From Bacteroidota bacterium (GTDB taxonomy: Bacteria > Bacteroidota > Bacteroidia > Chitinophagales > Chitinophagaceae), in assembly GCA_020161435.1 (NCBI GenBank), contig JAIUNV010000003.1, positions 452,567 through 516,566 on the forward strand: DNA of 64,000 nucleotides, given 5' to 3'. Shown here piece by piece: positions 1 to 64,000 of the stretch (its first letter is position 1; each line of letters starts with the position of its first letter). The notes under the pieces are model-generated. The model searched no databases. It saw only the letters and a list, made by a program, of their open reading frames with translations, and had not been told where the DNA came from. The translations under genes were made by a program, and so were the position numbers.

Positions 1-2034
1 TTCCGCAAACCACTGTTATGGGTATTTGCCGGTGGCGGTTTGTTGCTGGATGTAATTGGCATGACCAACGGCGGCGGGCTCTGGTATTTCTTTGGCAATC
101 TGCTGTTGTTTATGGCCATTCTCATGGTCATAAACACTTATTTCCTCGATGGTGTTATTAAGGGTTTCCAACATCGGTTTTTGCCTGCACTTATGCGGTT
201 GTATGAGCAGCTGCTTCGTTGGTCATTGGCAGGTAAGCGCCCCGTGTGGATTTTGATCGGACTGTTTGTGTTGCTTATTGGTTCATTTCAAATATTTGGG
301 GTAGCTGTATCAAGCGGCCGTGTGCCCATTGTATTCTTCCCCAAAGGCGATCCCAACTTTGTGTATGTGTACCTCAAGTTGCCTTCGGGCACTGCTGTTA
401 CCTACACCGATAGTGTGATTAACAGCATGGAGAAAAAAGTGTACGATGTACTGGGCATGGGCAATGGCAAAACAAACGCCATTGTAGAAAGTGTAATTAC
501 CAATGTGGCCGTAGGTGCCAGCGACCCCAACAGTGGCGACCGCAGCACCCGCCCCGAACTTGGCCGTATACAGGTAAGTTTTGTTGAATATGAAAAACGC
601 CATGGCCAAAGTACAGCACCCTATCTCGACGCCATTCGTGGTGCTATTAAAGGCATACCCGGTGCCGAAGTTTCGGTAGACCAGGAAAGCAGCGGACCAC
701 CTACGCAACCTCCTGTAAACATTGAGCTGGCCAGCGAAAACTTTGAATCGCTGACGAAGACCGCCATTGCATTGAAAAACTACCTCGACACCAACCGGGT
801 GCCTGGTATTGAAGAACTGAAAATGGATGTGGATTTACAAAATCCTGAAATCACTATTTCAGTCAATCGTGAACGTGCCATGATTGAGGGCATTTCTACT
901 GCACAGGTAGGTTTGGAAATACGCACTGCATTGTTTGGTAAAGAAGTAAGCAAACTGAAAGACGATGAAGACGAATACAAAATTCAATTGCGCAGCAATG
1001 AAATACAGCGCCAGAGTTTGTCTGATTTGTTGAACATGCGCATCACCTTCCGCGACTTCAATACCGGACAAATTAAGCAAGTACCCATTTCGGCAGTAGC
1101 CAGCATCGACCTCACCAGTACTTATGGCAGCATCAAACGTAAAAACCTGAAGCGGGTGATAACCTTGTACAGCAACGTACTCATGAGCCAGGGCTATACA
1201 CCTACTGCGGTAAATGCGGAGCTTACAAAAACCATTGCTAAGTTCAGAGAAAAACCAGTGGATGTAACCATTGCACAAACCGGTGAAGGTGAACAACAGG
1301 ATGAGGCCGTTTCGTTCTTAACAGGGGCATTGCTCGTAGCACTGGCACTCATCTTATTCATCCTTGTGTTGCAGTTCAACAGTATCAGCAAGCCCATTAT
1401 CATCCTTACCGAAATTGTGTTTTCCATTATTGGTGTGTTGCTTGGCTTTAGCATTACCGGCATGCAGGTTTCGGCCGTAATGACAGGCATTGGTATTGTG
1501 GGCCTGGCAGGTATTGTGGTAAAAAATGGTATCCTCGTTATTGAGTTTGCCGATGAATTGCGCAGCCGTGGTATGCGTACCCGCGAAGCAGTGATACAAG
1601 CAGGTAAAACACGTATCATTCCTGTATTGCTTACGGCAGTAGCCGCCATACTTGGTTTAATACCACTGGCGGTTGGTCTCAATATCAACTTCATTTCTAT
1701 GTTCGAAGAGCTCAATCCGCACATCTGGTTTGGTGGCGATAACGCAGCCTTCTGGAAGCCCCTTAGCTGGACAATTATCTTCGGCCTGATCTTCGCATTC
1801 TTTATGACGTTGATAGTAGTACCCGCCATGTACCTGATGGCGGAACGCTTACGCCGGCCAATGCGCAGAGCCTTTGGTGGTAAATGGATCAGCTTTATGG
1901 CAGTGCCACCACTTACTTTCCTGTTTATTCCATTAACCATCGTTGCTGCATTTTTGCACCGCTTCAAAGTGGCAGCACGACGCAAAAGAGCCAAAGGAAA
2001 AGTAGACGAAACCTTTATTGGCAGCTGGTTCTAA
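1..2034 (+). CDS. RND efflux permease, AcrB/HAE1 type (5' partial)
   Basis: Inner-membrane subunit of a tripartite RND pump, driven by the proton motive force. The reading frame is open from base 1, so the N-terminal part lies outside the window and 677 residues remain. Visible parts are a membrane segment, the second large periplasmic domain (about residues 95-430), and the C-terminal bundle of hydrophobic helices. That bundle includes the typical VVKNGILVIEFADELR stretch of this family, where the conserved N is part of the transmembrane core. The protein ends in a basic tail. The adaptor and outer-membrane partner would be expected upstream, outside the window. The substrate cannot be told from this fragment. 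A strong terminator follows the stop. Confidence 0.93.
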   Translation, partial: FRKPLLWVFAGGGLLLDVIGMTNGGGLWYFFGNLLLFMAILMVINTYFLDGVIKGFQHRFLPALMRLYEQLLRWSLAGKRPVWILIGLFVLLIGSFQIFGVAVSSGRVPIVFFPKGDPNFVYVYLKLPSGTAVTYTDSVINSMEKKVYDVLGMGNGKTNAIVESVITNVAVGASDPNSGDRSTRPELGRIQVSFVEYEKRHGQSTAPYLDAIRGAIKGIPGAEVSVDQESSGPPTQPPVNIELASENFESLTKTAIALKNYLDTNRVPGIEELKMDVDLQNPEITISVNRERAMIEGISTAQVGLEIRTALFGKEVSKLKDDEDEYKIQLRSNEIQRQSLSDLLNMRITFRDFNTGQIKQVPISAVASIDLTSTYGSIKRKNLKRVITLYSNVLMSQGYTPTAVNAELTKTIAKFREKPVDVTIAQTGEGEQQDEAVSFLTGALLVALALILFILVLQFNSISKPIIILTEIVFSIIGVLLGFSITGMQVSAVMTGIGIVGLAGIVVKNGILVIEFADELRSRGMRTREAVIQAGKTRIIPVLLTAVAAILGLIPLAVGLNINFISMFEELNPHIWFGGDNAAFWKPLSWTIIFGLIFAFFMTLIVVPAMYLMAERLRRPMRRAFGGKWISFMAVPPLTFLFIPLTIVAAFLHRFKVAARRKRAKGKVDETFIGSWF

Positions 2035-2060
2035 CACATTTGCATACATACATGATAGAT

Positions 2061-2090
2061 AAAAAGGCAGTCGTTTTTGACTGCCTTTTT
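2061..2090 (+). terminator. Rho-independent terminator after the RND permease gene
   Basis: Perfect 12-bp inverted repeat AAAAAGGCAGTC / GACTGCCTTTTT with a six-base loop, running into further T residues. It lies 27 bases after the RND stop codon. Confidence 0.85.
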
Positions 2091-2205
2091 TCATGAGGTA
2101 TGCTTTCCCGCTAATCACAACTGTATACATTTTTTCCACTTTCTCAAACTTGCGTGTTGAAAGATTTTAATCAACTGTAAATTCACATTACAAAAATCTT
2201 ATAAG

Positions 2206-2703
2206 ATGGCCACCTCTAAAAAATCTGTTGCAAAAAAGAAAGCTGCTCCGGCAAAAAAAGTAGCTGCAAAAAAAGCAGTGAAAAAAGCTGCTCCGGCAAA
2301 AAAAGCAGCGAAGAAAGCTGCCAAAAAAGCTGCCCCTAAAAAAGCTGTTAAGAAAGTAGTAGCTGTAAGAAAAGTAGCCAAGAAAGCCGCTGCCAAAAAA
2401 GCTGCGCCAAAAAAAGCTGCTGCTAAAAAAGCCGTAGCCAAAAAATCTGTTGCGAAGAAAGCCGCTCCGAAAAAGGCCGCTAAAAAAGCTGCACCCAAAA
2501 AAGCTGCCGCTAAAAAAGTAGCTGCTAAAAAGCCAGCCGCAAAGAAAGCCGCTCCGGTACCAGCACCGGCTCCTGCTCCGGCTAAAAAGAAAGCTGCTAA
2601 AAAAGCTGCTAAGAAAAAAGTAGCTGCACCAGCACCGGCTCCTGTAGCTGCTCCCGAAGTAGCACCAGCACCAGCCGCACCAGAAACGCCAGCTGCATCT
2701 TAA
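2206..2703 (+). CDS. Histone H1-like Lys/Ala-rich DNA-binding protein
   Basis: A 165-residue protein made almost entirely of K, A, P and V. Dozens of KKAA, AKKA and APKKA units fill residues 5-115, followed by an Ala-Pro-rich linker, a second KKAAKK block and a Pro/Ala tail ending in PAAS. The composition matches the bacterial H1-like (Hc1/AlgP-type) proteins, which bind DNA without sequence specificity through a disordered basic tail. Its role in condensing the nucleoid is inferred from composition. It stands alone, flanked by two terminators, so it is probably transcribed by itself. The DNA is strongly repetitive, so length variation between strains is likely. Confidence 0.85.
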   Translation: MATSKKSVAKKKAAPAKKVAAKKAVKKAAPAKKAAKKAAKKAAPKKAVKKVVAVRKVAKKAAAKKAAPKKAAAKKAVAKKSVAKKAAPKKAAKKAAPKKAAAKKVAAKKPAAKKAAPVPAPAPAPAKKKAAKKAAKKKVAAPAPAPVAAPEVAPAPAAPETPAAS

Positions 2704-2722
2704 TGCAACCATTGAACAATTG

Positions 2723-2738
2723 ACACATGCGCATGTGT
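2723..2738. repeat. 16-bp perfect palindrome
   Basis: ACACATGC followed directly by GCATGTGT, between the H1-like stop and its terminator. It may be a protein-binding site or simply an extra hairpin in the 3' UTR. No partner gene identifies its function. Confidence 0.4.
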
Positions 2739-2741
2739 GAA

Positions 2742-2771
2742 TGCCTGCTGAAATTTCAGCAGGCATTTTTT
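2742..2771 (+). terminator. Rho-independent terminator after the H1-like gene
   Basis: A 24-bp perfect self-complementary stretch (arms TGCCTGCTGAAA / TTTCAGCAGGCA) followed by a run of T residues. Confidence 0.88.
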
Positions 2772-2961
2772 TGCGGGTGGGTGAGCTGAAGTTGGAGGGT
2801 TTAGGGTTACCATTCTTTTGAACACGTGTGGGCAGTTTCGGATACCTGTATTTTTTACCACTAATCATTTACAGGCAGCATTTACAAAAAAAGCAGAAAG
2901 CCCCGGCGTAGTCTATACCGCATTTGAGGTATTTTCAGCCCATCAATAAAACACTTTTTTT

Positions 2962-3756
2962 ATGCCAACAGCACACGAAATAGACTACCGCATTTACGGT
3001 GAAGAAATGCAGTATGTAGATGTAGAATTAGACCCGGGTGAAACAGCCATTGCTGAAGCCGGTGCCTTTATGATGATGGATGACGGCATTCAAATGCAAA
3101 CCATTTTTGGCGATGGCAACCAACAACAAGGTGGTGGACTGCTCAATAAATTATTCAGTGCAGGCAAGCGGTTGCTCACCGGCGAAAGTTTGTTTATGAC
3201 GGCTTTTACCAACGTTGGCCATGGCAAAAGAAGAGTGGCTTTTGCCTCTCCTTATCCTGGTAAAATCATTCCGCTTGATCTGGCAGAGCTGGGCCACTAT
3301 GTAGTTTGTCAGAAAGATGCTTTTCTGTGTGCAGCCCGTGGCGTAAGTGTAGGCATCGAGTTTCAGCGCAGACTGGGCACGGGATTGTTTGGTGGCGAAG
3401 GCTTTATTATGCAAAAACTGGAAGGCGATGGTATGGCCTTTGTACATGCCGGTGGCCACGTGTTTGAACGCACCCTGCAAGCCGGCGAAACATTACGCAT
3501 TGATACCGGTTGTTTAGTGGCTTACACCCATACCATTCAATACGACATACAATTTGTGGGCGGTATTCGCAACACCATTTTTGGTGGCGAAGGTGTGTTT
3601 TTTGCAACCCTCCGTGGCCCAGGCAAAGTGTGGATTCAAACACTGCCCGTGAGCCGTTTGGCCAGCCGTATTTTGAGCTATGCTACCACCAACCGCAAAG
3701 AAGAAGGCAGCTTGCTGGGTGGTTTAGGCAACCTGCTCGATGGCGACGGCCGATAA
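2962..3756 (+). CDS. AIM24 / TIGR00266 family protein
   Basis: A 264-residue protein that matches the AIM24 (DUF124, TIGR00266) family: an N-terminal EMQYVDVELDPGETAIAEAG strand, an MMMDDGIQM segment, Gly-rich turns (GGGLLNKLFS, GTGLFGGEGF, GGEGVFFATL), and a Gly-rich C-terminus (GSLLGGLGNLLDGDG). The family adopts a double-stranded beta-helix fold. Members are mostly of unknown function; the yeast mitochondrial homologue supports inner-membrane organisation. There is no signal peptide or membrane helix, so it is probably cytoplasmic. ATG 2962 is the only sensible start. It stands alone and ends in a terminator hairpin. Confidence 0.85.
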   Translation: MPTAHEIDYRIYGEEMQYVDVELDPGETAIAEAGAFMMMDDGIQMQTIFGDGNQQQGGGLLNKLFSAGKRLLTGESLFMTAFTNVGHGKRRVAFASPYPGKIIPLDLAELGHYVVCQKDAFLCAARGVSVGIEFQRRLGTGLFGGEGFIMQKLEGDGMAFVHAGGHVFERTLQAGETLRIDTGCLVAYTHTIQYDIQFVGGIRNTIFGGEGVFFATLRGPGKVWIQTLPVSRLASRILSYATTNRKEEGSLLGGLGNLLDGDGR

Positions 3757-3776
3757 GCAGTATTCTTTTTTTATAC

Positions 3777-3809
3777 AAAAGCGTGTTGCAGTTGTAGCAA
3801 CACGCTTTT
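3777..3809 (+). terminator. Terminator after the AIM24-family gene
   Basis: AAAAGCGTGTTG / CAACACGCTTTT, perfect 12-bp arms with a nine-base loop. The A-run before and T-run after make it potentially bidirectional between this gene and the convergent beta-propeller gene. Confidence 0.82.
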
Positions 3810-3865
3810 GTATTTACGCAGTCGTTTTGCATCGGTACTATGCTGGCATTGTGCACAAACAAAAA

Positions 3866-3893
3866 GCCCTGACTGGTAGAAACCAGCCGGGGC
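3866..3893 (-). terminator. Terminator of the beta-propeller gene (minus strand)
   Basis: On the minus strand a GC-rich hairpin (arms GCCCCGGCTGGT / ACCAGTCAGGGC, with one mismatch and one G-U pair) is followed by a T5 run. It lies 26 bases beyond the stop codon. Confidence 0.7.
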
Positions 3894-3918
3894 AATTGAT
3901 GTGCGAAAAGTGAGGGGA

Positions 3919-5892
3919 TTAGAAAAACACTGCGGTAAAATTCCGGTCGCTGGTTTTCCAGAAAACGACACGGCCAATATCATCGAAGAAGTATTCCGGC
4001 TTCTTGTCTTTGAGTACAACGGAGCCTTCCTTCTGTCCGTTTTCTTTGCTGTAAATTTCGATACCTACGCCAGTATCTGCACCATCATCTGTTTTGGTGA
4101 GAATACTCTGCATGCTGGCTGTAGCACGGGTGGCTTTAAACCGCTTGTTCATGGCCTGGAAGGATGCCACGGCAATGGCGCCCCAGTTGTTGGCATCCTG
4201 CTCATACGAGTCGGCGGCCGATTGGTTGCTCATGTATTGACCCTTGGCTGTAGCACCGCCGGCAGAAGCCACACCCGCCTGATAACTGTTGGCCGCCATC
4301 ATGGCTACACTGGTCACAGCTACTACACCCAATGCAATTTTACCAACCAAACTTACACCCGGCGCAGCACGGTATACTTTCCAGCCCTGCTTGCCATCAA
4401 AACCATAGTGGGCAATGTTTTGGCTACTGGTAAGCACCAATCCATTGGCCGTGAATTGCAGGCCCGAAGGGTTTTCTTTGCCGTCCAAAGCAATACTGCC
4501 AATTTTAGTAGGCGTACTGGTGTTTACATCAAACCGGTGCAGGTCGCCATCTACAGCAATGTATGCTTCGTTATCATCTTTAAAACCATGCACCACGTAG
4601 TCTTTTACCTTCATGCTTTTGCCCCACGCATCGGCACCGGTTTCTAAATTCAAGATGTTGATTTCTTCATCGGTGATGTACAGCAGACCTTTGCTCACCA
4701 GCTTAATATCGCGGATATTACCACTCACTTTCATGGGGCGTTTCATGGCCGATACACCATTCACCAAATCAATAATGTCAATCTTATTGGTACCCTTGTC
4801 GCTAGCGGTGGCTATCACCATTTTGTTGCCGGTATTGTCGTAGCTGTAACCAATTACATTACCCGCTACATCTATTTCATCTTTCAGCAATTGCTTACCA
4901 CTGGCGTAGTCAAACATGTACATTTTGGCTTTGTTGCCACCACCCAAAGCTTTGCCCATGAGGCCGCCTTGCTTGCCATAGTTTTCGCCCCGCTGATTGG
5001 TGGTGACAATAATGCCGCGGTCATCTAAAATGTAGTTATTCAGCGGACTGTTGAGCTCCTGACGCTGCCACACTTCTTTGCCGGTAGCCCAATCGAAACA
5101 AGTGAAATAATCGTTGTTGAAGAAGTACACTTTGCTGGCATCTTTCACCTGAAAAAACTTAGATGAAACAGCCACCGCCATTTGTGCATTCATCTTGTTC
5201 ATCGACTTACCAAAACCTGCAAAAGGAATTTTGCTGCTGGCAGGAGCTGCCACAACTGGAGCATCTGTTTTAATTTCTGACCGCCATTTTTCTTCACCGG
5301 TATTGGCATCCAAACAATAAATGGCTTTGGTGGTGCTAATCAGCATCAGGTCTTTGTTGATGGCATACACATCGCTACAAATCACTTCGGTGGCTTTGTC
5401 AAACACCTTTTCTGCTTCAAATCTTTTTTGGCCTGTAACCGCATCTACCAGCATCAGGGTTGGCCGGCCTTTCTTATTCATGCCGCTAAACAAAACAGCG
5501 CCGAGTTTGGCATTGGCAAAACGCTTGTTTACCGTAGTCATGCCGAGGTCTTTTGTTTTACAAACTACCTGTCCGGTTACCGTATTAATAATGGCATGCT
5601 CCACCATCATGCCCCGGTCTACAATAGCTGCCAATGGGCTATTGGGTATGGCACTCAGCGCATCTTCCGAAATACGGCGAAACTCTTCGAGCTTCCAGAT
5701 TTCCTTGCCCGTTTCCGGGTCTACGCCATACAAGGCATCGTTAGTGCCCACAATAAAAATGCCTGCATCGCTAAGACTGTAAAAATTGATGCTGCCGCCA
5801 AAGTCTTTCGACCAGGTTTTCTTTTGTGCATGCAGCGCTTGCACAGAGCATAGCAGCAACACAACCAGCCATATCTTATTGAAGAATTTCAT
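3919..5892 (-). CDS. PQQ-like beta-propeller repeat protein, exported
   Basis: A 657-residue protein beginning with a signal peptide (MKFFNKIWLVVLLLCSVQALHAQ). The start at 5892 is chosen because the open frame upstream encodes no signal-like sequence. The body carries repeated propeller-blade motifs ending in a Gly followed by Lys/Glu and Trp: DPETGKEIWK, DANTGEEKWR and WATGKEVWQ. These are typical of PQQ/quinoprotein-like beta-propellers, as in BamB. Near the C-terminus (about residues 520-545) a hydrophobic helix VGKIALGVVAVTSVAMMAA interrupts the propeller. A C-terminal domain follows. It has none of the dehydrogenase catalytic residues I would look for, so a scaffold or binding role is more likely. 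Its promoter region faces the arsenic operon. Confidence 0.8.
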   Translation of the reverse strand: MKFFNKIWLVVLLLCSVQALHAQKKTWSKDFGGSINFYSLSDAGIFIVGTNDALYGVDPETGKEIWKLEEFRRISEDALSAIPNSPLAAIVDRGMMVEHAIINTVTGQVVCKTKDLGMTTVNKRFANAKLGAVLFSGMNKKGRPTLMLVDAVTGQKRFEAEKVFDKATEVICSDVYAINKDLMLISTTKAIYCLDANTGEEKWRSEIKTDAPVVAAPASSKIPFAGFGKSMNKMNAQMAVAVSSKFFQVKDASKVYFFNNDYFTCFDWATGKEVWQRQELNSPLNNYILDDRGIIVTTNQRGENYGKQGGLMGKALGGGNKAKMYMFDYASGKQLLKDEIDVAGNVIGYSYDNTGNKMVIATASDKGTNKIDIIDLVNGVSAMKRPMKVSGNIRDIKLVSKGLLYITDEEINILNLETGADAWGKSMKVKDYVVHGFKDDNEAYIAVDGDLHRFDVNTSTPTKIGSIALDGKENPSGLQFTANGLVLTSSQNIAHYGFDGKQGWKVYRAAPGVSLVGKIALGVVAVTSVAMMAANSYQAGVASAGGATAKGQYMSNQSAADSYEQDANNWGAIAVASFQAMNKRFKATRATASMQSILTKTDDGADTGVGIEIYSKENGQKEGSVVLKDKKPEYFFDDIGRVVFWKTSDRNFTAVFF

Positions 5893-5960
5893 GGTAAAAT
5901 AATTTTGGGTCAAATGTTTCAGATTTGAGATTCCATGCCTATACCCTGCAGCGGGTATTT

Positions 5961-5995
5961 TCAGCATCTGCTGCAGCGACTGTAGTCGGGGACGA
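5961..5995. repeat. Remnant of a dispersed palindromic repeat (copy D)
   Basis: Contains GCGACTGTAGTC joined directly to GGGGACGA. The first part matches the middle and the second the end of the repeat seen at 9041-9152. It looks like an internally deleted copy between the divergent beta-propeller and arsR genes. Confidence 0.5.
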
Positions 5996-6002
5996 AAAAA
6001 AA

Positions 6003-6035
6003 TTTGGTGGGCAAAACAGATTAATCGTACTTTTA
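6003..6035 (+). promoter_or_regulatory. Candidate promoter of the ars operon
   Basis: TTTG at 6003-6006 and TACTTTTA at 6028-6035, 21 bases apart, resemble the Bacteroidota -33 TTTG and -7 TAnnTTTG elements (last base differs). The proximal ArsR operator overlaps the -7 element, as expected for repression. Confidence 0.55.
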
Positions 6036-6039
6036 CGAT
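6024..6039. promoter_or_regulatory. ArsR operator, copy 1
   Basis: Perfect inverted repeat ATCGTA-CTTT-TACGAT. The same arms and spacing recur 54 bases downstream. ArsR-family repressors bind such interrupted dyads in their own promoters. Confidence 0.75.
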
Positions 6040-6043
6040 GAAT

Positions 6044-6060
6044 AAGCGGAGCACCCGCTT
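6044..6060 (+). other. Small hairpin between the two ars operators
   Basis: AAGCGG-AGCAC-CCGCTT forms a six-base-pair stem in the presumed 5' leader of arsR, midway between the two operator copies. Its function is unknown. Confidence 0.4.
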
Positions 6061-6077
6061 TTATTTTGATTTAATTC

Positions 6078-6093
6078 ATCGTACAAATACGAT
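6078..6093. promoter_or_regulatory. ArsR operator, copy 2
   Basis: Perfect inverted repeat ATCGTA-CAAA-TACGAT, ending one base before the preferred arsR start codon at 6095. Identical arms to copy 1. Confidence 0.75.
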
Positions 6094-6094
6094 T

Positions 6095-6427
6095 ATGGCA
6101 ATAGCAAAAACAGCCGCTTTTAGTAAAAAGGAACAGGAAATAGCCGCCTTCGCCAAGGCCATAGCCCACCCTGCAAGAGTGGCTATTTTAAAAGTATTGG
6201 CAGGCAAAACAGAATGTGTATGTGGCCAGATAGTGGATGTATTGCCACTGGCACAAAGCACCGTAAGCCAACACTTAAAAGAACTGAAAGCCGCCGGCCT
6301 CATTAATGGTACCGTGGAAGGCCCCCGCAGTTGCTACTGCATCAACTGGAAAGCTTTTGAAAAATTCCGGAACGAATTCAACAGCCTGTTTGATACACTG
6401 CAGGTAAAAAACAACAGCTGTTGCTGA
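6095..6427 (+). CDS. arsR: ArsR-family arsenic-responsive repressor
   Basis: A 110-residue winged-helix repressor that heads the arsenic operon. The sensor motif ECVCGQIVD (about residues 45-53) is the ArsR-type metalloid site with its two Cys, lying in the first helix of the helix-turn-helix. The recognition helix follows (AQSTVSQHLKELKAAGLI). The protein ends in a further Cys pair (NNSCC). When arsenite binds, family members leave their operator. I prefer ATG 6095 over 6038, because the longer version would start inside operator 1 and adds an unconserved basic tail. The two operators support autoregulation of the whole operon. Confidence 0.92.
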   Translation: MAIAKTAAFSKKEQEIAAFAKAIAHPARVAILKVLAGKTECVCGQIVDVLPLAQSTVSQHLKELKAAGLINGTVEGPRSCYCINWKAFEKFRNEFNSLFDTLQVKNNSCC

Positions 6428-6464
6428 TGCCGGATGAATTACTCATACTTAAAATTTTTACAAG

Positions 6465-7310
6465 ATGACACAAGAAGAAACACTCAAAGCGATTGTAAAA
6501 GAAAAATACTCGCAGATAGCCTTGCAAGACAAAGAATACAACGCCGCCAGCTGCTGCGGAGCTACCGGCTGCTGTGGCGGCGATGAAGTCTACAACATCA
6601 TGAGTGATGACTACACACAACTGGAAGGTTACAATGCTGATGCAGATCTGGGATTGGGCTGCGGCATACCCACAGCATTTGCACAAATGAAAGAAGGTGA
6701 CACCGTGATTGACTTGGGCAGCGGTGCTGGCAACGATGCCTTTGTAGCCCGCAAAATTGTTGGCCCCACCGGCAAAGTGATTGGTATTGACTTTAGCGAA
6801 GCCATGCTGGAAAAAGCCCGTACCAATGCCGATAAAGTAGGCTTTAATAACGTAGAGTTTCGGTTGGGCGATATTGAGCAAATGCCCGTAGCTGCCAACC
6901 GTGCCGATGTGGTGCTGAGCAACTGTGTGCTCAACCTTGTACCCAATAAGCCAGCAGTCTTTGCAGAAATATTGCGGGTACTCAAACCCGGCGGTCATTT
7001 CAGCATCAGCGACATTGTATTGCAGGGCGAATTGCCCGGCAAATGGAAAGAAGTAGCCGAACTGTATGCCGGATGCGTAAGCGGTGCCATTCAAAAAGAA
7101 GAGTACCTCCGCATTATTAAGCAAACGGGTTTTGCCAATATAACGGTACAAAAAGAAAAGACCATTGTGATACCCGACGAACTGCTGCAGGAATACCTCA
7201 CAGCCGATGAAATGGAAACCTACAAGAATGGTAGTGTAAAAATTTTGAGTATCACTGTATATGCGGAAAAACCCGCCGCCTGCTGTACACCTGGTGCCGG
7301 ATGTTGCTAA
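6465..7310 (+). CDS. arsM: Arsenite S-adenosylmethionine methyltransferase
   Basis: A 281-residue cytoplasmic enzyme that methylates As(III), giving mono- to trimethylated and volatile products. The SAM-binding motif VIDLGSGAGND is at 81-91. The three Cys that bind arsenic in the family are all present: Cys66 (GLGCGIPT), Cys154 (LSNCVLNL) and Cys204 (YAGCVSGA). Extra Cys pairs sit at the N-terminus (SCCGATGCC, about 29-37) and C-terminus (AACCTPGAGCC), and may help bind or relay arsenite. It lies 37 bases after arsR and 21 bases before acr3, consistent with one operon. Confidence 0.93.
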   Translation: MTQEETLKAIVKEKYSQIALQDKEYNAASCCGATGCCGGDEVYNIMSDDYTQLEGYNADADLGLGCGIPTAFAQMKEGDTVIDLGSGAGNDAFVARKIVGPTGKVIGIDFSEAMLEKARTNADKVGFNNVEFRLGDIEQMPVAANRADVVLSNCVLNLVPNKPAVFAEILRVLKPGGHFSISDIVLQGELPGKWKEVAELYAGCVSGAIQKEEYLRIIKQTGFANITVQKEKTIVIPDELLQEYLTADEMETYKNGSVKILSITVYAEKPAACCTPGAGCC

Positions 7311-7331
7311 TTGTTTCAGTAAGTAATTGAT

Positions 7332-8387
7332 ATGAAAAAACTGTCCTTTCTCGACCGCTACCTGACGGTGTGGATTTTTGCCGCCATGGCCATTGGTGTT
7401 GGTCTCGGTTATTTTATTCCGGAAACTGAAGCGTTTATCAATCAGTTTCAGTCGGGCTCTACCAATATTCCCATAGCCATTGGTTTGATACTGATGATGT
7501 ATCCGCCACTGGCCAAAGTAAAGTATGCAGAACTGCCCAAAGTATTTCAGCACAAAAAAATACTGGGCTTATCGCTGGTGCAAAACTGGCTGGTAGGGCC
7601 GTTGCTGATGTTTATACTCGCTGTCATCTTTCTACAAGATGAACCGGAGTATATGACAGGTTTGATTCTTATTGGCATAGCCCGCTGTATTGCCATGGTA
7701 ATTGTATGGAACGATTTGGCCAATGGCGACCGTTTGTATGCCGCAGGCTTGGTAGCATTCAACTCCATCTTTCAGGTTTTCTTTTACAGCTTCTATGCAT
7801 GGATTTTTATTACCAAACTGCCGCCGCTGCTGGGCCTGAAAGGATATGAAGTGGACATCAGCATTGGTGAGGTGGCGCAGAGTGTATTCATCTATCTGGG
7901 CATCCCCTTTTTGGCGGGTATGCTGAGCCGCTGGCTGCTGAGTAAATGGAAAGGAACGGCCTGGTATGAACAACGTTTTTTACCAGCAGTAAGCCCCATG
8001 ACATTGGTTGCATTGCTCTTTACCATTGTAGTAATGTTTAGCCTGAAAGGCCAACTGATTGTAGAAATACCTGGCGATGTGGTGCGTATTGCGATACCAC
8101 TGACGATATATTTCATGATCATGTTTTTCTCGGCATTTTACCTCAGCAAAAAAGCGGGTACAGATTATGCCAAAGCCACATCGCTGGCGTTTACTGCTGC
8201 GGGCAACAACTTTGAGTTAGGCATAGCAGTGGCCATAGCGGTGTTCGGCATCAACAGTGGGGCCGCATTTGCCGCAGTGGTGGGGCCGCTGATTGAAGTA
8301 CCGGTACTGATATTGATGGTGCGCTTTGCACTGAAACAAGAACACAAATTTGTACAACCTGCTCCTGCTTCAGGAAAAGTAAAATAG
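7332..8387 (+). CDS. acr3: ACR3-family arsenite efflux permease
   Basis: A 351-residue inner-membrane carrier with about ten hydrophobic helices. It exports arsenite in exchange for protons. The essential Cys of the fourth helix is seen in [17 protein letters not shown] (Cys119), and the conserved Glu in the late [16 protein letters not shown] helix. Length and motifs fit the family well. It is the third gene of the operon: efflux complements the methylation route of arsM. No ArsA ATPase is nearby, which is normal for ACR3 systems. Confidence 0.94.
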
Positions 8388-8465
8388 AATTACAACTGTT
8401 GAAAGGTGCCATCGCCACTGCTGCATCATAGTAGCACTTGGCTTGGCCCATAAAAAGAAAAAAAT

Positions 8466-8867
8466 ATGTCATCAACAATCAAATTGCTTTTTGTGTGCGT
8501 TGAAAACGCCAACCGTAGCCATATGAGTCAGGCATTTGCCCGTATACACGGGGGTGATAAAGTGGAAGCTTACAGCGCCGGTAGCAAACCGAGCGGAGTG
8601 GTAAATCCGAAAGCCATTGCTGCCATGAAAGAACTGGGCTACGACCTGACCACGCATGATAGCAAAAGCCTGCAGGAAGTGGAAGCTTTTGCACCATTTG
8701 ATGCCGTGGTAACCATGGGCTGTGGCGATGCCTGCCCGTGGATGCCGGCCAAACAATTTATCGACTGGCAAATACCAGACCCTAAACACATGGAGCCGAC
8801 ACAGTTTAATGAAGTGCGGGATTACATTAGCGGCAAGGTGAAAGCATTGATTGATTCAATTGTTTGA
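8466..8867 (+). CDS. arsC: Arsenate reductase, low-molecular-weight phosphatase type
   Basis: A 133-residue enzyme that reduces arsenate to arsenite for export by Acr3. The phosphatase-like loop CVENANRS (Cys11 to Arg17) binds arsenate. The general-acid Asp is in IPDPKH (Asp105). Two further Cys at 86 and 90 (MGCGDACPW) correspond to the disulfide cascade of the thioredoxin-coupled ArsC class. The 78-base gap from acr3 is longer than the others in the operon, but there is no terminator in it. Confidence 0.92.
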   Translation: MSSTIKLLFVCVENANRSHMSQAFARIHGGDKVEAYSAGSKPSGVVNPKAIAAMKELGYDLTTHDSKSLQEVEAFAPFDAVVTMGCGDACPWMPAKQFIDWQIPDPKHMEPTQFNEVRDYISGKVKALIDSIV

Positions 8868-8918
8868 TGATTTGGGTTGTTGGTTTGGTGTTGGCTTTAT
8901 GTAGATGAATTAACTAAA

Positions 8919-9152
8919 TAGTCCTCGTCTCCGGACGAGGATTTTATGGTCCACAGATTCTATCTGGAATTTATCTTCGGATGTGGCGACAAGCGTCGCA
9001 GCACTAGTGCATCCCCGACAGGAGTCGGGGACAATGAGCATAGTCCTCGTCTCCTGACGAGGATTCCGTGGTTAACAGATTTCATCTGGAATGTATTTGT
9101 GCTTTTGCGACTGTAGTCACAATACCAAGAATCACCGACAGGAGTCGGGGAC
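8919..9152. repeat. Two tandem copies of a ~113-bp palindrome-rich repeat (A and B)
   Basis: Copy A is 8919-9032 and copy B 9041-9152. Both start TAGTCCTCGTCTCC and contain CCTCGTC/GACGAGG hairpins, a CAGATT...ATCTGGAAT middle, and end with CGACAGGAGTCGGGGAC, itself a hairpin. Related pieces occur at 12477-12540 and 5961-5995. This resembles REP/ISR-type dispersed intergenic elements. The 399-base gap between arsC and the T9SS gene holds this pair and a terminator, and no convincing gene. Confidence 0.7.
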
Positions 9153-9170
9153 GAGACATTACCTACAACA

Positions 9171-9202
9171 AAAACGTCCCCAACAATTATTGGGGACGTT
9201 TT
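9171..9202 (-). terminator. Terminator between arsC and the T9SS-sorted gene
   Basis: AAAACGTCCCCA / TGGGGACGTTTT, perfect 12-bp arms with an eight-base loop. It is symmetric, with A and T runs, so it may serve both converging transcripts. Confidence 0.8.
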
Positions 9203-9266
9203 ACTGTATTGCAACTTTCTTATTTTTTATTCCTTGTTACATGTTATCTCGACATGCCCATCATTT

Positions 9267-11354
9267 TTAGCGCAATACTTGTAGTTTTTTTACTTCTCTG
9301 TTTGTGCCTTGCGCTACAATAATGAAATACTGACCGGAAGCAATTCCACTGGTGTTTAAGCGTAATGTTCTGAACCCTTTTTCTGTAATGCCACTAAATA
9401 GCGTCACTATTCGTTTGCCCGAAATATCCGTTACAAATACATCTGTATAACCCGCAGACGCCATATTCAATAACACATTCGTACTATTAACAGCAGGGTT
9501 AGGATAAACCAAGGTTTTGCCTGCTGTAATGCTTGTTAGCGTTGAATCAATTGTTTTCTTAATTGATTGCTGGCGGTTTGTTTTATACAGGTTGCTTGTA
9601 CACATACTATCCGTTTCAGCAGCAGAGGCATGTAAAAATATATTGTTGCAAGCAGCAGGGTTGGGTGTGGTAAATGAGCTTACCATTTTGGGTGTAAGCG
9701 GATACTTCACAACTAGCAGCACATTTTGAGCATTTGCTGTATCTAATTGCCGTTTTAGATTGATGAGTAATTTTATAAAGATGGGGCCTTGTGGTAACCA
9801 ATTAATATTACCTGCGGATGAATTTGCTCTGATTCTGAAAATGGTATTTTGAATACAACTAACATCTACATAGGGACTGCGGTACTGCCAATAACCAGTT
9901 TTTTGGTCTTTGGCTTCCATTTCCCAACTCATGCCAGCCGGGCCATACAAACCTGCCGAATCTCCCTGCACTACTATAGCAGCCTGCACTTCTTGAATGG
10001 TAAGCCTTGATGCAGGGTTAAGCACATATTTAATCGGGTTCTCGAACCGATAATCAATATCTGTTTTCCAATAAAAACCATCTCTTGTACTGCCCATCCG
10101 CTCTCTTTTAAATGTCTGGTTCACTTCGGGTGTTTTCAGTAGATTAAACACGCCCATGATTTCATTATAGTATGGGTAATCTTCTGGGGTATTATTACCC
10201 TGTTGGCTGCCAGGATTTTGGAAAATGATATCTCCATAAGGATATGTTGTAGTAATCGTACCATTTAAAGTCATCGTCATATCCAACGCCATGGGGGTTA
10301 ATTCAACTTGCTGCGGACCTGCGGGTGTAGTCTTTTTGCCACCTGCTATAAAAAAATCCAAAAGACTAACTGCTGCACCTATATAGGGAATGGCACTCAG
10401 GCCCTGTTTGAGAAAATTATTACTTAGCAAGCCTTGCTGCAAAGCTGTTAAGCCAGCTGGTTTGTTGCTGCCGGGTATCAGATTTGGGGCTAAAAAATTG
10501 CTGACAGCAGTGGTCTGGTCAGTTTTGAACTGTGCAATGGTTTTATACGTTTTCATTGCTTTTTGTGCGCCGCCCAATAAATCTTTAAAACTTAAACCAG
10601 TGCTTGGTTGGGAAAGCTGTGCAGGTGTAATGTTTTGTGCGGTTAAGTTTCCAGTTGCAGAGCCTCCTAGCGAAACGGTAGAGGTTGTAATGAAATTAAC
10701 ATAGATGCCTAATCGGGAAGAGTAATAACAAGTACAGGGATCATACTGCATAGGGTAGTCAACATAAAACCATTGGTACATATTGTTATTGAAAGGTGAT
10801 GGGGATTGATAGATTTTATCTTTAGTAAATACCTTATCAATCGGTATTGCACCATCGGATAAATCTAACAAGGAAGTTTGATATTGCGAAAATTCTGCAA
10901 ATTGCAAAGTCACTTTTGCACTGCTAAAAGCAGGCAGGTTTGTACCTCCTCTTGCATAGAATATTCTTAATACGCTACTGTACTTATTATACATCACAAT
11001 ATACAATTGTTCTGGTTTTGGATTTTGCAAACTGCCGTTTTGAAGAAACCCGAATTGTCTTCGAATTAATTCCCATCCATCAGTTGGCTTCATATCAAGT
11101 GCAAGCCTCAAGTTGTCAATAATGCTATTGTCAGGCTGGTAAACGGGGTTAAAAATGGAATCATTTCCCGGGGTTGCACCTTGCGCATTGGTAAGATACT
11201 TTCGAGCCATCCAATTGAAATTGTTAATCATGGAGGGATTCTGTGTATTAATGGCAGAATCTGGCCGCGTAAAAATGCCATTTACTAAACATTGTGCTTG
11301 CATCACATTCTGAAATAACGTGAAGAGTAAAAACAAAAGGTAGATTTTTTTCAA
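9267..11354 (-). CDS. Secreted protein with type IX C-terminal sorting domain
   Basis: A 695-residue protein starting with a signal peptide (MKKIYLLFLLFTLFQNVMQA, mature protein from about Gln21). It ends in a classic T9SS type A sorting domain of about 75 residues: LVYPNPAVN, a central DVFVTDISGKRIV strand, then GIASGQYFIIV and a basic end (REVKKLQVLR). It is therefore predicted to cross the outer membrane through PorV/SprA-type machinery and be anchored or released. The central 600 residues have no motif I recognise. A hydrophobic Gly/Ala segment (AIPYIGAAVSLLDFFIAGG) lies near residue 320. The substrate is unknown. Confidence 0.85.
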   Translation of the reverse strand: MKKIYLLFLLFTLFQNVMQAQCLVNGIFTRPDSAINTQNPSMINNFNWMARKYLTNAQGATPGNDSIFNPVYQPDNSIIDNLRLALDMKPTDGWELIRRQFGFLQNGSLQNPKPEQLYIVMYNKYSSVLRIFYARGGTNLPAFSSAKVTLQFAEFSQYQTSLLDLSDGAIPIDKVFTKDKIYQSPSPFNNNMYQWFYVDYPMQYDPCTCYYSSRLGIYVNFITTSTVSLGGSATGNLTAQNITPAQLSQPSTGLSFKDLLGGAQKAMKTYKTIAQFKTDQTTAVSNFLAPNLIPGSNKPAGLTALQQGLLSNNFLKQGLSAIPYIGAAVSLLDFFIAGGKKTTPAGPQQVELTPMALDMTMTLNGTITTTYPYGDIIFQNPGSQQGNNTPEDYPYYNEIMGVFNLLKTPEVNQTFKRERMGSTRDGFYWKTDIDYRFENPIKYVLNPASRLTIQEVQAAIVVQGDSAGLYGPAGMSWEMEAKDQKTGYWQYRSPYVDVSCIQNTIFRIRANSSAGNINWLPQGPIFIKLLINLKRQLDTANAQNVLLVVKYPLTPKMVSSFTTPNPAACNNIFLHASAAETDSMCTSNLYKTNRQQSIKKTIDSTLTSITAGKTLVYPNPAVNSTNVLLNMASAGYTDVFVTDISGKRIVTLFSGITEKGFRTLRLNTSGIASGQYFIIVAQGTNREVKKLQVLR

Positions 11355-11461
11355 TTTTATGAAATTTGGTGGTGAATTTTATGATAAAATGGGCAAAGCA
11401 TCCGCAGCCCTCTGGTCAGAAAGCACTTTATACTTTATGAATTCAATAAGTGGGAAGGAAT

Positions 11462-12262
11462 TTAGCGTTGCCTAATTCCAATAAATTTTTTGAAAACTGG
11501 AGTAGTAGAATAGGTATAATCGTTACTGTCAGAAATGTTTGTCCTTGGCCAATGTTTATAATTTATCAATAAGGTATCCCTATTAATTAAATAGCCTCTT
11601 GCTTCTAATTCACCGCACCTCCAGGCACCTCCTTTTGAGACAAAACCATTATATGCCTGTACAGCGGCTATTCCAAAGTCATAAACGGTGTATCCTTCGG
11701 ATGGATTTATGTAACCGTTGCAACCTTTTGGAAGGTTTTTTAAAAATAACCAATAATCATTTCTTTGTAAGGTAACCGTAAATGTATCAGCAGGGTTATC
11801 GGTATTGTATCCATGAAATTTTCCAATAGCTGCAGCTAAAGTTTCTGGTACAATGGTCAGGTATTTTGTGACAGTTTGCACGGTAGGAGTTGCAGGAAAA
11901 CAATTGGCCCCTTTGGTATTGTATCCTGTAAACTTTACAGGTATCCGGTTTTCGAGCACATTAAAGTAAAGGCTGACGCTAGATTTTTTGAAAACGTTTT
12001 GGCTATTACCAATTTCCCATTTTACTGAGTCGTATTGCCCTATAGCTTTGAAAGTGATGAATTTAAAAACAGTTGCAGTATCCTTGACTTCAAAGGCAGT
12101 GTCTGAAACTTGTTCCAGCATCACAAAATCTGCTTTAAAAGGGGTAATATCAGCACAGGGGTCGGGTGCTTCAGGTATAGGGTCTTTGCTACATTTGGAA
12201 GAAAGCAGCATGCCCATTACAACAATAGCCAAGGCAAAACGTGTGAGGTATTTCAGTGTCAT
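11462..12262 (-). CDS. Putative small lipoprotein, function unknown
   Basis: A 266-residue protein with a hydrophobic N-terminus followed by LLSSKCSKDP. The Cys after a hydrophobic stretch suggests a lipoprotein, but Lys at position -1 is unusual for a lipobox, so anchoring is uncertain. The rest is beta-rich with Cys at ADIT- and GANCFP-type positions and no recognised domain. It lies 107 bases upstream of the T9SS-sorted gene on the same strand, so the two may be cotranscribed, possibly as a surface-associated pair. Confidence 0.65.
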   Translation of the reverse strand: MTLKYLTRFALAIVVMGMLLSSKCSKDPIPEAPDPCADITPFKADFVMLEQVSDTAFEVKDTATVFKFITFKAIGQYDSVKWEIGNSQNVFKKSSVSLYFNVLENRIPVKFTGYNTKGANCFPATPTVQTVTKYLTIVPETLAAAIGKFHGYNTDNPADTFTVTLQRNDYWLFLKNLPKGCNGYINPSEGYTVYDFGIAAVQAYNGFVSKGGAWRCGELEARGYLINRDTLLINYKHWPRTNISDSNDYTYSTTPVFKKFIGIRQR

Positions 12263-12476
12263 GCGTGAATGTTTAGAAAGTGTAACCGTTAATGCTTATG
12301 CAATGTAGGCACAATTACCCTCCTTTTCTACTAAAGCCCGTATAATTGAAAATAATCAAAAATGGGGGGGGTATTTTTAAAATGATTCAGCATTTTTGAT
12401 ACTAAGCCTATCAGTTTCACCCAATTCTTCAATAAAAGGTGTATACACAATAGTTGTTGAATGATTGCAATTGTAC

Positions 12477-12540
12477 TGTATTTGTGTTTTGCGACGGTAG
12501 TAGCAGCACCAAAGCATCCCCCGACAGGAGTCGGTACGAG
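12477..12540. repeat. Partial copy (C) of the dispersed palindromic repeat
   Basis: Matches the second half of copy B: TGTATTTGTG..TTTTGCGAC.GTAGT, then CCGACAGGAGTCGG. The last bases diverge (TACGAG instead of GGGACGAG). Confidence 0.6.
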
Positions 12541-12550
12541 ATAAAGAAAT

Positions 12551-12579
12551 GGGGTTCAGCATCATGAATGCTGAACCCC
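12551..12579 (-). terminator. Terminator of the outer-membrane barrel gene
   Basis: GGGGTTCAGCAT / ATGCTGAACCCC with a five-base loop. Read on the minus strand it is followed by ATTTCTTTAT. Confidence 0.8.
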
Positions 12580-12606
12580 AAACTATAAACTAAAAACAGG
12601 AAATTG

Positions 12607-15375
12607 CTATCTCGGCATACCCATCATCATCATGCGTTGGCCGCTGCCGCTTTGGGCGGCGCCAAACTTGCTGAGATTGAAGGTGAAGGTGAGCATGAAG
12701 TATCGCTTGAGTACCGTGTAGCGATTGTCTTCTACATAGTTGCCACTCGTTACACGGCTGATGCCGGTGTTTTGGTTGAGCAAATCGTAGGCACGTAAGC
12801 GAATTTCGCCCCGCTTGTTTTTCAATACCGACTTAGCAATGTAGGCATTCCACAACGTAAAGCTTTGGTTGAAGCCATCGGCACGGCCGGTGTTGGCAGT
12901 GAACGTCACATCGCTTCCCAAGGTGAAATTTTTAGGCAGGTACCAGTTGGTTTCAAAAGTGGAACTGTAGGTAAAGAAGTTGGTGTTTTGTGCTTCTTGC
13001 AACGAATAACGGGCACGGGTCCAGGCTACGTTTCCACCGAGGCTTACATCAAACAATTCTTTGAAATTGTAGTTGGCGCTTACACCTTGAGACAGGTTGA
13101 TATTGGTGATTTCGTTCTGTGCTTTGTTCAGCAAATTCACATTTCGGCTGTAGCCGGCACCAGTGTTCAAATTAATATTGGCACGGGTTTCGCCGAGTGG
13201 CAAAGGCAAGCCAATGCTCATGTTTACGTTGGCATTGAAAATACCATTCACATTTTCGTAGGTGGTGTAGCGGCCACCAAACTGACCAATGCTATCGCTG
13301 TTCACAATGCCATTGAGCGTTTGACGAACGTTGGCAAAAACGAAGAAGCTCTTCATGGTGTAAGGATCGAAACTGGAGTAGTTAGCCCTGAAGTTGTTGG
13401 TGAAAGCCTGCTTCAAATTGGGGTTACCCTTGGTAATGTTGAGCGGATCGCTAATGTCTTCAATAGGCTGCAATTGCGTAACCGATGGGTTTTGCGTAGC
13501 TCCGTTGTAAAACAACCGGAAATTGCGATAGCGGTTCTTACCTATTTGTATTTGTGCAGCCGGCAAAATGTTGAAGAAGCTTTGTGAGATAGGTTCTGTT
13601 TTGCCTTGCACCAAACTACTCAGGGTAGCCTGTTGTGCTTTGGCACCAATGCTGTAGTTCCAGCCTGTGCGGTTTTCTTTGAAAGTCAAACCACCACCTG
13701 CATAGGTATACTCATTATCAAAAAAGTTGGTGAGGCGGCCATTTACTTTGTCGTACGCCTGTGTACCGGCATTGTAGTCAAAAGTTTTTCTATCGTTGGT
13801 ACTCTCATTGGCCCGATAGAACGCATTCAGCTCTATGATGGAGCGACGACTCATTGGCTCTGTATAACTCAAATCAACACCATAATTGCTGGCAATGGAT
13901 TTGGTGGTATTGATTTGCCGAATGGTATCTCTTGTAATGTTCGATCCTTTGTAGCGGTTGTTGATGGTGTACTGGCTTCCATCGGCATCGCTTTCGTTGC
14001 GGCCAAAGTTGAGTTGTGCACTAAAGGTGCGGCCGGCACGGTCGAATTTGTGGCGCCACAACGCAGAGCCACTCATATTGTAACCACTGCTGTTGCTCTT
14101 GGTGAGGCTTTCACCATCACTCAGCAAGTTGCCGCTGGAGCCAACAGTATTGTAGGTTTTACGGGTTTCACTTTCTGTATTTTGGAAAGTAACTGCAGGA
14201 CGAACGATGATGGAATTGCTACTATCCATTTTCCAATCGATCGACATATTGAGGCGATGATTGTTGTTGTTGCGACCAGTGAAGCCGGGCTCTTTGTAAT
14301 TCTGTGTGGTATCGCCCACATAGCTCAGGCGCTGCAGGTCGTAGTTGTTTTCCAGCTGTGTGCCATTGAAAAAATAACTGGTATTGAGGTCGAGCTTGCT
14401 GCTCTTAAAGTTGTTGTAGTTGAGGCCAATGGCTTGTGTAGCCGTAATACCCTGGGCATTGCCTCCGCCAAAGTTGGCGCCACCACGACCGCCACCACCG
14501 CTAAAGCTCAATGCATCCATTACACTAAAGCCTTGCTGGTTTACATTGTTGGCTTGTCCTATCAAAGAAATCTGTTCGCCTTTCTTAAAACTGTTGAGGT
14601 TGGTATTGGCCTGATAGCGATTGTCGGTGCCATAGCCGGCAGCTATTTTACCAAACACACCCTGGCGTTTATCATTCTTGAGTGTAAGGTTGATGGTGGG
14701 TTCTGCATTGCCATCATCAAAACCAGTGAACTCACTTTTGTCGCTTTTCTTTTCGTACACCTGCACTTTGTTTACCATATCGGCCTGCAGGTTTTTGGTG
14801 GCCAGCTTCGGATCGTCTGCAAAAAACTGTTTGCCATCCACCAATATTCTCTTCACTTCTTGTCCGTTGGCCTTAATAGTACCATCGGCTGCTACTTCTA
14901 CACCCGGCAGTTTTTTCAGCAGGTCTTCAACCACGGCATTGGGTTTGTTTACCTTAAATGACGCCGCATTAAATTCTACAGTATCACCTTTAATAGCTAC
15001 GGGAGCAGCCACCACCACTACGCCATCGAGTGTAGCATTGCTGCTCATAGCAATGGCCGGAAACTCAACCACTGGTTGTTCATTGCTAATGCTGAAAGGT
15101 TGTTGCACTTTATCGAAGCCGGTGTAAGTAACCAACAGCAGGTACTTGCCTACTGCCAGGCGGCCTATTTCAAAAGAGCCATTTTCCTTACTGCGGCCAA
15201 AAGAAACCAGTGTGCTGTCTTTGGCATCCAGCACATTAATGGTAGCGCTGGGCAAAAACTTTTTGCTGGCGGTGTCTATCACGTTGCCTTTTACAGTACC
15301 AATTTTTGCCTGTCCAAAGCTGGACGCTGCCAGTAAGAAAAAAACGAAACTCAACAGAAAACGAAACGACCTCAT
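12607..15375 (-). CDS. TonB-receptor-like outer-membrane beta-barrel protein
   Basis: A 922-residue outer-membrane protein. After a signal peptide (MRSFRFLLSFVFFLLAASSFGQ) comes a carboxypeptidase-regulatory-like beta-sandwich (about residues 25-110: VKGNVIDTASKKFLPSATI). A plug-like region follows (VEDLLKKLPGVEVAADGTIKANG then VKRILVDGKQFF), then a long barrel rich in Tyr/Asn/Gly. The C-terminus is atypical: GSGQRMMMMGMPR. The plug matches the family in which a regulatory domain precedes an outer-membrane barrel (OMP_b-brl_3 type) rather than a SusC. There is no SusD next to it. ATG 15396 is an alternative start; 15375 gives a cleaner signal peptide. Confidence 0.85.
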   Translation of the reverse strand: MRSFRFLLSFVFFLLAASSFGQAKIGTVKGNVIDTASKKFLPSATINVLDAKDSTLVSFGRSKENGSFEIGRLAVGKYLLLVTYTGFDKVQQPFSISNEQPVVEFPAIAMSSNATLDGVVVVAAPVAIKGDTVEFNAASFKVNKPNAVVEDLLKKLPGVEVAADGTIKANGQEVKRILVDGKQFFADDPKLATKNLQADMVNKVQVYEKKSDKSEFTGFDDGNAEPTINLTLKNDKRQGVFGKIAAGYGTDNRYQANTNLNSFKKGEQISLIGQANNVNQQGFSVMDALSFSGGGGRGGANFGGGNAQGITATQAIGLNYNNFKSSKLDLNTSYFFNGTQLENNYDLQRLSYVGDTTQNYKEPGFTGRNNNNHRLNMSIDWKMDSSNSIIVRPAVTFQNTESETRKTYNTVGSSGNLLSDGESLTKSNSSGYNMSGSALWRHKFDRAGRTFSAQLNFGRNESDADGSQYTINNRYKGSNITRDTIRQINTTKSIASNYGVDLSYTEPMSRRSIIELNAFYRANESTNDRKTFDYNAGTQAYDKVNGRLTNFFDNEYTYAGGGLTFKENRTGWNYSIGAKAQQATLSSLVQGKTEPISQSFFNILPAAQIQIGKNRYRNFRLFYNGATQNPSVTQLQPIEDISDPLNITKGNPNLKQAFTNNFRANYSSFDPYTMKSFFVFANVRQTLNGIVNSDSIGQFGGRYTTYENVNGIFNANVNMSIGLPLPLGETRANINLNTGAGYSRNVNLLNKAQNEITNINLSQGVSANYNFKELFDVSLGGNVAWTRARYSLQEAQNTNFFTYSSTFETNWYLPKNFTLGSDVTFTANTGRADGFNQSFTLWNAYIAKSVLKNKRGEIRLRAYDLLNQNTGISRVTSGNYVEDNRYTVLKRYFMLTFTFNLSKFGAAQSGSGQRMMMMGMPR

Positions 15376-15568
15376 GTGTGTAGCTATTTGTTGCATATGA
15401 CGGCAAAACTATATCTGCCAATCCACACACACCGTTAAGTGCCACAGAAGTATTGTTAATGAAGGTTAATGGCTACACCAGTGGATTTAAGTATGGTTCA
15501 ACGGTAAGAAATAACACTATGCTGAGCCAGTAAAACAGCCTTTGAGCACAGATGCGTATTTTGCAGGC

Positions 15569-16936
15569 ATGAAAACTCCGGCAATGCTGCAAAAAGCCTG
15601 GAATCGCTTGGCCATGCAGCTCGAAAACGGACAGGTCAAAAAGAACCTCTTGCAATCGCTACCATTTTGGATTGCCAGTATCATTACGGGTGTTATTGCG
15701 GTGCTGTATGCCAAAATGTTTGCCTTTGCCGAAAATCTATCAGTTCAATTATTACAATGGAAATGGTGGTCGTTGCTAGTTCTATCTCCATTGGCTTTTT
15801 TCTTCAGTTGGTGGCTGGTGTACAAAGTAGCTCCATTGGCCAAGGGTAGTGGCATACCACAGGTAATGGCCGCTATTGAATTATCCAATCCACGTCAGCA
15901 TTTGCTTACCAGGCATTTGCTTTCATTAAAAGTGATGTTGGTAAAAATTGCATCCAGCCTTGTGGCTGTATTGGGGGGCGCAGCCATTGGCAGAGAAGGG
16001 CCCACCATTCAAATTGCAGCATCCGTATTTCGCCAGGTAAATGCATTGTTGCCTGCCAGCTGGCCAAAAAGCTCAAAAAAAAATATGGTATTGACAGGTG
16101 CTGCTGCAGGTTTAGCGGCGGCTTTCAATACTCCGCTTGGTGGTATAGTGTTTGCCATAGAAGAGTTGTCCAAAAATCACATTCGTCATTTTCGTACCGC
16201 ACTATTTGTAGCGGTGATTATTGCAGGGCTTACCGCACAAGCATTTATGGGTTCGTACCTCTATCTGGGCTATCCAAAAGTAAACAGCCATTTTGGCTGG
16301 TTGCTTTTACTCATCATTCTGGCGGGTACAATTGCAGGTGTTTTTGGTGCCTGGCTGGCCAGAGGCATTCTCGCTATTTTACAGTGGCGCAGTAAACTAA
16401 ACAAACAACAGCAGGCCATGCATACCATTGCGGCGGGCTTGTGTATGGCGGTACTGGCCAGTGTTGTTTCACATCAGGTGCTTGGTTCGGGTAAAGAATT
16501 AATGATTGATGTATTGTTTAATCAACAGCAGCAAGCCTGGTACGCTCCACTGTTGCGTGTTGCTGGTCCTTTATTATCGTTTCCTGCTGGCGGAGCTGGT
16601 GGTGTATTTGCACCTTCCTTAAGTGCCGGTGCAGCCATTGGCGCATCAACGGCGCAGCTCTTTACATTGGATGCTGCCACTACCAATGTGGTGGTCTTAG
16701 CCGGCATGGTGGCTTTTCTTACAGGCGTTACACGTAGCCCATTTACCAGTGCTATTCTGGTGTTAGAAATGACTGACCGGCATTCCGTAATTTTTCACTT
16801 AATGCTGGCAGCATTGGTAGCCAACGGGGTAGCATTTTTAATTGATCGCCACTCGTTGTACGACCATCTGAAACATAAATACCTGCACGAAGCCCAGCAA
16901 GAGGAGCAAAAAAGTAGCTTAACTGCAAAAGCTTGA
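15569..16936 (+). CDS. CLC-family chloride channel or Cl-/H+ antiporter
   Basis: A 455-residue multi-pass membrane protein. The three anion-pathway signatures are present: GSGIPQV, GREGPTIQ (with the gating Glu) and GGAGGVFAPSLSAG. The GGIVFAIEELS helix is also typical. There is no C-terminal CBS pair, so this is the short bacterial form. The gating Glu is kept, which favours exchange over a plain channel, but the second proton Glu was not assigned. The preferred start is ATG 15569; an upstream ATG at 15542 would add nine polar residues. It is a single gene, divergent from the barrel gene. Confidence 0.93.
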   Translation: MKTPAMLQKAWNRLAMQLENGQVKKNLLQSLPFWIASIITGVIAVLYAKMFAFAENLSVQLLQWKWWSLLVLSPLAFFFSWWLVYKVAPLAKGSGIPQVMAAIELSNPRQHLLTRHLLSLKVMLVKIASSLVAVLGGAAIGREGPTIQIAASVFRQVNALLPASWPKSSKKNMVLTGAAAGLAAAFNTPLGGIVFAIEELSKNHIRHFRTALFVAVIIAGLTAQAFMGSYLYLGYPKVNSHFGWLLLLIILAGTIAGVFGAWLARGILAILQWRSKLNKQQQAMHTIAAGLCMAVLASVVSHQVLGSGKELMIDVLFNQQQQAWYAPLLRVAGPLLSFPAGGAGGVFAPSLSAGAAIGASTAQLFTLDAATTNVVVLAGMVAFLTGVTRSPFTSAILVLEMTDRHSVIFHLMLAALVANGVAFLIDRHSLYDHLKHKYLHEAQQEEQKSSLTAKA

Positions 16937-16962
16937 TAGTGCCTGTACAACTATGATTGAGC

Positions 16963-17475
16963 TTATACTATGGTAAACTTTTTCACAAGCCAGCCCATGA
17001 TTTTTTGAGCCAGCTTTATGATAAGCACCGTGAGTAAAGCACCGCTGAGTACACCGCCGCCTACTCCAATCATTAATCTGTATTCGCTATTGATATTCCA
17101 ATGAAAAATGCCGTTCAACGCCCACAATACCACCCAACCTGTAACGGCTGCCGTAGCGGGAATAACCAACCAGAGCAATGCTTTAAAACCTGCACTAAAA
17201 GACCGTTTCTGAAAGCCGTACAACGTGGCAACGGACACTACTCCGGCAGCAGCCAATGCCACAAATATGGCCACTGCTGCTAATATCAATATGAGCAACG
17301 CTACAAATACAGCAGAGAAGACCAGCGAAAATGAAATTAAAATGATGCTAAGACCCAATGCATAGAGTGGCCCTTCTCCGGCAGCCTCTGCTGCTTTTTG
17401 TGCACTGTCTTCCTGTGCCAACAGCACAGTGGCGCAGAGCAAAAAAAGGCTGAGTAAAAAATGTTTCTTATTCAT
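16963..17475 (-). CDS. Membrane protein of unknown function coupled to the SNF2 helicase
   Basis: A 170-residue protein with a signal peptide (MNKKHFLLSLFLLCATVLLAQ) and about four hydrophobic helices (residues 38-80, 97-120, 135-160). A basic end follows (LVKKFTIV). No family is recognised. Its ATG overlaps the stop of the SNF2 helicase gene (TAATG), so translation is probably coupled. The functional link, if any, is unclear. Confidence 0.7.
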   Translation of the reverse strand: MNKKHFLLSLFLLCATVLLAQEDSAQKAAEAAGEGPLYALGLSIILISFSLVFSAVFVALLILILAAVAIFVALAAAGVVSVATLYGFQKRSFSAGFKALLWLVIPATAAVTGWVVLWALNGIFHWNINSEYRLMIGVGGGVLSGALLTVLIIKLAQKIMGWLVKKFTIV

Positions 17476-20400
17476 TAGCTAAACAGGTATTCAATATCAT
17501 CTCTTGTGAGCTTCTTCACAAAACCTGCATCATCTGCAATGAGCTCTTTGGCCAGCATGCGTTTCTTTTCCTGCAGTTGAATAATCTTGTCTTCCACCGT
17601 GTCTTTACAAATCATGCGGTAGGCAAAAATGTTGCGGGTTTGGCCAATGCGGTGCGTACGGTCAATGGCTTGCTGCTCTACCGCAGGGTTCCACCACGGA
17701 TCTACAATGTACACATAATCGGCAGCAGTCAGGTTCAAACCCACTCCACCTGCTTTGAGTGAAATAAGGAATACCCGGCACTCCGGATTGTTCTGAAAAT
17801 TTTCAATGGCTTTTTGTCGGTCATTCACATTCGTACTTCCATCAAAATATTCATACTTCACACCTTGCTCATCCAGCTTTTGGCGTATTAAACTCAGCAT
17901 ACCCAAAAACTGAGAGAACACCAATGCCTTGTGATCGCTAATGTTTTCAGTGATTTCACGGGCCAGTTCTTCCAGCTTAATGCTGTGGTTGGGATAACGT
18001 TCGTCTTCGTTCAGAATAGCAGGGCTGTCACAAATCTGACGTAGTTTCATAAGGCCCTGCAAAATGGTGAGCTGGCTGCGTTCCATTCCCTGCTTGTCGA
18101 TTACGCCCAATACTTTATCTCTAAAGTCGTTTCTGTAGGCATCGTAAATATTGCGTTGTGCTTCGCCCATTTCGCAATACAACACGGTTTCTGTTTTCTC
18201 CGGCAAATCTTTGGCCACCTGCTCTTTGGTACGGCGCAGGATGAATGGAAAAATGAGTTTGCGTAAATGTTCTTTTTGCTCCTGCTCACCAAACTTATCA
18301 ATGGGTGTAGCAAATTCATTGCGAAAGAAATCGCTGCTGCCCAGCAAGCCGGGATTGAGGAAATTCATTTGCGCATAAATGTCGAACGTATTGTTTTGCA
18401 GCGGTGTACCACTCATGCAAATACGATGCTTGCTTTGTAGCAAACAAGCAGCACGGGCTACTTTGCTATTCGGATTTTTAATGGCCTGGCTTTCATCCAG
18501 AATCACAAAATCGAAAGCAATTTCTTTCATCAAAATCAAATCGCTACGCAAGGTGCCATAGGTGGTAATGATGATGTGGTGAGGTTCCAAATCTTTCAAC
18601 TCACGTGAACGCTGCCCGCCATGATGAATGAAATATTCCATCTTCGGCGTAAACTTCTTGATTTCATTTTCCCAGTTGTAGAGCAATGTGGTGGGGCAAA
18701 CAACCAGTGCTTTTAAACCACCGGTTTTGTTTTCATAATGCTCCAGCATCGTAAGGGCCTGAATGGTTTTACCCAAACCCATATCGTCAGCCAAAATGCC
18801 GCCACACTCTGCATCTTTCAAAAAATTGAGCCACTGAAAACCCGACACTTGGTAAGGTCGCAACACGGGTTGCAAATGCTTGGGGGGCGCCACTTTTTTG
18901 ATGCGTTTGAAATCCCGCAGCCGGTCAAATTTTTCTTCCAGTTCTACCAGCAACTCCATTTCATCGCGTTGCTCATACAACTCATCTATTACACCAAACT
19001 GATAGCGGCTGAGGCGCAACTGGCTGCCATGGCTTTCGCCCACTTTAAACAGCAGCGAATATTTCTTCAACCATTCTTCGGGTAAAATACCCAATGAACC
19101 ATCGCCCAGATGCACAAAACTTTGCTTGGCTGCCAGTGCTTTTTTAATATCCGATATGCGAACGTGCTGATCGCCAAACTGTACATCCACCTTGGCATCA
19201 AACCAATCCACCCCACTACTAATGCGTATTTGTGTAGTGGGTCTTGCAGCATTAAAACGGAAATTGCGGAGCGTATCAAACCCCTGCACCGGTACTTCCA
19301 TTTCCTGCATCGATTCCATGAACAGGAAGAACCAGTTGTTGCGCAGCACATCGGTGCCCTTCAGCACCAGTTGCCTGCTTCTTTCTGGTCGTATAAAATT
19401 GGTATGCAGGTTGCTCAGCTTTTGAAAAAACTGATGCTCTTTTTCCAGCATGCGATGAATGACCATAATGCGGCCATTGTGCAAGGAAGTAAGTGTAGCT
19501 TGTTCATTTTGCGGCGCTACCACACTTCCATATCTGAACTGAGGTACAAAGGCCAGAAACTCACCTTTCTCTTGCAACTGTACGCTAATACCGGGCTCTT
19601 GGTCCCGCAGCTGTGCCGTAATCGATTTATCGAAAATGACTTCGTATTCGCCGGTAATGGGCAGCAACTTTTGTTCAGCAAATTGTGGCCAGTCTTCTTT
19701 GCTGATGAGCTGTGGCTGTGCAAAGTGCATGGCCACTTGTATGTCTTCTGCTTTTTGCCAACAATACAAAGTGCCTTGCCGCAGCATAATGAGCATAGAT
19801 GCCCATTCGTTATCTTCCAAAGGCCACTGTTCGCCACTGGCTTTGGCTATGCAGGTTACTTCAAATGATTCGCCTTCAGCCGTTACTGTAATTACTGGCC
19901 GTATCAGGTCTTCACTCATGTGAGCCGGTTGCAATTGACCGGTTACAAATTTTTTTCCTTCGCCCAATACAAAGCAGGGATTTGCCTGATTGTCGGCCCA
20001 AATGCGGGCCAGTTTGGGATGCAAATATTCATGAATGAGTACCCGGGTTTCATCGGGCAAATCATCGCCGTTGGTTTGTACAATGTTGTCCCAAATACCG
20101 CTAAATGGTGAGTTGCGGTTGAGGTATTTATTTACTTCACTGTCACTGAGTTTGCGCAGTTGTTGCAGCAGTTGTTTGTCTTCCTCGCCAAACACTTCTG
20201 TATCTACAAATTTGCCGAGGTCGATGCGTTCTACTTTGCCGGCAAAATTGCCTTCATCATTCAAAGTACCCTGCACCGCATCCACTACAAAAAACGGATA
20301 GTTCTGGCCTTCGGGGCGAAACACCAATCCAAGAGATTTCAAATCTCGCTGCACGGCGGGCAAGGCTGCAGGTGTTTCGCTAGCCTTAGCTATGGCAGGC

Positions 20401-21227
20401 TCTGCCACTGGCTTGGGCACTGCTGTATTGGGCATATTCACCCGTTTGATGGAGGCATCCAACACCCGCAAAAAAGGCTTGCCGTCTTTGTAAGTAAATT
20501 CAAACTTGCCGGTCAAATCATCATCCAACGTATAGCCATACAAGCCGAGCAGTTTTTCTTTATCCCGGTCGTAGTTGCGAATGCTGTCGAAGTAATGGGC
20601 GCCATATGCATTGAGCAGCTGCAAAAACAATGCAGTTTTATGCTTGCATAAAATGTGGTCTTCATCGTTGCAAGTACAACTGGTGTCAAAGTAGCGTTCA
20701 TCGTTTTTTCGAATCACCAGTTTGTATGCTTGTCCTTCCAACACCAGTTCTGCTTCTACTTTTTCGTTGGCAGCACTGGTAATAGTAGCCGAGTGGGTAC
20801 GCAAAATTTCTTCGGCTGCATCATAGTTATCATTGCCGGTAAACATGCGAATCATTTTAAGATCGATGTGCCGGATTTTGATAAGAGTGTGGGCTTGCTT
20901 ATACCGCATAATTTGCCCGCCCAGCAAGCCCTGTTCACTCATTTCTTGCAGTTGAATGAGAGCAGCAGCCTTGTGCCTGCACACTTCGGTAAGGTTGTAA
21001 GGGCAGGTACAGCGCAGCGTCATGGTACGTGGCTGGTTGTAGTGGTCTATTTTCACCTTGTACCAGGTGTTGTACATATCATCTTTTATGCGAAAAGAAA
21101 CCGACTCCAAAATGGGGTTGTGTTCCAGCAAATCCATTTGCCCGAGGGCATGAATGCGTTTGCCTCGCTTAATCACTTCCTCGCTGGCGTTGTTGTAAAT
21201 ATGCTTTATAAAAAAAGGGAGCGACAT
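17475..21227 (-). CDS. SNF2-family helicase/ATPase with two SWIM zinc fingers
   Basis: A 1250-residue DNA-dependent ATPase of the Swi2/Snf2 group. Two SWIM-type fingers (CxCxnCxH) lie in the N-terminal part: CTCPYNLTEVCRH near residues 72-85 and CTCNDEDHILCKH near 183-197. A long linker follows. The helicase core begins near 795: motif I DDMGLGKT (about 811-818), motif II DESQ near 909, MSGTPLQNN, and motif VI THRIGQT. SWIM plus SNF2 is a common bacterial arrangement thought to remodel nucleoprotein. The start at 21227 is preferred over 21257, whose extra residues are unconserved in type. Confidence 0.92.
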   Translation of the reverse strand: MSLPFFIKHIYNNASEEVIKRGKRIHALGQMDLLEHNPILESVSFRIKDDMYNTWYKVKIDHYNQPRTMTLRCTCPYNLTEVCRHKAAALIQLQEMSEQGLLGGQIMRYKQAHTLIKIRHIDLKMIRMFTGNDNYDAAEEILRTHSATITSAANEKVEAELVLEGQAYKLVIRKNDERYFDTSCTCNDEDHILCKHKTALFLQLLNAYGAHYFDSIRNYDRDKEKLLGLYGYTLDDDLTGKFEFTYKDGKPFLRVLDASIKRVNMPNTAVPKPVAEPAIAKASETPAALPAVQRDLKSLGLVFRPEGQNYPFFVVDAVQGTLNDEGNFAGKVERIDLGKFVDTEVFGEEDKQLLQQLRKLSDSEVNKYLNRNSPFSGIWDNIVQTNGDDLPDETRVLIHEYLHPKLARIWADNQANPCFVLGEGKKFVTGQLQPAHMSEDLIRPVITVTAEGESFEVTCIAKASGEQWPLEDNEWASMLIMLRQGTLYCWQKAEDIQVAMHFAQPQLISKEDWPQFAEQKLLPITGEYEVIFDKSITAQLRDQEPGISVQLQEKGEFLAFVPQFRYGSVVAPQNEQATLTSLHNGRIMVIHRMLEKEHQFFQKLSNLHTNFIRPERSRQLVLKGTDVLRNNWFFLFMESMQEMEVPVQGFDTLRNFRFNAARPTTQIRISSGVDWFDAKVDVQFGDQHVRISDIKKALAAKQSFVHLGDGSLGILPEEWLKKYSLLFKVGESHGSQLRLSRYQFGVIDELYEQRDEMELLVELEEKFDRLRDFKRIKKVAPPKHLQPVLRPYQVSGFQWLNFLKDAECGGILADDMGLGKTIQALTMLEHYENKTGGLKALVVCPTTLLYNWENEIKKFTPKMEYFIHHGGQRSRELKDLEPHHIIITTYGTLRSDLILMKEIAFDFVILDESQAIKNPNSKVARAACLLQSKHRICMSGTPLQNNTFDIYAQMNFLNPGLLGSSDFFRNEFATPIDKFGEQEQKEHLRKLIFPFILRRTKEQVAKDLPEKTETVLYCEMGEAQRNIYDAYRNDFRDKVLGVIDKQGMERSQLTILQGLMKLRQICDSPAILNEDERYPNHSIKLEELAREITENISDHKALVFSQFLGMLSLIRQKLDEQGVKYEYFDGSTNVNDRQKAIENFQNNPECRVFLISLKAGGVGLNLTAADYVYIVDPWWNPAVEQQAIDRTHRIGQTRNIFAYRMICKDTVEDKIIQLQEKKRMLAKELIADDAGFVKKLTRDDIEYLFS

Positions 21228-21397
21228 ATCTGGTGGCCGGGCATGTACACCCGGCAATATCTATTTGGTTTGCTATTGTTACCTACAATTTTGAAGAGTG
21301 CCGGGTTAGCACTGCTTCGAAAAGGGCAATTGGCAAAAGTAACGGAAAAAGTGAGGCATAAACAAATGCTGTTGAATGCCCGCCATACGGGCAATAA

Positions 21398-21429
21398 AAT
21401 ACCCCGAAAGCCATAAGCTCCGGGGTATT
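21398..21429 (-). terminator. Terminator of the HlyD-TolC operon
   Basis: AATACCCCG / CGGGGTATT arms with a 14-base loop, 35 bases downstream of the adaptor gene on the minus strand, followed by a T-containing stretch. Confidence 0.65.
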
Positions 21430-21463
21430 CAACAATTTCGTGTAGTTACAATACTTTTTTGAG

Positions 21464-22843
21464 TTAATCTTTTACCTCAAACAGTTTTGCTTTATCTACC
21501 ACAATTACTTTCATACCATCGTTGAGGGTGCGGAAAATAACGTTGTAAGGTTCGCTTACCACTTGTTGGCCCTTGGTAAGGCCGCTGGTAATTTCAATAA
21601 AACGGGTATCCTGAATACCGGTTTTTACAATCACTTTTTTTACTGTACTGGTAGCTTTATCGTACACAAACACTACCACATCTTTTTCTTCATCTTCGCT
21701 GCTGGCAGGTGCTGCATCATCCATACCCGCTCCCTTGGGCTGATCTCCTTCTTTCTTTTCGGCGGCTTTTTTATCGCCTTTATCACGGGTAGCTACTGCA
21801 TTAATGGGCACACCCAGTACATTGGCTCTGATTTTGGTTTGAATATCTGCACTGGCTGTCATACCAGGGCGGAAAGGAAAGTTGCGAGGCTTAGTAGGGT
21901 CAATCAAATCGGCATAGCTTTCGGGTAACAGGCGGATGTACACTTTATAGTTTGTTACCTCATTACTGCTGGCTGCACCTGCAGTAACGGCTCCTGTATT
22001 GCTGCTGGCTATCTGGTACACAACGCCTTTGAATTTACGACCCAAATAAGCATCCACACTAATCAATGCACTATCGCCAATGTGTACTTTTGGTACATCG
22101 TTTTCTGTTACATCTACCCGTATTTCCAAACGGCTCATGTCGGCAATGCGCATCATTTCAGTGCCGGCCATTTGTGCGGTACCTACCACACGTTCGCCCT
22201 TCTTTACGTTCAGCAGGCTTACCACACCATCCATAGGCGATACAATAGTGGTACGGCTTACATCTTTACTGGCCCGCTGCAGGTTGGCCTGTGAGCTGGC
22301 TACTTGTGCTTTGGCAGCATCAATAGAACGCAAAGCGGCGTTGTAGCTTGCTTTTGCATTGTTGTAGGCATTTTCTGCTACTTCAAATTCCTGGCGGCTG
22401 ATGACTTTGCCATCCAGCAATTTTTTCTGGCGGTTGTATTGCGCTAAAGTTTGTTCCATAGCACTTTTCAAACCCTGTAATTGTGCCTCTGTATTGGCTA
22501 CCTGAAACTGGTTTTGATTGACAACGGCCGCAGCTTGCTGCTGTTGAATATTGTAAATATCAGCATATACCCGGGCCAGCACCTGACCACGCCGAACGCT
22601 ATCGCCTTCGGCTACAGTGAGCTCGGTAATTTCGCCACTCACGTCGGAGCTCATTTTTACTTCTATTTCCGGATAAATTTTTCCGCTGGCATTCACGGTT
22701 TCAATAATGGTGCGGCTATCGGCCAGTTCTACTGCTACTTTCACGCCATCTTCGCCACCAATAGTACCCGTTTTTTTGAGTACCACCAGTGTAACCAGGG
22801 CTACTACTAAAATGCTGACAATCCAAATTGTTTTCTTCTTCAT
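21464..22843 (-). CDS. Periplasmic efflux adaptor (HlyD/RND MFP family)
   Basis: A 459-residue adaptor with one N-terminal membrane helix (IWIVSILVVALVTLVVL). A lipoyl half (EITELTVAEGDSVRRGQVLARV) comes next, then a long coiled-coil hairpin (about residues 90-200), the second lipoyl half (SPMDGVVSLLNVKKGERVVG) and beta-barrel domains. Between residues 365 and 400 is a charged insert (DKKAAEKKEGDQPKGAGMDD) that is poorly conserved in such proteins. It joins an inner-membrane transporter to TolC. It lies 39 bases after the TolC-family gene. No inner-membrane partner is in either direction, so it must be encoded elsewhere. Confidence 0.88.
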   Translation of the reverse strand: MKKKTIWIVSILVVALVTLVVLKKTGTIGGEDGVKVAVELADSRTIIETVNASGKIYPEIEVKMSSDVSGEITELTVAEGDSVRRGQVLARVYADIYNIQQQQAAAVVNQNQFQVANTEAQLQGLKSAMEQTLAQYNRQKKLLDGKVISRQEFEVAENAYNNAKASYNAALRSIDAAKAQVASSQANLQRASKDVSRTTIVSPMDGVVSLLNVKKGERVVGTAQMAGTEMMRIADMSRLEIRVDVTENDVPKVHIGDSALISVDAYLGRKFKGVVYQIASSNTGAVTAGAASSNEVTNYKVYIRLLPESYADLIDPTKPRNFPFRPGMTASADIQTKIRANVLGVPINAVATRDKGDKKAAEKKEGDQPKGAGMDDAAPASSEDEEKDVVVFVYDKATSTVKKVIVKTGIQDTRFIEITSGLTKGQQVVSEPYNVIFRTLNDGMKVIVVDKAKLFEVKD

Positions 22844-22882
22844 AATAATTACTTATGCGGTGTTGCAATGGTATAGACTGGC

Positions 22883-24316
22883 TTACAGACTGATGCCTGA
22901 GCCGCGATAGAATTCTAAGATTTTGGTACGAAATACATATTCAAAACGGGAAGTGAGCTGATCAATGAGTGCCCGCTGTACGTTGTTTTGCAATGTAATT
23001 AATTCAAACACAGGCAACAGGCCTACTTCGAAGCGCTGCTGGCCGAGGCTGTAGCTGTAGGCAGCAGTTTCATACGCTTTTTTGCGGCTGTTGTAAGTGG
23101 CCAATGCATTGATAGCATTTTGATACGCCGTGTAAATATCCTGCTTCAGGGTAAGGCTATCTGCGGTCATTTGCAGCTGAATATTTTCCTGATTAATGAT
23201 GGCCCGCTTGTAGTTGGTACGTGCCTGATGGCCATTAAAAATTGGCACCTGCAAACTCAACCCCACCGACTGGCGAAAGTTGTAATCCAGCTGGCGGAAA
23301 TAATTAGCATCTACAAATCGGCTTGGCACAGAAACCGGCGTATTTACAAAATAAGACTGGCCCTGTACCGATACAAAAGATTGAGTAGGCACAACTGCGC
23401 TTACGTTGGTACCCTTAGGCAAGCGTGACAACGCACTGGAATAAGCACTTTGAATGTTGCCAAATGCACTAATGGTGGGATACATGCTGGCTTTGGCTAC
23501 AGCAGCATTTTTTTCTGCAGCTTGCAAACGCAGTTTGTTGGCTACTTGCAATGGACGCAATTGCACAGCAGCAGCATATACAATTTCCGGCTGCAGGTCT
23601 GCAATAGCAGCTACAGGTATTTGATCGATAGGCGGGGTAGTGATTTCGAAGGGGGTACCTGCATCCAGCATCAAAAGGGCTTTCAGTTGCAACAAATTGA
23701 GGCGGTAAGTACTTTCTGCAGTAACAATGGTTGCACTATCCCGGGCCAGTTGGGCTTCGAGTTCGGCTGCATTCAGCTCCGGAACAGAACCTGCATCTAC
23801 CCGCTTACGGGTAATAACGAGCTGCTCCATGGTTTGTGCAGCCTGTACCTGAGCCGTACGTTTTTGCTCACTGCTCAGCAGCGCCTGTAAGTACGCCGCT
23901 GCTACGTTCAGCGCAATATCGTCCTGCACTTTTTTGGTTTGCACTTTGCTGGCTTCCATCGTCAGGCGGTTGGCCTCAATGGTATTTTTCTGGCTAAACC
24001 AGTTGAACAACGACACACCCGTTTGGATGTTCATGTTGCTGAATGTGATGTTGTTTTGGGTAAACTGGTTGGTGGTGGGGTCAATGCTTCGGCCAAACTG
24101 CTCACCCAGCGATGTGCTGAAGTTGAGGGTGGGCCAGCGACCGTCGCGGCTTTGCTGGTACACCAGCTCATTAAGCCGGGCCTGCACATCCGTTTGTTTT
24201 ACTGAAATATTGTTGGCAATGGCATACTCCACGCAGCGGCGCAGGTCCCATTTATCTTGGGCAGCAGCTGTTTGCATAACCATGATTCCCAAAAGCAGGT
24301 ATCCAAATTTCTTCAT
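22883..24316 (-). CDS. TolC-family outer-membrane efflux channel
   Basis: A 477-residue protein with a signal peptide (MKKFGYLLLGIMVMQTAAAQ) and two helical repeats of the outer-membrane factor family: WDLRRCVEYAIANN near the N-terminus and long Ala/Gln-rich coiled coils (LNVAAAYLQALLSSEQKRTAQ; IYTAYQNAINALATYNSRKKAY). It would trimerise into an outer-membrane channel with a periplasmic tunnel. It is cotranscribed with the adaptor. It could in principle also serve the peptide exporter at 47-50 kb, which has no channel of its own, but that is speculation. ATG 24316 was chosen because the frame upstream has no signal sequence. Confidence 0.9.
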   Translation of the reverse strand: MKKFGYLLLGIMVMQTAAAQDKWDLRRCVEYAIANNISVKQTDVQARLNELVYQQSRDGRWPTLNFSTSLGEQFGRSIDPTTNQFTQNNITFSNMNIQTGVSLFNWFSQKNTIEANRLTMEASKVQTKKVQDDIALNVAAAYLQALLSSEQKRTAQVQAAQTMEQLVITRKRVDAGSVPELNAAELEAQLARDSATIVTAESTYRLNLLQLKALLMLDAGTPFEITTPPIDQIPVAAIADLQPEIVYAAAVQLRPLQVANKLRLQAAEKNAAVAKASMYPTISAFGNIQSAYSSALSRLPKGTNVSAVVPTQSFVSVQGQSYFVNTPVSVPSRFVDANYFRQLDYNFRQSVGLSLQVPIFNGHQARTNYKRAIINQENIQLQMTADSLTLKQDIYTAYQNAINALATYNSRKKAYETAAYSYSLGQQRFEVGLLPVFELITLQNNVQRALIDQLTSRFEYVFRTKILEFYRGSGISL

Positions 24317-24453
24317 ACCGCAAATGTAGCCCCGCCATGGGCTCAGCCCACGGTTTTTGGATAAGTGGCGGGTGAACCCGTTCAACGCATGATAAAACGG
24401 ATGGGAATAAATAGCCAACCGCGGCCGTAAAACCCGCCCCTTAAAAATGTCTG

Positions 24454-25629
24454 CTACAAACCGGCATGCTGTGCTGCCTGAGTTAAATCTTGTTGTAACA
24501 CCTCCGCATCTTCCAGCCCAAAGTACACCCGCACCTGCCGGTGTGTGGCATTGCTGGCATCAAAATCCGCTGCAGGCATGCCTGCACATTTTGGAATGAT
24601 GAGGCTCTCGTGACCGCCCCAACTTACTGCCATGCGAAAGCGTTTTAAGGCGTTGCAAAAGGTTTCCATTTGCTGTACCGTTTTTACTTCGAGAGCAAAC
24701 GTGAGCAATCCTCCGGCATCTTTCATTTGGCTTTTGGCCAATGCATATTGCGGATGCTGCGCATCAAGCGGATAAATAATATTGGACACCCAGGGCTGTT
24801 GTTTCAACCAGACAATCATGGTATGTGTGGTGCGGGTAACACGTTCTAAACGGATGGGCAACGTACGCAAACCACGGAGCAACAACCATGCATGAAAAGG
24901 AGTGGCTCCGGCGCCTGTTGTCATGTATTCGCTGTAAAAAATTTTCGACATGTGGGCTTTGCTACCGCTTACCACACCGGCTACCACATCGCTGTGGCCA
25001 CCAATGAATTTAGTGGCACTCTGCAGCACCAAATCAATGCCGTGTTTGATGGGCTGCTGATACAATGGCGTACAGTAACTATTGTCAATAACGGTCACAA
25101 TGTTGTGCTGTTTGGCCTGCGCCGCCACGGCCGACAAATCTTGCAATTCGTAAGTCCAGCTGTTGGGGCTTTCGAGATAGTACAACACCGTATTAGATTG
25201 CGTAGCTGCCTTCCAGTGTTCAATGGCGGTGCCATCTATGTATGTAGTGGTTACTCCAAAGCGGGGCAGTATTACTTCAAACAACCGCTGTGCCCATGTG
25301 TAAGGAGCTTTCACACTTACAATATGATCGCCACTTTTTACGTATGGCAATACCGAACAAAAGATAGCCGATGCGCCACTGTTAAATACCAGTGCATCTT
25401 CTGCGCCATCCAAAGCCGCCAGTTTTTGCTTCAGAATTTCTACTGTAGGGTTATTGCCACGGCTGTACAAAAACGCATCATACTCCGCTGCAAAAGCCTG
25501 CCGCAAATCATCAACAGTATCAAATAAAAAGTTGCTGGTTTGCACTATCGGTGGCGATACCGCATTGAAGTATTCTTCATGTTGTTCGCCCAGTTGATTG
25601 AGGATATACGACAGGTCTAAGTCAGACAT
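24454..25629 (-). CDS. PLP-dependent trans-sulfuration enzyme (Cys/Met metabolism family)
   Basis: A 391-residue cytoplasmic fold-type I PLP enzyme. The PLP-binding Lys is in LQSATKFIGGHSDVVAG (about residue 207), and the family's YSRGNNPTVEILKQKLAALDG and SGASAIFCSVL segments are present. Members are cystathionine beta-lyase, gamma-synthase, gamma-lyase or methionine gamma-lyase; sequence alone does not decide which. The ATG at 25629 gives an eight-base overlap (ATGTCTGA) with the end of the upstream permease gene. The close coupling suggests that the permease brings in the amino-acid substrate. Confidence 0.9.
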   Translation of the reverse strand: MSDLDLSYILNQLGEQHEEYFNAVSPPIVQTSNFLFDTVDDLRQAFAAEYDAFLYSRGNNPTVEILKQKLAALDGAEDALVFNSGASAIFCSVLPYVKSGDHIVSVKAPYTWAQRLFEVILPRFGVTTTYIDGTAIEHWKAATQSNTVLYYLESPNSWTYELQDLSAVAAQAKQHNIVTVIDNSYCTPLYQQPIKHGIDLVLQSATKFIGGHSDVVAGVVSGSKAHMSKIFYSEYMTTGAGATPFHAWLLLRGLRTLPIRLERVTRTTHTMIVWLKQQPWVSNIIYPLDAQHPQYALAKSQMKDAGGLLTFALEVKTVQQMETFCNALKRFRMAVSWGGHESLIIPKCAGMPAADFDASNATHRQVRVYFGLEDAEVLQQDLTQAAQHAGL

Positions 25630-26956
25630 CTGATTTGCTTTTTTGAATAAACACAAAATACACCGCTACAAACAGCAGCAGCAGGCCCACACCTGTGAGG
25701 GCAGCCTTCCAGTTGTCGAGCACTACAGCAGTGGCTACTACTCCGTAGGCGAGCATAAATACAATAGCGATAGCCGGAATGATTTTGCTGATAAAGCCGG
25801 GTTGCACCAGTTCATCATTTACTTTCCGATACCGCAAAATGAGCAGCGCCAATGCACAGGTGATAAAGCCCATGCTATCCAAGAAAATGGAGAAGCCCAA
25901 AATATTATCAACGCCTTTACCGAAAAAAGTAACAGCAACAGTAATCACGGAAAAAGTAATCAAGCCCGGCACCAACGCTTGTGTTTTGGGATGCTGATAA
26001 CTGAATATTTTCGGCAACACACCATCCTTACTCATGGCGTACATTACCCGTGGATTACTCATCAGCAAAATATTGACGTAAGCCAACACGCTGATGAACA
26101 TAGCAAAGTCGAACACCTTGCCGCCTACTTTTCCAAACAAAGCCTGAAACAACAACGATCCAATTGATGTGGCATTTTTCATGTTGTCGTAGCCAATCAC
26201 CTGCACATATGCATAATTCACAGTGAGGTACAGTAAAATGATGATGATGATGCCAATGAAAATGCCTTTTTGTAACGTGCCCTGCTTGCTCACTTCACCA
26301 CCAAAATTGATGGTTTGCTGATAGCCACCGTAAGTAAAAGAAACCGCCACCATACTAATCACCAACAGCAACAAACCATTGTCGCCGGTGTAGGTGCGAA
26401 TGGGATCGGTGCTGTAATCGGTGGGAGTTACATGCTGGCCGGTAAACATGGCAGCAATCAACAACAAGATGAGTCCCACTTTTACAATCATCAGGATATT
26501 TTGGGTGCGGCTGCTCGTTTTCAAGCCCATCAAATTCACCAGAAAAAATATGCCCACTGCTACAATGGACAAGGTCACATTGAAAGCGAAACCCATTTGC
26601 TTATCAAACAACATGTGACTGCAGTACTCAGCCCCAATCAATGTAACCACCGCCAGCGAAGCAGCATTACTAATGAGGATGAGTGTATTGACAGTAAAGC
26701 CAACCGCAGGATGATATGCATAAGAAAACACTTTGTAGTAAGCGCCGACTACGGGTAACCTGGCGCCAATTTCTGCAAACACGAAGGCCCCCAGCATGGC
26801 CATCAATCCACCAATCAGCCAGGCACTGTAAAAAATAGTTTCGGTGCCACTTTTGGCGGCAATACCGGCAGGCGTTTTAAAAATGCCCATGCCTATCACC
26901 AGGCTAACCACAATGATGGTGAGGTCAAACAAACCCAGCTTATTCGAATTGTTCAT
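25622..26956 (-). CDS. APC-family amino acid permease
   Basis: A 444-residue inner-membrane transporter with about twelve hydrophobic helices. The first carries the LeuT-fold signature VIGMGIFKTPAGIAAKSG, the unwound substrate-binding segment. The sixth contains VAVSFTYGGYQQTINFGGEV. It resembles amino-acid/polyamine/organocation carriers, probably for neutral or aromatic amino acids. It overlaps the PLP enzyme gene. Only 40 bases separate its start from the divergent TonB receptor start, so the two promoters must overlap. Confidence 0.9.
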   Translation of the reverse strand: MNNSNKLGLFDLTIIVVSLVIGMGIFKTPAGIAAKSGTETIFYSAWLIGGLMAMLGAFVFAEIGARLPVVGAYYKVFSYAYHPAVGFTVNTLILISNAASLAVVTLIGAEYCSHMLFDKQMGFAFNVTLSIVAVGIFFLVNLMGLKTSSRTQNILMIVKVGLILLLIAAMFTGQHVTPTDYSTDPIRTYTGDNGLLLLVISMVAVSFTYGGYQQTINFGGEVSKQGTLQKGIFIGIIIIILLYLTVNYAYVQVIGYDNMKNATSIGSLLFQALFGKVGGKVFDFAMFISVLAYVNILLMSNPRVMYAMSKDGVLPKIFSYQHPKTQALVPGLITFSVITVAVTFFGKGVDNILGFSIFLDSMGFITCALALLILRYRKVNDELVQPGFISKIIPAIAIVFMLAYGVVATAVVLDNWKAALTGVGLLLLFVAVYFVFIQKSKSDV

Positions 26957-26996
26957 GTACCTGTATTTTTACAACTTTCTAACTACCCGTTTTCTT

Positions 26997-29051
26997 ATGC
27001 CACTAAAAATAGGGGTTTGCCTTATTGCATGCTTTTTTTTCCAAACCCTAAAGGCGCAGTCCATTGTCAGCGATACCCTCACCGGCACAGATAGTGCCAG
27101 CATTACGGCCAATCCGTTTGGCTTGCAGCAGCGCAGTTTGAGCACTGCCAGCATCAAGCGATATCAAACCAATGTTTTGCAACTGGCAGCACCCGGCAAT
27201 CTGGTCACTGCGTTTAATACTTTGCCAGGCATTCGCATGGAAGAACGGTCGCCCGGCAGCTATCGCCTCAACATTCGGGGTAGTTCATTGCGCAGTCCCT
27301 TTGGTGTGCGCAATATCAAAATGTATTACAACAACCTGCCGCTGACCGATGCCGGTGGCAATACCTACTTCAACCAAATGACCAGCAATAGTTTTGGCAC
27401 CGCCACTATTGTGCGTGGCCCCGCCAGCAGCATGTATGGCGCAGGCACCGGTGGCCTGGTGTTAATGGAATCTATCAGCAACGATCAGCCATTGGTGCAG
27501 GCAGAATACAGCACGGGTTCGTATGGTTTGCTCAACCAGATGGCGGCAGTAAACTTTGGGCAAAAAGAAAACCGCAACCGCATCAGCTATGCTCACAATG
27601 AAAGCCGTGGCTACCGTGACCAAACAGCTATGCGCCGCGACCAACTGGCATGGACCAGCCAGCTGAAAGCCAGCGATAAACAAACGCTTACAGCAACGCT
27701 GTTGTACAGTAATATGTACTATCAAACACCGGGTGGATTAACACTGGCAGAGTACAACAGCTATGCAACAGCTGCCCGACCTGCAGCGGGCGGTTTCCCT
27801 TCTGCACAGCAAGTGAATGCAGCCATTTATCAGCAGAACTTATTAGCAGGCATCAGCAGCCAGCTCAAACTCAACGGCAATTGGAGCAATACCACAGCTT
27901 TGTACGGTTCGTTCGCCACCATTAAAAACTCAGCCATCCGCAACTACGAAAACAGAAGCGAACCGCACATGGGAACCCGAACTGTTTTTGCTTATGAAAA
28001 AAAACTCGACAACTCCAGCATCAAATGGCAAAGCGGCGCAGAATTTCAGGCAGGATTTTTTAATACACAGGTAAGCCGCAACAAGCTGGGGCAAAGAGAT
28101 TCTTTGCTGACGAACGACGATCAAACTTTTTATACCGGCTTTGCATTTACGCAAGTGGAATGGGTATGGAAGAATGGCTTTTATGCCAATGCCGGCGCCA
28201 GTCTCAACATCAACAAAGTGAAGATTGCCCGTTTGTCGAGCTTGCCCATTGTAACACAAGAACGTACTTACAACAATGAAGTAGCACCCCGCCTGAGTGC
28301 CGGCTACAAATGGAAAAACAATTGGGAAACACAGATAACGGTGAGCAAAGGATTTTCGCCGCCTACCGTGAGTGAACTGCTGCCCAGTACGGGTCGCATC
28401 AGCACCGATTTGGAAGCAGAAACCGGCTACAATGTTGAGCTGTCTCAAACTGTTCGGCTATTCAAAACCCTCAGCCTTACGAGTACCGGTTTTATTTTTA
28501 ACCTTAACAATACGCTGGTACAACAAAGAGACCTGAGTGGTGGCGATTTTTACATTAATGCCGGCAGTACCCGCCAGGCTGGCGTAGAAACGGCAATTGA
28601 TTACGTTCATGCATTTGTGCAAAAAAGTTTCATTCAATTTCTGAACGTTTCGGTAGCACATACTTACAGCGCATTTACCTACAATGATTACAACAAACTC
28701 GGTGTAAACTACAACGGCAAACAACTACCGGGTGTACCCAAAAACACGGTAGCCATGCGGGCCATGTTGCAAATGAAATATGGCTTCTACTTCAATGCCA
28801 ACTATTACCACAACAGCAGCATCATGCTCAACGATGCCAATACCTTTAGGGCAACTGCCTTTCAGGTGGTGGGTGCCAAGGCAGGCTACAAAGGCAAGCT
28901 GGGCAACAAACAACGCTGGCATGTATTTGCCGGTGCCGACAATTTGCTCGATACCAAATACAGCCTCGGCAACGATATCAATGCAGCAGCCAACCGCTTT
29001 TTTAATGTGGCACCCGGCCGCTTGTGGTATGCAGGTATCGGGATTGAATAA
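26997..29051 (+). CDS. TonB-dependent outer-membrane receptor
   Basis: A 684-residue receptor with signal peptide MPLKIGVCLIACFFFQTLKA. A plug domain follows: APGNLVTAFNTLPGIRMEE, SYRLNIRGSSLRSPFGVRNI and TIVRGPASSMYGAGTGGLVLM. A barrel of many Tyr/Asn-rich strands ends in LWYAGIGIE. No N-terminal carboxypeptidase-like domain and no SusD are seen. It is the classic siderophore- or metal-type receptor rather than a SusC. The ligand is unknown. ATG 26997 is chosen because the signal peptide begins there. The frame upstream runs antisense through the permease gene. Confidence 0.9.
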   Translation: MPLKIGVCLIACFFFQTLKAQSIVSDTLTGTDSASITANPFGLQQRSLSTASIKRYQTNVLQLAAPGNLVTAFNTLPGIRMEERSPGSYRLNIRGSSLRSPFGVRNIKMYYNNLPLTDAGGNTYFNQMTSNSFGTATIVRGPASSMYGAGTGGLVLMESISNDQPLVQAEYSTGSYGLLNQMAAVNFGQKENRNRISYAHNESRGYRDQTAMRRDQLAWTSQLKASDKQTLTATLLYSNMYYQTPGGLTLAEYNSYATAARPAAGGFPSAQQVNAAIYQQNLLAGISSQLKLNGNWSNTTALYGSFATIKNSAIRNYENRSEPHMGTRTVFAYEKKLDNSSIKWQSGAEFQAGFFNTQVSRNKLGQRDSLLTNDDQTFYTGFAFTQVEWVWKNGFYANAGASLNINKVKIARLSSLPIVTQERTYNNEVAPRLSAGYKWKNNWETQITVSKGFSPPTVSELLPSTGRISTDLEAETGYNVELSQTVRLFKTLSLTSTGFIFNLNNTLVQQRDLSGGDFYINAGSTRQAGVETAIDYVHAFVQKSFIQFLNVSVAHTYSAFTYNDYNKLGVNYNGKQLPGVPKNTVAMRAMLQMKYGFYFNANYYHNSSIMLNDANTFRATAFQVVGAKAGYKGKLGNKQRWHVFAGADNLLDTKYSLGNDINAAANRFFNVAPGRLWYAGIGIE

Positions 29052-29154
29052 ACCATCCAACTGGTTTCGTTGCCAATTTTCCGCTACAGGTTTTACACCT
29101 GCGGGTAAATATTTATTTGCCTTTTGTTGAATGCACTCCCATATTTGCACCGCA

Positions 29155-29350
29155 TTTGGTTCACATAGTTCAACTGTGTGATTAAAAGGGAAGTCCGGTG
29201 CAAAACCGGCGCTATCCCCGTAGCTGTAAGGCCACCCTTCTTTTACCAGAAGGCACTTCATTGCTTACACTCCATGCCACTGAACATTGTTTCGGGAAGG
29301 CAGTGAGCAATTGGCTAAGCCAGAAGACCTGCCCGATGCAATAGCAACCA
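29155..29350 (+). promoter_or_regulatory. Cobalamin riboswitch (B12 element)
   Basis: The conserved core GGTGCAAAACCGGCGCTA followed by CCCCGTAGCTGTAA is at 29197-29230. The B12 box AAGCCAGAAGACCTGCC is at 29317-29333. It lies 120-320 bases upstream of the btuB-like gene and would shut it off when adenosylcobalamin is bound. The rest of the 426-base gap (29052-29477) holds the leader after the aptamer and no gene. Confidence 0.93.
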
Positions 29351-29477
29351 TAGCTTTCGGAGGAAAAGCCGGGAATGCATCGCAACCACGTGTTGACCTG
29401 CAGGCAACACCCGTTCGTGTCTTCTCATCACTTCATTTCTGAAAGCGGAATTCATCACCAACCAAACTCATTCAAAC

Positions 29478-31412
29478 ATGAGCATGAGATTCGCATTGGT
29501 GGGAGCCGCTGTAGTATTCGCTTCCACTTCTTTTGGCCAACGGGCCGACAGTACACAACCGTCAACACTTGACGATGTAACCGTAACGGCCAACAAAATG
29601 TTGCAGAAACAAAGCCAGACAGGCAAGGTTGTTTCTATTATTTCCAGAGAACAAATTGAAAAAAGTGCAGGCCGCACCGTAGCTCAGTTGCTCAATGAGC
29701 AGGCGGGCATTACCATCAATGGTGCGCTGAGCAATGCAGGCACCAACCAAACCCTGTACATGCGTGGTGCCAACAGTGGCCGCACCCTTATTTTGGTGGA
29801 TGGCATACCTGTGTACGACCCTTCTGTTATCACCAACGATTTCGACCTCAACCTCATCAGCCTCAACGATGTGGAGCGGGTAGAAATATGCCGTGGTGCA
29901 CAAAGCACCTTGTATGGTAGCGATGCTGTTGCCGGCGTCATCAATATCATTACCGTTAAAAAAGACGTCAGCAAACTCATCAATGTAAAAGCCACCGGCA
30001 GCTATGGCAACCTCAATACATTCAGAGGCAACCTGCAGGTATACGGCAAGGCTGGCAAACTCACTTACACCACCCGCTATGCCAAGCTGAAGACCGATGG
30101 ATTTAGCGCAGCACAAGACCTCGCTGGCGATAAAAACTTTGAAAAAGATGGCTACAACAGCGATGCCGTAAATGCAGCCATTCAGTACCAGGCTTCTGCT
30201 AAGTGGTTGCTGAAAACCTTTGTGCAACGCAACCAATACACTTCTGATATTGATGCCGGTGCTTACAACGATGAAAAAGATTACACGCTGAAGAATAAAA
30301 ACCTGATGGCTGGTACCGGCTTTCAGTACAAAGGCGAAAACATTACGGTAACGGGTAATTATCAGTACAGCGAAATCGATCGTTTTTACCGCAACGACAG
30401 TACGCATGTACCCGGCTTTAGCAAGTACAGTGAAGATGCATATTATGGCCGCAATCAGTTCCTGGAGCTCTTCACCAATATCAATCTGGGCAAGGGTTTC
30501 AGCACGGTGTATGGTGTTGACTATCGCTTCAGCAATATGAATAACCGCTTTTTATCCATTAGTTCTTTTGGCCCCTACACCAGTAGTTTCAGAGATACTT
30601 CGGTAAGCCAGGCCAGTGCCTATGGTTCTGTACTGTTTCAACACAAGGGTTTGTTTATTGAGCTTGGTGGCCGCCTGAATGTGCATGACCGCTATGGCAG
30701 CAACGTCACTTACACTTTCAATCCATCTTACAGCATCAACCAGCATTTTCGGATATTTGGTAGCATTGCCACAGGCTTTAAAGCGCCATCGCTTTACCAG
30801 CTGTACTCATCGTACGGCAACCTGCAATTGAAAGCTGAAGAATCGAAAAACTATGAACTGGGATTGCAGCAAACACACGGCCGCATCAGCAACCGGGTAG
30901 TGTACTTCGACCGCGATATTGACAATGGACTCGACTTCAACAACAACACTTTCCGGTATTTCAATATTGTGAAGCAGCGGGTAAAAGGATTGGAAATTGA
31001 ATCTTCTGTTGGCATTACAAAAGATGTAAAATTCACTGCCAATTACACACTACTTTCAACTCAAGAAATTGCACAAAGCCGTGTTACGTTTAAAGACACC
31101 ACCTACAATTATTTGCTGCGTCGCCCCAAGCATAGCCTCAACGCTACTGCGGGTTGGCAAATAACCAAACAGTTGTACGCCAGTGTAACCGCTAAGTACG
31201 CCAGCAAACGCTACGATGTGGGTGGATACAAAGTAAAAGACGTAGCACTCGACAGCTACTTTATTGTAAATGCTTACGCAGAATACAAGCTCAATGAGCA
31301 GGTACGCTTTTTTGCCGATGCACAAAACCTCACGAACAAAACGTTTTACGAAGCCCGAGGCTTCAATGCTATACCCTTTGTGGTAAACGCCGGCGTTACA
31401 GTTCAGCTTTAA
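29478..31412 (+). CDS. btuB: Vitamin B12 TonB-dependent receptor (BtuB-like)
   Basis: A 644-residue outer-membrane receptor. The signal peptide (MSMRFALVGAAVVFASTSFGQ) is followed by a TonB-box-like DDVTVTA. The plug has NQTLYMRGANSGRTLILVDG and RGAQSTLYGSDAVAGVINIIT, as in BtuB. The barrel ends in INAGVTVQL-type terminal strands. The riboswitch in its leader strongly supports cobalamin uptake. No BtuF/C/D genes follow in the window, so the inner-membrane transporter must be elsewhere. Confidence 0.93.
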   Translation: MSMRFALVGAAVVFASTSFGQRADSTQPSTLDDVTVTANKMLQKQSQTGKVVSIISREQIEKSAGRTVAQLLNEQAGITINGALSNAGTNQTLYMRGANSGRTLILVDGIPVYDPSVITNDFDLNLISLNDVERVEICRGAQSTLYGSDAVAGVINIITVKKDVSKLINVKATGSYGNLNTFRGNLQVYGKAGKLTYTTRYAKLKTDGFSAAQDLAGDKNFEKDGYNSDAVNAAIQYQASAKWLLKTFVQRNQYTSDIDAGAYNDEKDYTLKNKNLMAGTGFQYKGENITVTGNYQYSEIDRFYRNDSTHVPGFSKYSEDAYYGRNQFLELFTNINLGKGFSTVYGVDYRFSNMNNRFLSISSFGPYTSSFRDTSVSQASAYGSVLFQHKGLFIELGGRLNVHDRYGSNVTYTFNPSYSINQHFRIFGSIATGFKAPSLYQLYSSYGNLQLKAEESKNYELGLQQTHGRISNRVVYFDRDIDNGLDFNNNTFRYFNIVKQRVKGLEIESSVGITKDVKFTANYTLLSTQEIAQSRVTFKDTTYNYLLRRPKHSLNATAGWQITKQLYASVTAKYASKRYDVGGYKVKDVALDSYFIVNAYAEYKLNEQVRFFADAQNLTNKTFYEARGFNAIPFVVNAGVTVQL

Positions 31413-31470
31413 TTTTTATCGGGCGAAACAACAACTTCACTGTTTCGCCCGATATGTAATACCTCTCCAC

Positions 31471-31698
31471 ATGAGTAGCACACACAAACATGAACCACGC
31501 AACTGCCCCCGCTGCAACAAAACTTTTGAATGCAAAGTGGGCAATATTGCACAATGCCAATGCAGTAGTATTGTATTAAGCGAAGAAGAAAAGGCATTCA
31601 TTGCTGACCGATATCAGGATTGTCTTTGTTTGGGCTGTTTGTTGGATTTACAAAACAAATACACCTTCTTTAAAGAAAAATACCGCATCGGACAATGA
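31471..31698 (+). CDS. Cysteine-rich CWC family protein
   Basis: A 75-residue protein with eight Cys. The N-terminal CPRCNKTFECKVG resembles a zinc-ribbon knuckle, followed by QCQCSSI and DCLCLGCL. It matches the small Cys-rich CWC family of unknown function. The Cys pairs probably bind zinc or another metal. Its stop overlaps the ATG of the next gene (ATGA), so it is part of the B12-controlled transcript. A relation to cobalt or cobalamin handling is inference from position only. Confidence 0.82.
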   Translation: MSSTHKHEPRNCPRCNKTFECKVGNIAQCQCSSIVLSEEEKAFIADRYQDCLCLGCLLDLQNKYTFFKEKYRIGQ

Positions 31699-32396
31699 GC
31701 AAAATACCCATTGCACTAAGCTGGAGCGGAGGCAAAGATTGTAGCTACGCACTGCACCTGATACAACAGGAAGGCAAGTACGAAGTGAAATATTTACTCA
31801 GCACCTGCAATACCCACACCAGAGAGCTCAACATGCATCACCTGCACGAAACGCTGATGGCTGCACAAGCAGCTGCTATTGGCATTCCGCTCAAAGTGTG
31901 GTATGTAAATGCCGCTCAAAATGCTTCCTATGAAGCGGCATTCAAAACCATTGCAGCAGCACTGCAGCAGGAAGGCATTTACCACATTGCTTTTGGTGAT
32001 ATTTTTTTGGCAGACATCCGCCAATACAGAGAACAATTATTGCAACCATTGGGCATGCATTGCATTTTTCCATTGTGGCAAAAGCCTACCAACTTGCTTA
32101 TACAGGAAATCATTGCAGCTGGTTTTAAAAGTATCGTTTGCTGTATTGCTTCCCTCCAAATGGAACAGCACTGGCTTGGCAAAACATTAGACAATACAAA
32201 CATTGCAACGTTGCCAAAAGAGATAGATGCCTGTGGCGAAAATGGCGAGTACCATACCTTTTGCTATTATGGCCCCGTGTTTCGGTATCCGCTATCTGTG
32301 CTGGCTACAGAAGTAAGTTCGCAACGAATGCCACTGCATGCCAATGAATTGACCATTTTTAGCTGGGTACATTTACACTTAGTACCGCAAGGCTGA
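31695..32396 (+). CDS. Dph6-like ATP pyrophosphatase (PP-loop)
   Basis: A 233-residue protein with an N-terminal PP-loop SWSGGKDCSYAL at residues 9-20, which binds ATP and activates a substrate by adenylation. The family's ELNMHHLHE and later HIAFGDIFLADIRQYRE and CGENGEYHTFCYYGPVF motifs are present. In eukaryotes the family makes diphthamide, but bacteria have no diphthamide, so the substrate here is different. Overlap with the CWC gene and the riboswitch upstream suggest a role in corrinoid amidation or remodelling, which is a hypothesis. Confidence 0.85.
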   Translation: MSKIPIALSWSGGKDCSYALHLIQQEGKYEVKYLLSTCNTHTRELNMHHLHETLMAAQAAAIGIPLKVWYVNAAQNASYEAAFKTIAAALQQEGIYHIAFGDIFLADIRQYREQLLQPLGMHCIFPLWQKPTNLLIQEIIAAGFKSIVCCIASLQMEQHWLGKTLDNTNIATLPKEIDACGENGEYHTFCYYGPVFRYPLSVLATEVSSQRMPLHANELTIFSWVHLHLVPQG

Positions 32397-32430
32397 GTAC
32401 AGCCACATTTTTCTGTAGGTTTGAACCACC

Positions 32431-33771
32431 ATGACCAGAAGGCTACCATTATCCATTCTTGCTACGCTCATTCAGGAAACCATTGAACAGGTTTTTGAAG
32501 CGGAAACTTTTTGGGTAATCGCAGAAATAACGGATGTAAAAAAATACGCCCATAAACGCTGGTGTTTTCTTAAGCTCATCGAAAAAAACAAAGAGCACAT
32601 TATAACTGAAATGCAAGCAGTGCTCTGGGCCAATGCATTTGCAGAGCTACAACAATTTGAACGCCGCACCGGTCAGGCATTTGCCGATGGTTTGGAAATC
32701 AGTTGTCGGGTAGCTGTTCGCTTTCATCCCCGCTACGGATTGAAACTGGAGATACTCGAAATAGACAGTGCTTTTACACTCGGGCAAATAGAACTGCAGC
32801 GACAGCAAACACTCGATTTGTTGTTGCGTCAGTATCCTTCACAAATACAACTCGTAGATGGCGATTACATTACTGCCAACAAACAGTTGCAGTGGCCGAA
32901 AGTATTGCAGCGCATTGCCCTTATAGCCGCCACCGGCAGCGATGGGGAACGAGATTTTTTACAAGAGTTGCAACACAATGCTTACGGATACGATTTTAAC
33001 GTACAGGTATTTACGGCAAGTGTACAAGGCCAGCAAGCCGTGCAGGAGATAACTGCACAGCTCGATGAAATAAGACAGCAGGCTTCTTCTTTTGATGTGG
33101 TGGCCATTGTACGTGGTGGTGGTAGCAATACCGACTTTGCCGCTTTCGATCATTTCGATATTGCCCGCCGCATTGCGTTGTTTCCCATTCCCGTGTTTAC
33201 CGGCATTGGGCACGACCGCAACACCAGCATAGCCGATATGATGGGCTGGCAATTTAAAACACCCACCAAGGTAGCCGCTGCCATAGTAGCCGTAAGCTTG
33301 CAGTTCGACAGCGACTTGATGCAGCTGAACCAGCAACTGACCGAAACCGTAGAAGACCGCATGGCGGGCATACAACAGCAATTGCAACACTGGCAGCAAA
33401 AGTTGTCGTTACTGGTGCCGCACCGCTTGCAGCGCCAGCGGGAAAGACTGCACGACCTGCAACTACTGATAGACCGCAGCAGCAAAGACCAATGGAAAAT
33501 GGCAAATGATGCCCTGCAACAAATGCAACTGCGGGTAAAACAAAGCTGGCAACATCAGCTGCGCAATCAGCAAGTATTGCTGGAGCAAACCAGCAGGCTG
33601 ATTGAACAAGTAAGCCCCGACAAAATTTTGAACCGAGGCTTTGCCATGCTCCTGCAAAACGACCGCATCATTACTGATGCCTCTCAACTCGATAAGGACA
33701 AACCCCTACAAACGGTACTAAAAAACAATACCATTCACAGTCAGATTTCAGATATTCGCCACCATGAATGA
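32431..33771 (+). CDS. xseA: Exodeoxyribonuclease VII large subunit
   Basis: A 446-residue subunit. An N-terminal OB-fold binds DNA (about 1-105), a catalytic domain holds RIALIAATGSDGERDFLQEL and VRGGGSNTDFAAFD (around 165-240), and a coiled-coil region (about 280-400) binds the small subunits. The enzyme degrades single-stranded DNA from both ends. It overlaps xseB by eight bases (ATGAATGA), typical translational coupling. Relative to the E. coli enzyme it is of ordinary length. Confidence 0.94.
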   Translation: MTRRLPLSILATLIQETIEQVFEAETFWVIAEITDVKKYAHKRWCFLKLIEKNKEHIITEMQAVLWANAFAELQQFERRTGQAFADGLEISCRVAVRFHPRYGLKLEILEIDSAFTLGQIELQRQQTLDLLLRQYPSQIQLVDGDYITANKQLQWPKVLQRIALIAATGSDGERDFLQELQHNAYGYDFNVQVFTASVQGQQAVQEITAQLDEIRQQASSFDVVAIVRGGGSNTDFAAFDHFDIARRIALFPIPVFTGIGHDRNTSIADMMGWQFKTPTKVAAAIVAVSLQFDSDLMQLNQQLTETVEDRMAGIQQQLQHWQQKLSLLVPHRLQRQRERLHDLQLLIDRSSKDQWKMANDALQQMQLRVKQSWQHQLRNQQVLLEQTSRLIEQVSPDKILNRGFAMLLQNDRIITDASQLDKDKPLQTVLKNNTIHSQISDIRHHE

Positions 33772-33952
33772 ACGCACTTTCGACGAGGCCTGGCAAGAAC
33801 TGCAACAGCTCGTCAGCGACATAGAAGATGAAACATTGCCGCTGGATGCATTGGCTGCTAAAGTAAAAGCTGCCAAGCAACTCATTCGCATTTGTGAAGA
33901 AAAGCTCCGCAACATCGAAAAGGATTTACACGATGCCAGTAGCGAAGCCTGA
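33764..33952 (+). CDS. xseB: Exodeoxyribonuclease VII small subunit
   Basis: A 62-residue helical protein with the family start TFDEAWQELQQLVSDIEDETLPLDALAAKVKAA, followed by an acidic helix. Several copies bind each large subunit along its coiled coil. It overlaps xseA by eight bases and the acetyltransferase by 20 bases. Confidence 0.93.
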   Translation: MNERTFDEAWQELQQLVSDIEDETLPLDALAAKVKAAKQLIRICEEKLRNIEKDLHDASSEA

Positions 33953-34418
33953 TACAGCAAGCCTCATTCAGGCCATGACGCCTGAGTTGTATGCCATGGC
34001 CAAAGATCTGTTCATGGCGTATCAGCAATACCTCAACGTAGATTTATGCTTTCAAAGTTTCGAAGCTGAGCTCAACGATTTGCCCGCTATGTACGGACCG
34101 CCACGTGGTGCATTGCTGCTGGCTTTTTACAAACAAGACATTGCGGGTTGCGTAGCCCTTCGGACAAAAGCAGATGGTATTTGCGAAATGAAACGCTTGT
34201 ATGTATTGCCGGCTTTTCAGGGCAAGGGCATTGGCAAGCAGCTGGCCACAGCCATTGTAGCAGCAGGCCGCCAGCTGGGTTATACAAAAATGGTGCTCGA
34301 TACACTCGACCGTTTGCAACCCGCCATTCAACTGTATGAGCAGCTCGGCTTTAGTCGTTGTTCCCCCTACTACCACAATCCTTTGGAAGGCGTTGTGTTT
34401 ATGGAAAAGGCGTTGTGA
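33933..34418 (+). CDS. GNAT-family N-acetyltransferase
   Basis: A 161-residue protein with the GNAT acetyl-CoA motif RLYVLPAFQGKGIGKQLATA (about 87-106) and a following YEQLGF motif (near 142-147). It transfers an acetyl group from acetyl-CoA to an amine; the substrate is unknown. The start at ATG 33933 lies within xseB. An upstream ATG at 33894 is also possible but is deeper in xseB. Confidence 0.88.
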   Translation: MPVAKPDTASLIQAMTPELYAMAKDLFMAYQQYLNVDLCFQSFEAELNDLPAMYGPPRGALLLAFYKQDIAGCVALRTKADGICEMKRLYVLPAFQGKGIGKQLATAIVAAGRQLGYTKMVLDTLDRLQPAIQLYEQLGFSRCSPYYHNPLEGVVFMEKAL

Positions 34419-34669
34419 GCCTTGCACAAAATACCCTGTTATTTTAAGTAGAACACTGCTCCAATTACAGTATAAATACGGTTGTGGCCATGGCTACTGC
34501 CTGATACTTTTGTATTGCATACAACACGCTGCAGCCCACACATCAATACCCACACCATTAGCAAAACCCTGCCCTCCTTAAGCTCCCTTAACCCCAACCA
34601 CCCTATTGAAACATGCTGGCGCATGGCAACATGCACCAGCTATTCATTCACACTTTCAACCGATACACC

Positions 34670-36922
34670 ATGCCTAAGAAAATGCTTTCTTTTCCGGTAC
34701 GCTTCGACAGCCAACCGGCAGAGCCCATCCAACTCACCGCTTTTTTATTTCACCGCAGCGGCAAGCTGTTACAAAAAACAACACTTACAAACAAAGGAAT
34801 GGCCGACTTCAAAGAAGTGGACTTTCCGATGGATGAACTGCAACTGGTAATTGTACCCACCCTCGACAAACTGGTAGCCCGTGCCACCACACTGGATGAA
34901 CTGGAAAAATACCGGCCTTATAAGCCCGTATTGAAATGGGACAAAGAACTGAATATTCAGCTGCTACCCATCCCCGACAGTTTGCTCAAATTCTGGAAAC
35001 TCCGCTTTTGCAGGGTGCTGGGCAATGTGGCCAAAAACTTTATTATTGATGATAAAGTAGTAAAGCTGCCCCTGTGCAAAGCACGGGTGCACATTTGTGA
35101 AGTAGATAAAATTTCACTGGTACTGCCCCGCATTCCCGATGATATTCTGGTACGTATACCCGATATCATTTTCAACCCGCCCATTCCACCGGTGGTAGTA
35201 CCATGGCCACCAAAGCCGCCCATTCCTATAGATCCCATAGGGCCGGTTATTTTTGATCGCCTTCGTCCGGATGTTTTCCGACCCGACATTATTCGCCCCG
35301 ATGTGATCCGGCCAAACAGAGTTGCCGTTGGCACAGACGGCATAAATTCAGCTGCGTTATCGGCACCACTCAGTGCATTGCCCCCTATCAACGATGAATT
35401 GAAACGGGTGCTGGTAAGTAAAAACACTGAGCTCATTCGTCAGTCACTCATCAAGCACATTGATGTATTGCATCCTTACTTCTGTCTGGCACCATGGATA
35501 TGGCCTTACCTCTACCGCTGCGATGAAATTAAAACCGTGTACACCGATGAAAATGGCCGCTTCGATACCAGTATCATTTACTGGTCGGGGGGCGATGTAC
35601 CCGATTTGTATTTCTGGGTAGAGTACCTGATTGATGGCAACTGGGTAACTGTGTACCGCCCGTCTGTTCCTTGCCACACCCATTGGGATTATGCCTGTGG
35701 CACAGAAGTAAATATTTTGGTAAGCGATGGACGGGTACGTCCCGGTTGTGGCATGGTAATGGCCAAAGATGCCCTGTGGGTTCGCCGTATTGGTGCCAGC
35801 TCCATTTTAAATGTACAGCAGCAAGCCATCAACACGCCCATTCAGGGTGTGCCATTCAACCGAATGGGCTTGTTTAAATATGGCACCGATCACCGTTCGC
35901 CCTTGGGTACTACGCACAGCAGCAGCCGAATGCATTTCATCATCAAGTTTGGCAGCATGCTGCCCAATGTAAGTGCCAGCTATTTCAGGTGGGCATGTCG
36001 CAAAGTAGCCAATGAAAACATGCTGCCCGTAGCCGGCCCCGTTATATACCTGAGCGACAGCATATCCAAAGGCTACACCACCGAATGGACAGACGCGCTG
36101 GGCGACACCCATTTCCGCAGCCAGAGCATTGGCCTTGGCCCTGTAAATGTGGGTACCGGCACCGAGCTGTTTTTTATACCGCCCGCCAGCCCCATTGGTT
36201 TCCGTGGTATAAGCGATGCCACTGCCCGCTGGGATAGCACTGACACCTACACCTGCAACCTCGATACCCGCAGCCTCAGTGGCGATGGCCTTTACGAGTT
36301 TTGGCTGGAAGTATTTGACAATGCAGGTAATCAGGTAAACAAGCCGGATGCATTTTTCCAGATACCCAAAGCCGGCGATGAAGGCAACAGCGTAAATGCC
36401 ACGGCACCATGGGTAGGTGTAAACAATGGTTTCAATGGCTTCAACATGGTGGTACGGATAGACAACAATGCCTGCCAGTCGGCCATTTACCCGGTACAGC
36501 TTAGCACAGTGCCGGTACGTACGGCCAACCCATGCGGGTTTATTAAGTACACCGGGCCTGCTGATAAGAACATATCCATTTCGTTCAAAGCCTTTCACAG
36601 CAATGATTTTGCCGACTTTAGCTTTGCTGTAGTACGTGGCAATACCGGTGTAGGTGGCGCAGGTACACCAGCATCAGTAAGCGGCATGGTGATTGGCCCT
36701 GTGGGCAGATATGTGCGGGATAGTGCCGGTGTATACCGCCCCGGTACCAGCCCTACCGACCTCGAGTTTTCGCCTGCAGAACTGATGGGCCCATGCCTGC
36801 CGGGAGGAAAAGCTGCCTTTGCACAAAGCCTGCAGGTAGTAGCCCTGCATACGGATGGTTACCGCCGCCTCAATGAATTGGATGCCGGCTCTTTGGCTGC
36901 TTTTGCCCTCGAAGCTCCATAA
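34670..36922 (+). CDS. Large unrecognised protein with Pro-rich hinge
   Basis: A 750-residue protein with no signal peptide and no family I recognise. Visible parts are an N-terminal beta-rich domain (about 1-140) and a Pro-rich hinge (IPPVVVPWPPKPPIPIDP, about 175-215). Next comes an unusual tandem of RPDVF, RPDII, RPDVI and RPN units, and then a transthyretin-like segment (VYTDENGRFDTSIIYW...PDLYFWVEY). A long C-terminal region has Gly-rich turns. It may be an intracellular or T6SS-like delivered structural protein, but nothing confirms this. A terminator follows. ATG 34670 is preferred over 34613, because the extra residues are unlike a domain start. Confidence 0.6.
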   Translation: MPKKMLSFPVRFDSQPAEPIQLTAFLFHRSGKLLQKTTLTNKGMADFKEVDFPMDELQLVIVPTLDKLVARATTLDELEKYRPYKPVLKWDKELNIQLLPIPDSLLKFWKLRFCRVLGNVAKNFIIDDKVVKLPLCKARVHICEVDKISLVLPRIPDDILVRIPDIIFNPPIPPVVVPWPPKPPIPIDPIGPVIFDRLRPDVFRPDIIRPDVIRPNRVAVGTDGINSAALSAPLSALPPINDELKRVLVSKNTELIRQSLIKHIDVLHPYFCLAPWIWPYLYRCDEIKTVYTDENGRFDTSIIYWSGGDVPDLYFWVEYLIDGNWVTVYRPSVPCHTHWDYACGTEVNILVSDGRVRPGCGMVMAKDALWVRRIGASSILNVQQQAINTPIQGVPFNRMGLFKYGTDHRSPLGTTHSSSRMHFIIKFGSMLPNVSASYFRWACRKVANENMLPVAGPVIYLSDSISKGYTTEWTDALGDTHFRSQSIGLGPVNVGTGTELFFIPPASPIGFRGISDATARWDSTDTYTCNLDTRSLSGDGLYEFWLEVFDNAGNQVNKPDAFFQIPKAGDEGNSVNATAPWVGVNNGFNGFNMVVRIDNNACQSAIYPVQLSTVPVRTANPCGFIKYTGPADKNISISFKAFHSNDFADFSFAVVRGNTGVGGAGTPASVSGMVIGPVGRYVRDSAGVYRPGTSPTDLEFSPAELMGPCLPGGKAAFAQSLQVVALHTDGYRRLNELDAGSLAAFALEAP

Positions 36923-36970
36923 GTCAGATAAGATTTTCACCCCACACCCCCACCAACCACTCACTACGAA

Positions 36971-36999
36971 GCCACCCACTCTCACGGGTGGCTTTTTTT
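36971..36999 (+). terminator. Rho-independent terminator before feoB
   Basis: GCCACCC / GGGTGGC arms with an eight-base loop, followed by a T7 run. It follows the unrecognised gene. Confidence 0.88.
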
Positions 37000-37085
37000 A
37001 TGGTCCTTTTTCCGCATTGCTACTTTGCGTTTCCCCTATTCGCAAGTTGGGAATGGTGCAGTCAATTACCTTTGGCGCCCCCAAG

Positions 37086-39218
37086 ATGAGCACAGTAGCA
37101 AACACCGTATTGAACATAGCCCTGGTGGGCAACCCGAACAGTGGTAAAACCTCGCTGTTCAATTCCCTCACGGGCCTCAACCAAAAGGTGGGCAATTTTC
37201 CGGGTGTAACGGTCGATAAAAAACAAGGTCGTTGCGAGATTTCGGAAAACATGGTGGCCAATATTATTGACCTGCCGGGAACCTACAGCCTTTACCCCAA
37301 GCGGGGCGATGAATGGGTGAGCTACAAAGTGCTGCTACAGCAAGACACGGACGTACAACCCGATATGGTGATACTGGTGGCCGATGCCAGCAACCTGAAA
37401 CGCAACCTGCTGTTTTGCTCTCAAATTCTCGATTTGAAAATACCCGTGGTGGTAGCCCTGACCATGATGGATCTGGCCCGCCAAAAAGGTACCCAAATCG
37501 ACATCAAAGGATTGGCGCTGGAATTGGGTGTACCCGTGGTGCCCGTCAATCCACGCAAGGAAAAAGGCATTCACCACCTCAAGCGGTCGATAGAAGTAAT
37601 GGCAGCCAACATCGACAACTGGCAGGCCAGAACTTTTTTTGATACCGCAGCCCTGGCCGCCGAACCGGTAGCCGCCGTACAGCAATTGCTGCCCGACCTC
37701 AGCGATTACCGGGCCATCCACTACCTCATCAATCACGAACAATTTGCACTGCCCGCCGCATTGCAAGCACAAATAGAACAGGTGGAAACCGACCACCAGT
37801 TTAACCACACCAAAACGCAGGCCGAAGAAATCATGGGCCGGTACCAACGCATTCGGCAGATTATGCAGAAGACCGTGGTAGAAGCCGACCCGTTGGCGAA
37901 AAAAATGTTTACCGAGCGGCTCGATAATTTGCTCTTGCACCGCACCTGGGGTTATCTCATTTTGCTCAGCGTATTGTTCCTGTTGTTCCAAAGTATTTTC
38001 TGGCTGGCCTCTTACCCCATGGATGCCATCGACTGGACCTTTGGCGAATTAAGCGGCTGGCTAGGCTCAGTATTGCCCGAAGCCTGGTGGAGCGACCTGC
38101 TCATCAACGGTGCGGTGGCCGGCCTGGGCGGCATCCTCATTTTCGTTCCGCAAATCATGATTTTGTTTGGCCTGATCACCCTGCTGGAAGACAGCGGTTA
38201 TATGGCCCGCATTAGTTTTTTAACCGACAAACTGATGCGCAAAGTGGGGCTCAACGGCAAAAGTGTGATGCCCATGATTAGTGGCTTTGCCTGTGCCGTG
38301 CCCGCCATCATGACGGCCCGCAACATTGAAAACAGTAAGGAAAGATTGCTCACCATTTTGGTAACACCGCTCATGAGCTGTAGTGCCCGGCTGCCGGTGT
38401 TTACCATTCTTATTTCGCTCACCGTTCCCAACAAATACTTCCTCGGCTTTTTGAGCCTGCAGGGTTTGGTAATGATGTTTTTGTATGTGTTTGGCACGGC
38501 CATGGCTTTGATGATTGCCTGGATTGCCAAGTGGTTCATCAACATCAAGGAGAAGAGTTACTTCATTTTGGAGCTGCCGATATACCGTGCTCCCCGCTGG
38601 AAAAACGTGGGCCACACCATGATAGAAAAGGCCCGCATTTTTGTGTTTGATGCCGGTAAAATCATCATGATCATCAGCCTGGTGCTGTGGGTGCTCAGCA
38701 CCTACGGCCCGCCCACACAAATGGAGCAGCTCAATGCCCGCTACGAACAATTGCGCCAGCAGCCCAATGCCAATGCCGAAGAAATAGACAAGCAATACCA
38801 GGCCGATCATTTGGCCAACAGTTATGCTGGTGTTATGGGCAAATGGATTGAGCCCGTGATAGAACCGCTGGGCTACGATTGGAAAATTGGCATTGCCCTC
38901 ATTACCTCTTTTGCTGCCCGTGAAGTGTTTGTGGGCACCATGGCCACACTCTACAGTGTAGGTGCCGATGCCGATGAAAACGATCAGACACTGCGCAACA
39001 AAATGCAATCGGCCGTACGTGCCGATGGCAGTAAAGTGTACACGCTGGCCACGGCTTTATCGTTGATGGTGTTTTACCTGCTGGCCATGCAGTGCATGAG
39101 TACACTGGCCATTGTAAAAAGAGAAACCAAAAGCTGGAAATGGCCCGCCATACAACTGGGCTACATGACTGTGCTGGCCTACAGCATGAGCTGGCTGGTG
39201 TATCAGATTTTTAGCTAG
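37086..39218 (+). CDS. feoB: Ferrous iron transporter FeoB
   Basis: A 710-residue inner-membrane iron(II) transporter. An N-terminal G domain carries G1 GNPNSGKTS (about 15-23), switch GNFPGVTVDKK and G3 DLPGTYS. The G4 motif reads TMMD instead of the usual NxxD. A helical spacer and about nine membrane helices follow. These include the two Gate domains (GLGGILIFVPQIMILFG; a second later) and the conserved CAVPAIMTARNIE segment. No feoA is adjacent and none is fused to the N-terminus. ATG 37086 puts G1 at the normal distance; ATG 37053 is possible. Confidence 0.93.
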   Translation: MSTVANTVLNIALVGNPNSGKTSLFNSLTGLNQKVGNFPGVTVDKKQGRCEISENMVANIIDLPGTYSLYPKRGDEWVSYKVLLQQDTDVQPDMVILVADASNLKRNLLFCSQILDLKIPVVVALTMMDLARQKGTQIDIKGLALELGVPVVPVNPRKEKGIHHLKRSIEVMAANIDNWQARTFFDTAALAAEPVAAVQQLLPDLSDYRAIHYLINHEQFALPAALQAQIEQVETDHQFNHTKTQAEEIMGRYQRIRQIMQKTVVEADPLAKKMFTERLDNLLLHRTWGYLILLSVLFLLFQSIFWLASYPMDAIDWTFGELSGWLGSVLPEAWWSDLLINGAVAGLGGILIFVPQIMILFGLITLLEDSGYMARISFLTDKLMRKVGLNGKSVMPMISGFACAVPAIMTARNIENSKERLLTILVTPLMSCSARLPVFTILISLTVPNKYFLGFLSLQGLVMMFLYVFGTAMALMIAWIAKWFINIKEKSYFILELPIYRAPRWKNVGHTMIEKARIFVFDAGKIIMIISLVLWVLSTYGPPTQMEQLNARYEQLRQQPNANAEEIDKQYQADHLANSYAGVMGKWIEPVIEPLGYDWKIGIALITSFAAREVFVGTMATLYSVGADADENDQTLRNKMQSAVRADGSKVYTLATALSLMVFYLLAMQCMSTLAIVKRETKSWKWPAIQLGYMTVLAYSMSWLVYQIFS

Positions 39219-39508
39219 CGTTTTTTTGAACAACAAAGGTATTTTGAACCACGAAGGCACTAAGGGCACACAAGGGGCACGAAAGGTTTGTGCCTTTCTC
39301 GTTTATGACTTCTCCTCTTCCCTTTTCCTCCTTATTTCTTATTCCCATTATTCATACTGAATTTACCATTTCTCTATTCTAGTCTTGTGCTGGGGTAGTT
39401 GTACAAGCTGCACCGTAATTGCATGTTCGCATTGCAACATTTATCGCTGATGACTTTGTGCTATAATGGAAGGAATATGCTAAATTCATAAGTAAAAGAC
39501 CTCCCGCA
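39219..39508. other. Intergenic region downstream of feoB
   Basis: No gene seen. Right after the feoB stop is a T-run and GAACCACGAAGGCAC, also found (as GAACCATGAAGGCAC) after the PBP4 stop at 63225. The rest is AT-rich, up to the start of the long direct repeat. Confidence 0.5.
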
Positions 39509-39519
39509 ACACAACTGCA

Positions 39520-39556
39520 TGTACATTACCTACACTTAAGGTGTAGGTAATGTACA
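39520..39556. promoter_or_regulatory. 16-bp-arm palindrome upstream of precursor 1
   Basis: TGTACATTACCTACAC - TTAAG - GTGTAGGTAATGTACA, perfect arms. An identical copy lies upstream of precursor 4. A candidate operator, possibly of the Xre regulator at 41357-41638. Confidence 0.6.
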
Positions 39557-39711
39557 GTTTACATGCCTGCTCCGGTTATGATGAATGATTTTTTATATCG
39601 ACATTTAACCAACGCATCCATAGCACCAATCTGCAACCGTTAGCAATGGTATTGCAGTGTGTGATAGGATGGTCTTCCATTTTCCGCAGGAGTAGTGCCC
39701 TGTGGAAAAAA

Positions 39712-39758
39712 GCCCGGGAAGCACTCATTTGCAATGCATGGCAAATGCCCGGCGGCCC
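39712..39758 (+). promoter_or_regulatory. Conserved 5' leader RNA element, copy 1
   Basis: Outer stem CCGGG (39714-39718) with CCCGG (39748-39752), a bulge of AAGCACT, and an inner stem CATTTGC (39726-39732) with GCAAATG (39741-39747). In precursor 2 the inner stem is TTGGTTA/TAACCAA, so the pairing is kept while the bases differ. This is covariation supporting a real RNA fold. Confidence 0.65.
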
Positions 39759-39829
39759 AGTACCCTGTATGGCCATAAATACGAGGGTAATAAACCAATT
39801 TTAGAAACCGTTTTAAACTGGTAATAACC

Positions 39830-40036
39830 ATGGAAACAAAAAAAATGAGCCTCGCTACTGTTGCAGGCAAACTCAGCCGGGCTGAGATGAAAAATGTGAT
39901 GGCAGGTAACGATCAAACAGATGGCAGCATTGACAACCCCAAATGCCTACATAGTTGCGATACTGATGCCGACTGTGGTACAGACTGCCCAAAATGCAAA
40001 AAAGGTGCAACTGCTAACTTTTGCGAAATGAGTTAA
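39830..40036 (+). CDS. Cys-rich peptide precursor 1 (GG-Bacteroidales-type leader)
   Basis: A 68-residue precursor. The leader METKKMSLATVAGKLSRAEM continues KNVMAG and ends in Ala-Gly at 25-26, followed by Asn27, a double-glycine-type site for a C39 peptidase. The 42-residue core is acidic with six Cys at 39, 43, 49, 53, 56 and 65. The leader resembles the natural-product precursors of Bacteroidota (the TIGR04149 type). Six Cys and no other modification gene nearby suggest three disulfides. It is followed by a hairpin and by a TlpA-like thioredoxin gene. Export is probably by the C39 ABC transporter at 47060. Confidence 0.82.
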   Translation: METKKMSLATVAGKLSRAEMKNVMAGNDQTDGSIDNPKCLHSCDTDADCGTDCPKCKKGATANFCEMS

Positions 40037-40040
40037 CCTC

Positions 40041-40081
40041 AAGATGGGATTGTAAACAGCAATTGCTTACAATCCTATCTT
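40041..40081 (+). terminator. Hairpin between precursor 1 and its thioredoxin gene
   Basis: 15-bp arms AAGATGGGATTGTAA and TTACAATCCTATCTT (one G-U), followed by TTTATT. It begins four bases after the stop codon. It may be a partial terminator that keeps thioredoxin expression below that of the precursor. Confidence 0.65.
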
Positions 40082-40124
40082 TTTATTAAAGTTTATATAA
40101 CGAGATTTCAATATTTATAATACC

Positions 40125-41285
40125 ATGTCTCAGCGCACTTGGCTATATTACTGCATTTGCTTTGCGGTGAATATTGGCATTTCAAGCAATGTTATAGCTC
40201 AACAAAAAGCCTACCAGATAGAAGGGCATGCAAATGGTTTGAATGGCAAAAAACTGATACTATATATACCTGATACAACTGGTGTATATCAAAAAGATAC
40301 TTGCTTGATTACCAATAATCGATTTGCTTACAGTGGGAAGATACCACATAGCGTATTATGCTTCTTGAAGATGCCTGATGACTCAAATGCACTAGAATCC
40401 CGTCAGTTTTTTATTGACACGGGCAAAGCACTTGTAGAAATCACAAAAACCTATTTTGAATCCCCTAAAATATCAGGAAGCAAAACGGATTCACTATTTC
40501 AGCAATACTTCATCCGTAAAAACAACCTTAACATTGAAATAAAAAATAAAAGGAATTCGCTACAAGAGAGAGGCTTGTCTGACTCCTTGATAGATTCATT
40601 GCTTTCTCAAGATTACTTGTCTGTTATGCAATTAGCAATGGATGTAGTAAAAGCAAATACAAACAATGTGTTATCAGCATATTTATTACGCTATTACATG
40701 GATGATATTAACGATGTCACATTAGCTTCATTTTTCAACTCCCTGGATGCAACTATAAAAGCAACCTTTTATGGAAAAATGATAGAAAAAAGAATACAAG
40801 TTAGTAGCGGGGGCGTTGCGCCATTATTTGATGGCTTCACAATCGATAACGTGTATTATTCTTTAGAAAAAAACATCAAGGATGGAAAAGTTATTCTGTT
40901 GATGTTTTGGGCAAGCTGGTGCAAACCCTGTAGAGAAGAGATGCCTTATTTCTTGAATATGCTATCCAAATATAGTCATAACGGTTTTGAAATTGTGGCT
41001 ATCGCTAATGAACGTAGCAGTATAGATACATGGAAACAAGCTATAGAAAAAGATCACTCAAAACCCTTTATTCATCTGTTGCAACGAACAACTATACCAA
41101 AAGATGCGGGTGAAATGTATTCTGTAATGCCTATTCCTACCATCATATTAATTGACAGAAAAGGCATCATAAAATACAGAAAAACAGGTGGCCCATACAC
41201 AGGATTAGAAGATATTCTTTTATCTTGTTTAATTACTAATAACAAAATTGTCAATCAAAATCATCACAAAAAAGCCGTCAATTAG
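40125..41285 (+). CDS. TlpA-like exported thioredoxin, cassette 1
   Basis: A 386-residue protein with a signal peptide (about residues 1-25). A DUF4369-like beta domain is at about 27-130, then a helical linker, and a C-terminal thioredoxin domain with the redox motif WASWCKPC (around residue 263). TlpA/ResA proteins act in the periplasm, reducing or isomerising disulfides. Placement directly after a Cys-rich precursor suggests it handles that peptide's disulfides. Members in this family may also act on cytochromes, but the context favours the peptide. Confidence 0.85.
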   Translation: MSQRTWLYYCICFAVNIGISSNVIAQQKAYQIEGHANGLNGKKLILYIPDTTGVYQKDTCLITNNRFAYSGKIPHSVLCFLKMPDDSNALESRQFFIDTGKALVEITKTYFESPKISGSKTDSLFQQYFIRKNNLNIEIKNKRNSLQERGLSDSLIDSLLSQDYLSVMQLAMDVVKANTNNVLSAYLLRYYMDDINDVTLASFFNSLDATIKATFYGKMIEKRIQVSSGGVAPLFDGFTIDNVYYSLEKNIKDGKVILLMFWASWCKPCREEMPYFLNMLSKYSHNGFEIVAIANERSSIDTWKQAIEKDHSKPFIHLLQRTTIPKDAGEMYSVMPIPTIILIDRKGIIKYRKTGGPYTGLEDILLSCLITNNKIVNQNHHKKAVN

Positions 41286-41356
41286 GATGGCCAATACAAT
41301 TATTTGTGTACTTCCAGCATTGCTGCCATACCAGCAAAGCAAACAATTGTAAAGAC

Positions 41357-41638
41357 CTACCCATTAGAGGAAAGTGTTTCCGTATGTTGCGGGGGGGGCG
41401 TCTTCTTTAGTTCGGCTTCTATTTGCGCCACAAATTCGGCAGCTGACATATTTAATATAGGAGCCAGCCTTATAATGTCCGTCAGTTTAATATGATACAC
41501 CCCTTGCTCCATCTTATCTATGGCGCTTTTACTAATATTGAGAGATGCTGCCAGTGCCTCTCTTTTGAGTTTTGCTGAAATACGTGACCGACGTAAAATT
41601 GTTGCGGCTATTTGTTTCAGGATAGCATCGCTGTGCAT
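41357..41638 (-). CDS. Xre-family transcriptional regulator
   Basis: A 93-residue DNA-binding protein. The helix-turn-helix is in KREALAASLNISKSAIDKME (about 26-45), typical of HTH_3/Cro-type repressors. The C-terminal tail (KKTPPPQHTETLSSNG) is encoded across a G8 run at 41391-41398 that could slip. It is divergent from the VKOR gene, with two palindromes between them, so it may regulate the cluster. ATG 41638 is preferred; a longer frame upstream is unlike a leader. Confidence 0.8.
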   Translation of the reverse strand: MHSDAILKQIAATILRRSRISAKLKREALAASLNISKSAIDKMEQGVYHIKLTDIIRLAPILNMSAAEFVAQIEAELKKTPPPQHTETLSSNG

Positions 41639-41719
41639 GATTAAAAGTGTAAGGTGTATAGAGCGTAATAGCATAAATATAGGTGGTTTAAAAAAAAATT
41701 CGTTCACCACAATACTTTT

Positions 41720-41735
41720 TTTGACAAATGTCAAA
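41720..41735. promoter_or_regulatory. Palindrome TTTGACA-AA-TGTCAAA
   Basis: Perfect seven-base arms with a two-base centre, between the divergent Xre and VKOR genes. A candidate operator for Xre. Confidence 0.5.
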
Positions 41736-41737
41736 CC

Positions 41738-41758
41738 AACTGCAGGTAACCTACAGTT
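41738..41758. promoter_or_regulatory. Imperfect palindrome upstream of VKOR
   Basis: AACTGCAGGT - A - ACCTACAGTT, one mismatch. It shares ACCTACA with the 16-bp-arm palindrome upstream of precursors 1 and 4, so the same regulator may recognise all three. Confidence 0.45.
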
Positions 41759-41876
41759 AAGGTGTACATAAGCTACAGTTTTTGCATGCTTAAAAAGATT
41801 GTTGTATTAGTTATATGCCTGACATTCACAGTAGGTTATCAGCATCACTCCAGAACTGTGAAAATTGTTGCTTTGT

Positions 41877-43544
41877 ATGAACAAATTGACGACACACTTA
41901 CAACACCCAAATGTACAAGCTACCGACTGCCTGCTGCGGCTGCTCCAAGTGCCAGTACACAGCTTTACTGTAGAGCAGCAATTAGAAGAACACCCCGACT
42001 GGCCCAGCCTGCTCTGCATTAGCGATGCCCTGCACCAATGGCATATACCCCATCTGGCTGCAAAAGCTGCCGACCAACAATTGCCCGATACTCATTACCC
42101 CTTGTTGGCAGTAACCAATCATCCTGAGCGGCCCTTAGCCGTGGTAGTGGGGGTTCACAATGATGTGGTTCACTTTTACCAATACAGCTACCGCCAACAG
42201 CATCAGGAACCGCTGAAAGACTTTTTGCAACGCTGGACGGGTATTTACCTGATAGCCGAAGCCACCCCGCAAAGCGGCGACCCAGAATATGCTGCTGCTG
42301 CCCGCAAACGCCGCTGGCAACTGGCGCTGCCCATTACAGCTTTGCTGCTGGCCCTCACAGCTTTGGGCGGCTTGTGTTGGCCACGGCTGCAACACCTGAC
42401 AGGATCTGCGAACCTGTCAGGCGGCGGAGCCACCATTGCAGCCATCATCGCCATCTTTATATTGTACTTAGCAGGCCTTGCCGTTAGCCTCATGCTGCTG
42501 TGGTACGATATAGACAAACGCAACCCACTGCTGCAAAAAGTGTGTACCGGCCTTGTTAAAACCAATTGCAACGCCATCCTCAATAGCAGTGCCAGCAAAC
42601 TGTTTGGCTGGCTCAGCTGGAGCGAAATAGGCTTTGCCTATTATGCAGGTGGCCTATTGCTGATGGCCTTTCCCACCCAGGCCCCTTGGGCCTTGCAGTG
42701 GTTGGGCTTAGTGGGCGTGGCTGCCTTGGTGTACCCCATCTTCAGTATTTACTATCAGTGGCGCATTGCCAAGCAGTGGTGCATGCTTTGCCTTGCCGTG
42801 CAAGCTGTATTGGTGCTGCAAGGCACAGCCTTATGGATGGGCAATTACTTACCTGCATTATCGTTAGACACCCTCACTACATTCCTCATTCCTCAATCCG
42901 CATTCATCATTGCTACCGTTTACATTCTCCCGCTATTAGCTTGGCTCTTCCTCAAGCCCTGGTTGCTGCGGCACCAAACCGCTCTGCGGGAGCAGCGGGC
43001 CTACCGACGCCTCAAGTTTAACCCCGAAGTATTTACCAGCCTGCTACACAAGCAAAAAGCCATAGCCACCCCAACCAATGGGTTGGGTATTGTATTGGGC
43101 CCTGCCAATGCCCCGCATAAACTGGTGAAAGTATGCAACCCATACTGCGGGCCCTGCAGCAAGGCACACCCCAAAATAGAGCAACTGCTGCACCGCCACC
43201 CCAACCTGCAGGTCCAAATACTGTTTATGGTGCCCAATGTACCCGGCGAAAAATACCATACCGCTGCCAGCCACCTGATGGCCATAGCGCATACCGCTGC
43301 CGGGCAGGCGCAGGTGCAGCAGGCATTAGACGATTGGTACCTGCCAGAAACAAAAGATTATGAAGCCTTTGCCACCAAATACCCGCTGAACGGTGCCGTA
43401 GCGGCTGCTGCGCCAACTATTACCGCTATGGAGCAGTGGAGCAAGGCCAATGACATACGTTATACCCCCACCCTATTTTACAACGGCTACGAGCTACCGC
43501 CGGAGTACGATTTGGAGGACCTACCGTACTTTCTGCAGGAGTAG
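41877..43544 (+). CDS. Multi-domain VKOR protein: C39-like domain, VKOR and DsbA-like domain
   Basis: A 555-residue membrane protein that probably makes disulfides. Residues 1-130 look like a C39-peptidase fold without the usual DCGPxC nucleophile motif, so it is likely a non-catalytic docking domain. The VKOR domain (about 150-365) has several helices, the loop Cys pair 223 and 231, and the active CMLC at 302-305. The C-terminal thioredoxin-like domain has CNPYCGPC (CGPC at 424-427). VKOR passes electrons from a thioredoxin partner to quinone. ATG 41877 is chosen. Its last codons (TTTCTGCAGGAGTAG) also occur in the direct repeats of precursors 1 and 4. Confidence 0.88.
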   Translation: MNKLTTHLQHPNVQATDCLLRLLQVPVHSFTVEQQLEEHPDWPSLLCISDALHQWHIPHLAAKAADQQLPDTHYPLLAVTNHPERPLAVVVGVHNDVVHFYQYSYRQQHQEPLKDFLQRWTGIYLIAEATPQSGDPEYAAAARKRRWQLALPITALLLALTALGGLCWPRLQHLTGSANLSGGGATIAAIIAIFILYLAGLAVSLMLLWYDIDKRNPLLQKVCTGLVKTNCNAILNSSASKLFGWLSWSEIGFAYYAGGLLLMAFPTQAPWALQWLGLVGVAALVYPIFSIYYQWRIAKQWCMLCLAVQAVLVLQGTALWMGNYLPALSLDTLTTFLIPQSAFIIATVYILPLLAWLFLKPWLLRHQTALREQRAYRRLKFNPEVFTSLLHKQKAIATPTNGLGIVLGPANAPHKLVKVCNPYCGPCSKAHPKIEQLLHRHPNLQVQILFMVPNVPGEKYHTAASHLMAIAHTAAGQAQVQQALDDWYLPETKDYEAFATKYPLNGAVAAAAPTITAMEQWSKANDIRYTPTLFYNGYELPPEYDLEDLPYFLQE

Positions 43545-43560
43545 TGACCTGTGGAAAAAA

Positions 43561-43608
43561 GCCCGGGAAGCACTCTTTGGTTACACCATAACCAATGCCC
43601 GGCGGCCA
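43561..43608 (+). promoter_or_regulatory. Conserved 5' leader RNA element, copy 2
   Basis: Outer stem CCGGG (43563-43567) with CCCGG (43598-43602) and inner stem TTGGTTA (43577-43583) with TAACCAA (43589-43595), a five-base loop. The inner stem differs in sequence from copies 1 and 3, but pairs perfectly. It starts 16 bases after the VKOR stop. Confidence 0.65.
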
Positions 43609-43676
43609 ACCACCTCGTATGGCTCAAACTACCGGGGTAAACACCTATTTTTAAAACCGTTTAAATTGTACAAACA

Positions 43677-43895
43677 ATGGAAACAAAAAAAATGAGCCTC
43701 GCTACTGTAGCAGGCAAACTCAGCCGGGCTGAGATGAAAAATGTGATGGCGGGGAATTCATCTTTTGAAGATACTGGGGATGAAACAATTGAATGCAACG
43801 ATACTTGCCTGACAACAGCTGATTGTCCACGAGATAGAAAGTGTACAACAGGAACATGTGGTGGGAAATCAATCAAGGCTTGTTTCCTTTATTAG
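43677..43895 (+). CDS. Cys-rich peptide precursor 2
   Basis: A 72-residue precursor with the same 26-residue leader as precursor 1 (ending KNVMAG). The 46-residue core has Cys at 40, 44, 50, 56, 61 and 69. The first three Cys share the C-x3-C-x5-C spacing of precursor 1, and the rest differ. The leader DNA is nearly identical to precursors 1 and 4 while the core is unrelated, so the core evolves faster or was exchanged. It is followed by a hairpin and a thioredoxin gene. Confidence 0.82.
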   Translation: METKKMSLATVAGKLSRAEMKNVMAGNSSFEDTGDETIECNDTCLTTADCPRDRKCTTGTCGGKSIKACFLY

Positions 43896-43900
43896 TAATT

Positions 43901-43939
43901 AATGAATACTTCGACAAATGATTTGTCGAAGTGTTCATT
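43901..43939 (+). terminator. Hairpin between precursor 2 and its thioredoxin gene
   Basis: 19-base arms around ACTTCGACAAAT / ATTTGTCGAAGT, with a single central base and one G-U. It starts five bases after the precursor stop and ends 17 bases before the thioredoxin start. Confidence 0.65.
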
Positions 43940-43956
43940 TAATATTAAGATACTCC

Positions 43957-45327
43957 ATGCAACAAAAATTAATACTGATTTTTTTAAAAGTAACAGCCAT
44001 AATTCCACTATGGTCTATTTCATCATTTGGACAAAAGAATATAGATAATGTAATTATCAAGGGGAACATAGTCAATATTAGCAATCAAATTGAATTGGAG
44101 GATATGTCTGCAGTGGGAAGGATTTCCGCATCTAATCCTGAACGTTATTTTTTGCCAGATAGTCTTGGGAATTTTTCAATCAAAACACATGTAAAAAGTC
44201 CAGGATATTTTCGACTAGGCAGAAATATTATTTATTTGAGCCCTGGAGATAACATAAATGTACAAATCGACTTCAATCTTCCTGAAAAGGCAAAGTTTGA
44301 AGGGAGTAATTGGAAATTAAATGATTATTTAAAAAATACAGCCTTCCCAAAAGCAGGGTCCTATTGTGAATATTCTAGTTTAATAAAATCTACAGTTAAT
44401 GAGACTATTGACGCTTTCGTTGATTATGGCAAAAAAAGGCATCAAAGTTTATTAGCCCTGCCAGATGCTAGCCCTCTATTTATTGAGCTTGAAGAAGCCA
44501 GAATAAAAGCAGATATCATCAACAGTATAGTGAGTTTAACTTGGTTTTATCCAGAGAGACACAAGTTATCTATGGACTCGAGTAAACGCTTCCAACAAAC
44601 GTTTATGCCTCAAATTGGTAAACTAATAGAGCCGTTCATTAACAAATTCGTCAACAGTGACTATCTCGATCTTGTAGTTTATCAAAAAATTGCCGGGTAT
44701 GTAATCAAATACAATAAGCAAGACTCTGCTAGCACATCCTCTTTAACTATAAAAGAATGGATTACGGCTAGTTCAATTTTTGCAGAAATGAATTACCAGT
44801 ATGAAAATGCTGACTTTGAAAAGATAAATGATCGTATTAACCTAATAGTTAAAGAAGAATATCGTTACCCATTACTTGAATTTCTAAAGTCAAAATCAAT
44901 TTTCGCAAATGGGAGTCAAGCCCAAGATTTTGCAGCACTCAACATTAATAAAAAGTCGGTCAAATTAAGCGATTTAAAAGGTAAAGTCATCTTACTCGAT
45001 TTTTGGGCTACATGGTGTGGCCCTTGTATTCAAGCATTTCCACAAATTGAGGCAATTAAACAACACTTTATCAATGACAGTAACGTAGTCATTCAATCTG
45101 TTTCTATAGATGAGAATACAGCTAAATGGGAATCGGCAGTATCAAAATATAATCTTGGAAAAAATACTTGGATTATAAACAGGTATGCTATCCCTGAATA
45201 TCAATTGTACTCATTACCCCGTATTGTAATTGTAGATAAAAACTTCAGGGTGGTCTCATTTAGCGGTTTCGAACCGAGCGACAAGGAAGGATTAATTCAA
45301 TTCATTGAAAAATTATTAATAGAATAA
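43957..45327 (+). CDS. TlpA-like exported thioredoxin, cassette 2
   Basis: A 456-residue protein with a signal peptide and a long N-terminal domain, then a thioredoxin domain with WATWCGPC (around residue 350). The CGPC active site is the common thioredoxin form, and differs from CKPC, CIPC and CEPC in the other three cassettes. Coding sequence is clearly more AT-rich than the VKOR and ABC genes. ATG 43957 is preferred; a start at 43918 would overlap the upstream hairpin. It is followed by a terminator. Confidence 0.83.
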   Translation: MQQKLILIFLKVTAIIPLWSISSFGQKNIDNVIIKGNIVNISNQIELEDMSAVGRISASNPERYFLPDSLGNFSIKTHVKSPGYFRLGRNIIYLSPGDNINVQIDFNLPEKAKFEGSNWKLNDYLKNTAFPKAGSYCEYSSLIKSTVNETIDAFVDYGKKRHQSLLALPDASPLFIELEEARIKADIINSIVSLTWFYPERHKLSMDSSKRFQQTFMPQIGKLIEPFINKFVNSDYLDLVVYQKIAGYVIKYNKQDSASTSSLTIKEWITASSIFAEMNYQYENADFEKINDRINLIVKEEYRYPLLEFLKSKSIFANGSQAQDFAALNINKKSVKLSDLKGKVILLDFWATWCGPCIQAFPQIEAIKQHFINDSNVVIQSVSIDENTAKWESAVSKYNLGKNTWIINRYAIPEYQLYSLPRIVIVDKNFRVVSFSGFEPSDKEGLIQFIEKLLIE

Positions 45328-45356
45328 TCAGACATCATAACGATTGGTCAATGCAC

Positions 45357-45382
45357 ATGATCTACTACCAGATCATTTTTTT
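45357..45382 (+). terminator. Terminator after thioredoxin gene 2
   Basis: ATGATCT - ACTACC - AGATCAT followed by T6. It separates the second cassette from precursor 3. Confidence 0.75.
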
Positions 45383-45465
45383 GAAAACTTAAGCTGAAAT
45401 ACTTGGTACTCTAATGATAAGAGACCTGAAATCAACTTTTACTAAATCAATAAATATTAAACACC

Positions 45466-45693
45466 ATGGAAGCAAAAAGAATGAGCCTTGCTAATGTGCA
45501 GGGCAAACTCAGCCGGGCTGAGATGAAAGATGTATTGGCGGGAAATTCAGGGGATTCATCACTTGAATTTGAAGACGATTTAAAGCCAATTTGCACAGCT
45601 TGTACTAGTGATTCACAATGTGGTATCAAAGTATGCAGAAGTTCACCATCTTGCATAGAACTTAAGGTTTGTGCAAAGCCTCTTATTTGTTAA
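45466..45693 (+). CDS. Cys-rich peptide precursor 3 (divergent)
   Basis: A 75-residue precursor with a related but different leader (MEAKRMSLANVQGKLSRAEM, then KDVLAG). The 49-residue core has seven Cys (43, 46, 52, 57, 63, 69, 75), an odd number. One Cys must stay free, or pair with another peptide or the thioredoxin. It lacks the shared 5' leader element. The sequence is followed by a hairpin and its own thioredoxin gene. Confidence 0.8.
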   Translation: MEAKRMSLANVQGKLSRAEMKDVLAGNSGDSSLEFEDDLKPICTACTSDSQCGIKVCRSSPSCIELKVCAKPLIC

Positions 45694-45701
45694 TCCTATT
45701 G

Positions 45702-45735
45702 GGGAGTTTCATTCATTCTTATAAATGAAACTCCC
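45702..45735 (+). terminator. Hairpin between precursor 3 and its thioredoxin gene
   Basis: 12-bp perfect arms GGGAGTTTCATT / AATGAAACTCCC, eight bases after the precursor stop. Confidence 0.6.
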
Positions 45736-45799
45736 ATTATTCAGATGAGACAAGAAAAAAATCGGCAGTAAACGTATTCAAAATTATTAATATTCAACT

Positions 45800-46960
45800 T
45801 TGAAAAAATCAATAATATCTCTGGTTCTCTCTTTGAATTTTGCTATCTGCATTTCACAACCATTAGATTATATCATTGAGGGTTATGTAAGCAATGTAGA
45901 TTCTGGAATGATTTACATAGTGCCGGTGATAAATGAAGCAAAATATTACGGCCCTAATAGCATGAAAGATTCTGCAATAATAAAAGATGGATTATTCAAG
46001 TTTAGAAGAATACATAACAATAATAATACATATGCTTACAGGTTGTATATTCAAAGTAATATTTCCAGTGGGTCTACAGATTTTGTTTTCATTAATGGAG
46101 AGAATGTTTTTATAGAAATCGACTCGATTGATGAACACATTTCTCCAAAAATTGCTAACTCTACATATCAAAATGAAATAAAATATGAATACAATGATTT
46201 CTTTGAAAAATTTATTGTAGATGTAAATAGATATTTCGAATACGAAGAAGGCATTTACAATAAGTTTGATGGCAATATACCTAAAGAAATTGTTCTTGAA
46301 TTTGAAGCAAAGCAAAAGCTGATATCGCATCAGTCAGACTCATTATTTCAATTGTATGCAGAATTACATCCAAACTCTCATGTAACCTTATGGAAAATGA
46401 TTGAGAGACTCAAGAATATTGGGCATAACAGTTCTTACAGAAGCATTTTCAATAAGTTCCCTGTTGAAATTCGAAATTCACAAATAGGATTGATCTTTTT
46501 ACAAGATCTATATGCAAGTGAATTGCTTAGCATTAATTCGGTTTTTCCAGAACTTCAATTTCAAAATATACAGGAAGAAATTACAGTTATAGATAAATCT
46601 AAACTAGGGAGTTCATTTACCTTGGTTGACTTTTGGTTTACAGATTGTATACCTTGTAGAAAGCAGTTTCCAGAACTTAAGCGCTTATTCAAAATATACA
46701 GACAATATGGTTTTCAAATCATCGGAATTTCTATTGATGAAGAATCCAAAATTGACACTTGGCGCAATTTAATTCAGAAAGAGTCTCTCAATTGGCTACA
46801 CTTATTGGATAAAAGCGGTAAGACTACAACAAAGCTTGCAATCAACTCTTTCCCTACGAACTTCTTGCTAAACAGTGATGGAGTGATACTTAAAAAAAAT
46901 ATTACTATTTCGGACTTAGCAACATTACTGTTAGAGAGTTATAAAAAAATAGGCAAATGA
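45800..46960 (+). CDS. TlpA-like exported thioredoxin, cassette 3
   Basis: A 386-residue protein with signal peptide MKKSIISLVLSLNFAICISQ, a beta-rich N-terminal domain and a C-terminal thioredoxin domain with FTDCIPCRKQFPEL (about 275-290). The CIPC dipeptide is unlike the other cassettes, and the usual Trp before the first Cys is replaced (FTDC), so the redox potential may differ. The start codon appears to be TTG at 45800, because it begins the signal peptide. The gene is AT-rich like its neighbour. Confidence 0.82.
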   Translation: MKKSIISLVLSLNFAICISQPLDYIIEGYVSNVDSGMIYIVPVINEAKYYGPNSMKDSAIIKDGLFKFRRIHNNNNTYAYRLYIQSNISSGSTDFVFINGENVFIEIDSIDEHISPKIANSTYQNEIKYEYNDFFEKFIVDVNRYFEYEEGIYNKFDGNIPKEIVLEFEAKQKLISHQSDSLFQLYAELHPNSHVTLWKMIERLKNIGHNSSYRSIFNKFPVEIRNSQIGLIFLQDLYASELLSINSVFPELQFQNIQEEITVIDKSKLGSSFTLVDFWFTDCIPCRKQFPELKRLFKIYRQYGFQIIGISIDEESKIDTWRNLIQKESLNWLHLLDKSGKTTTKLAINSFPTNFLLNSDGVILKKNITISDLATLLLESYKKIGK

Positions 46961-47059
46961 TTGCTTTAAAGCTATTATCAAAAAAAAGCCTGTGCACGAC
47001 TATTAAGTCCAGTCATTTCATAATTCGAATGTTAGCTCTCAATAGTAATTATTCATCCC

Positions 47060-49273
47060 ATGCCCTTCCCCCTCTACCGCCAGCTCGATGCCATGGATTG
47101 TGGCCCTACCTGCCTGCGCATGGTGGCGCAGCACTATGGGCGTAGTGTAAGCTTAGAGTACCTGCGTAGCAAAACGGAGTATGGCAAGCTGGGTGCCAGC
47201 CTACTGGGCTTGGCCAATGCGGCAGAGGCGTTGGGCTTTCATGCAGTGGGGGCCAAGCTTACCCTGGAGCAGTTACTGCAAGAGGCGCCACTGCCCGCCA
47301 TCTTGCATTGGGATCAGCAGCATTTTGTAGTGCTTACACCGGCCACCAAAAAGGGGCAGGTGCAAATAGCCGATCCGGCCAAGGGGCTGCTGTGGCTTAG
47401 CCATGCACAACTGCAGCAGCACTGGCTCAGCACCCAAGAGGGCATGGAGGCCAAAGGCATTGCCCTGCTGCTGGAGGCTACACCCGCCTTGCATACCCAG
47501 CAAGAAGATGATGCTGCGGAGGAGCAAGCCGCCCCCAAGGTATTTGGCTGGTGGCACATGGTGCAGCAGTTGGGCAGGTACCGCCGCTACCTGCTGCAAG
47601 TGGGGCTGGGCCTGCTATTGGGCAGCCTGTTGCAGCTCATCTTTCCTTTTCTTACCCAAAGCCTGGTAGATACGGGCATCAACACCCGCAACCTCCATTT
47701 TATCCAAATTATTTTAGCGGCACAGCTTATGCTGCTGCTCAGCCAAACACTGGTAGAGTTCATCCGCAGCCGCATACTGCTGCATGTAAGCACACGGGTA
47801 AACCTGCAATTGCTGAGTGCTTTTTGGGCCAAGCTGCTGCGCCTGCCCATTCATTTTTTCGATACCAAGCACCCCGGCGATATTTTGCAACGCCTCAGCG
47901 ATCAGCAGCGGATTGAGCAGTTTCTCACCGGCGCTGCACTCAGTACCCTGTTTAGCCTTTTTAATTTGCTGGTGTTTTCGGTAGTGCTGCTGCAATACAA
48001 CGCTCAAATATTTATGATTTTTGCCGCAGGCAGTTTATTGTACTTTTTATGGATTCGCTTGTTTTTGCGTTTTCGGCGCCGGCTCGATTATCAGCGCTTT
48101 GCCATTATGGCCCGTGAAAGCAATGCCAGCATGCAATTGGTGTATGGGGTGCAGGAGATAAAGCTGAACAACGCCGAGCACAGTTTCCGCTGGAAATGGG
48201 AGGGCTTGCAGGCGGCGGTATTCCGGCTCAATTTCAAAAGCCTGTCGCTCAACCAGTATCAGCAGTTTGGTGCCTTGTTTATCAATCAGGGTAAAAACAT
48301 CCTCATCACTTTTTTGGTGGCGCAGCAGGTGGTGGAGGGCAAGCTAAGCTTGGGGGTAATGCTGGCGGTGCAGTACATTATTGGTCAGCTCAACGCTCCC
48401 ATTGAGCAGCTCATTGGCTTTACCCAGCAGGCGCAAGATGCCAGCATATCACTGGAGCGGATGAACGATATACAAGTGCTGCCCGATGAAGAACCGGCAG
48501 CGAAGCAATTTCAACACCGGCTACCGCAGGAGTACAGCATCCACATCAACAATCTCAGTTTTACCTATCCCGGGGCGGGCAATGAGCCGGTGCTACGCCA
48601 GCTATCGCTTACCATACCGGCACAGCAAACCACCGCCATAGTAGGCATGAGTGGCAGCGGCAAAACCACCCTGCTCAAGCTACTGCTTCGCTTTTATGAA
48701 ACGTACAGCGGCAGCATTACCATTGGCGCTACCGCTTTTAGCAGCATTAGCCCAAGGTATTGGCGCAGCCGCTGCGGGGTAGTCATGCAGGATAGCTATG
48801 TATTCAACGATACCATTCTCAAAAACATAACCGTAACCGAAGAACCGGTAGATATGGAACGGGTGTTGGAAGCCTGCAGAATAGCCAACATACTCGACTA
48901 CATAGAAGCCTTGCCACTTGGCTTTTATACCAAGCTGGGGGTCGAAGGGGTAGGCATGAGCGGCGGCCAGCGGCAACGCTTGGCGCTGGCAAGAGCGGTG
49001 TACAAGCAGCCGCAATTTATTTTTTTAGATGAAGCCACCAACTCGCTGGATGCCAACAATGAAAAAGTAATTGTAGAAAACCTGCAACGGTTTTTTGCCC
49101 ACAAGACGGTGCTGGTAGTAGCGCATAGGCTGAGCACGGTGAGGCATGCCCATAAAATAGTGGTGATGCACAACGGAGCCATAGCCGAAGAAGGCACTCA
49201 TGAAAGCCTCGTAAGCCTTCGGGGCCGATATTATGAACTGGTAAAAAACCAATTAGAACTTGGCAACGAATAA
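47060..49273 (+). CDS. Peptidase-containing ABC exporter (C39 protease)
   Basis: A 737-residue protein with an N-terminal C39 peptidase (1-135), a membrane domain (about 170-460) and an ATPase domain. The catalytic triad is visible: Cys14 (MDCGPTC), His88 (QQHFVVL) and Asp105 (ADPAKG). The ATPase has Walker A VGMSGSGKTTL, signature MSGGQRQR and Walker B FIFLDEATNSLD. Such exporters cleave leaders after Gly-Gly or related pairs and carry the core across the inner membrane. This is the natural processing and export protein for the four precursors. It overlaps the HlyD gene. Confidence 0.94.
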   Translation: MPFPLYRQLDAMDCGPTCLRMVAQHYGRSVSLEYLRSKTEYGKLGASLLGLANAAEALGFHAVGAKLTLEQLLQEAPLPAILHWDQQHFVVLTPATKKGQVQIADPAKGLLWLSHAQLQQHWLSTQEGMEAKGIALLLEATPALHTQQEDDAAEEQAAPKVFGWWHMVQQLGRYRRYLLQVGLGLLLGSLLQLIFPFLTQSLVDTGINTRNLHFIQIILAAQLMLLLSQTLVEFIRSRILLHVSTRVNLQLLSAFWAKLLRLPIHFFDTKHPGDILQRLSDQQRIEQFLTGAALSTLFSLFNLLVFSVVLLQYNAQIFMIFAAGSLLYFLWIRLFLRFRRRLDYQRFAIMARESNASMQLVYGVQEIKLNNAEHSFRWKWEGLQAAVFRLNFKSLSLNQYQQFGALFINQGKNILITFLVAQQVVEGKLSLGVMLAVQYIIGQLNAPIEQLIGFTQQAQDASISLERMNDIQVLPDEEPAAKQFQHRLPQEYSIHINNLSFTYPGAGNEPVLRQLSLTIPAQQTTAIVGMSGSGKTTLLKLLLRFYETYSGSITIGATAFSSISPRYWRSRCGVVMQDSYVFNDTILKNITVTEEPVDMERVLEACRIANILDYIEALPLGFYTKLGVEGVGMSGGQRQRLALARAVYKQPQFIFLDEATNSLDANNEKVIVENLQRFFAHKTVLVVAHRLSTVRHAHKIVVMHNGAIAEEGTHESLVSLRGRYYELVKNQLELGNE

Positions 49274-50600
49274 CCACGATACAGAAAGTCCGTTACAAGC
49301 CGCCCCGGCCGTGCATACCACACCGGCGATGGAAGATTCTTTTACGGCCTTGCTGAGCCACCGGCCACCGTGGTTGGTACGCTGGGGTATCGTGTTGTTT
49401 GGGGCATTGCTGGGCTTACTACTGGCCGCAACCTGGTTCATTCACTATCCCGACAGGGTGCAGGCTACGGGTACGCTTATGGCTACCCATTTGCCGCAAG
49501 AGCTGGTGGTGCGTACCGATGGCCGCCTGCAGCACCTGTTTGTGTCCGAAGGCGATAGTGTGCCACAAGGCCGGCTGATAGCTGTCATGCAAAGCACTGC
49601 AAATTATGAGCACCTGTTGCGGTTGCAGCAAATGACGGATAGCCTGCACCATGAAATGGCCAATGCCAACCCTACAGCAGCGCTGCATTGGTACCATCAA
49701 TTCCAAGAAATAGCGGGCAGCTTTCGCATGGGTGAAGTGCAGGCCGATTTTCAACAACTGATGGCTGCGTTACAAACCTTTACACAATACATGCAGCAGG
49801 GGTACTATCAGCAAAAAATGCAGATGCTTCGGCAAGACATTGCTTTTTTACAAGCACAGCAAAAAATACTGCAACAGCAGCAGCAACTTACCCAACAAGA
49901 TATTGCCCTGGCAGCCGACAATTTTGCTGCCAGCAACAAATTGGCCAACCAGCAGGTAATAGCGCCGGTGGAGTTTCGCAACGAGCAGAGCAAATGGGTA
50001 AACAAACAACTGCAAGGCCCACAAGTTTCGGCAGCACTGCTCAACAACAACATGCAGGCCCACGATAAGCAAAAAGAAATAGCCCAACTGAACAACGAGA
50101 TAGCCCAACAAACAGAAATTTTCAAACAGGCACTGCAGCAGTGGCAGGCTAAGCTGGCCGCATGGCAGCAGCAATACCTGATAGTGGCCCCCTGTAATGG
50201 GCGGCTGTCGCTGAACGGCTTTTTGCAAGCAGGTGCCAACATGCAGCGTGGCCAATCCATTGGGAGTGTAGTGCCGCCCAATGCGGGCTATTACGTAGCG
50301 GTCACGCTTTCGCAATACAACTTTGGCAAGCTAAAAATTGGTCAACAGGCAAGGCTGCGTTTTACCGCCTACCCGTATGAAGAATTTGGTACTGTAGCTG
50401 CCCAACTTACCGGCATTAAAACCCTGCCCACCGATAGTGGCTATATGGGCAAATTAATGCTGCCCAATGGCCTTGTTACGGATAAGCATATTGCCCTCAG
50501 CTACCGGCATGGCCTGCAAGCGCAGGTAGACATTGTAACCGATAACAGGCGCCTGCTTCAGCGGCTGCTGGATGGCATTGATAAAGCAGTACGGAGATAA
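49260..50600 (+). CDS. HlyD-family secretion adaptor
   Basis: A 446-residue adaptor with an N-terminal cytoplasmic stretch, one membrane helix (WGIVLFGALLGLLLAATWFIH, about 42-62), a coiled-coil region rich in Gln (about 120-300), and a beta-barrel end. It would link the ABC exporter to an outer-membrane channel, none of which is nearby. A TTG start at 49260 overlaps the exporter stop by 14 bases; ATG 49329 is an alternative. Confidence 0.88.
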   Translation: MATNNHDTESPLQAAPAVHTTPAMEDSFTALLSHRPPWLVRWGIVLFGALLGLLLAATWFIHYPDRVQATGTLMATHLPQELVVRTDGRLQHLFVSEGDSVPQGRLIAVMQSTANYEHLLRLQQMTDSLHHEMANANPTAALHWYHQFQEIAGSFRMGEVQADFQQLMAALQTFTQYMQQGYYQQKMQMLRQDIAFLQAQQKILQQQQQLTQQDIALAADNFAASNKLANQQVIAPVEFRNEQSKWVNKQLQGPQVSAALLNNNMQAHDKQKEIAQLNNEIAQQTEIFKQALQQWQAKLAAWQQQYLIVAPCNGRLSLNGFLQAGANMQRGQSIGSVVPPNAGYYVAVTLSQYNFGKLKIGQQARLRFTAYPYEEFGTVAAQLTGIKTLPTDSGYMGKLMLPNGLVTDKHIALSYRHGLQAQVDIVTDNRRLLQRLLDGIDKAVRR

Positions 50601-50768
50601 CTCATTTGTTATGTGCTAAAAATATCCTCATGCATCTTGCTCTCTGTAAAGTATTGCTGTCTTCATCCCTCATAGCAGACGTACAAATATGCATTGTAAC
50701 ACTTTGCACTCATCACTTTATTGAACAAATGAAAGCGACTATCAGAAGCATCTACAAAACAACCTTTC
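50601..50768. other. Gap after the HlyD gene
   Basis: No gene seen; AT-rich. It leads into the second copy of the long direct repeat. Confidence 0.5.
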
Positions 50769-50782
50769 ACAACACAACTGCA

Positions 50783-50819
50783 TGTACATTACCTACACTT
50801 AAGGTGTAGGTAATGTACA
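50783..50819. promoter_or_regulatory. 16-bp-arm palindrome upstream of precursor 4
   Basis: Identical to the palindrome at 39520-39556. Confidence 0.6.
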
Positions 50820-50972
50820 GTTTACATGCCCGCTCCGGTTATGATGAATGATTTTTTATATCGACATTTAACCAACGCATCCATAGCACCAATCTGCAAC
50901 CGTTAGCAACGTATTGCAGTGTTTGATAGCATGGTCTTCCATTTTCTGCAGGAGTAGTGCCCTGTGGAAAAA

Positions 50973-51019
50973 GCCCGGGAAGCACTCATTTGCAATGCAT
51001 GGCAAATGCCCGGCGGCCC
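50973..51019 (+). promoter_or_regulatory. Conserved 5' leader RNA element, copy 3
   Basis: Outer stem CCGGG (50975-50979) with CCCGG (51009-51013); inner stem CATTTGC (50987-50993) with GCAAATG (51002-51008). Same fold as the copies before precursors 1 and 2. Confidence 0.65.
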
Positions 51020-51088
51020 AGCACCCTGTATGGCCAAAAACTAACGGGGTAAACACCTATTTTAAAACCGTTTAAATTGGCAAAAACC

Positions 51089-51280
51089 ATGGAAACAAAA
51101 AAAATGAGCCTCGCTACTGTAGCAGGCAAACTCAGCCGGGCTGAGATGAAAAATGTAATGGCGGGAAATGACTCATCTCTTGAGCCTGGTGATGGCAAAT
51201 GCGTTGAAGATGGAAAAGATTGCCCCGTTTTTGGAAAATGCTGTAACGAGTGTAAAGCAACTTTCAAGTGTGGTAAATAA
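51089..51280 (+). CDS. Cys-rich peptide precursor 4
   Basis: A 63-residue precursor with the same leader as precursors 1 and 2. The 37-residue core has Cys at 38, 45, 51, 52, 55 and 61, including an adjacent pair. ATG 51089 aligns with the starts of the other precursors; an in-frame TTG at 51077 is ignored. A hairpin and a thioredoxin gene follow. Confidence 0.82.
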   Translation: METKKMSLATVAGKLSRAEMKNVMAGNDSSLEPGDGKCVEDGKDCPVFGKCCNECKATFKCGK

Positions 51281-51305
51281 CATCCACAATTGTTCCCGAC
51301 ACTAA

Positions 51306-51337
51306 TAGCAATGATCAGCCTATGCTGGTCATTGCTA
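51306..51337 (+). terminator. Hairpin between precursor 4 and its thioredoxin gene
   Basis: 14-bp arms TAGCAATGATCAGC / GCTGGTCATTGCTA (one G-U) with a four-base loop, 25 bases after the precursor stop. Confidence 0.6.
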
Positions 51338-51369
51338 ATTATAATTCATCAATACGCTATTCACAGCAA

Positions 51370-52548
51370 ATGCGAACACTAATCAATCATTGCATTTATT
51401 GTATTTTCCTTTTTTTATCTCTTTCAACGGGGGCGCAATCGGGCACATTTTATGCTCAAATATCAGGTAGTTTTTCAGGCCTTGATAGTGGAACTGTTCA
51501 AATTTTATCGGAAGATGCTGATGACACTTTATGTCAATCTGTAATACTTGCAGGGCATTTTAAAATTCAACATCAGTTTGCTACAGCCAAGCAATATTTG
51601 TGGCGGATAACACCCGGTAACTGGCATTTTAAAGCATTTGTAGAACCAGGCAATAGCACATTACATATAGATACAACCGGTGCAAAAAGAAACGGTAAAG
51701 GTGTAAATGACCCCAATGCTTGGGCACTTATTTGGCAGGTGGAGCAAAGCGGCACACCTATGGCAACTGACTATAGCAGATACCTGCAACAAACCCGGCA
51801 GCAATGGTTTAGGGAACAATTGCTAAAGGCAATGGCTCAACAAGACATAGCAGTAAATAAAAAAAACTACACCCGGTTGATAGATTCTCTACAAAAAGAA
51901 GCCCAACAAACTCAACTTCTTTGGATAGAGCAATTTATGACAACCAAACCTGACGTACCATCAGCGTCCTTTATCATCTTACAATACATCATGCAAGCAA
52001 TCCAACCCGATTGGACTGTTTGCAACCGTTGGTTCCATCAATTGAAAGTTGATGAAACGCCAACATATTATTACCAACAATTGAAAGAAAAATTGCTGGC
52101 GCAGCACAATCAATCAGCTGGTGCAATGATGCCTGATCTCCGTTTACGCCAAGCAAATCATCAACCATTCTCTTTTAGTTCACTACAAGGCCAATACGTA
52201 TTATTGGATTTTTGGGCCAGTTGGTGTGAACCATGTAGAAAAGAAATTCCTGCCTGGAAAAAAATCTATGAAAAATACCGGCCTCAAGGTTTAGAGATAG
52301 TGGGTATATCAGGCGACAGATATGATAAGGACTGGCGAAAGGCTTTAGCCAAAGAAAAAATGCCTTGGATACAACTGATAGACTCCTTCCCTTCAAAAAA
52401 TCAAAGCGCCATGCTGTCTGATTATTTTGGTATTCGGCTCATTCCTCATTACATTTTACTTGATAAAACCGGTAAAGTTCTGTTGTCCACTGATGATCCC
52501 GCTCTAATCAGACAAAACATTACTCAACTCATAGAGAAAAAGGATTGA
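51370..52548 (+). CDS. TlpA-like exported thioredoxin, cassette 4
   Basis: A 392-residue protein with a signal peptide (about 1-23), a DUF4369-like domain and a thioredoxin domain with WASWCEPC (around residue 285). The motif differs from the other three cassettes. It follows precursor 4 and is the last intact gene of the island. ATG 51370 is preferred; 51322 gives a longer, less signal-like start. Confidence 0.84.
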   Translation: MRTLINHCIYCIFLFLSLSTGAQSGTFYAQISGSFSGLDSGTVQILSEDADDTLCQSVILAGHFKIQHQFATAKQYLWRITPGNWHFKAFVEPGNSTLHIDTTGAKRNGKGVNDPNAWALIWQVEQSGTPMATDYSRYLQQTRQQWFREQLLKAMAQQDIAVNKKNYTRLIDSLQKEAQQTQLLWIEQFMTTKPDVPSASFIILQYIMQAIQPDWTVCNRWFHQLKVDETPTYYYQQLKEKLLAQHNQSAGAMMPDLRLRQANHQPFSFSSLQGQYVLLDFWASWCEPCRKEIPAWKKIYEKYRPQGLEIVGISGDRYDKDWRKALAKEKMPWIQLIDSFPSKNQSAMLSDYFGIRLIPHYILLDKTGKVLLSTDDPALIRQNITQLIEKKD

Positions 52549-52560
52549 AGTAATCGTATC

Positions 52561-52658
52561 ATCCCATGCCCTTTCCCCCACTACCGCCAGCTCGATGCCA
52601 TGTACATACGCTATACCCCAACCTATTTTACAACGGCTACGAGCTACAACCGGAGTAA
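52561..52658 (+). pseudogene. Recombination scar joining ABC exporter start to VKOR end
   Basis: The first ~40 bases match the start of the ABC exporter gene (47056-47096: ATCCCATGCCC, CTACCGCCAGCTCGATGCCATG). The next ~55 match the end of the VKOR gene (43452-43509: ACATACG, CTATTTTACAACGGCTACGA). The junction is at a shared ATG (52600). The result is a 30-codon frame from 52566 to 52658 with no likely function. It marks the loss of a former second copy of the cluster. Confidence 0.8.
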
Positions 52659-52810
52659 GATTGGGATGTCTTCAATTAAACAATCAGTACTCCGCTATTT
52701 CGAAGATTTCGAAAAATAGAAAACGAGTGATATCTAACTGCACTTTGCCTTGTCTAATCCTTACTCAATAGTTGCCTTTACCTACTTCCTTATTCATCAT
52801 TCCCCATTCA

Positions 52811-53779
52811 TCATTCCGCCTTGTGCAGCTTGTAGCACCAGCGAAACAATTTACCTTCAAAATCGAACGGCGTGGTGGCACGGGTAATGTCTTTGATGTG
52901 TGCTGCCTTTAGCTCATCGGCCGCCAGTTGAAACCGGCGAAAATTGGTGCTGAAATACAACACGCCTCCCGGCGTAAGCGCCTGCATACATTGGTTGATG
53001 AGCCGCACATGATCCCGTTGTATGTCGAGGAAATCTTCCATGCGTTTGCTGTTGCTAAACGTAGGCGGGTCCATCACAATCAAATCAAAAGATTGCGCAG
53101 GAATGCTTTGCAAATACTGCAACACATCAGCATGAACGATCTTGTATTTGTGTTCATCAGTAAAACCGTTCAGTTGCAAATTGCGTTCGGCCCAGGCTAG
53201 GTAGGTTTTGCTGAGGTCAACGGTTTCTACATAGCTGGCGCCACCTGCAGCCGCATACACGCTAAACGAGCCGGTGTAGGCAAACAGGTTCAACACCTTT
53301 TTGCCGGCACATTGCTCCCGCACCATTTGGCGGGTCAGCCGGTGATCGAGAAACAAACCGGTATCGAGGTAATCACTGAGATTGACGATGAACTGCAATC
53401 CGTTTTCTGAAACTGCAAACCCGATAGCTATCGGGTCATGTTGCTGCGCATCTACTTTTTGGTATTGGCCCAACCGACCCGGCTTGCGTTGGCGCAGTTT
53501 CAAAAACACATTTTCTTTTTGCACACTCAGTACGCTGCAAATGGTTTCGATGCAAGCTTCCATCCAATCGTCGTGGGCTTCATCGGTCATGCCGTGGTTG
53601 CGTTTGTATTCGGCTATGTACAGGTTGTCGCCATAAAACTCTATGCACAACGGAAATTCGGGCAGGTCGTGGTCGTACACCCGGTAGCAACTCACCTGCT
53701 GCTTGCGGGCCAACTTGCCCACATGCTTGTACACCTTGCTCAGGCGGTTGATAAACATTTGTTGTTTGGCGGCATCCAT
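52811..53779 (-). CDS. RlmK-like 23S rRNA methyltransferase
   Basis: A 322-residue SAM-dependent methyltransferase. SAM motif I is VLNLFAYTGSFSVYAAAGGA (about 165-184); the catalytic-region motif is DPPTFSNSKRMEDFLD (about 240-255). It resembles the C-terminal half of RlmKL, which makes m7G2069 in 23S rRNA. The N-terminal RlmL half with its THUMP domain is missing, so this is a stand-alone form. Confidence 0.82.
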   Translation of the reverse strand: MDAAKQQMFINRLSKVYKHVGKLARKQQVSCYRVYDHDLPEFPLCIEFYGDNLYIAEYKRNHGMTDEAHDDWMEACIETICSVLSVQKENVFLKLRQRKPGRLGQYQKVDAQQHDPIAIGFAVSENGLQFIVNLSDYLDTGLFLDHRLTRQMVREQCAGKKVLNLFAYTGSFSVYAAAGGASYVETVDLSKTYLAWAERNLQLNGFTDEHKYKIVHADVLQYLQSIPAQSFDLIVMDPPTFSNSKRMEDFLDIQRDHVRLINQCMQALTPGGVLYFSTNFRRFQLAADELKAAHIKDITRATTPFDFEGKLFRWCYKLHKAE

Positions 53780-53832
53780 GTGGCAAAGATGTGGCAGCGG
53801 GTTGAATAAAAAAGAATGAGGATGGCCACAGC

Positions 53833-55740
53833 TTACCGCTGCACAAAACTGCCATCCGCCGTTTGCACAATCAGTTCTTCTTCCAGCAATTGCTGCAGGG
53901 CGGCATCAAATACCTGGCTGCTGATGTGCAGGCAACTGCGTCGCAACTGCAATGATGTAACCGGTTTGTGCAACAGCGCTACAATGCTGGCTTTAGCGGT
54001 TTGCAAAGCTTCGTTGCTGGCGGGTTGTTGCTTTGCCGCCAGGCAGTTGTCACAAATACCACAATCGGTAATATCGGTATCGCCAAAATACCGGCGGATA
54101 ATGCTGCTCCGACATTGCTGCTCAGCCCGTGCATACTCCACCATTGCTGCTATCTGCGCTTTGTACAACGCCTTGCGTTGCGCATACAATGCCGCATCAA
54201 TCACTACCTGTGCAGCGGGTACACGGTTGTATAAAAAATATAACTGTGGTGTATCCCGCAAGGGTTCGTATTCCAATACCTGATAGCCCGCCAGTTGTTT
54301 CAATTGCTGTTGTACAGCTTCTACCGAAATGCGTAAATACGAAGCGAGTTGTTTTTCGCGGATGCTCACAGGAAAATCAAGAATGCCTTCGTAAGTACGC
54401 AGCAGCAGTTTGATGAGTGGCTCCAGTGCAGGCTTGTCATTTTCCAACTGTTCTAAATACACCCGGCCCGCAGTAATTTGCACCCGGCTTGGAATGAACA
54501 CCTGTTCGGCAAAACTTACGTAGCCAGCGGTTTGCAAGGTTTGCAGGGCATGCATCACTTGCGTAGCATCCAGCTGAAAGCTGTCACAAAAGCGGGTCAA
54601 ATCGAACCCGAAATATTGCTGCTCTCCCTGCCCTACCGGTAGCTGCAAATAGTTGCCTATCTGCTGGTAAATGTTTTGTATTTGTGCAATGGGCAAAAAC
54701 TTTTGTTCGGGTAGTTGTTGCAACCGGTCCAGCTCTTCCAGATTGTACAGCAGCACGGCATAGGCCCGTTTGCCATCACGCCCCACCCGACCCGCCTCCT
54801 GATAGTAGGCTTCCAAACTATCGGGCACATCCATGTGTATCACGGCCCGTACATCTGGTTTGTCGATACCCATGCCAAAGGCATTGGTACACACCATTAC
54901 CCGCACTTTGTTTTGTATCCAGTCGTCTTGCCGGCTGCTGCGTTCTTCGCTGCTCAATCCTGCATGATAGTAGGAAGATGCAATGCCTTGCAGCTGCAAC
55001 AACTCTGCAATTTCACGGGTACGTTTTCTGTTGCGGCAATACACCAATGCCGTACCCGGCACCGACTGCAGCACCTGCAGCAACTTGTTTATTTTTTGCG
55101 GCAGCGCAAATGCACTGAACGATACATTGGGCCGTGCAAATGATTGCTGAAAATGCTGGCGGGCCATGGAGAACTGCAGCTTCTCCATTATGTCTTGCTG
55201 CACGGTAGGCGTGGCCGATGCCGTAAGTGCCAGTATGGGCACGGTAGGCAACTCTTCGCGGAGTTGTGCAATTTGCAAATAAGAGGGCCTGAAATCGTAG
55301 CCCCATTGCGATACGCAATGCGCTTCATCCACAGCTATCAGGTTGATGTCCATGGCGGGCAGGTACTCTTTGAAGAGATTTGTTTGCAACCGCTCCGGCG
55401 ATACATACAAAAATTTGAAGTGACCACTGGCTGCATTTTCCAGTGCCTTTTTTACTTCGAAAAAAGCCATGCCGCTATGGATAGCCAGTGCTGATACATT
55501 GCGCCGGTGCAGTTGTCGCACCTGGTCTTTCATGAGGGCTATGAGCGGGGTAACAACGATGCAAATACCAGGCATAGCCAAGGCCGGCACCTGATAACAA
55601 ACCGATTTACCGCCACCTGTTGGCAGCAGTGCCAGCGTATCATTGCAATCGAGTACCGATTCTATAATGGCCTGCTGCCCCGGCCGAAACTGATCGTACC
55701 CGAAAGTGGATTGTAAAATGGAATGAATGGAAGCGGACAT
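53833..55740 (-). CDS. recQ: RecQ-family ATP-dependent DNA helicase
   Basis: A 635-residue 3'-5' helicase. Walker A LLPTGGGKSVCYQVPA (about 41-56), motif II DEAHCVSQWGYDFRPSY and motif VI QEAGRVGRDGK are present. A zinc site includes CGICDNC (about 560). A winged-helix RQC-like end is seen but no HRDC domain. It repairs stalled forks and recombination intermediates. ATG 55740 is used; an in-frame TTG upstream is not. Confidence 0.93.
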   Translation of the reverse strand: MSASIHSILQSTFGYDQFRPGQQAIIESVLDCNDTLALLPTGGGKSVCYQVPALAMPGICIVVTPLIALMKDQVRQLHRRNVSALAIHSGMAFFEVKKALENAASGHFKFLYVSPERLQTNLFKEYLPAMDINLIAVDEAHCVSQWGYDFRPSYLQIAQLREELPTVPILALTASATPTVQQDIMEKLQFSMARQHFQQSFARPNVSFSAFALPQKINKLLQVLQSVPGTALVYCRNRKRTREIAELLQLQGIASSYYHAGLSSEERSSRQDDWIQNKVRVMVCTNAFGMGIDKPDVRAVIHMDVPDSLEAYYQEAGRVGRDGKRAYAVLLYNLEELDRLQQLPEQKFLPIAQIQNIYQQIGNYLQLPVGQGEQQYFGFDLTRFCDSFQLDATQVMHALQTLQTAGYVSFAEQVFIPSRVQITAGRVYLEQLENDKPALEPLIKLLLRTYEGILDFPVSIREKQLASYLRISVEAVQQQLKQLAGYQVLEYEPLRDTPQLYFLYNRVPAAQVVIDAALYAQRKALYKAQIAAMVEYARAEQQCRSSIIRRYFGDTDITDCGICDNCLAAKQQPASNEALQTAKASIVALLHKPVTSLQLRRSCLHISSQVFDAALQQLLEEELIVQTADGSFVQR

Positions 55741-55755
55741 GTAATCAGGGCTCAA

Positions 55756-55821
55756 TCAATAAGAGAGGCAGTTGTTGTAGAGCAAAATGTTGATGTCGGC
55801 AAGAAACTTACTTCCACTCAT
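55756..55821 (-). pseudogene. Truncated PIN-domain toxin remnant
   Basis: A 21-residue frame, MSGSKFLADINILLYNNCLSY, that resembles the first strand of PIN toxins (FLxDTNxLLY; here the T is I), then ends. The rest of the toxin (~110 residues) is missing. Its ATG overlaps the antitoxin stop as ATGA, the usual arrangement in vapBC-type loci. Confidence 0.6.
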
Positions 55822-55998
55822 TTCTTACTTTTTTTTTGATAAGCCAGTGGATTGGTTTCTTGAGGCTCCGCACCAAAGAAATCAGCCAGCGTTTTTTTCT
55901 GCTTTCCAAACTGCTGCTGCATAGCAACAGCTTGTTGTATCAAAGCGGCTTTCTTTTTCTTTGAATACTTCTTTGATTTCAATCACCATACCATTCAT
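55818..55998 (-). pseudogene. Frameshifted antitoxin remnant (DUF2281-like)
   Basis: Translation runs MNGMVIEIKEVFKEKE, then a +1 shift in an A-rich run, and continues in the next frame as KAALIQQAVAMQQQ and DFFGAEPQETNPLAYQKK before a TGA. The length (181 bases) is one base too many for a single frame. The partner is the truncated PIN toxin. It lies 20 bases after the CopA stop. Confidence 0.6.
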
Positions 55999-56018
55999 TT
56001 GCTCACAAATTACAACTT

Positions 56019-58145
56019 CTACTTCAACTTTCTGACGCCCAGCCACAGGCTGTTGATGGCCAGCACCACATCGCTACCGCCCATAATGAGGGCACCGAGT
56101 GTTGGATGCAAAAAGCCAAATGCCGCTACAGGTATAGCAATGCTGTTGTAGAAAAATGCCCAGAACAAATTGCTCTTTACCGTGCCATAGGTAAGCTTAC
56201 CCAACTGCATGGCTTTGGGCAGGTTTTTCAGTCCGTGGCTGGTGAGCACCACCCCCGCACTTTGTATGGCCAGCTGCGATGCTTCGCTCAATGAAACACT
56301 GATGGTAGCCTTTGCCAAAGCCGGTGCATCGTTGATGCCATCGCCTACCATTACGGTGGGTTTGGCTGCTACCAGCTCATCAATGATCTGCAATTTTTCT
56401 GCAGGGCTTTTGGCTGCATGCACTACATCAATACCCAGTGCGTTAGCTACCACAGCGCATTTTTCTTCACTGTCCCCACTCAGCAAAATGGTAGTGATGC
56501 CTTGTGCTTTGCAATAGTTGATGACGTCTTTTGCCTCGGGCCGTATTTCGTCTTCAATATCAATCCAACCAATGAGTGCATCGTTTTTAGTTACATACAA
56601 ACTATGGATTTGTGCAGGCACTTCTTTCAATATTTTGGCCGAACCAATGCGGTACACATTGCCCTCATTATCGGCGGCTTTCATGCCCTCGCCTTTTACT
56701 TCTTCTACCTGCTGCAAACGAATGGCATCTTTACTGCGCCAGGCATCCGCAATGCTTTTGGCAATGGGGTGATTAGAAAATTTCTCGAGTGAAAACACCA
56801 GCTTTTTAAATGCAGCTTCATCACCTTCGAGTGCTGCAAATGCGGCAATGGAAAACTTGCCCGATGTAAGGGTTCCTGTTTTATCAAACACCATCTGGCG
56901 AATGTCTTTAAACAGCTCCATGCGTTTTACATCGGTGTACAAAATGCCGTAGCGGGCTGCACGGCCAAGGCCTACTGCAATAGCGGCCGGCGTAGCCAAG
57001 CCCATGGCACAAGGACAGGCAATCACCAACACGGCTACACAGCGCATCAAACTTTCTTTGAAGGTTTGCTCACCAATGAAGTAGTTACCCAACAAGGTAA
57101 TCAAGGCAATGCCCAACACAATAGGAATAAAAATGCCGCTGATTTTATCGGCCAGCTGTTGCACCGGTGGTTTTTCTGTCTGGGCTTTCTTCATCATTTC
57201 CTGAATGCCGCTCATCACCGTGTCTTTACCCACCGCCGTTACATAGGCTTTCAGGTTACCATTTACCACTACACTTCCGCCCACCAATACATCACCCTGT
57301 TTTTTTAATACGGGTGTGGCTTCACCACTCAGCAAAGCTTCACTTACTTCGGCTTCACCACTTAGCATTTTGCAGTCGGCGGGCACTTGTTCACCGGTAC
57401 GTATCAAAATCAAATCGCCGGTACGCAAAGCCGTGCTATCCACCTCAAATACTTGTTCCTGATGCTGATCGTCGTAGGCAATCATGTTAGCTTTTACTAC
57501 CTGCGTTTTGGTGAGTTCCTTGATGACTTTTTGCGTACGGTTTACACTCACATCTTCCAGCCAGTTGCCAAAAAATACAATGGTGATAATGCTGGCGGCT
57601 GTTTCAAAAAACAGGAAGTCTTCGGGCTTCGGAGTAAACAACCCATAGGTACTATATGCAAATGCCGACAAAGAGCCAATGGTAATGAGCACATCCATGT
57701 TGGGAACGCCACTGCGAATGGAGTTGAAGGCGCTTTTACCAAAATACTCCATGCCAATTACAAACACAGGCAAGGCCAATCCAAACTGCACCCAGGGCTG
57801 CATCAGCCAATGCACATGCACACCAGGAATCATGTGCAGCATCAGCAGCAATGTAAACGGAAGGCTTATCCAAAAGCGCAGCATGTATTTGCTCATGCTG
57901 CCATGCTTGTGGCCGTGGTGGCTATGGTCGTGAGCCGCTTCACCACTGTGCACTTTATAGCCCAATCCTTCTACTTTTTTAATCAGCTCTGTTTCTACTG
58001 CGGCATCTACCGTTTCAAAACTTACATCGCCGCTAATAGCATTGACTGAAATATTCGTCATGCCTTTATTGGCCAGTGTTTTATTGATACTCAGTGCACA
58101 GTTGGCACAGGTCATTCCATCTACTTTCCACGCTATTTTTTCCAT
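56019..58145 (-). CDS. copA: Copper-translocating P-type ATPase
   Basis: A 708-residue inner-membrane pump exporting Cu(I). An N-terminal metal-binding domain carries GMTCANC (Cys13, Cys16), followed by a His-rich stretch (HDHSHHGHKHGS). The membrane CPC motif is in IACPCAMGLATP, and the phosphorylated Asp is in FDKTGTLTSG. NHPIAKS and VGDGINDAPALAKATIS are also seen. The CPC motif and single N-terminal domain indicate a P1B-1 copper ATPase. Confidence 0.93.
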   Translation of the reverse strand: MEKIAWKVDGMTCANCALSINKTLANKGMTNISVNAISGDVSFETVDAAVETELIKKVEGLGYKVHSGEAAHDHSHHGHKHGSMSKYMLRFWISLPFTLLLMLHMIPGVHVHWLMQPWVQFGLALPVFVIGMEYFGKSAFNSIRSGVPNMDVLITIGSLSAFAYSTYGLFTPKPEDFLFFETAASIITIVFFGNWLEDVSVNRTQKVIKELTKTQVVKANMIAYDDQHQEQVFEVDSTALRTGDLILIRTGEQVPADCKMLSGEAEVSEALLSGEATPVLKKQGDVLVGGSVVVNGNLKAYVTAVGKDTVMSGIQEMMKKAQTEKPPVQQLADKISGIFIPIVLGIALITLLGNYFIGEQTFKESLMRCVAVLVIACPCAMGLATPAAIAVGLGRAARYGILYTDVKRMELFKDIRQMVFDKTGTLTSGKFSIAAFAALEGDEAAFKKLVFSLEKFSNHPIAKSIADAWRSKDAIRLQQVEEVKGEGMKAADNEGNVYRIGSAKILKEVPAQIHSLYVTKNDALIGWIDIEDEIRPEAKDVINYCKAQGITTILLSGDSEEKCAVVANALGIDVVHAAKSPAEKLQIIDELVAAKPTVMVGDGINDAPALAKATISVSLSEASQLAIQSAGVVLTSHGLKNLPKAMQLGKLTYGTVKSNLFWAFFYNSIAIPVAAFGFLHPTLGALIMGGSDVVLAINSLWLGVRKLK

Positions 58146-58334
58146 ACGTCATCCTCAACTGCGCATGGCTGAATTGCTCATGCCACATGTTGCAAATTTA
58201 CCCCTTCCTGTTGCAAAAAAGCTGTCAAACATGGGCGATTACTGCAACGCCGTGGCAGATGCACCACATTTATCCGTATTTCGAAAAAGCGGAGGCTCAA
58301 TCATTTACCCGCATTTTCTACCGAAATTGCACCC

Positions 58335-58754
58335 ATGGAATTGCTGTACCAACAACACGAAATTCAAAAGGCTGCGCAATGGCTGCTGCAACAGGCAGGC
58401 CACCGCAAAGTGCTGGCTTTTTTTGCGCCCATGGGTGCCGGCAAAACCACGCTGAGTGCGGCGCTGTTGCAACTGCTGGGCAGCACCGACCATGCGGGCA
58501 GTCCTACCTTTTCCATTATCAATGAATACGTCCTTCCCAACGGCGAAACCTTGTACCACATGGATTGGTACCGCCTGCGGGATGAAGAAGAAGCCATAGC
58601 CGCCGGCGTAGAAGATGCCCTGTACAGTGGCCACCGCTGCCTGGTAGAGTGGCCCGAAAAAGCCCCCGGCCTGCTGCCGCTCGATACACTTTCGGTACGC
58701 ATAGAGCCGGTAGATGAAGAAAGCCGTCGCTTAGTTGTGCTGGCAGAACAGTAA
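58335..58754 (+). CDS. tsaE: tRNA threonylcarbamoyladenosine ATPase TsaE
   Basis: A 139-residue ATPase with P-loop MGAGKTTLSAAL (about 34-45), SPTFSIINEY and HMDWYRLRDEEE. It helps TsaB-TsaD make t6A37 in tRNAs that read ANN codons. Length fits the family. Divergent from copA, with 189 bases between them that hold no other gene. Confidence 0.92.
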   Translation: MELLYQQHEIQKAAQWLLQQAGHRKVLAFFAPMGAGKTTLSAALLQLLGSTDHAGSPTFSIINEYVLPNGETLYHMDWYRLRDEEEAIAAGVEDALYSGHRCLVEWPEKAPGLLPLDTLSVRIEPVDEESRRLVVLAEQ

Positions 58755-58815
58755 TTTTATAGCCCTGCGGGAAATAGTCCGCAACCCATCACCAACATTT
58801 TAGTCAACCGTCGCC

Positions 58816-60015
58816 ATGTCGAAACCAATCATTAGCGGATCGTTCAACTACGAAACACTCGAAGAAACCCTCGATATTAAAGCCAAGGGTGCCGACTTAT
58901 TTATTGGTGTGCCCAAAGAACATGCCTTTCAGGAAAACCGCGTAGGCCTCATACCCGAAGCCGTAGGTGTACTCGTAGCCAATGGCCACGATGTGTGGGT
59001 AGAAACAAAAGCCGGTGCCGAAAGCGGCTACCACGACAAAGACTACGCCGAGGCAGGTGCCAAAATAAAATACGATCACAAGGAAATTTACAACTGCGAT
59101 ATACTGGTGAAAAGTGCCCCGGTAGTGGATGATGACCTGCCCCTGCTGAAGCCCAACCAGATTGTGATTTCGCCTATTCACCTGAGTGTGATGAAGGCTT
59201 CCATTTTGCAAAGCATGATGGATAAAAAAATAACCGGCCTCAGTTTTGAAAACCTGAAAGACGACAGCGGCACATACCCCATTGTACGCAGCATGAGCGA
59301 AATAGCCGGCAGTGCCAGCATGCTCATTGGTGGTCATTACCTCAGTCAGGGCAAAGGCATTTTGCTGGGCGGCATTAGCGGCATACCGCCTACCAAGGTC
59401 ATTATTTTGGGCGCCGGGGTAGTGGGCGAATTTGCAGCCCGTGCAGCCCTTGCCATGGGCAGCAGTGTAAAAGTGTTCGACAATAACGTGTACCGATTGA
59501 AGCGGCTGCAAGACACACTCGGTCATCGGGTGTGGACCTCAGTAATAGAACCTAAAATTTTGGCTAAGCAACTCAAGACCTGCGAAATAGCCATTGGCGC
59601 ATTGGGCTCTGCCAATGGCCGTACACCTGTAGTAGTAAGCGAAGACATGGTAGCCAACATGCGCCCCGGTAGTGTGATTATTGATGTAAGTGTAGACCGT
59701 GGCGGGTGCTTTGAAACCTGTGAAATAACCAGCCACGAACGCCCCACGTTTATTAAGCACGGGGTAATACACTATTGTGTGCCCAACATACCGAGCGGCT
59801 ATGGCCGTACTGCCAGCCATGCGGTGAGTAATGTGCTCATGCCCTTGCTGCTCAACATAGCCGATGCCGGCGGTTTAGATACTTACGTGTGGAATAATTT
59901 CAACATCCGTACCGGCATTTACATGTTCAAAGGAGCCCTCACCAATTTTCATTTAAGCGAACGCTTCGAACTCAAATACACCGACCTGAATTTGCTGATG
60001 GCGAGTATGGGTTAG
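58816..60015 (+). CDS. ald: Alanine dehydrogenase
   Basis: A 399-residue NAD-dependent enzyme interconverting L-alanine and pyruvate plus ammonia. The N-terminal signature GVPKEHAFQENRVGLIPEAV and the Rossmann motif ILGAGVVGEFAARAALAMG (about 197-215) are clear. It resembles the Bacteroidota alanine dehydrogenases and also the alpha subunit of transhydrogenase, but no PntB is next to it. It follows tsaE by 61 bases. Confidence 0.88.
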   Translation: MSKPIISGSFNYETLEETLDIKAKGADLFIGVPKEHAFQENRVGLIPEAVGVLVANGHDVWVETKAGAESGYHDKDYAEAGAKIKYDHKEIYNCDILVKSAPVVDDDLPLLKPNQIVISPIHLSVMKASILQSMMDKKITGLSFENLKDDSGTYPIVRSMSEIAGSASMLIGGHYLSQGKGILLGGISGIPPTKVIILGAGVVGEFAARAALAMGSSVKVFDNNVYRLKRLQDTLGHRVWTSVIEPKILAKQLKTCEIAIGALGSANGRTPVVVSEDMVANMRPGSVIIDVSVDRGGCFETCEITSHERPTFIKHGVIHYCVPNIPSGYGRTASHAVSNVLMPLLLNIADAGGLDTYVWNNFNIRTGIYMFKGALTNFHLSERFELKYTDLNLLMASMG

Positions 60016-60016
60016 G

Positions 60017-60388
60017 CTATTTTTTCTTGGTTGGTTTACTCAAATTTTCCAGCAACCGATACTTGGTGATCTGTGCTACCAACCGCTTGGGTATGGGCTT
60101 GCTCAGCGGAAATTGTATAGCACCTTTTGAGGTAGTATACACTTGCAGTTCATCGGCAAACGCTTGTATGCCAGATGATGTTGGGTAAAACCCGATGTGC
60201 TTTTTTTGCGCTGCAAAATACACCAACACTCCAGCCTGTTTGTAGGCCGGCATACAGTAGCTGATGCACTCTTCTGCCAGCGGTACAGCCTTGCGAATCA
60301 CCTGCCGCATCGTCTGCAATTTTGCTTGCACCTCCGGCACCTGGTCGGCTATGTACTCATCCACCGAGGTATATTTTTTGTTAATCAT
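60017..60388 (-). CDS. DUF1801 / iron-chaperone-like protein
   Basis: A 123-residue protein with the DUF1801 pattern: VDEYIADQVPEVQAKLQTMRQVIRKAVPLAEECISYCMPAYK, then FYPTSSGIQAFADEL. The family includes the YdhG/frataxin-like fold, with unclear function. ATG 60388 is preferred over 60445. It converges with the alanine dehydrogenase gene. Confidence 0.8.
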   Translation of the reverse strand: MINKKYTSVDEYIADQVPEVQAKLQTMRQVIRKAVPLAEECISYCMPAYKQAGVLVYFAAQKKHIGFYPTSSGIQAFADELQVYTTSKGAIQFPLSKPIPKRLVAQITKYRLLENLSKPTKKK

Positions 60389-60652
60389 GACCAACCCTTT
60401 TATAGCGGGTAATTTAATCATTCCATTGCTGCTTGCTTCATACACACCAATAAAACTTTAACAACTAAAGAATTAGTTATTTCACTAAGAAATTAGTTAT
60501 ATTCGGTTTGGAATTCCAATCGGGTGGTTGCAAACGCCCGAAAAAAAGTACGAAGTACGAAACAGGAAGTGCGAAGGAAAACATTTGAAAATGCAACAAC
60601 AACTTCTTGCAACCACATGTGTTATGCCGACGCCTTTTAGTAAAATGAAACC

Positions 60653-61024
60653 ATGGCAAAATCAACCGTAAAGACACTGACCAAGGCCGAAGAACAGGTA
60701 ATGCATGCCCTGTGGCAAATAGGCGAAGGCTTTTTAAAAGACATTATAGAAGCCATGCCGGCACCACAGCCGCACAGCAATACAGTGGCTACGCTGCTCA
60801 AAATTTTGATGGACAAAGGCTTTGTAACCTCACAAGCCGTAGGGCGCAACAACCTGTACCAGCCAATCATGAGCAAAGCGCAATACAGCAAGCAAAGCCT
60901 GGGCTCATTGGTAAGCAGCTATTTTGATGGCTCATACAGCAGTGCCGTCAGCTTTTTAGTAGACCAAAAAAAGCTGAGTGTGCAAGACCTCGAAATGTTG
61001 TTGAAGGAACTCAAAAACAAGTAG
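60653..61024 (+). CDS. BlaI/MecI-family repressor
   Basis: A 123-residue winged-helix repressor. LTKAEEQVMHALWQIGEGFLKDI and VATLLKILMDKGFVTSQAVGRNNLYQP are typical of the family. It probably controls the next gene and itself, and is released when cut by the M56 sensor. The 207 bases upstream contain paired GAATTAGTTAT and GAAATTAGTTAT repeats, which may be the operator. Confidence 0.88.
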   Translation: MAKSTVKTLTKAEEQVMHALWQIGEGFLKDIIEAMPAPQPHSNTVATLLKILMDKGFVTSQAVGRNNLYQPIMSKAQYSKQSLGSLVSSYFDGSYSSAVSFLVDQKKLSVQDLEMLLKELKNK

Positions 61025-61027
61025 CCT

Positions 61028-63097
61028 ATGCATCCGGTATTGGTATACCTCTTGAAAATGCTGCTCTGCAGTGCCATACTATTGGGCTATTACTGGGTAG
61101 CCTTGCGCAACGAACGGTTTCATCAATGGAACAGGTTTTACCTGCTGAGTGCCATGCTGCTGAGTGTGCTGGTACCATTGATGAACATACCGCTGCTGCA
61201 ACCGGCCAAGCCAACCGCTGTGGTAGATATGGTAGCAGCCTTGCCCTGGAACAATGTGGTGTTGAAGTATCAACCCAACACTGCCTGGGGCTGGAAGGAA
61301 TATGCCAGTTTGAGCATGCTCATCGTATCGGGCTTGCTACTGCTGCATTTGCTGCGCAGTGTATGGAAGGTGGTGCGTTTGTACTGGCGCAATACACCCA
61401 CTTATTTTCACGAAGTAAGTGTGGTGATTACAGAAGAACCTTCAGCACCCTTTTCATTTTTTAAGTGGCTGTTTTGGCGCAGCGATATCGACCCCGATAG
61501 CAGCAATGGCCAACGCATGCTGCAGCATGAACTCACCCACATCCACGAAAAACACAGTGCCGATAAATTGTTTGCCGAACTGCTCTTGATTGTGTTTTGG
61601 ATGAACCCGTTTTTTTGGTTGATGCGCCGCGAATTGTATGCCATCCACGAATTTTTAGCCGATCAGCAAGCTATTGAGCGTTATGATGGCGCCGCGTTTG
61701 CCGCCATGATATTGCAAGCGGCCACCGGCACACCCGCACCTGCACTCAGCAATCCCTTTTTTACTGCTCATCTCAAAAGAAGATTACACATGATAACCGC
61801 TTCTCATGAACCGAAATACAGTTACCTGCGCCGCATCAGCGGACTGGTGCTGATGATTACTACTGCCGCCGTATTAGTTGTAAGTATTGATAAGGCTTAT
61901 GCGCAAGACAAAAAGAAAGGACCGCCACCTCCACCGCCACCCAAGGCACCAGCAGCTACGGTCAAAAAACAATGGATAGCTATACCAGATAGCACCCGCA
62001 AGGCAGAAGTGATTGAAAAAAACGGCCTCCCTTACATCATATACGAAATGAAAGATGGTCGACAATTCACGTACCAATTGGATACTGCCATCAAAAAGGG
62101 CTATTTTATTCCACCACCTCCTCCACCAACTGCACCCAAAGCACCGGCTGTGCCTGCTGAGCAACCCACAACGCTCAAGCTCACTGGCATGGGCAGCGAT
62201 CCTGAAAAACAACCCTTGGTGATTTATGCAGGCTTAGAAATTACGCAAGCTCAACTACAACAAATCGATCCCAATACCATTGCCAGTATTGATGTGCTGA
62301 AAGGCGAAAGTGCTACGAAGCTGTATGGTGAAAAAGGGAAGAATGGGGTAATTATGATTCAGCCAAAAACGGTAGCCGGAGCTATGCAAAATGAAGTGGT
62401 GGTTCAAGGTAAACCACTCACAAAAAACAGCAAGCCGGCAACAGCCAGCAACGGACCAGGTGAAGTAGTAGTGGTGGGCTATGGCAAACCAAGTGTACAA
62501 GTGCAGGGGCAGACTACAACCCTTCATGCAGATGAAGTAGTAGTCACCGGTTATCCATCTGCCAAAAGTAAACCAACAGTTGTACTGCGTGGTGAGGCCA
62601 CTTCAGGCAATATGCCAGCGCTTATTTTTCTGGATGGCAAACGTATTACCGCAGCAGAAATGCAACAGATTTCTCCCGACCAAATTGGCAGCATCAATGT
62701 ATTGAAAGATGGTACAGCAGTAGCCAAGTATGGTGCAGAAGCAGAGAAAGGGGTGATAGAAATTTACAGCAAAAAAGCTGGTACTGTGTTCTCTGAAACT
62801 GAGACACCACCTACCTTTCCGGGCAACTACGATGGTTGGAGAAGATACCTGGAGCGGAATTTACAATACCCGAATGAAGCTCAAGAAAAAGGCATACAGG
62901 GTAAAGTAGTAGTACAGTTTGTAGTGGATACAGAAGGTAACCTTTCTGACATTTATGCTATGAACGACCCTGGTGGCGGTTTGGCGCAAGAAGCGGTACG
63001 CATTATTAAATCCGGCCCCAAGTGGGTACCTGCTGTACAAAACGGACAAAAAGTAGTAGCACGTACTTCGCAAACCATTACTTTCCGTTTGGAGTAA
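61028..63097 (+). CDS. M56 (BlaR1-like) metallopeptidase fused to plug-like repeats and TonB C-terminus
   Basis: A 689-residue membrane protein. N-terminal helices and a zinc motif HELTHIHEKHSADK (about 167-180) are of the M56/BlaR1 type. A Pro-rich linker follows, then two TonB-plug-like repeats (SIDVLKGESATKLYGEKGKNGVI and SINVLKDGTAVAKYGAEAEKGVI, divided here by linker). The C-terminus is a TonB energy-transducer domain (PNEAQEKGIQGKVVVQFVVD..). It lies three bases after the BlaI gene, so it likely senses a signal and cuts the repressor. A terminator follows. Confidence 0.88.
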   Translation: MHPVLVYLLKMLLCSAILLGYYWVALRNERFHQWNRFYLLSAMLLSVLVPLMNIPLLQPAKPTAVVDMVAALPWNNVVLKYQPNTAWGWKEYASLSMLIVSGLLLLHLLRSVWKVVRLYWRNTPTYFHEVSVVITEEPSAPFSFFKWLFWRSDIDPDSSNGQRMLQHELTHIHEKHSADKLFAELLLIVFWMNPFFWLMRRELYAIHEFLADQQAIERYDGAAFAAMILQAATGTPAPALSNPFFTAHLKRRLHMITASHEPKYSYLRRISGLVLMITTAAVLVVSIDKAYAQDKKKGPPPPPPPKAPAATVKKQWIAIPDSTRKAEVIEKNGLPYIIYEMKDGRQFTYQLDTAIKKGYFIPPPPPPTAPKAPAVPAEQPTTLKLTGMGSDPEKQPLVIYAGLEITQAQLQQIDPNTIASIDVLKGESATKLYGEKGKNGVIMIQPKTVAGAMQNEVVVQGKPLTKNSKPATASNGPGEVVVVGYGKPSVQVQGQTTTLHADEVVVTGYPSAKSKPTVVLRGEATSGNMPALIFLDGKRITAAEMQQISPDQIGSINVLKDGTAVAKYGAEAEKGVIEIYSKKAGTVFSETETPPTFPGNYDGWRRYLERNLQYPNEAQEKGIQGKVVVQFVVDTEGNLSDIYAMNDPGGGLAQEAVRIIKSGPKWVPAVQNGQKVVARTSQTITFRLE

Positions 63098-63121
63098 TCC
63101 TGTCATCTCTATTCTAATGCA

Positions 63122-63156
63122 TATAAAAGGGACCGCATGATGTGGTCCCTTTTATA
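63122..63156 (+). terminator. Terminator after the M56-TonB gene
   Basis: 13-bp perfect arms TATAAAAGGGACC / GGTCCCTTTTATA with a nine-base loop. It could act on both strands. Confidence 0.82.
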
Positions 63157-63224
63157 TTATGGTTACATCAAATCACTTGGTACTCTTCGTGTTTTACTTT
63201 GTGCCTTCATGGTTCAAAAAATCG

Positions 63225-64000
63225 CTAGTTATGCTCCCACACATGCAGCAGGTATTTTTCTACCGCTCTTCTCACAGCTGCTGCCGAACCATTGTGATTG
63301 TTAACTTGTACACTCAGCAGTAACAGCCGCCCTTGCTTGCTGGTCATATAGCCGCTTAGGGCTACTACCCCAGCCAGTGTGCCGGTTTTAGCAAACAGTT
63401 TTCCTTCCAGTGGTTTGTAATAATTGGTGAGTGTACCATTGTTGCCGGTAGGCAAAATATTTTGTAAGCGAGCCATGGAAAATTCGCTGCGGCATTGCTG
63501 CAACAGCCATATAAAATCGGCAGGTGTAAACAAGTTGTACCGACTCAATCCACTGCCATCTACCCAACGCGGTTTATCTGGCATGGCCTGCAAATCAGTT
63601 TGCAGCAAACTATCAATTACATCTCCTTCATTCATGTAACCAAACCACTGCTGACTAATCATGAGTAGGGTTTGCTCTGCAAAAAAATTATCGCTGCGAT
63701 GCATCAGTGGTTTCAGCATGCTGTCGGTTGGTTGCGAGTATATCTTCTGCCAGCGCAGGTTATCGGGCACTGACGAATGCTCGAAATACCAGTCGTTACC
63801 AAAATGTGTGGAAGCCAGTTGTGCCGTAGATAACGGCGTCATATACAAAGTAGTATTGGCTCTCTTGGTTTTGCCCGGTTGTAGGGTAAACTCCGGTTGA
63901 TCAAACAGTCGCTGAATACTGAAGCCAGTATCTTGAAACTGGTTAATGTTCGTCACCAATCCAGCCACGTTTGCCGGGTTGCTTTTTACATAGCCATTGG
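63225..64000 (-). CDS. PBP4-type D-alanyl-D-alanine carboxypeptidase (partial)
   Basis: The C-terminal 257 residues; the frame is open through base 64000. Motifs SRYN (the SxN motif) and AKTGTLAGVVALSGY (KTG) match class C penicillin-binding proteins of the PBP4/DacB type. The catalytic SxxK and N-terminus lie outside the window. The enzyme trims or cuts peptidoglycan peptides in the periplasm. It lies near the BlaI-M56 system, which may respond to cell-wall stress. Confidence 0.86.
   Translation of the reverse strand, partial: NGYVKSNPANVAGLVTNINQFQDTGFSIQRLFDQPEFTLQPGKTKRANTTLYMTPLSTAQLASTHFGNDWYFEHSSVPDNLRWQKIYSQPTDSMLKPLMHRSDNFFAEQTLLMISQQWFGYMNEGDVIDSLLQTDLQAMPDKPRWVDGSGLSRYNLFTPADFIWLLQQCRSEFSMARLQNILPTGNNGTLTNYYKPLEGKLFAKTGTLAGVVALSGYMTSKQGRLLLLSVQVNNHNGSAAAVRRAVEKYLLHVWEHN

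What the first reader, a model, noticed from the sequence alone, without database searches (positions are those of the whole stretch)
39509..52658. Peptide-secretion island with four Cys-rich precursors and its own disulfide machinery
Four small precursors, four TlpA-like thioredoxins, a C39-peptidase ABC exporter, an HlyD adaptor and a VKOR-DsbA fusion share one region. No radical SAM, lanthionine, cyclodehydratase or other modification enzyme is seen. The system therefore appears to make disulfide-stabilised secreted peptides, with one thioredoxin per peptide. The C39 exporter and leader type are known in Bacteroidota; the pairing with dedicated thioredoxins is the unusual part.
Basis: partly seen in the sequence, partly recalled or inferred. 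Interest (0 to 1): 0.92.

Follow-up and report, generated by a model that had tools for sequence, protein, structure and literature searches.

The report
Leader-guided disulfide peptide maturation island
A Chitinophagaceae bacterium carries four genes for small cysteine-rich secreted peptides with their own exporter and a three-part membrane enzyme that appears to grip the peptides' leader and form their disulfide bonds on the inner side of the membrane before export, which would be an unusual way to mature a peptide; the same machinery recurs across the phylum Bacteroidota.

Summary
In detail: four precursors with a near-identical 26-residue leader and unrelated 6-7-Cys cores, four TlpA-like genes, one C39-peptidase exporter, one HlyD and one VKOR-DsbA protein. 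It is a conserved system, not a local accident. In 61 related loci (41 in this bacterial family, 20 elsewhere in the phylum) plus a few named records, 106 of 112 non-redundant candidate cores have an even Cys count (71 exactly six; p about 5e-25). In the family, at least 52 of 69 candidate precursors are directly followed by a TlpA with an intact CxxC. No modification enzyme recurs. 'Disulfide-stabilised secreted peptides' is therefore well supported; activity is unknown.
First, the VKOR protein begins with a degenerate C39 domain (catalytic motif lost), probably a leader-binding module. Second, it has six predicted membrane helices, and its charges put the C39-like domain, all VKOR redox cysteines and the DsbA-like domain on the cytoplasmic side in 53 of 53 homologues; 22 unfused VKORs of the phylum mostly show the opposite pattern. 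I propose leader-guided oxidation before export. The TlpAs are probably periplasmic, absent from many related loci, and more likely isomerases/reductases or self-protection factors than the oxidase. Closest known: bacteroidetocins.

The parts
39520..39556 (.). 37-bp palindrome TGTACATTACCTACACTTAAGGTGTAGGTAATGTACA upstream of precursor 1; candidate operator of the XRE regulator
   Evidence: no chance matches expected; core also in L045 and L046
39690..39829 (+). 5' region of precursor 1 with a conserved hairpin and the last bases of a copied VKOR 3' end
   Evidence: hairpin with 5 covarying pairs
39830..40036 (+). precursor 1: 26-aa leader ending AG, 42-aa core, 6 Cys
40125..41285 (+). TlpA-like 1 (DUF4369 + thioredoxin, CKPC), hydrophobic N-terminus
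41357..41734 (-). XRE/HTH_3 regulator (open frame; true start may lie inside)
41745..41778 (.). variant of the palindrome between the divergent regulator and VKOR genes
41877..43544 (+). C39-like - VKOR - DsbA fusion; six predicted TM helices; C222/C230, CMLC 301-304, CGPC 423-426 (residue 1 = codon at 41880)
43539..43676 (+). 5' region of precursor 2, same hairpin with a different stem sequence
43677..43895 (+). precursor 2: 46-aa core, 6 Cys
43918..45327 (+). TlpA-like 2 (CGPC); likelier start 43957
45466..45693 (+). precursor 3: 49-aa core, 7 Cys
45800..46960 (+). TlpA-like 3 (CIPC)
47060..49273 (+). peptidase-C39-containing ABC exporter (PCAT); C14, H88, D105, Walker A and signature present
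49260..50600 (+). HlyD-type adaptor
50783..50819 (.). second 37-bp palindrome, upstream of precursor 4
50951..51088 (+). 5' region of precursor 4, same hairpin and copied VKOR 3' end
51089..51280 (+). precursor 4: 37-aa core, 6 Cys
51322..52548 (+). TlpA-like 4 (CEPC); likelier start 51370
52570..52666 (+). scar: copies of the exporter 5' end and the VKOR 3' end side by side

Best explanation
The island makes secreted peptides whose cysteines are paired, mostly as three disulfides. Proposed order: (1) a precursor is made with a constant double-glycine-type leader; (2) the catalytically dead C39-like domain of the VKOR fusion binds that leader; (3) the fused DsbA-like domain (CGPC) oxidises the core cysteines and passes electrons through the VKOR loop pair and CxxC to quinone, on the CYTOPLASMIC face of the membrane; (4) the C39 exporter cuts the leader after AG and exports the oxidised core with HlyD and an outer-membrane channel encoded elsewhere; (5) where present, the peptide's own periplasmic TlpA, probably kept reduced by the genome's single DsbD, rearranges wrong disulfides or protects the producer. 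Shown by computation: gene set, domain make-up, conserved redox residues, even-Cys rule, TlpA pairing, charge inversion. Inferred: leader binding, order of steps, TlpA role, biological activity (most likely bacteriocin-like).
For: Even-Cys rule, 106/112 cores, other residues nearer 50%. The N-terminal domain matches C39 domains by profile and PCAT1 is among the best fold matches to the model (pLDDT 90); the catalytic motif is lost, no Cys conserved there. VKOR C222, C230, C301, C304, S289 and DsbA-like C423, C426 are invariant in 31 sequences and present in 22 more. Six membrane helices. K+R on the C39-like/active-site/DsbA side 13-23 versus 0-3 on the other side in 31/31, 10-19 versus 0-2 in 22 more. 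Unfused VKORs of the phylum: TM2-TM3 loop 2.50, loop before CxxC 0.14 (22); fused: 0.28 and 2.19 (53), none opposite. Leader nearly constant while cores differ. At least 52/69 precursors followed by a TlpA, all with CxxC, CxPC and cis-Pro invariant in 21 aligned, 47/52 with a hydrophobic N-terminus. One VKOR, no DsbB, one DsbD in the genome.
Against: Topology rests on the positive-inside rule and a predicted helix count, not on experiment; the extra first helix is essential to it. Leader binding by the C39-like domain is inferred from homology only. The cytosol is reducing, so an oxidised core must be exported quickly or resist reduction. Precursor 3 has seven Cys. Only 24 of 36 long family loci have an exporter within the stretch fetched. 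VKOR frames are interrupted in two close relatives. No activity is known for any of these peptides.
Confidence: 0.58

Rival explanations
1. Conventional order: the peptides are exported reduced and oxidised in the periplasm by the DsbA-like domain, with the cognate TlpAs as helpers. The extra N-terminal helix would not cross the membrane, so the VKOR core keeps its usual orientation.
For: VKOR-DsbA proteins and their solved relatives normally work in the periplasm (family knowledge); TlpAs have export-type N-termini.
Against: Charge pattern of the 53 fusions is opposite to unfused VKORs; the first helix is hydrophobic in all 31 and modelled as a helix; a periplasmic C39-like domain would meet peptides whose leader has already been removed.
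Confidence: 0.25
2. The TlpAs are cognate self-protection factors: each reduces and inactivates its own peptide in the producer's periplasm. This concerns the TlpA role only and can coexist with the main model.
For: One per peptide, in the position usual for immunity genes; precursor and TlpA are inherited together; TlpAs diverge to 24-28% identity while leaders stay constant; CxPC and DsbD suggest a reductant; no TlpA partner in the f5 and f24 loci.
Against: f5 arrays of about ten or more precursors have no TlpA; bacteroidetocin producers lack immunity and their thiol oxidoreductase did not protect (PMC6671954); an isomerase would show the same pattern.
Confidence: 0.35
3. The peptides are signals or surface-active factors rather than bacteriocins.
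For: No activity is known; an XRE gene and operator-like palindromes sit beside the genes.
Against: Highly variable cores behind a constant leader and large precursor arrays resemble bacteriocins; related leaders are annotated bacteriocin-like.
Confidence: 0.2
4. The peptides are RiPPs of the radical-SAM type (TIGR04149) or lanthipeptides whose enzyme lies elsewhere.
For: Weak sub-threshold leader matches to TIGR04149 in some relatives.
Against: No recurrent enzyme family of that kind in 61 loci; no radical SAM gene near the island; even-Cys rule.
Confidence: 0.05

Closest known systems
Bacteroidetocins (proposed class IIf bacteriocins; Coyne et al. 2019, PMC6671954)
   Same: Bacteroidota; small Cys-rich peptide with a double-glycine-type leader; C39 exporter; a thiol oxidoreductase gene needed for full activity; no obvious immunity gene.
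   Different: Leader of 15-16 aa and four Cys there, 26 aa and mostly six Cys here. There a separate five-TM protein and a thiol oxidoreductase; here one C39-like-VKOR-DsbA fusion, an HlyD and a TlpA per peptide. Sequence relationship not tested.
Inverted/cytoplasm-facing VKOR (Aeropyrum pernix VKOR, Hibender et al. 2017; engineered inverted VKOR, Hatahet and Ruddock 2013)
   Same: Precedent that a VKOR core can form disulfides on the cytoplasmic side.
   Different: Known to me only through citations in other papers (PMC12453122, PMC5471842). Here the fold is coupled to a leader-binding-type domain and to one set of peptides.
Pediocin PA-1 and sublancin type loci (recalled from knowledge)
   Same: C39 exporter with a dedicated thiol-disulfide enzyme for a disulfide peptide.
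   Different: Gram-positive; separate extracytoplasmic oxidoreductases; no VKOR fusion or C39-like recruitment domain.
NCBIfam NF047798 leader_Chryseo 'bacteriocin-like protein'
   Same: Same general leader pattern; one precursor from a related locus (L138) exceeds the cut-off.
   Different: The window's precursors stay below the cut-off; the family covers only the leader and describes no machinery.

Membership tests
VKOR family | Four redox cysteines (loop pair and CxxC) and conserved Ser | tested here: met
   C222, C230, C301, C304, S289 invariant in 31 and present in 22 more; PF07884 E=1e-15
Canonical (periplasm-facing) VKOR-DsbA | Positive charge on the TM2-TM3 loop, none on the loop before CxxC | tested here: not met
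   Opposite pattern in the fused proteins, 49 of 53 clearly and none canonical
C39 peptidase | C39 fold | tested here: met
   Profile match to exporter C39 domains and PCAT/ComA structures
C39 peptidase | Catalytic Cys and His | tested here: not met
   No Cys conserved in the domain; the exporter's catalytic Cys motif falls outside the match and its His is not retained
Bacteroidetocin (class IIf) | C39 exporter plus thiol oxidoreductase beside a Cys-rich peptide | tested here: met
Bacteroidetocin (class IIf) | 15-16 aa leader, four Cys in the first described members | tested here: not met
   26-aa leader, 6-7 Cys
Bacteroidetocin (class IIf) | Sequence kinship of the peptide and the five-TM protein | not testable with these tools
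   The bacteroidetocin sequences were not at hand
TIGR04149 rSAM-modified RiPP | Leader above model cut-off and a radical SAM partner | tested here: not met
   No match in the window's precursors, sub-threshold in some relatives; no radical SAM nearby
NF047798 leader_Chryseo | Score at or above 23.5 bits | tested here: not met
   14.4-14.8 bits for the four precursors
TlpA/ResA-type thioredoxins | CxxC, cis-Pro, export signal | tested here: met
   CxxC in 52 of 52, CxPC and cis-Pro in 21 of 21, hydrophobic N-terminus in 47 of 52
Bacteriocin | Growth inhibition of other bacteria | not testable with these tools
   needs purified peptide

The most novel reading that the evidence does not exclude
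A widespread Bacteroidota peptide system in which disulfide formation is a leader-directed modification made before export: a dead C39 domain fused to an inverted VKOR-DsbA captures precursors by their leader at the inner face of the membrane and oxidises the core with quinone as acceptor, inside the otherwise reducing cytosol.
Probability: 0.55. Interest if true: 0.9.

Novelty: new variant of a known kind. Interest (0 to 1): 0.78.

Why it matters
It would show how Bacteroidota, some of which are reported to lack general disulfide machinery, make disulfide-rich peptides; it would add disulfide formation to the steps steered by a leader peptide; and the fusion, the even-Cys rule and the leader give a search key for a large, so far little described class of six-cysteine secreted peptides across the phylum.

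Tried and rejected
Chance pairing of TlpA with precursors: rejected (at least 52 of 69; 20 Thioredoxin_8 genes in the genome). Hidden modification enzyme: neighbours of the related loci clustered, nothing of that kind recurs. Further precursors elsewhere in the genome: only insignificant matches. Core/TlpA coevolution beyond shared descent: strong overall but carried by close orthologues; without L045, L046 and L071 it is weak (Pearson p about 0.006, Spearman p about 0.07), so I claim co-inheritance only. Rfam: no meaningful match. The genome-contig scan with the fusion found only four loci. Paper searches found no description of a C39-VKOR fusion in peptide maturation; one VKOR phylogeny paper notes that Bacteroidetes VKORs have an unidentified extra N-terminal domain (PMC4555120).

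Full report
What is there. The island spans about 39.5-52.7 kb of the window (contig C3 of a 4.19-Mb genome; the closest named relative is a Chitinophagaceae MAG). In order: precursor 1, TlpA1, XRE regulator (minus strand), C39-like-VKOR-DsbA fusion, precursor 2, TlpA2, precursor 3, TlpA3, C39 ABC exporter, HlyD, precursor 4, TlpA4. Three leaders are identical over 26 residues and the fourth is 77% identical; the cores differ. The leader has the double-glycine pattern (L-12, S-11, E-8, M-7, V-4) with AG in place of GG, as read from the sequence. The genome has one C39 peptidase, one VKOR, no DsbB, one DsbD, 20 Thioredoxin_8 proteins and no convincing further precursors.

It is a conserved system. 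The fusion was found in 44 of 299 genomes of the family and in 41 of 396 genomes sampled across the phylum. In 41 family loci I collected 69 candidate precursors by leader pattern; 52, and one more allowing for a frameshift, are followed at once by a TlpA-like gene, and several of the rest lie at a contig or locus end. All 52 partners have CxxC, CxPC and the cis-proline are invariant in 21 aligned, and 47 have a hydrophobic N-terminus. Of 36 family loci of at least 14 kb, 24 contain the exporter and 21 also HlyD. In twenty loci elsewhere in the phylum, TlpA pairing recurs in groups f3 and f10; no TlpA follows the precursors in f5 and f24, and two f5 loci hold about ten to twelve precursors. 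TlpA pairing is therefore an addition, while fusion, precursors and exporter form the core.

The cysteines are paired. Of 112 non-redundant candidate cores, 106 have an even number of Cys and 71 have exactly six (p about 5e-25); other residues give 43-67% even. The search patterns asked for a minimum Cys count but not for parity. Precursor 3 with seven is an exception that two close relatives share.

The fusion protein. Its first ~130 residues match C39 domains by profile comparison (hhalign probability about 97%) and match PCAT and ComA structures; PCAT1 is among the best fold matches to the model. No Cys is conserved there. The VKOR cysteines, a Ser and the DsbA-like CxxC are invariant in 31 sequences and present in 22 more. 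The domain resembles the dead C39 domain of HlyB in type (family knowledge), so leader binding is a reasonable inference, not a result.

Topology. The model and hydropathy give six membrane helices, one more than solved VKOR-DsbA proteins (family knowledge). Lys+Arg on the C39-like/active-site/DsbA side number 13-23 against 0-3 on the other side in 31 of 31 and 10-19 against 0-2 in 22 further fusions. Per residue, for the window's segment lengths, this is roughly sevenfold. As a control, 22 unfused VKORs from the same phylum carry 2.50 K/R on the TM2-TM3 loop and 0.14 on the loop before CxxC; the 53 fusions carry 0.28 and 2.19, and none shows the canonical order. The Synechococcus VKOR shown also has the canonical pattern. 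I conclude that the whole redox unit most likely faces the cytoplasm. Cytoplasm-facing VKORs have been reported (Hibender 2017, Hatahet and Ruddock 2013; seen only as citations).

Mechanism. The simplest model is leader capture, oxidation at the inner face, cleavage and export by the C39 exporter, then quality control or self-protection by the cognate periplasmic TlpA.

Relation to known systems. Bacteroidetocins (PMC6671954) already pair a C39 exporter with a thiol oxidoreductase and lack immunity genes, so the general idea is not new; the fusion, its orientation, the six-Cys cores and the per-peptide TlpA are different. I could not test sequence kinship.

Limits. Everything is computational. 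Precursors are pattern-based candidates. Core/TlpA coevolution beyond shared descent is weak once close orthologues are removed. Peptide activity is unknown.

Noticed in passing
window 39520-39556, 41745-41778, 50783-50819: Palindromic sites (core CTACACTTAAGGTGTAG) upstream of precursors 1 and 4 and, as a variant, between the divergent XRE and VKOR genes; likely operators. The core recurs in L045 and L046.
   Followed up: partly
window 39690-39829, 43539-43676, 50951-51088: 5' region shared by three precursors with a hairpin whose stem differs between copies; five pairs keep pairing through changes on both sides.
   Followed up: partly
window 52570-52666: Scar with copies of the exporter 5' end and the VKOR 3' end side by side. 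Upstream regions of precursors 1 and 4 also carry the VKOR 3' end, and L089 holds VKOR C-terminal fragments before two precursors, suggesting cassette duplication from the VKOR-precursor 2 junction.
   Followed up: partly
L055:6457-8814 and L056:10432-12849: Precursors followed by a related protein of about 800 aa instead of a TlpA; no Pfam match for the L055 one.
   Followed up: no
L045, L046 (same genus): VKOR frame interrupted in both and the exporter frame split in L046; assembly errors or decay.
   Followed up: no
L127, L129: f5 loci with about ten to twelve different precursors around one fusion and one exporter, without TlpA.
   Followed up: no
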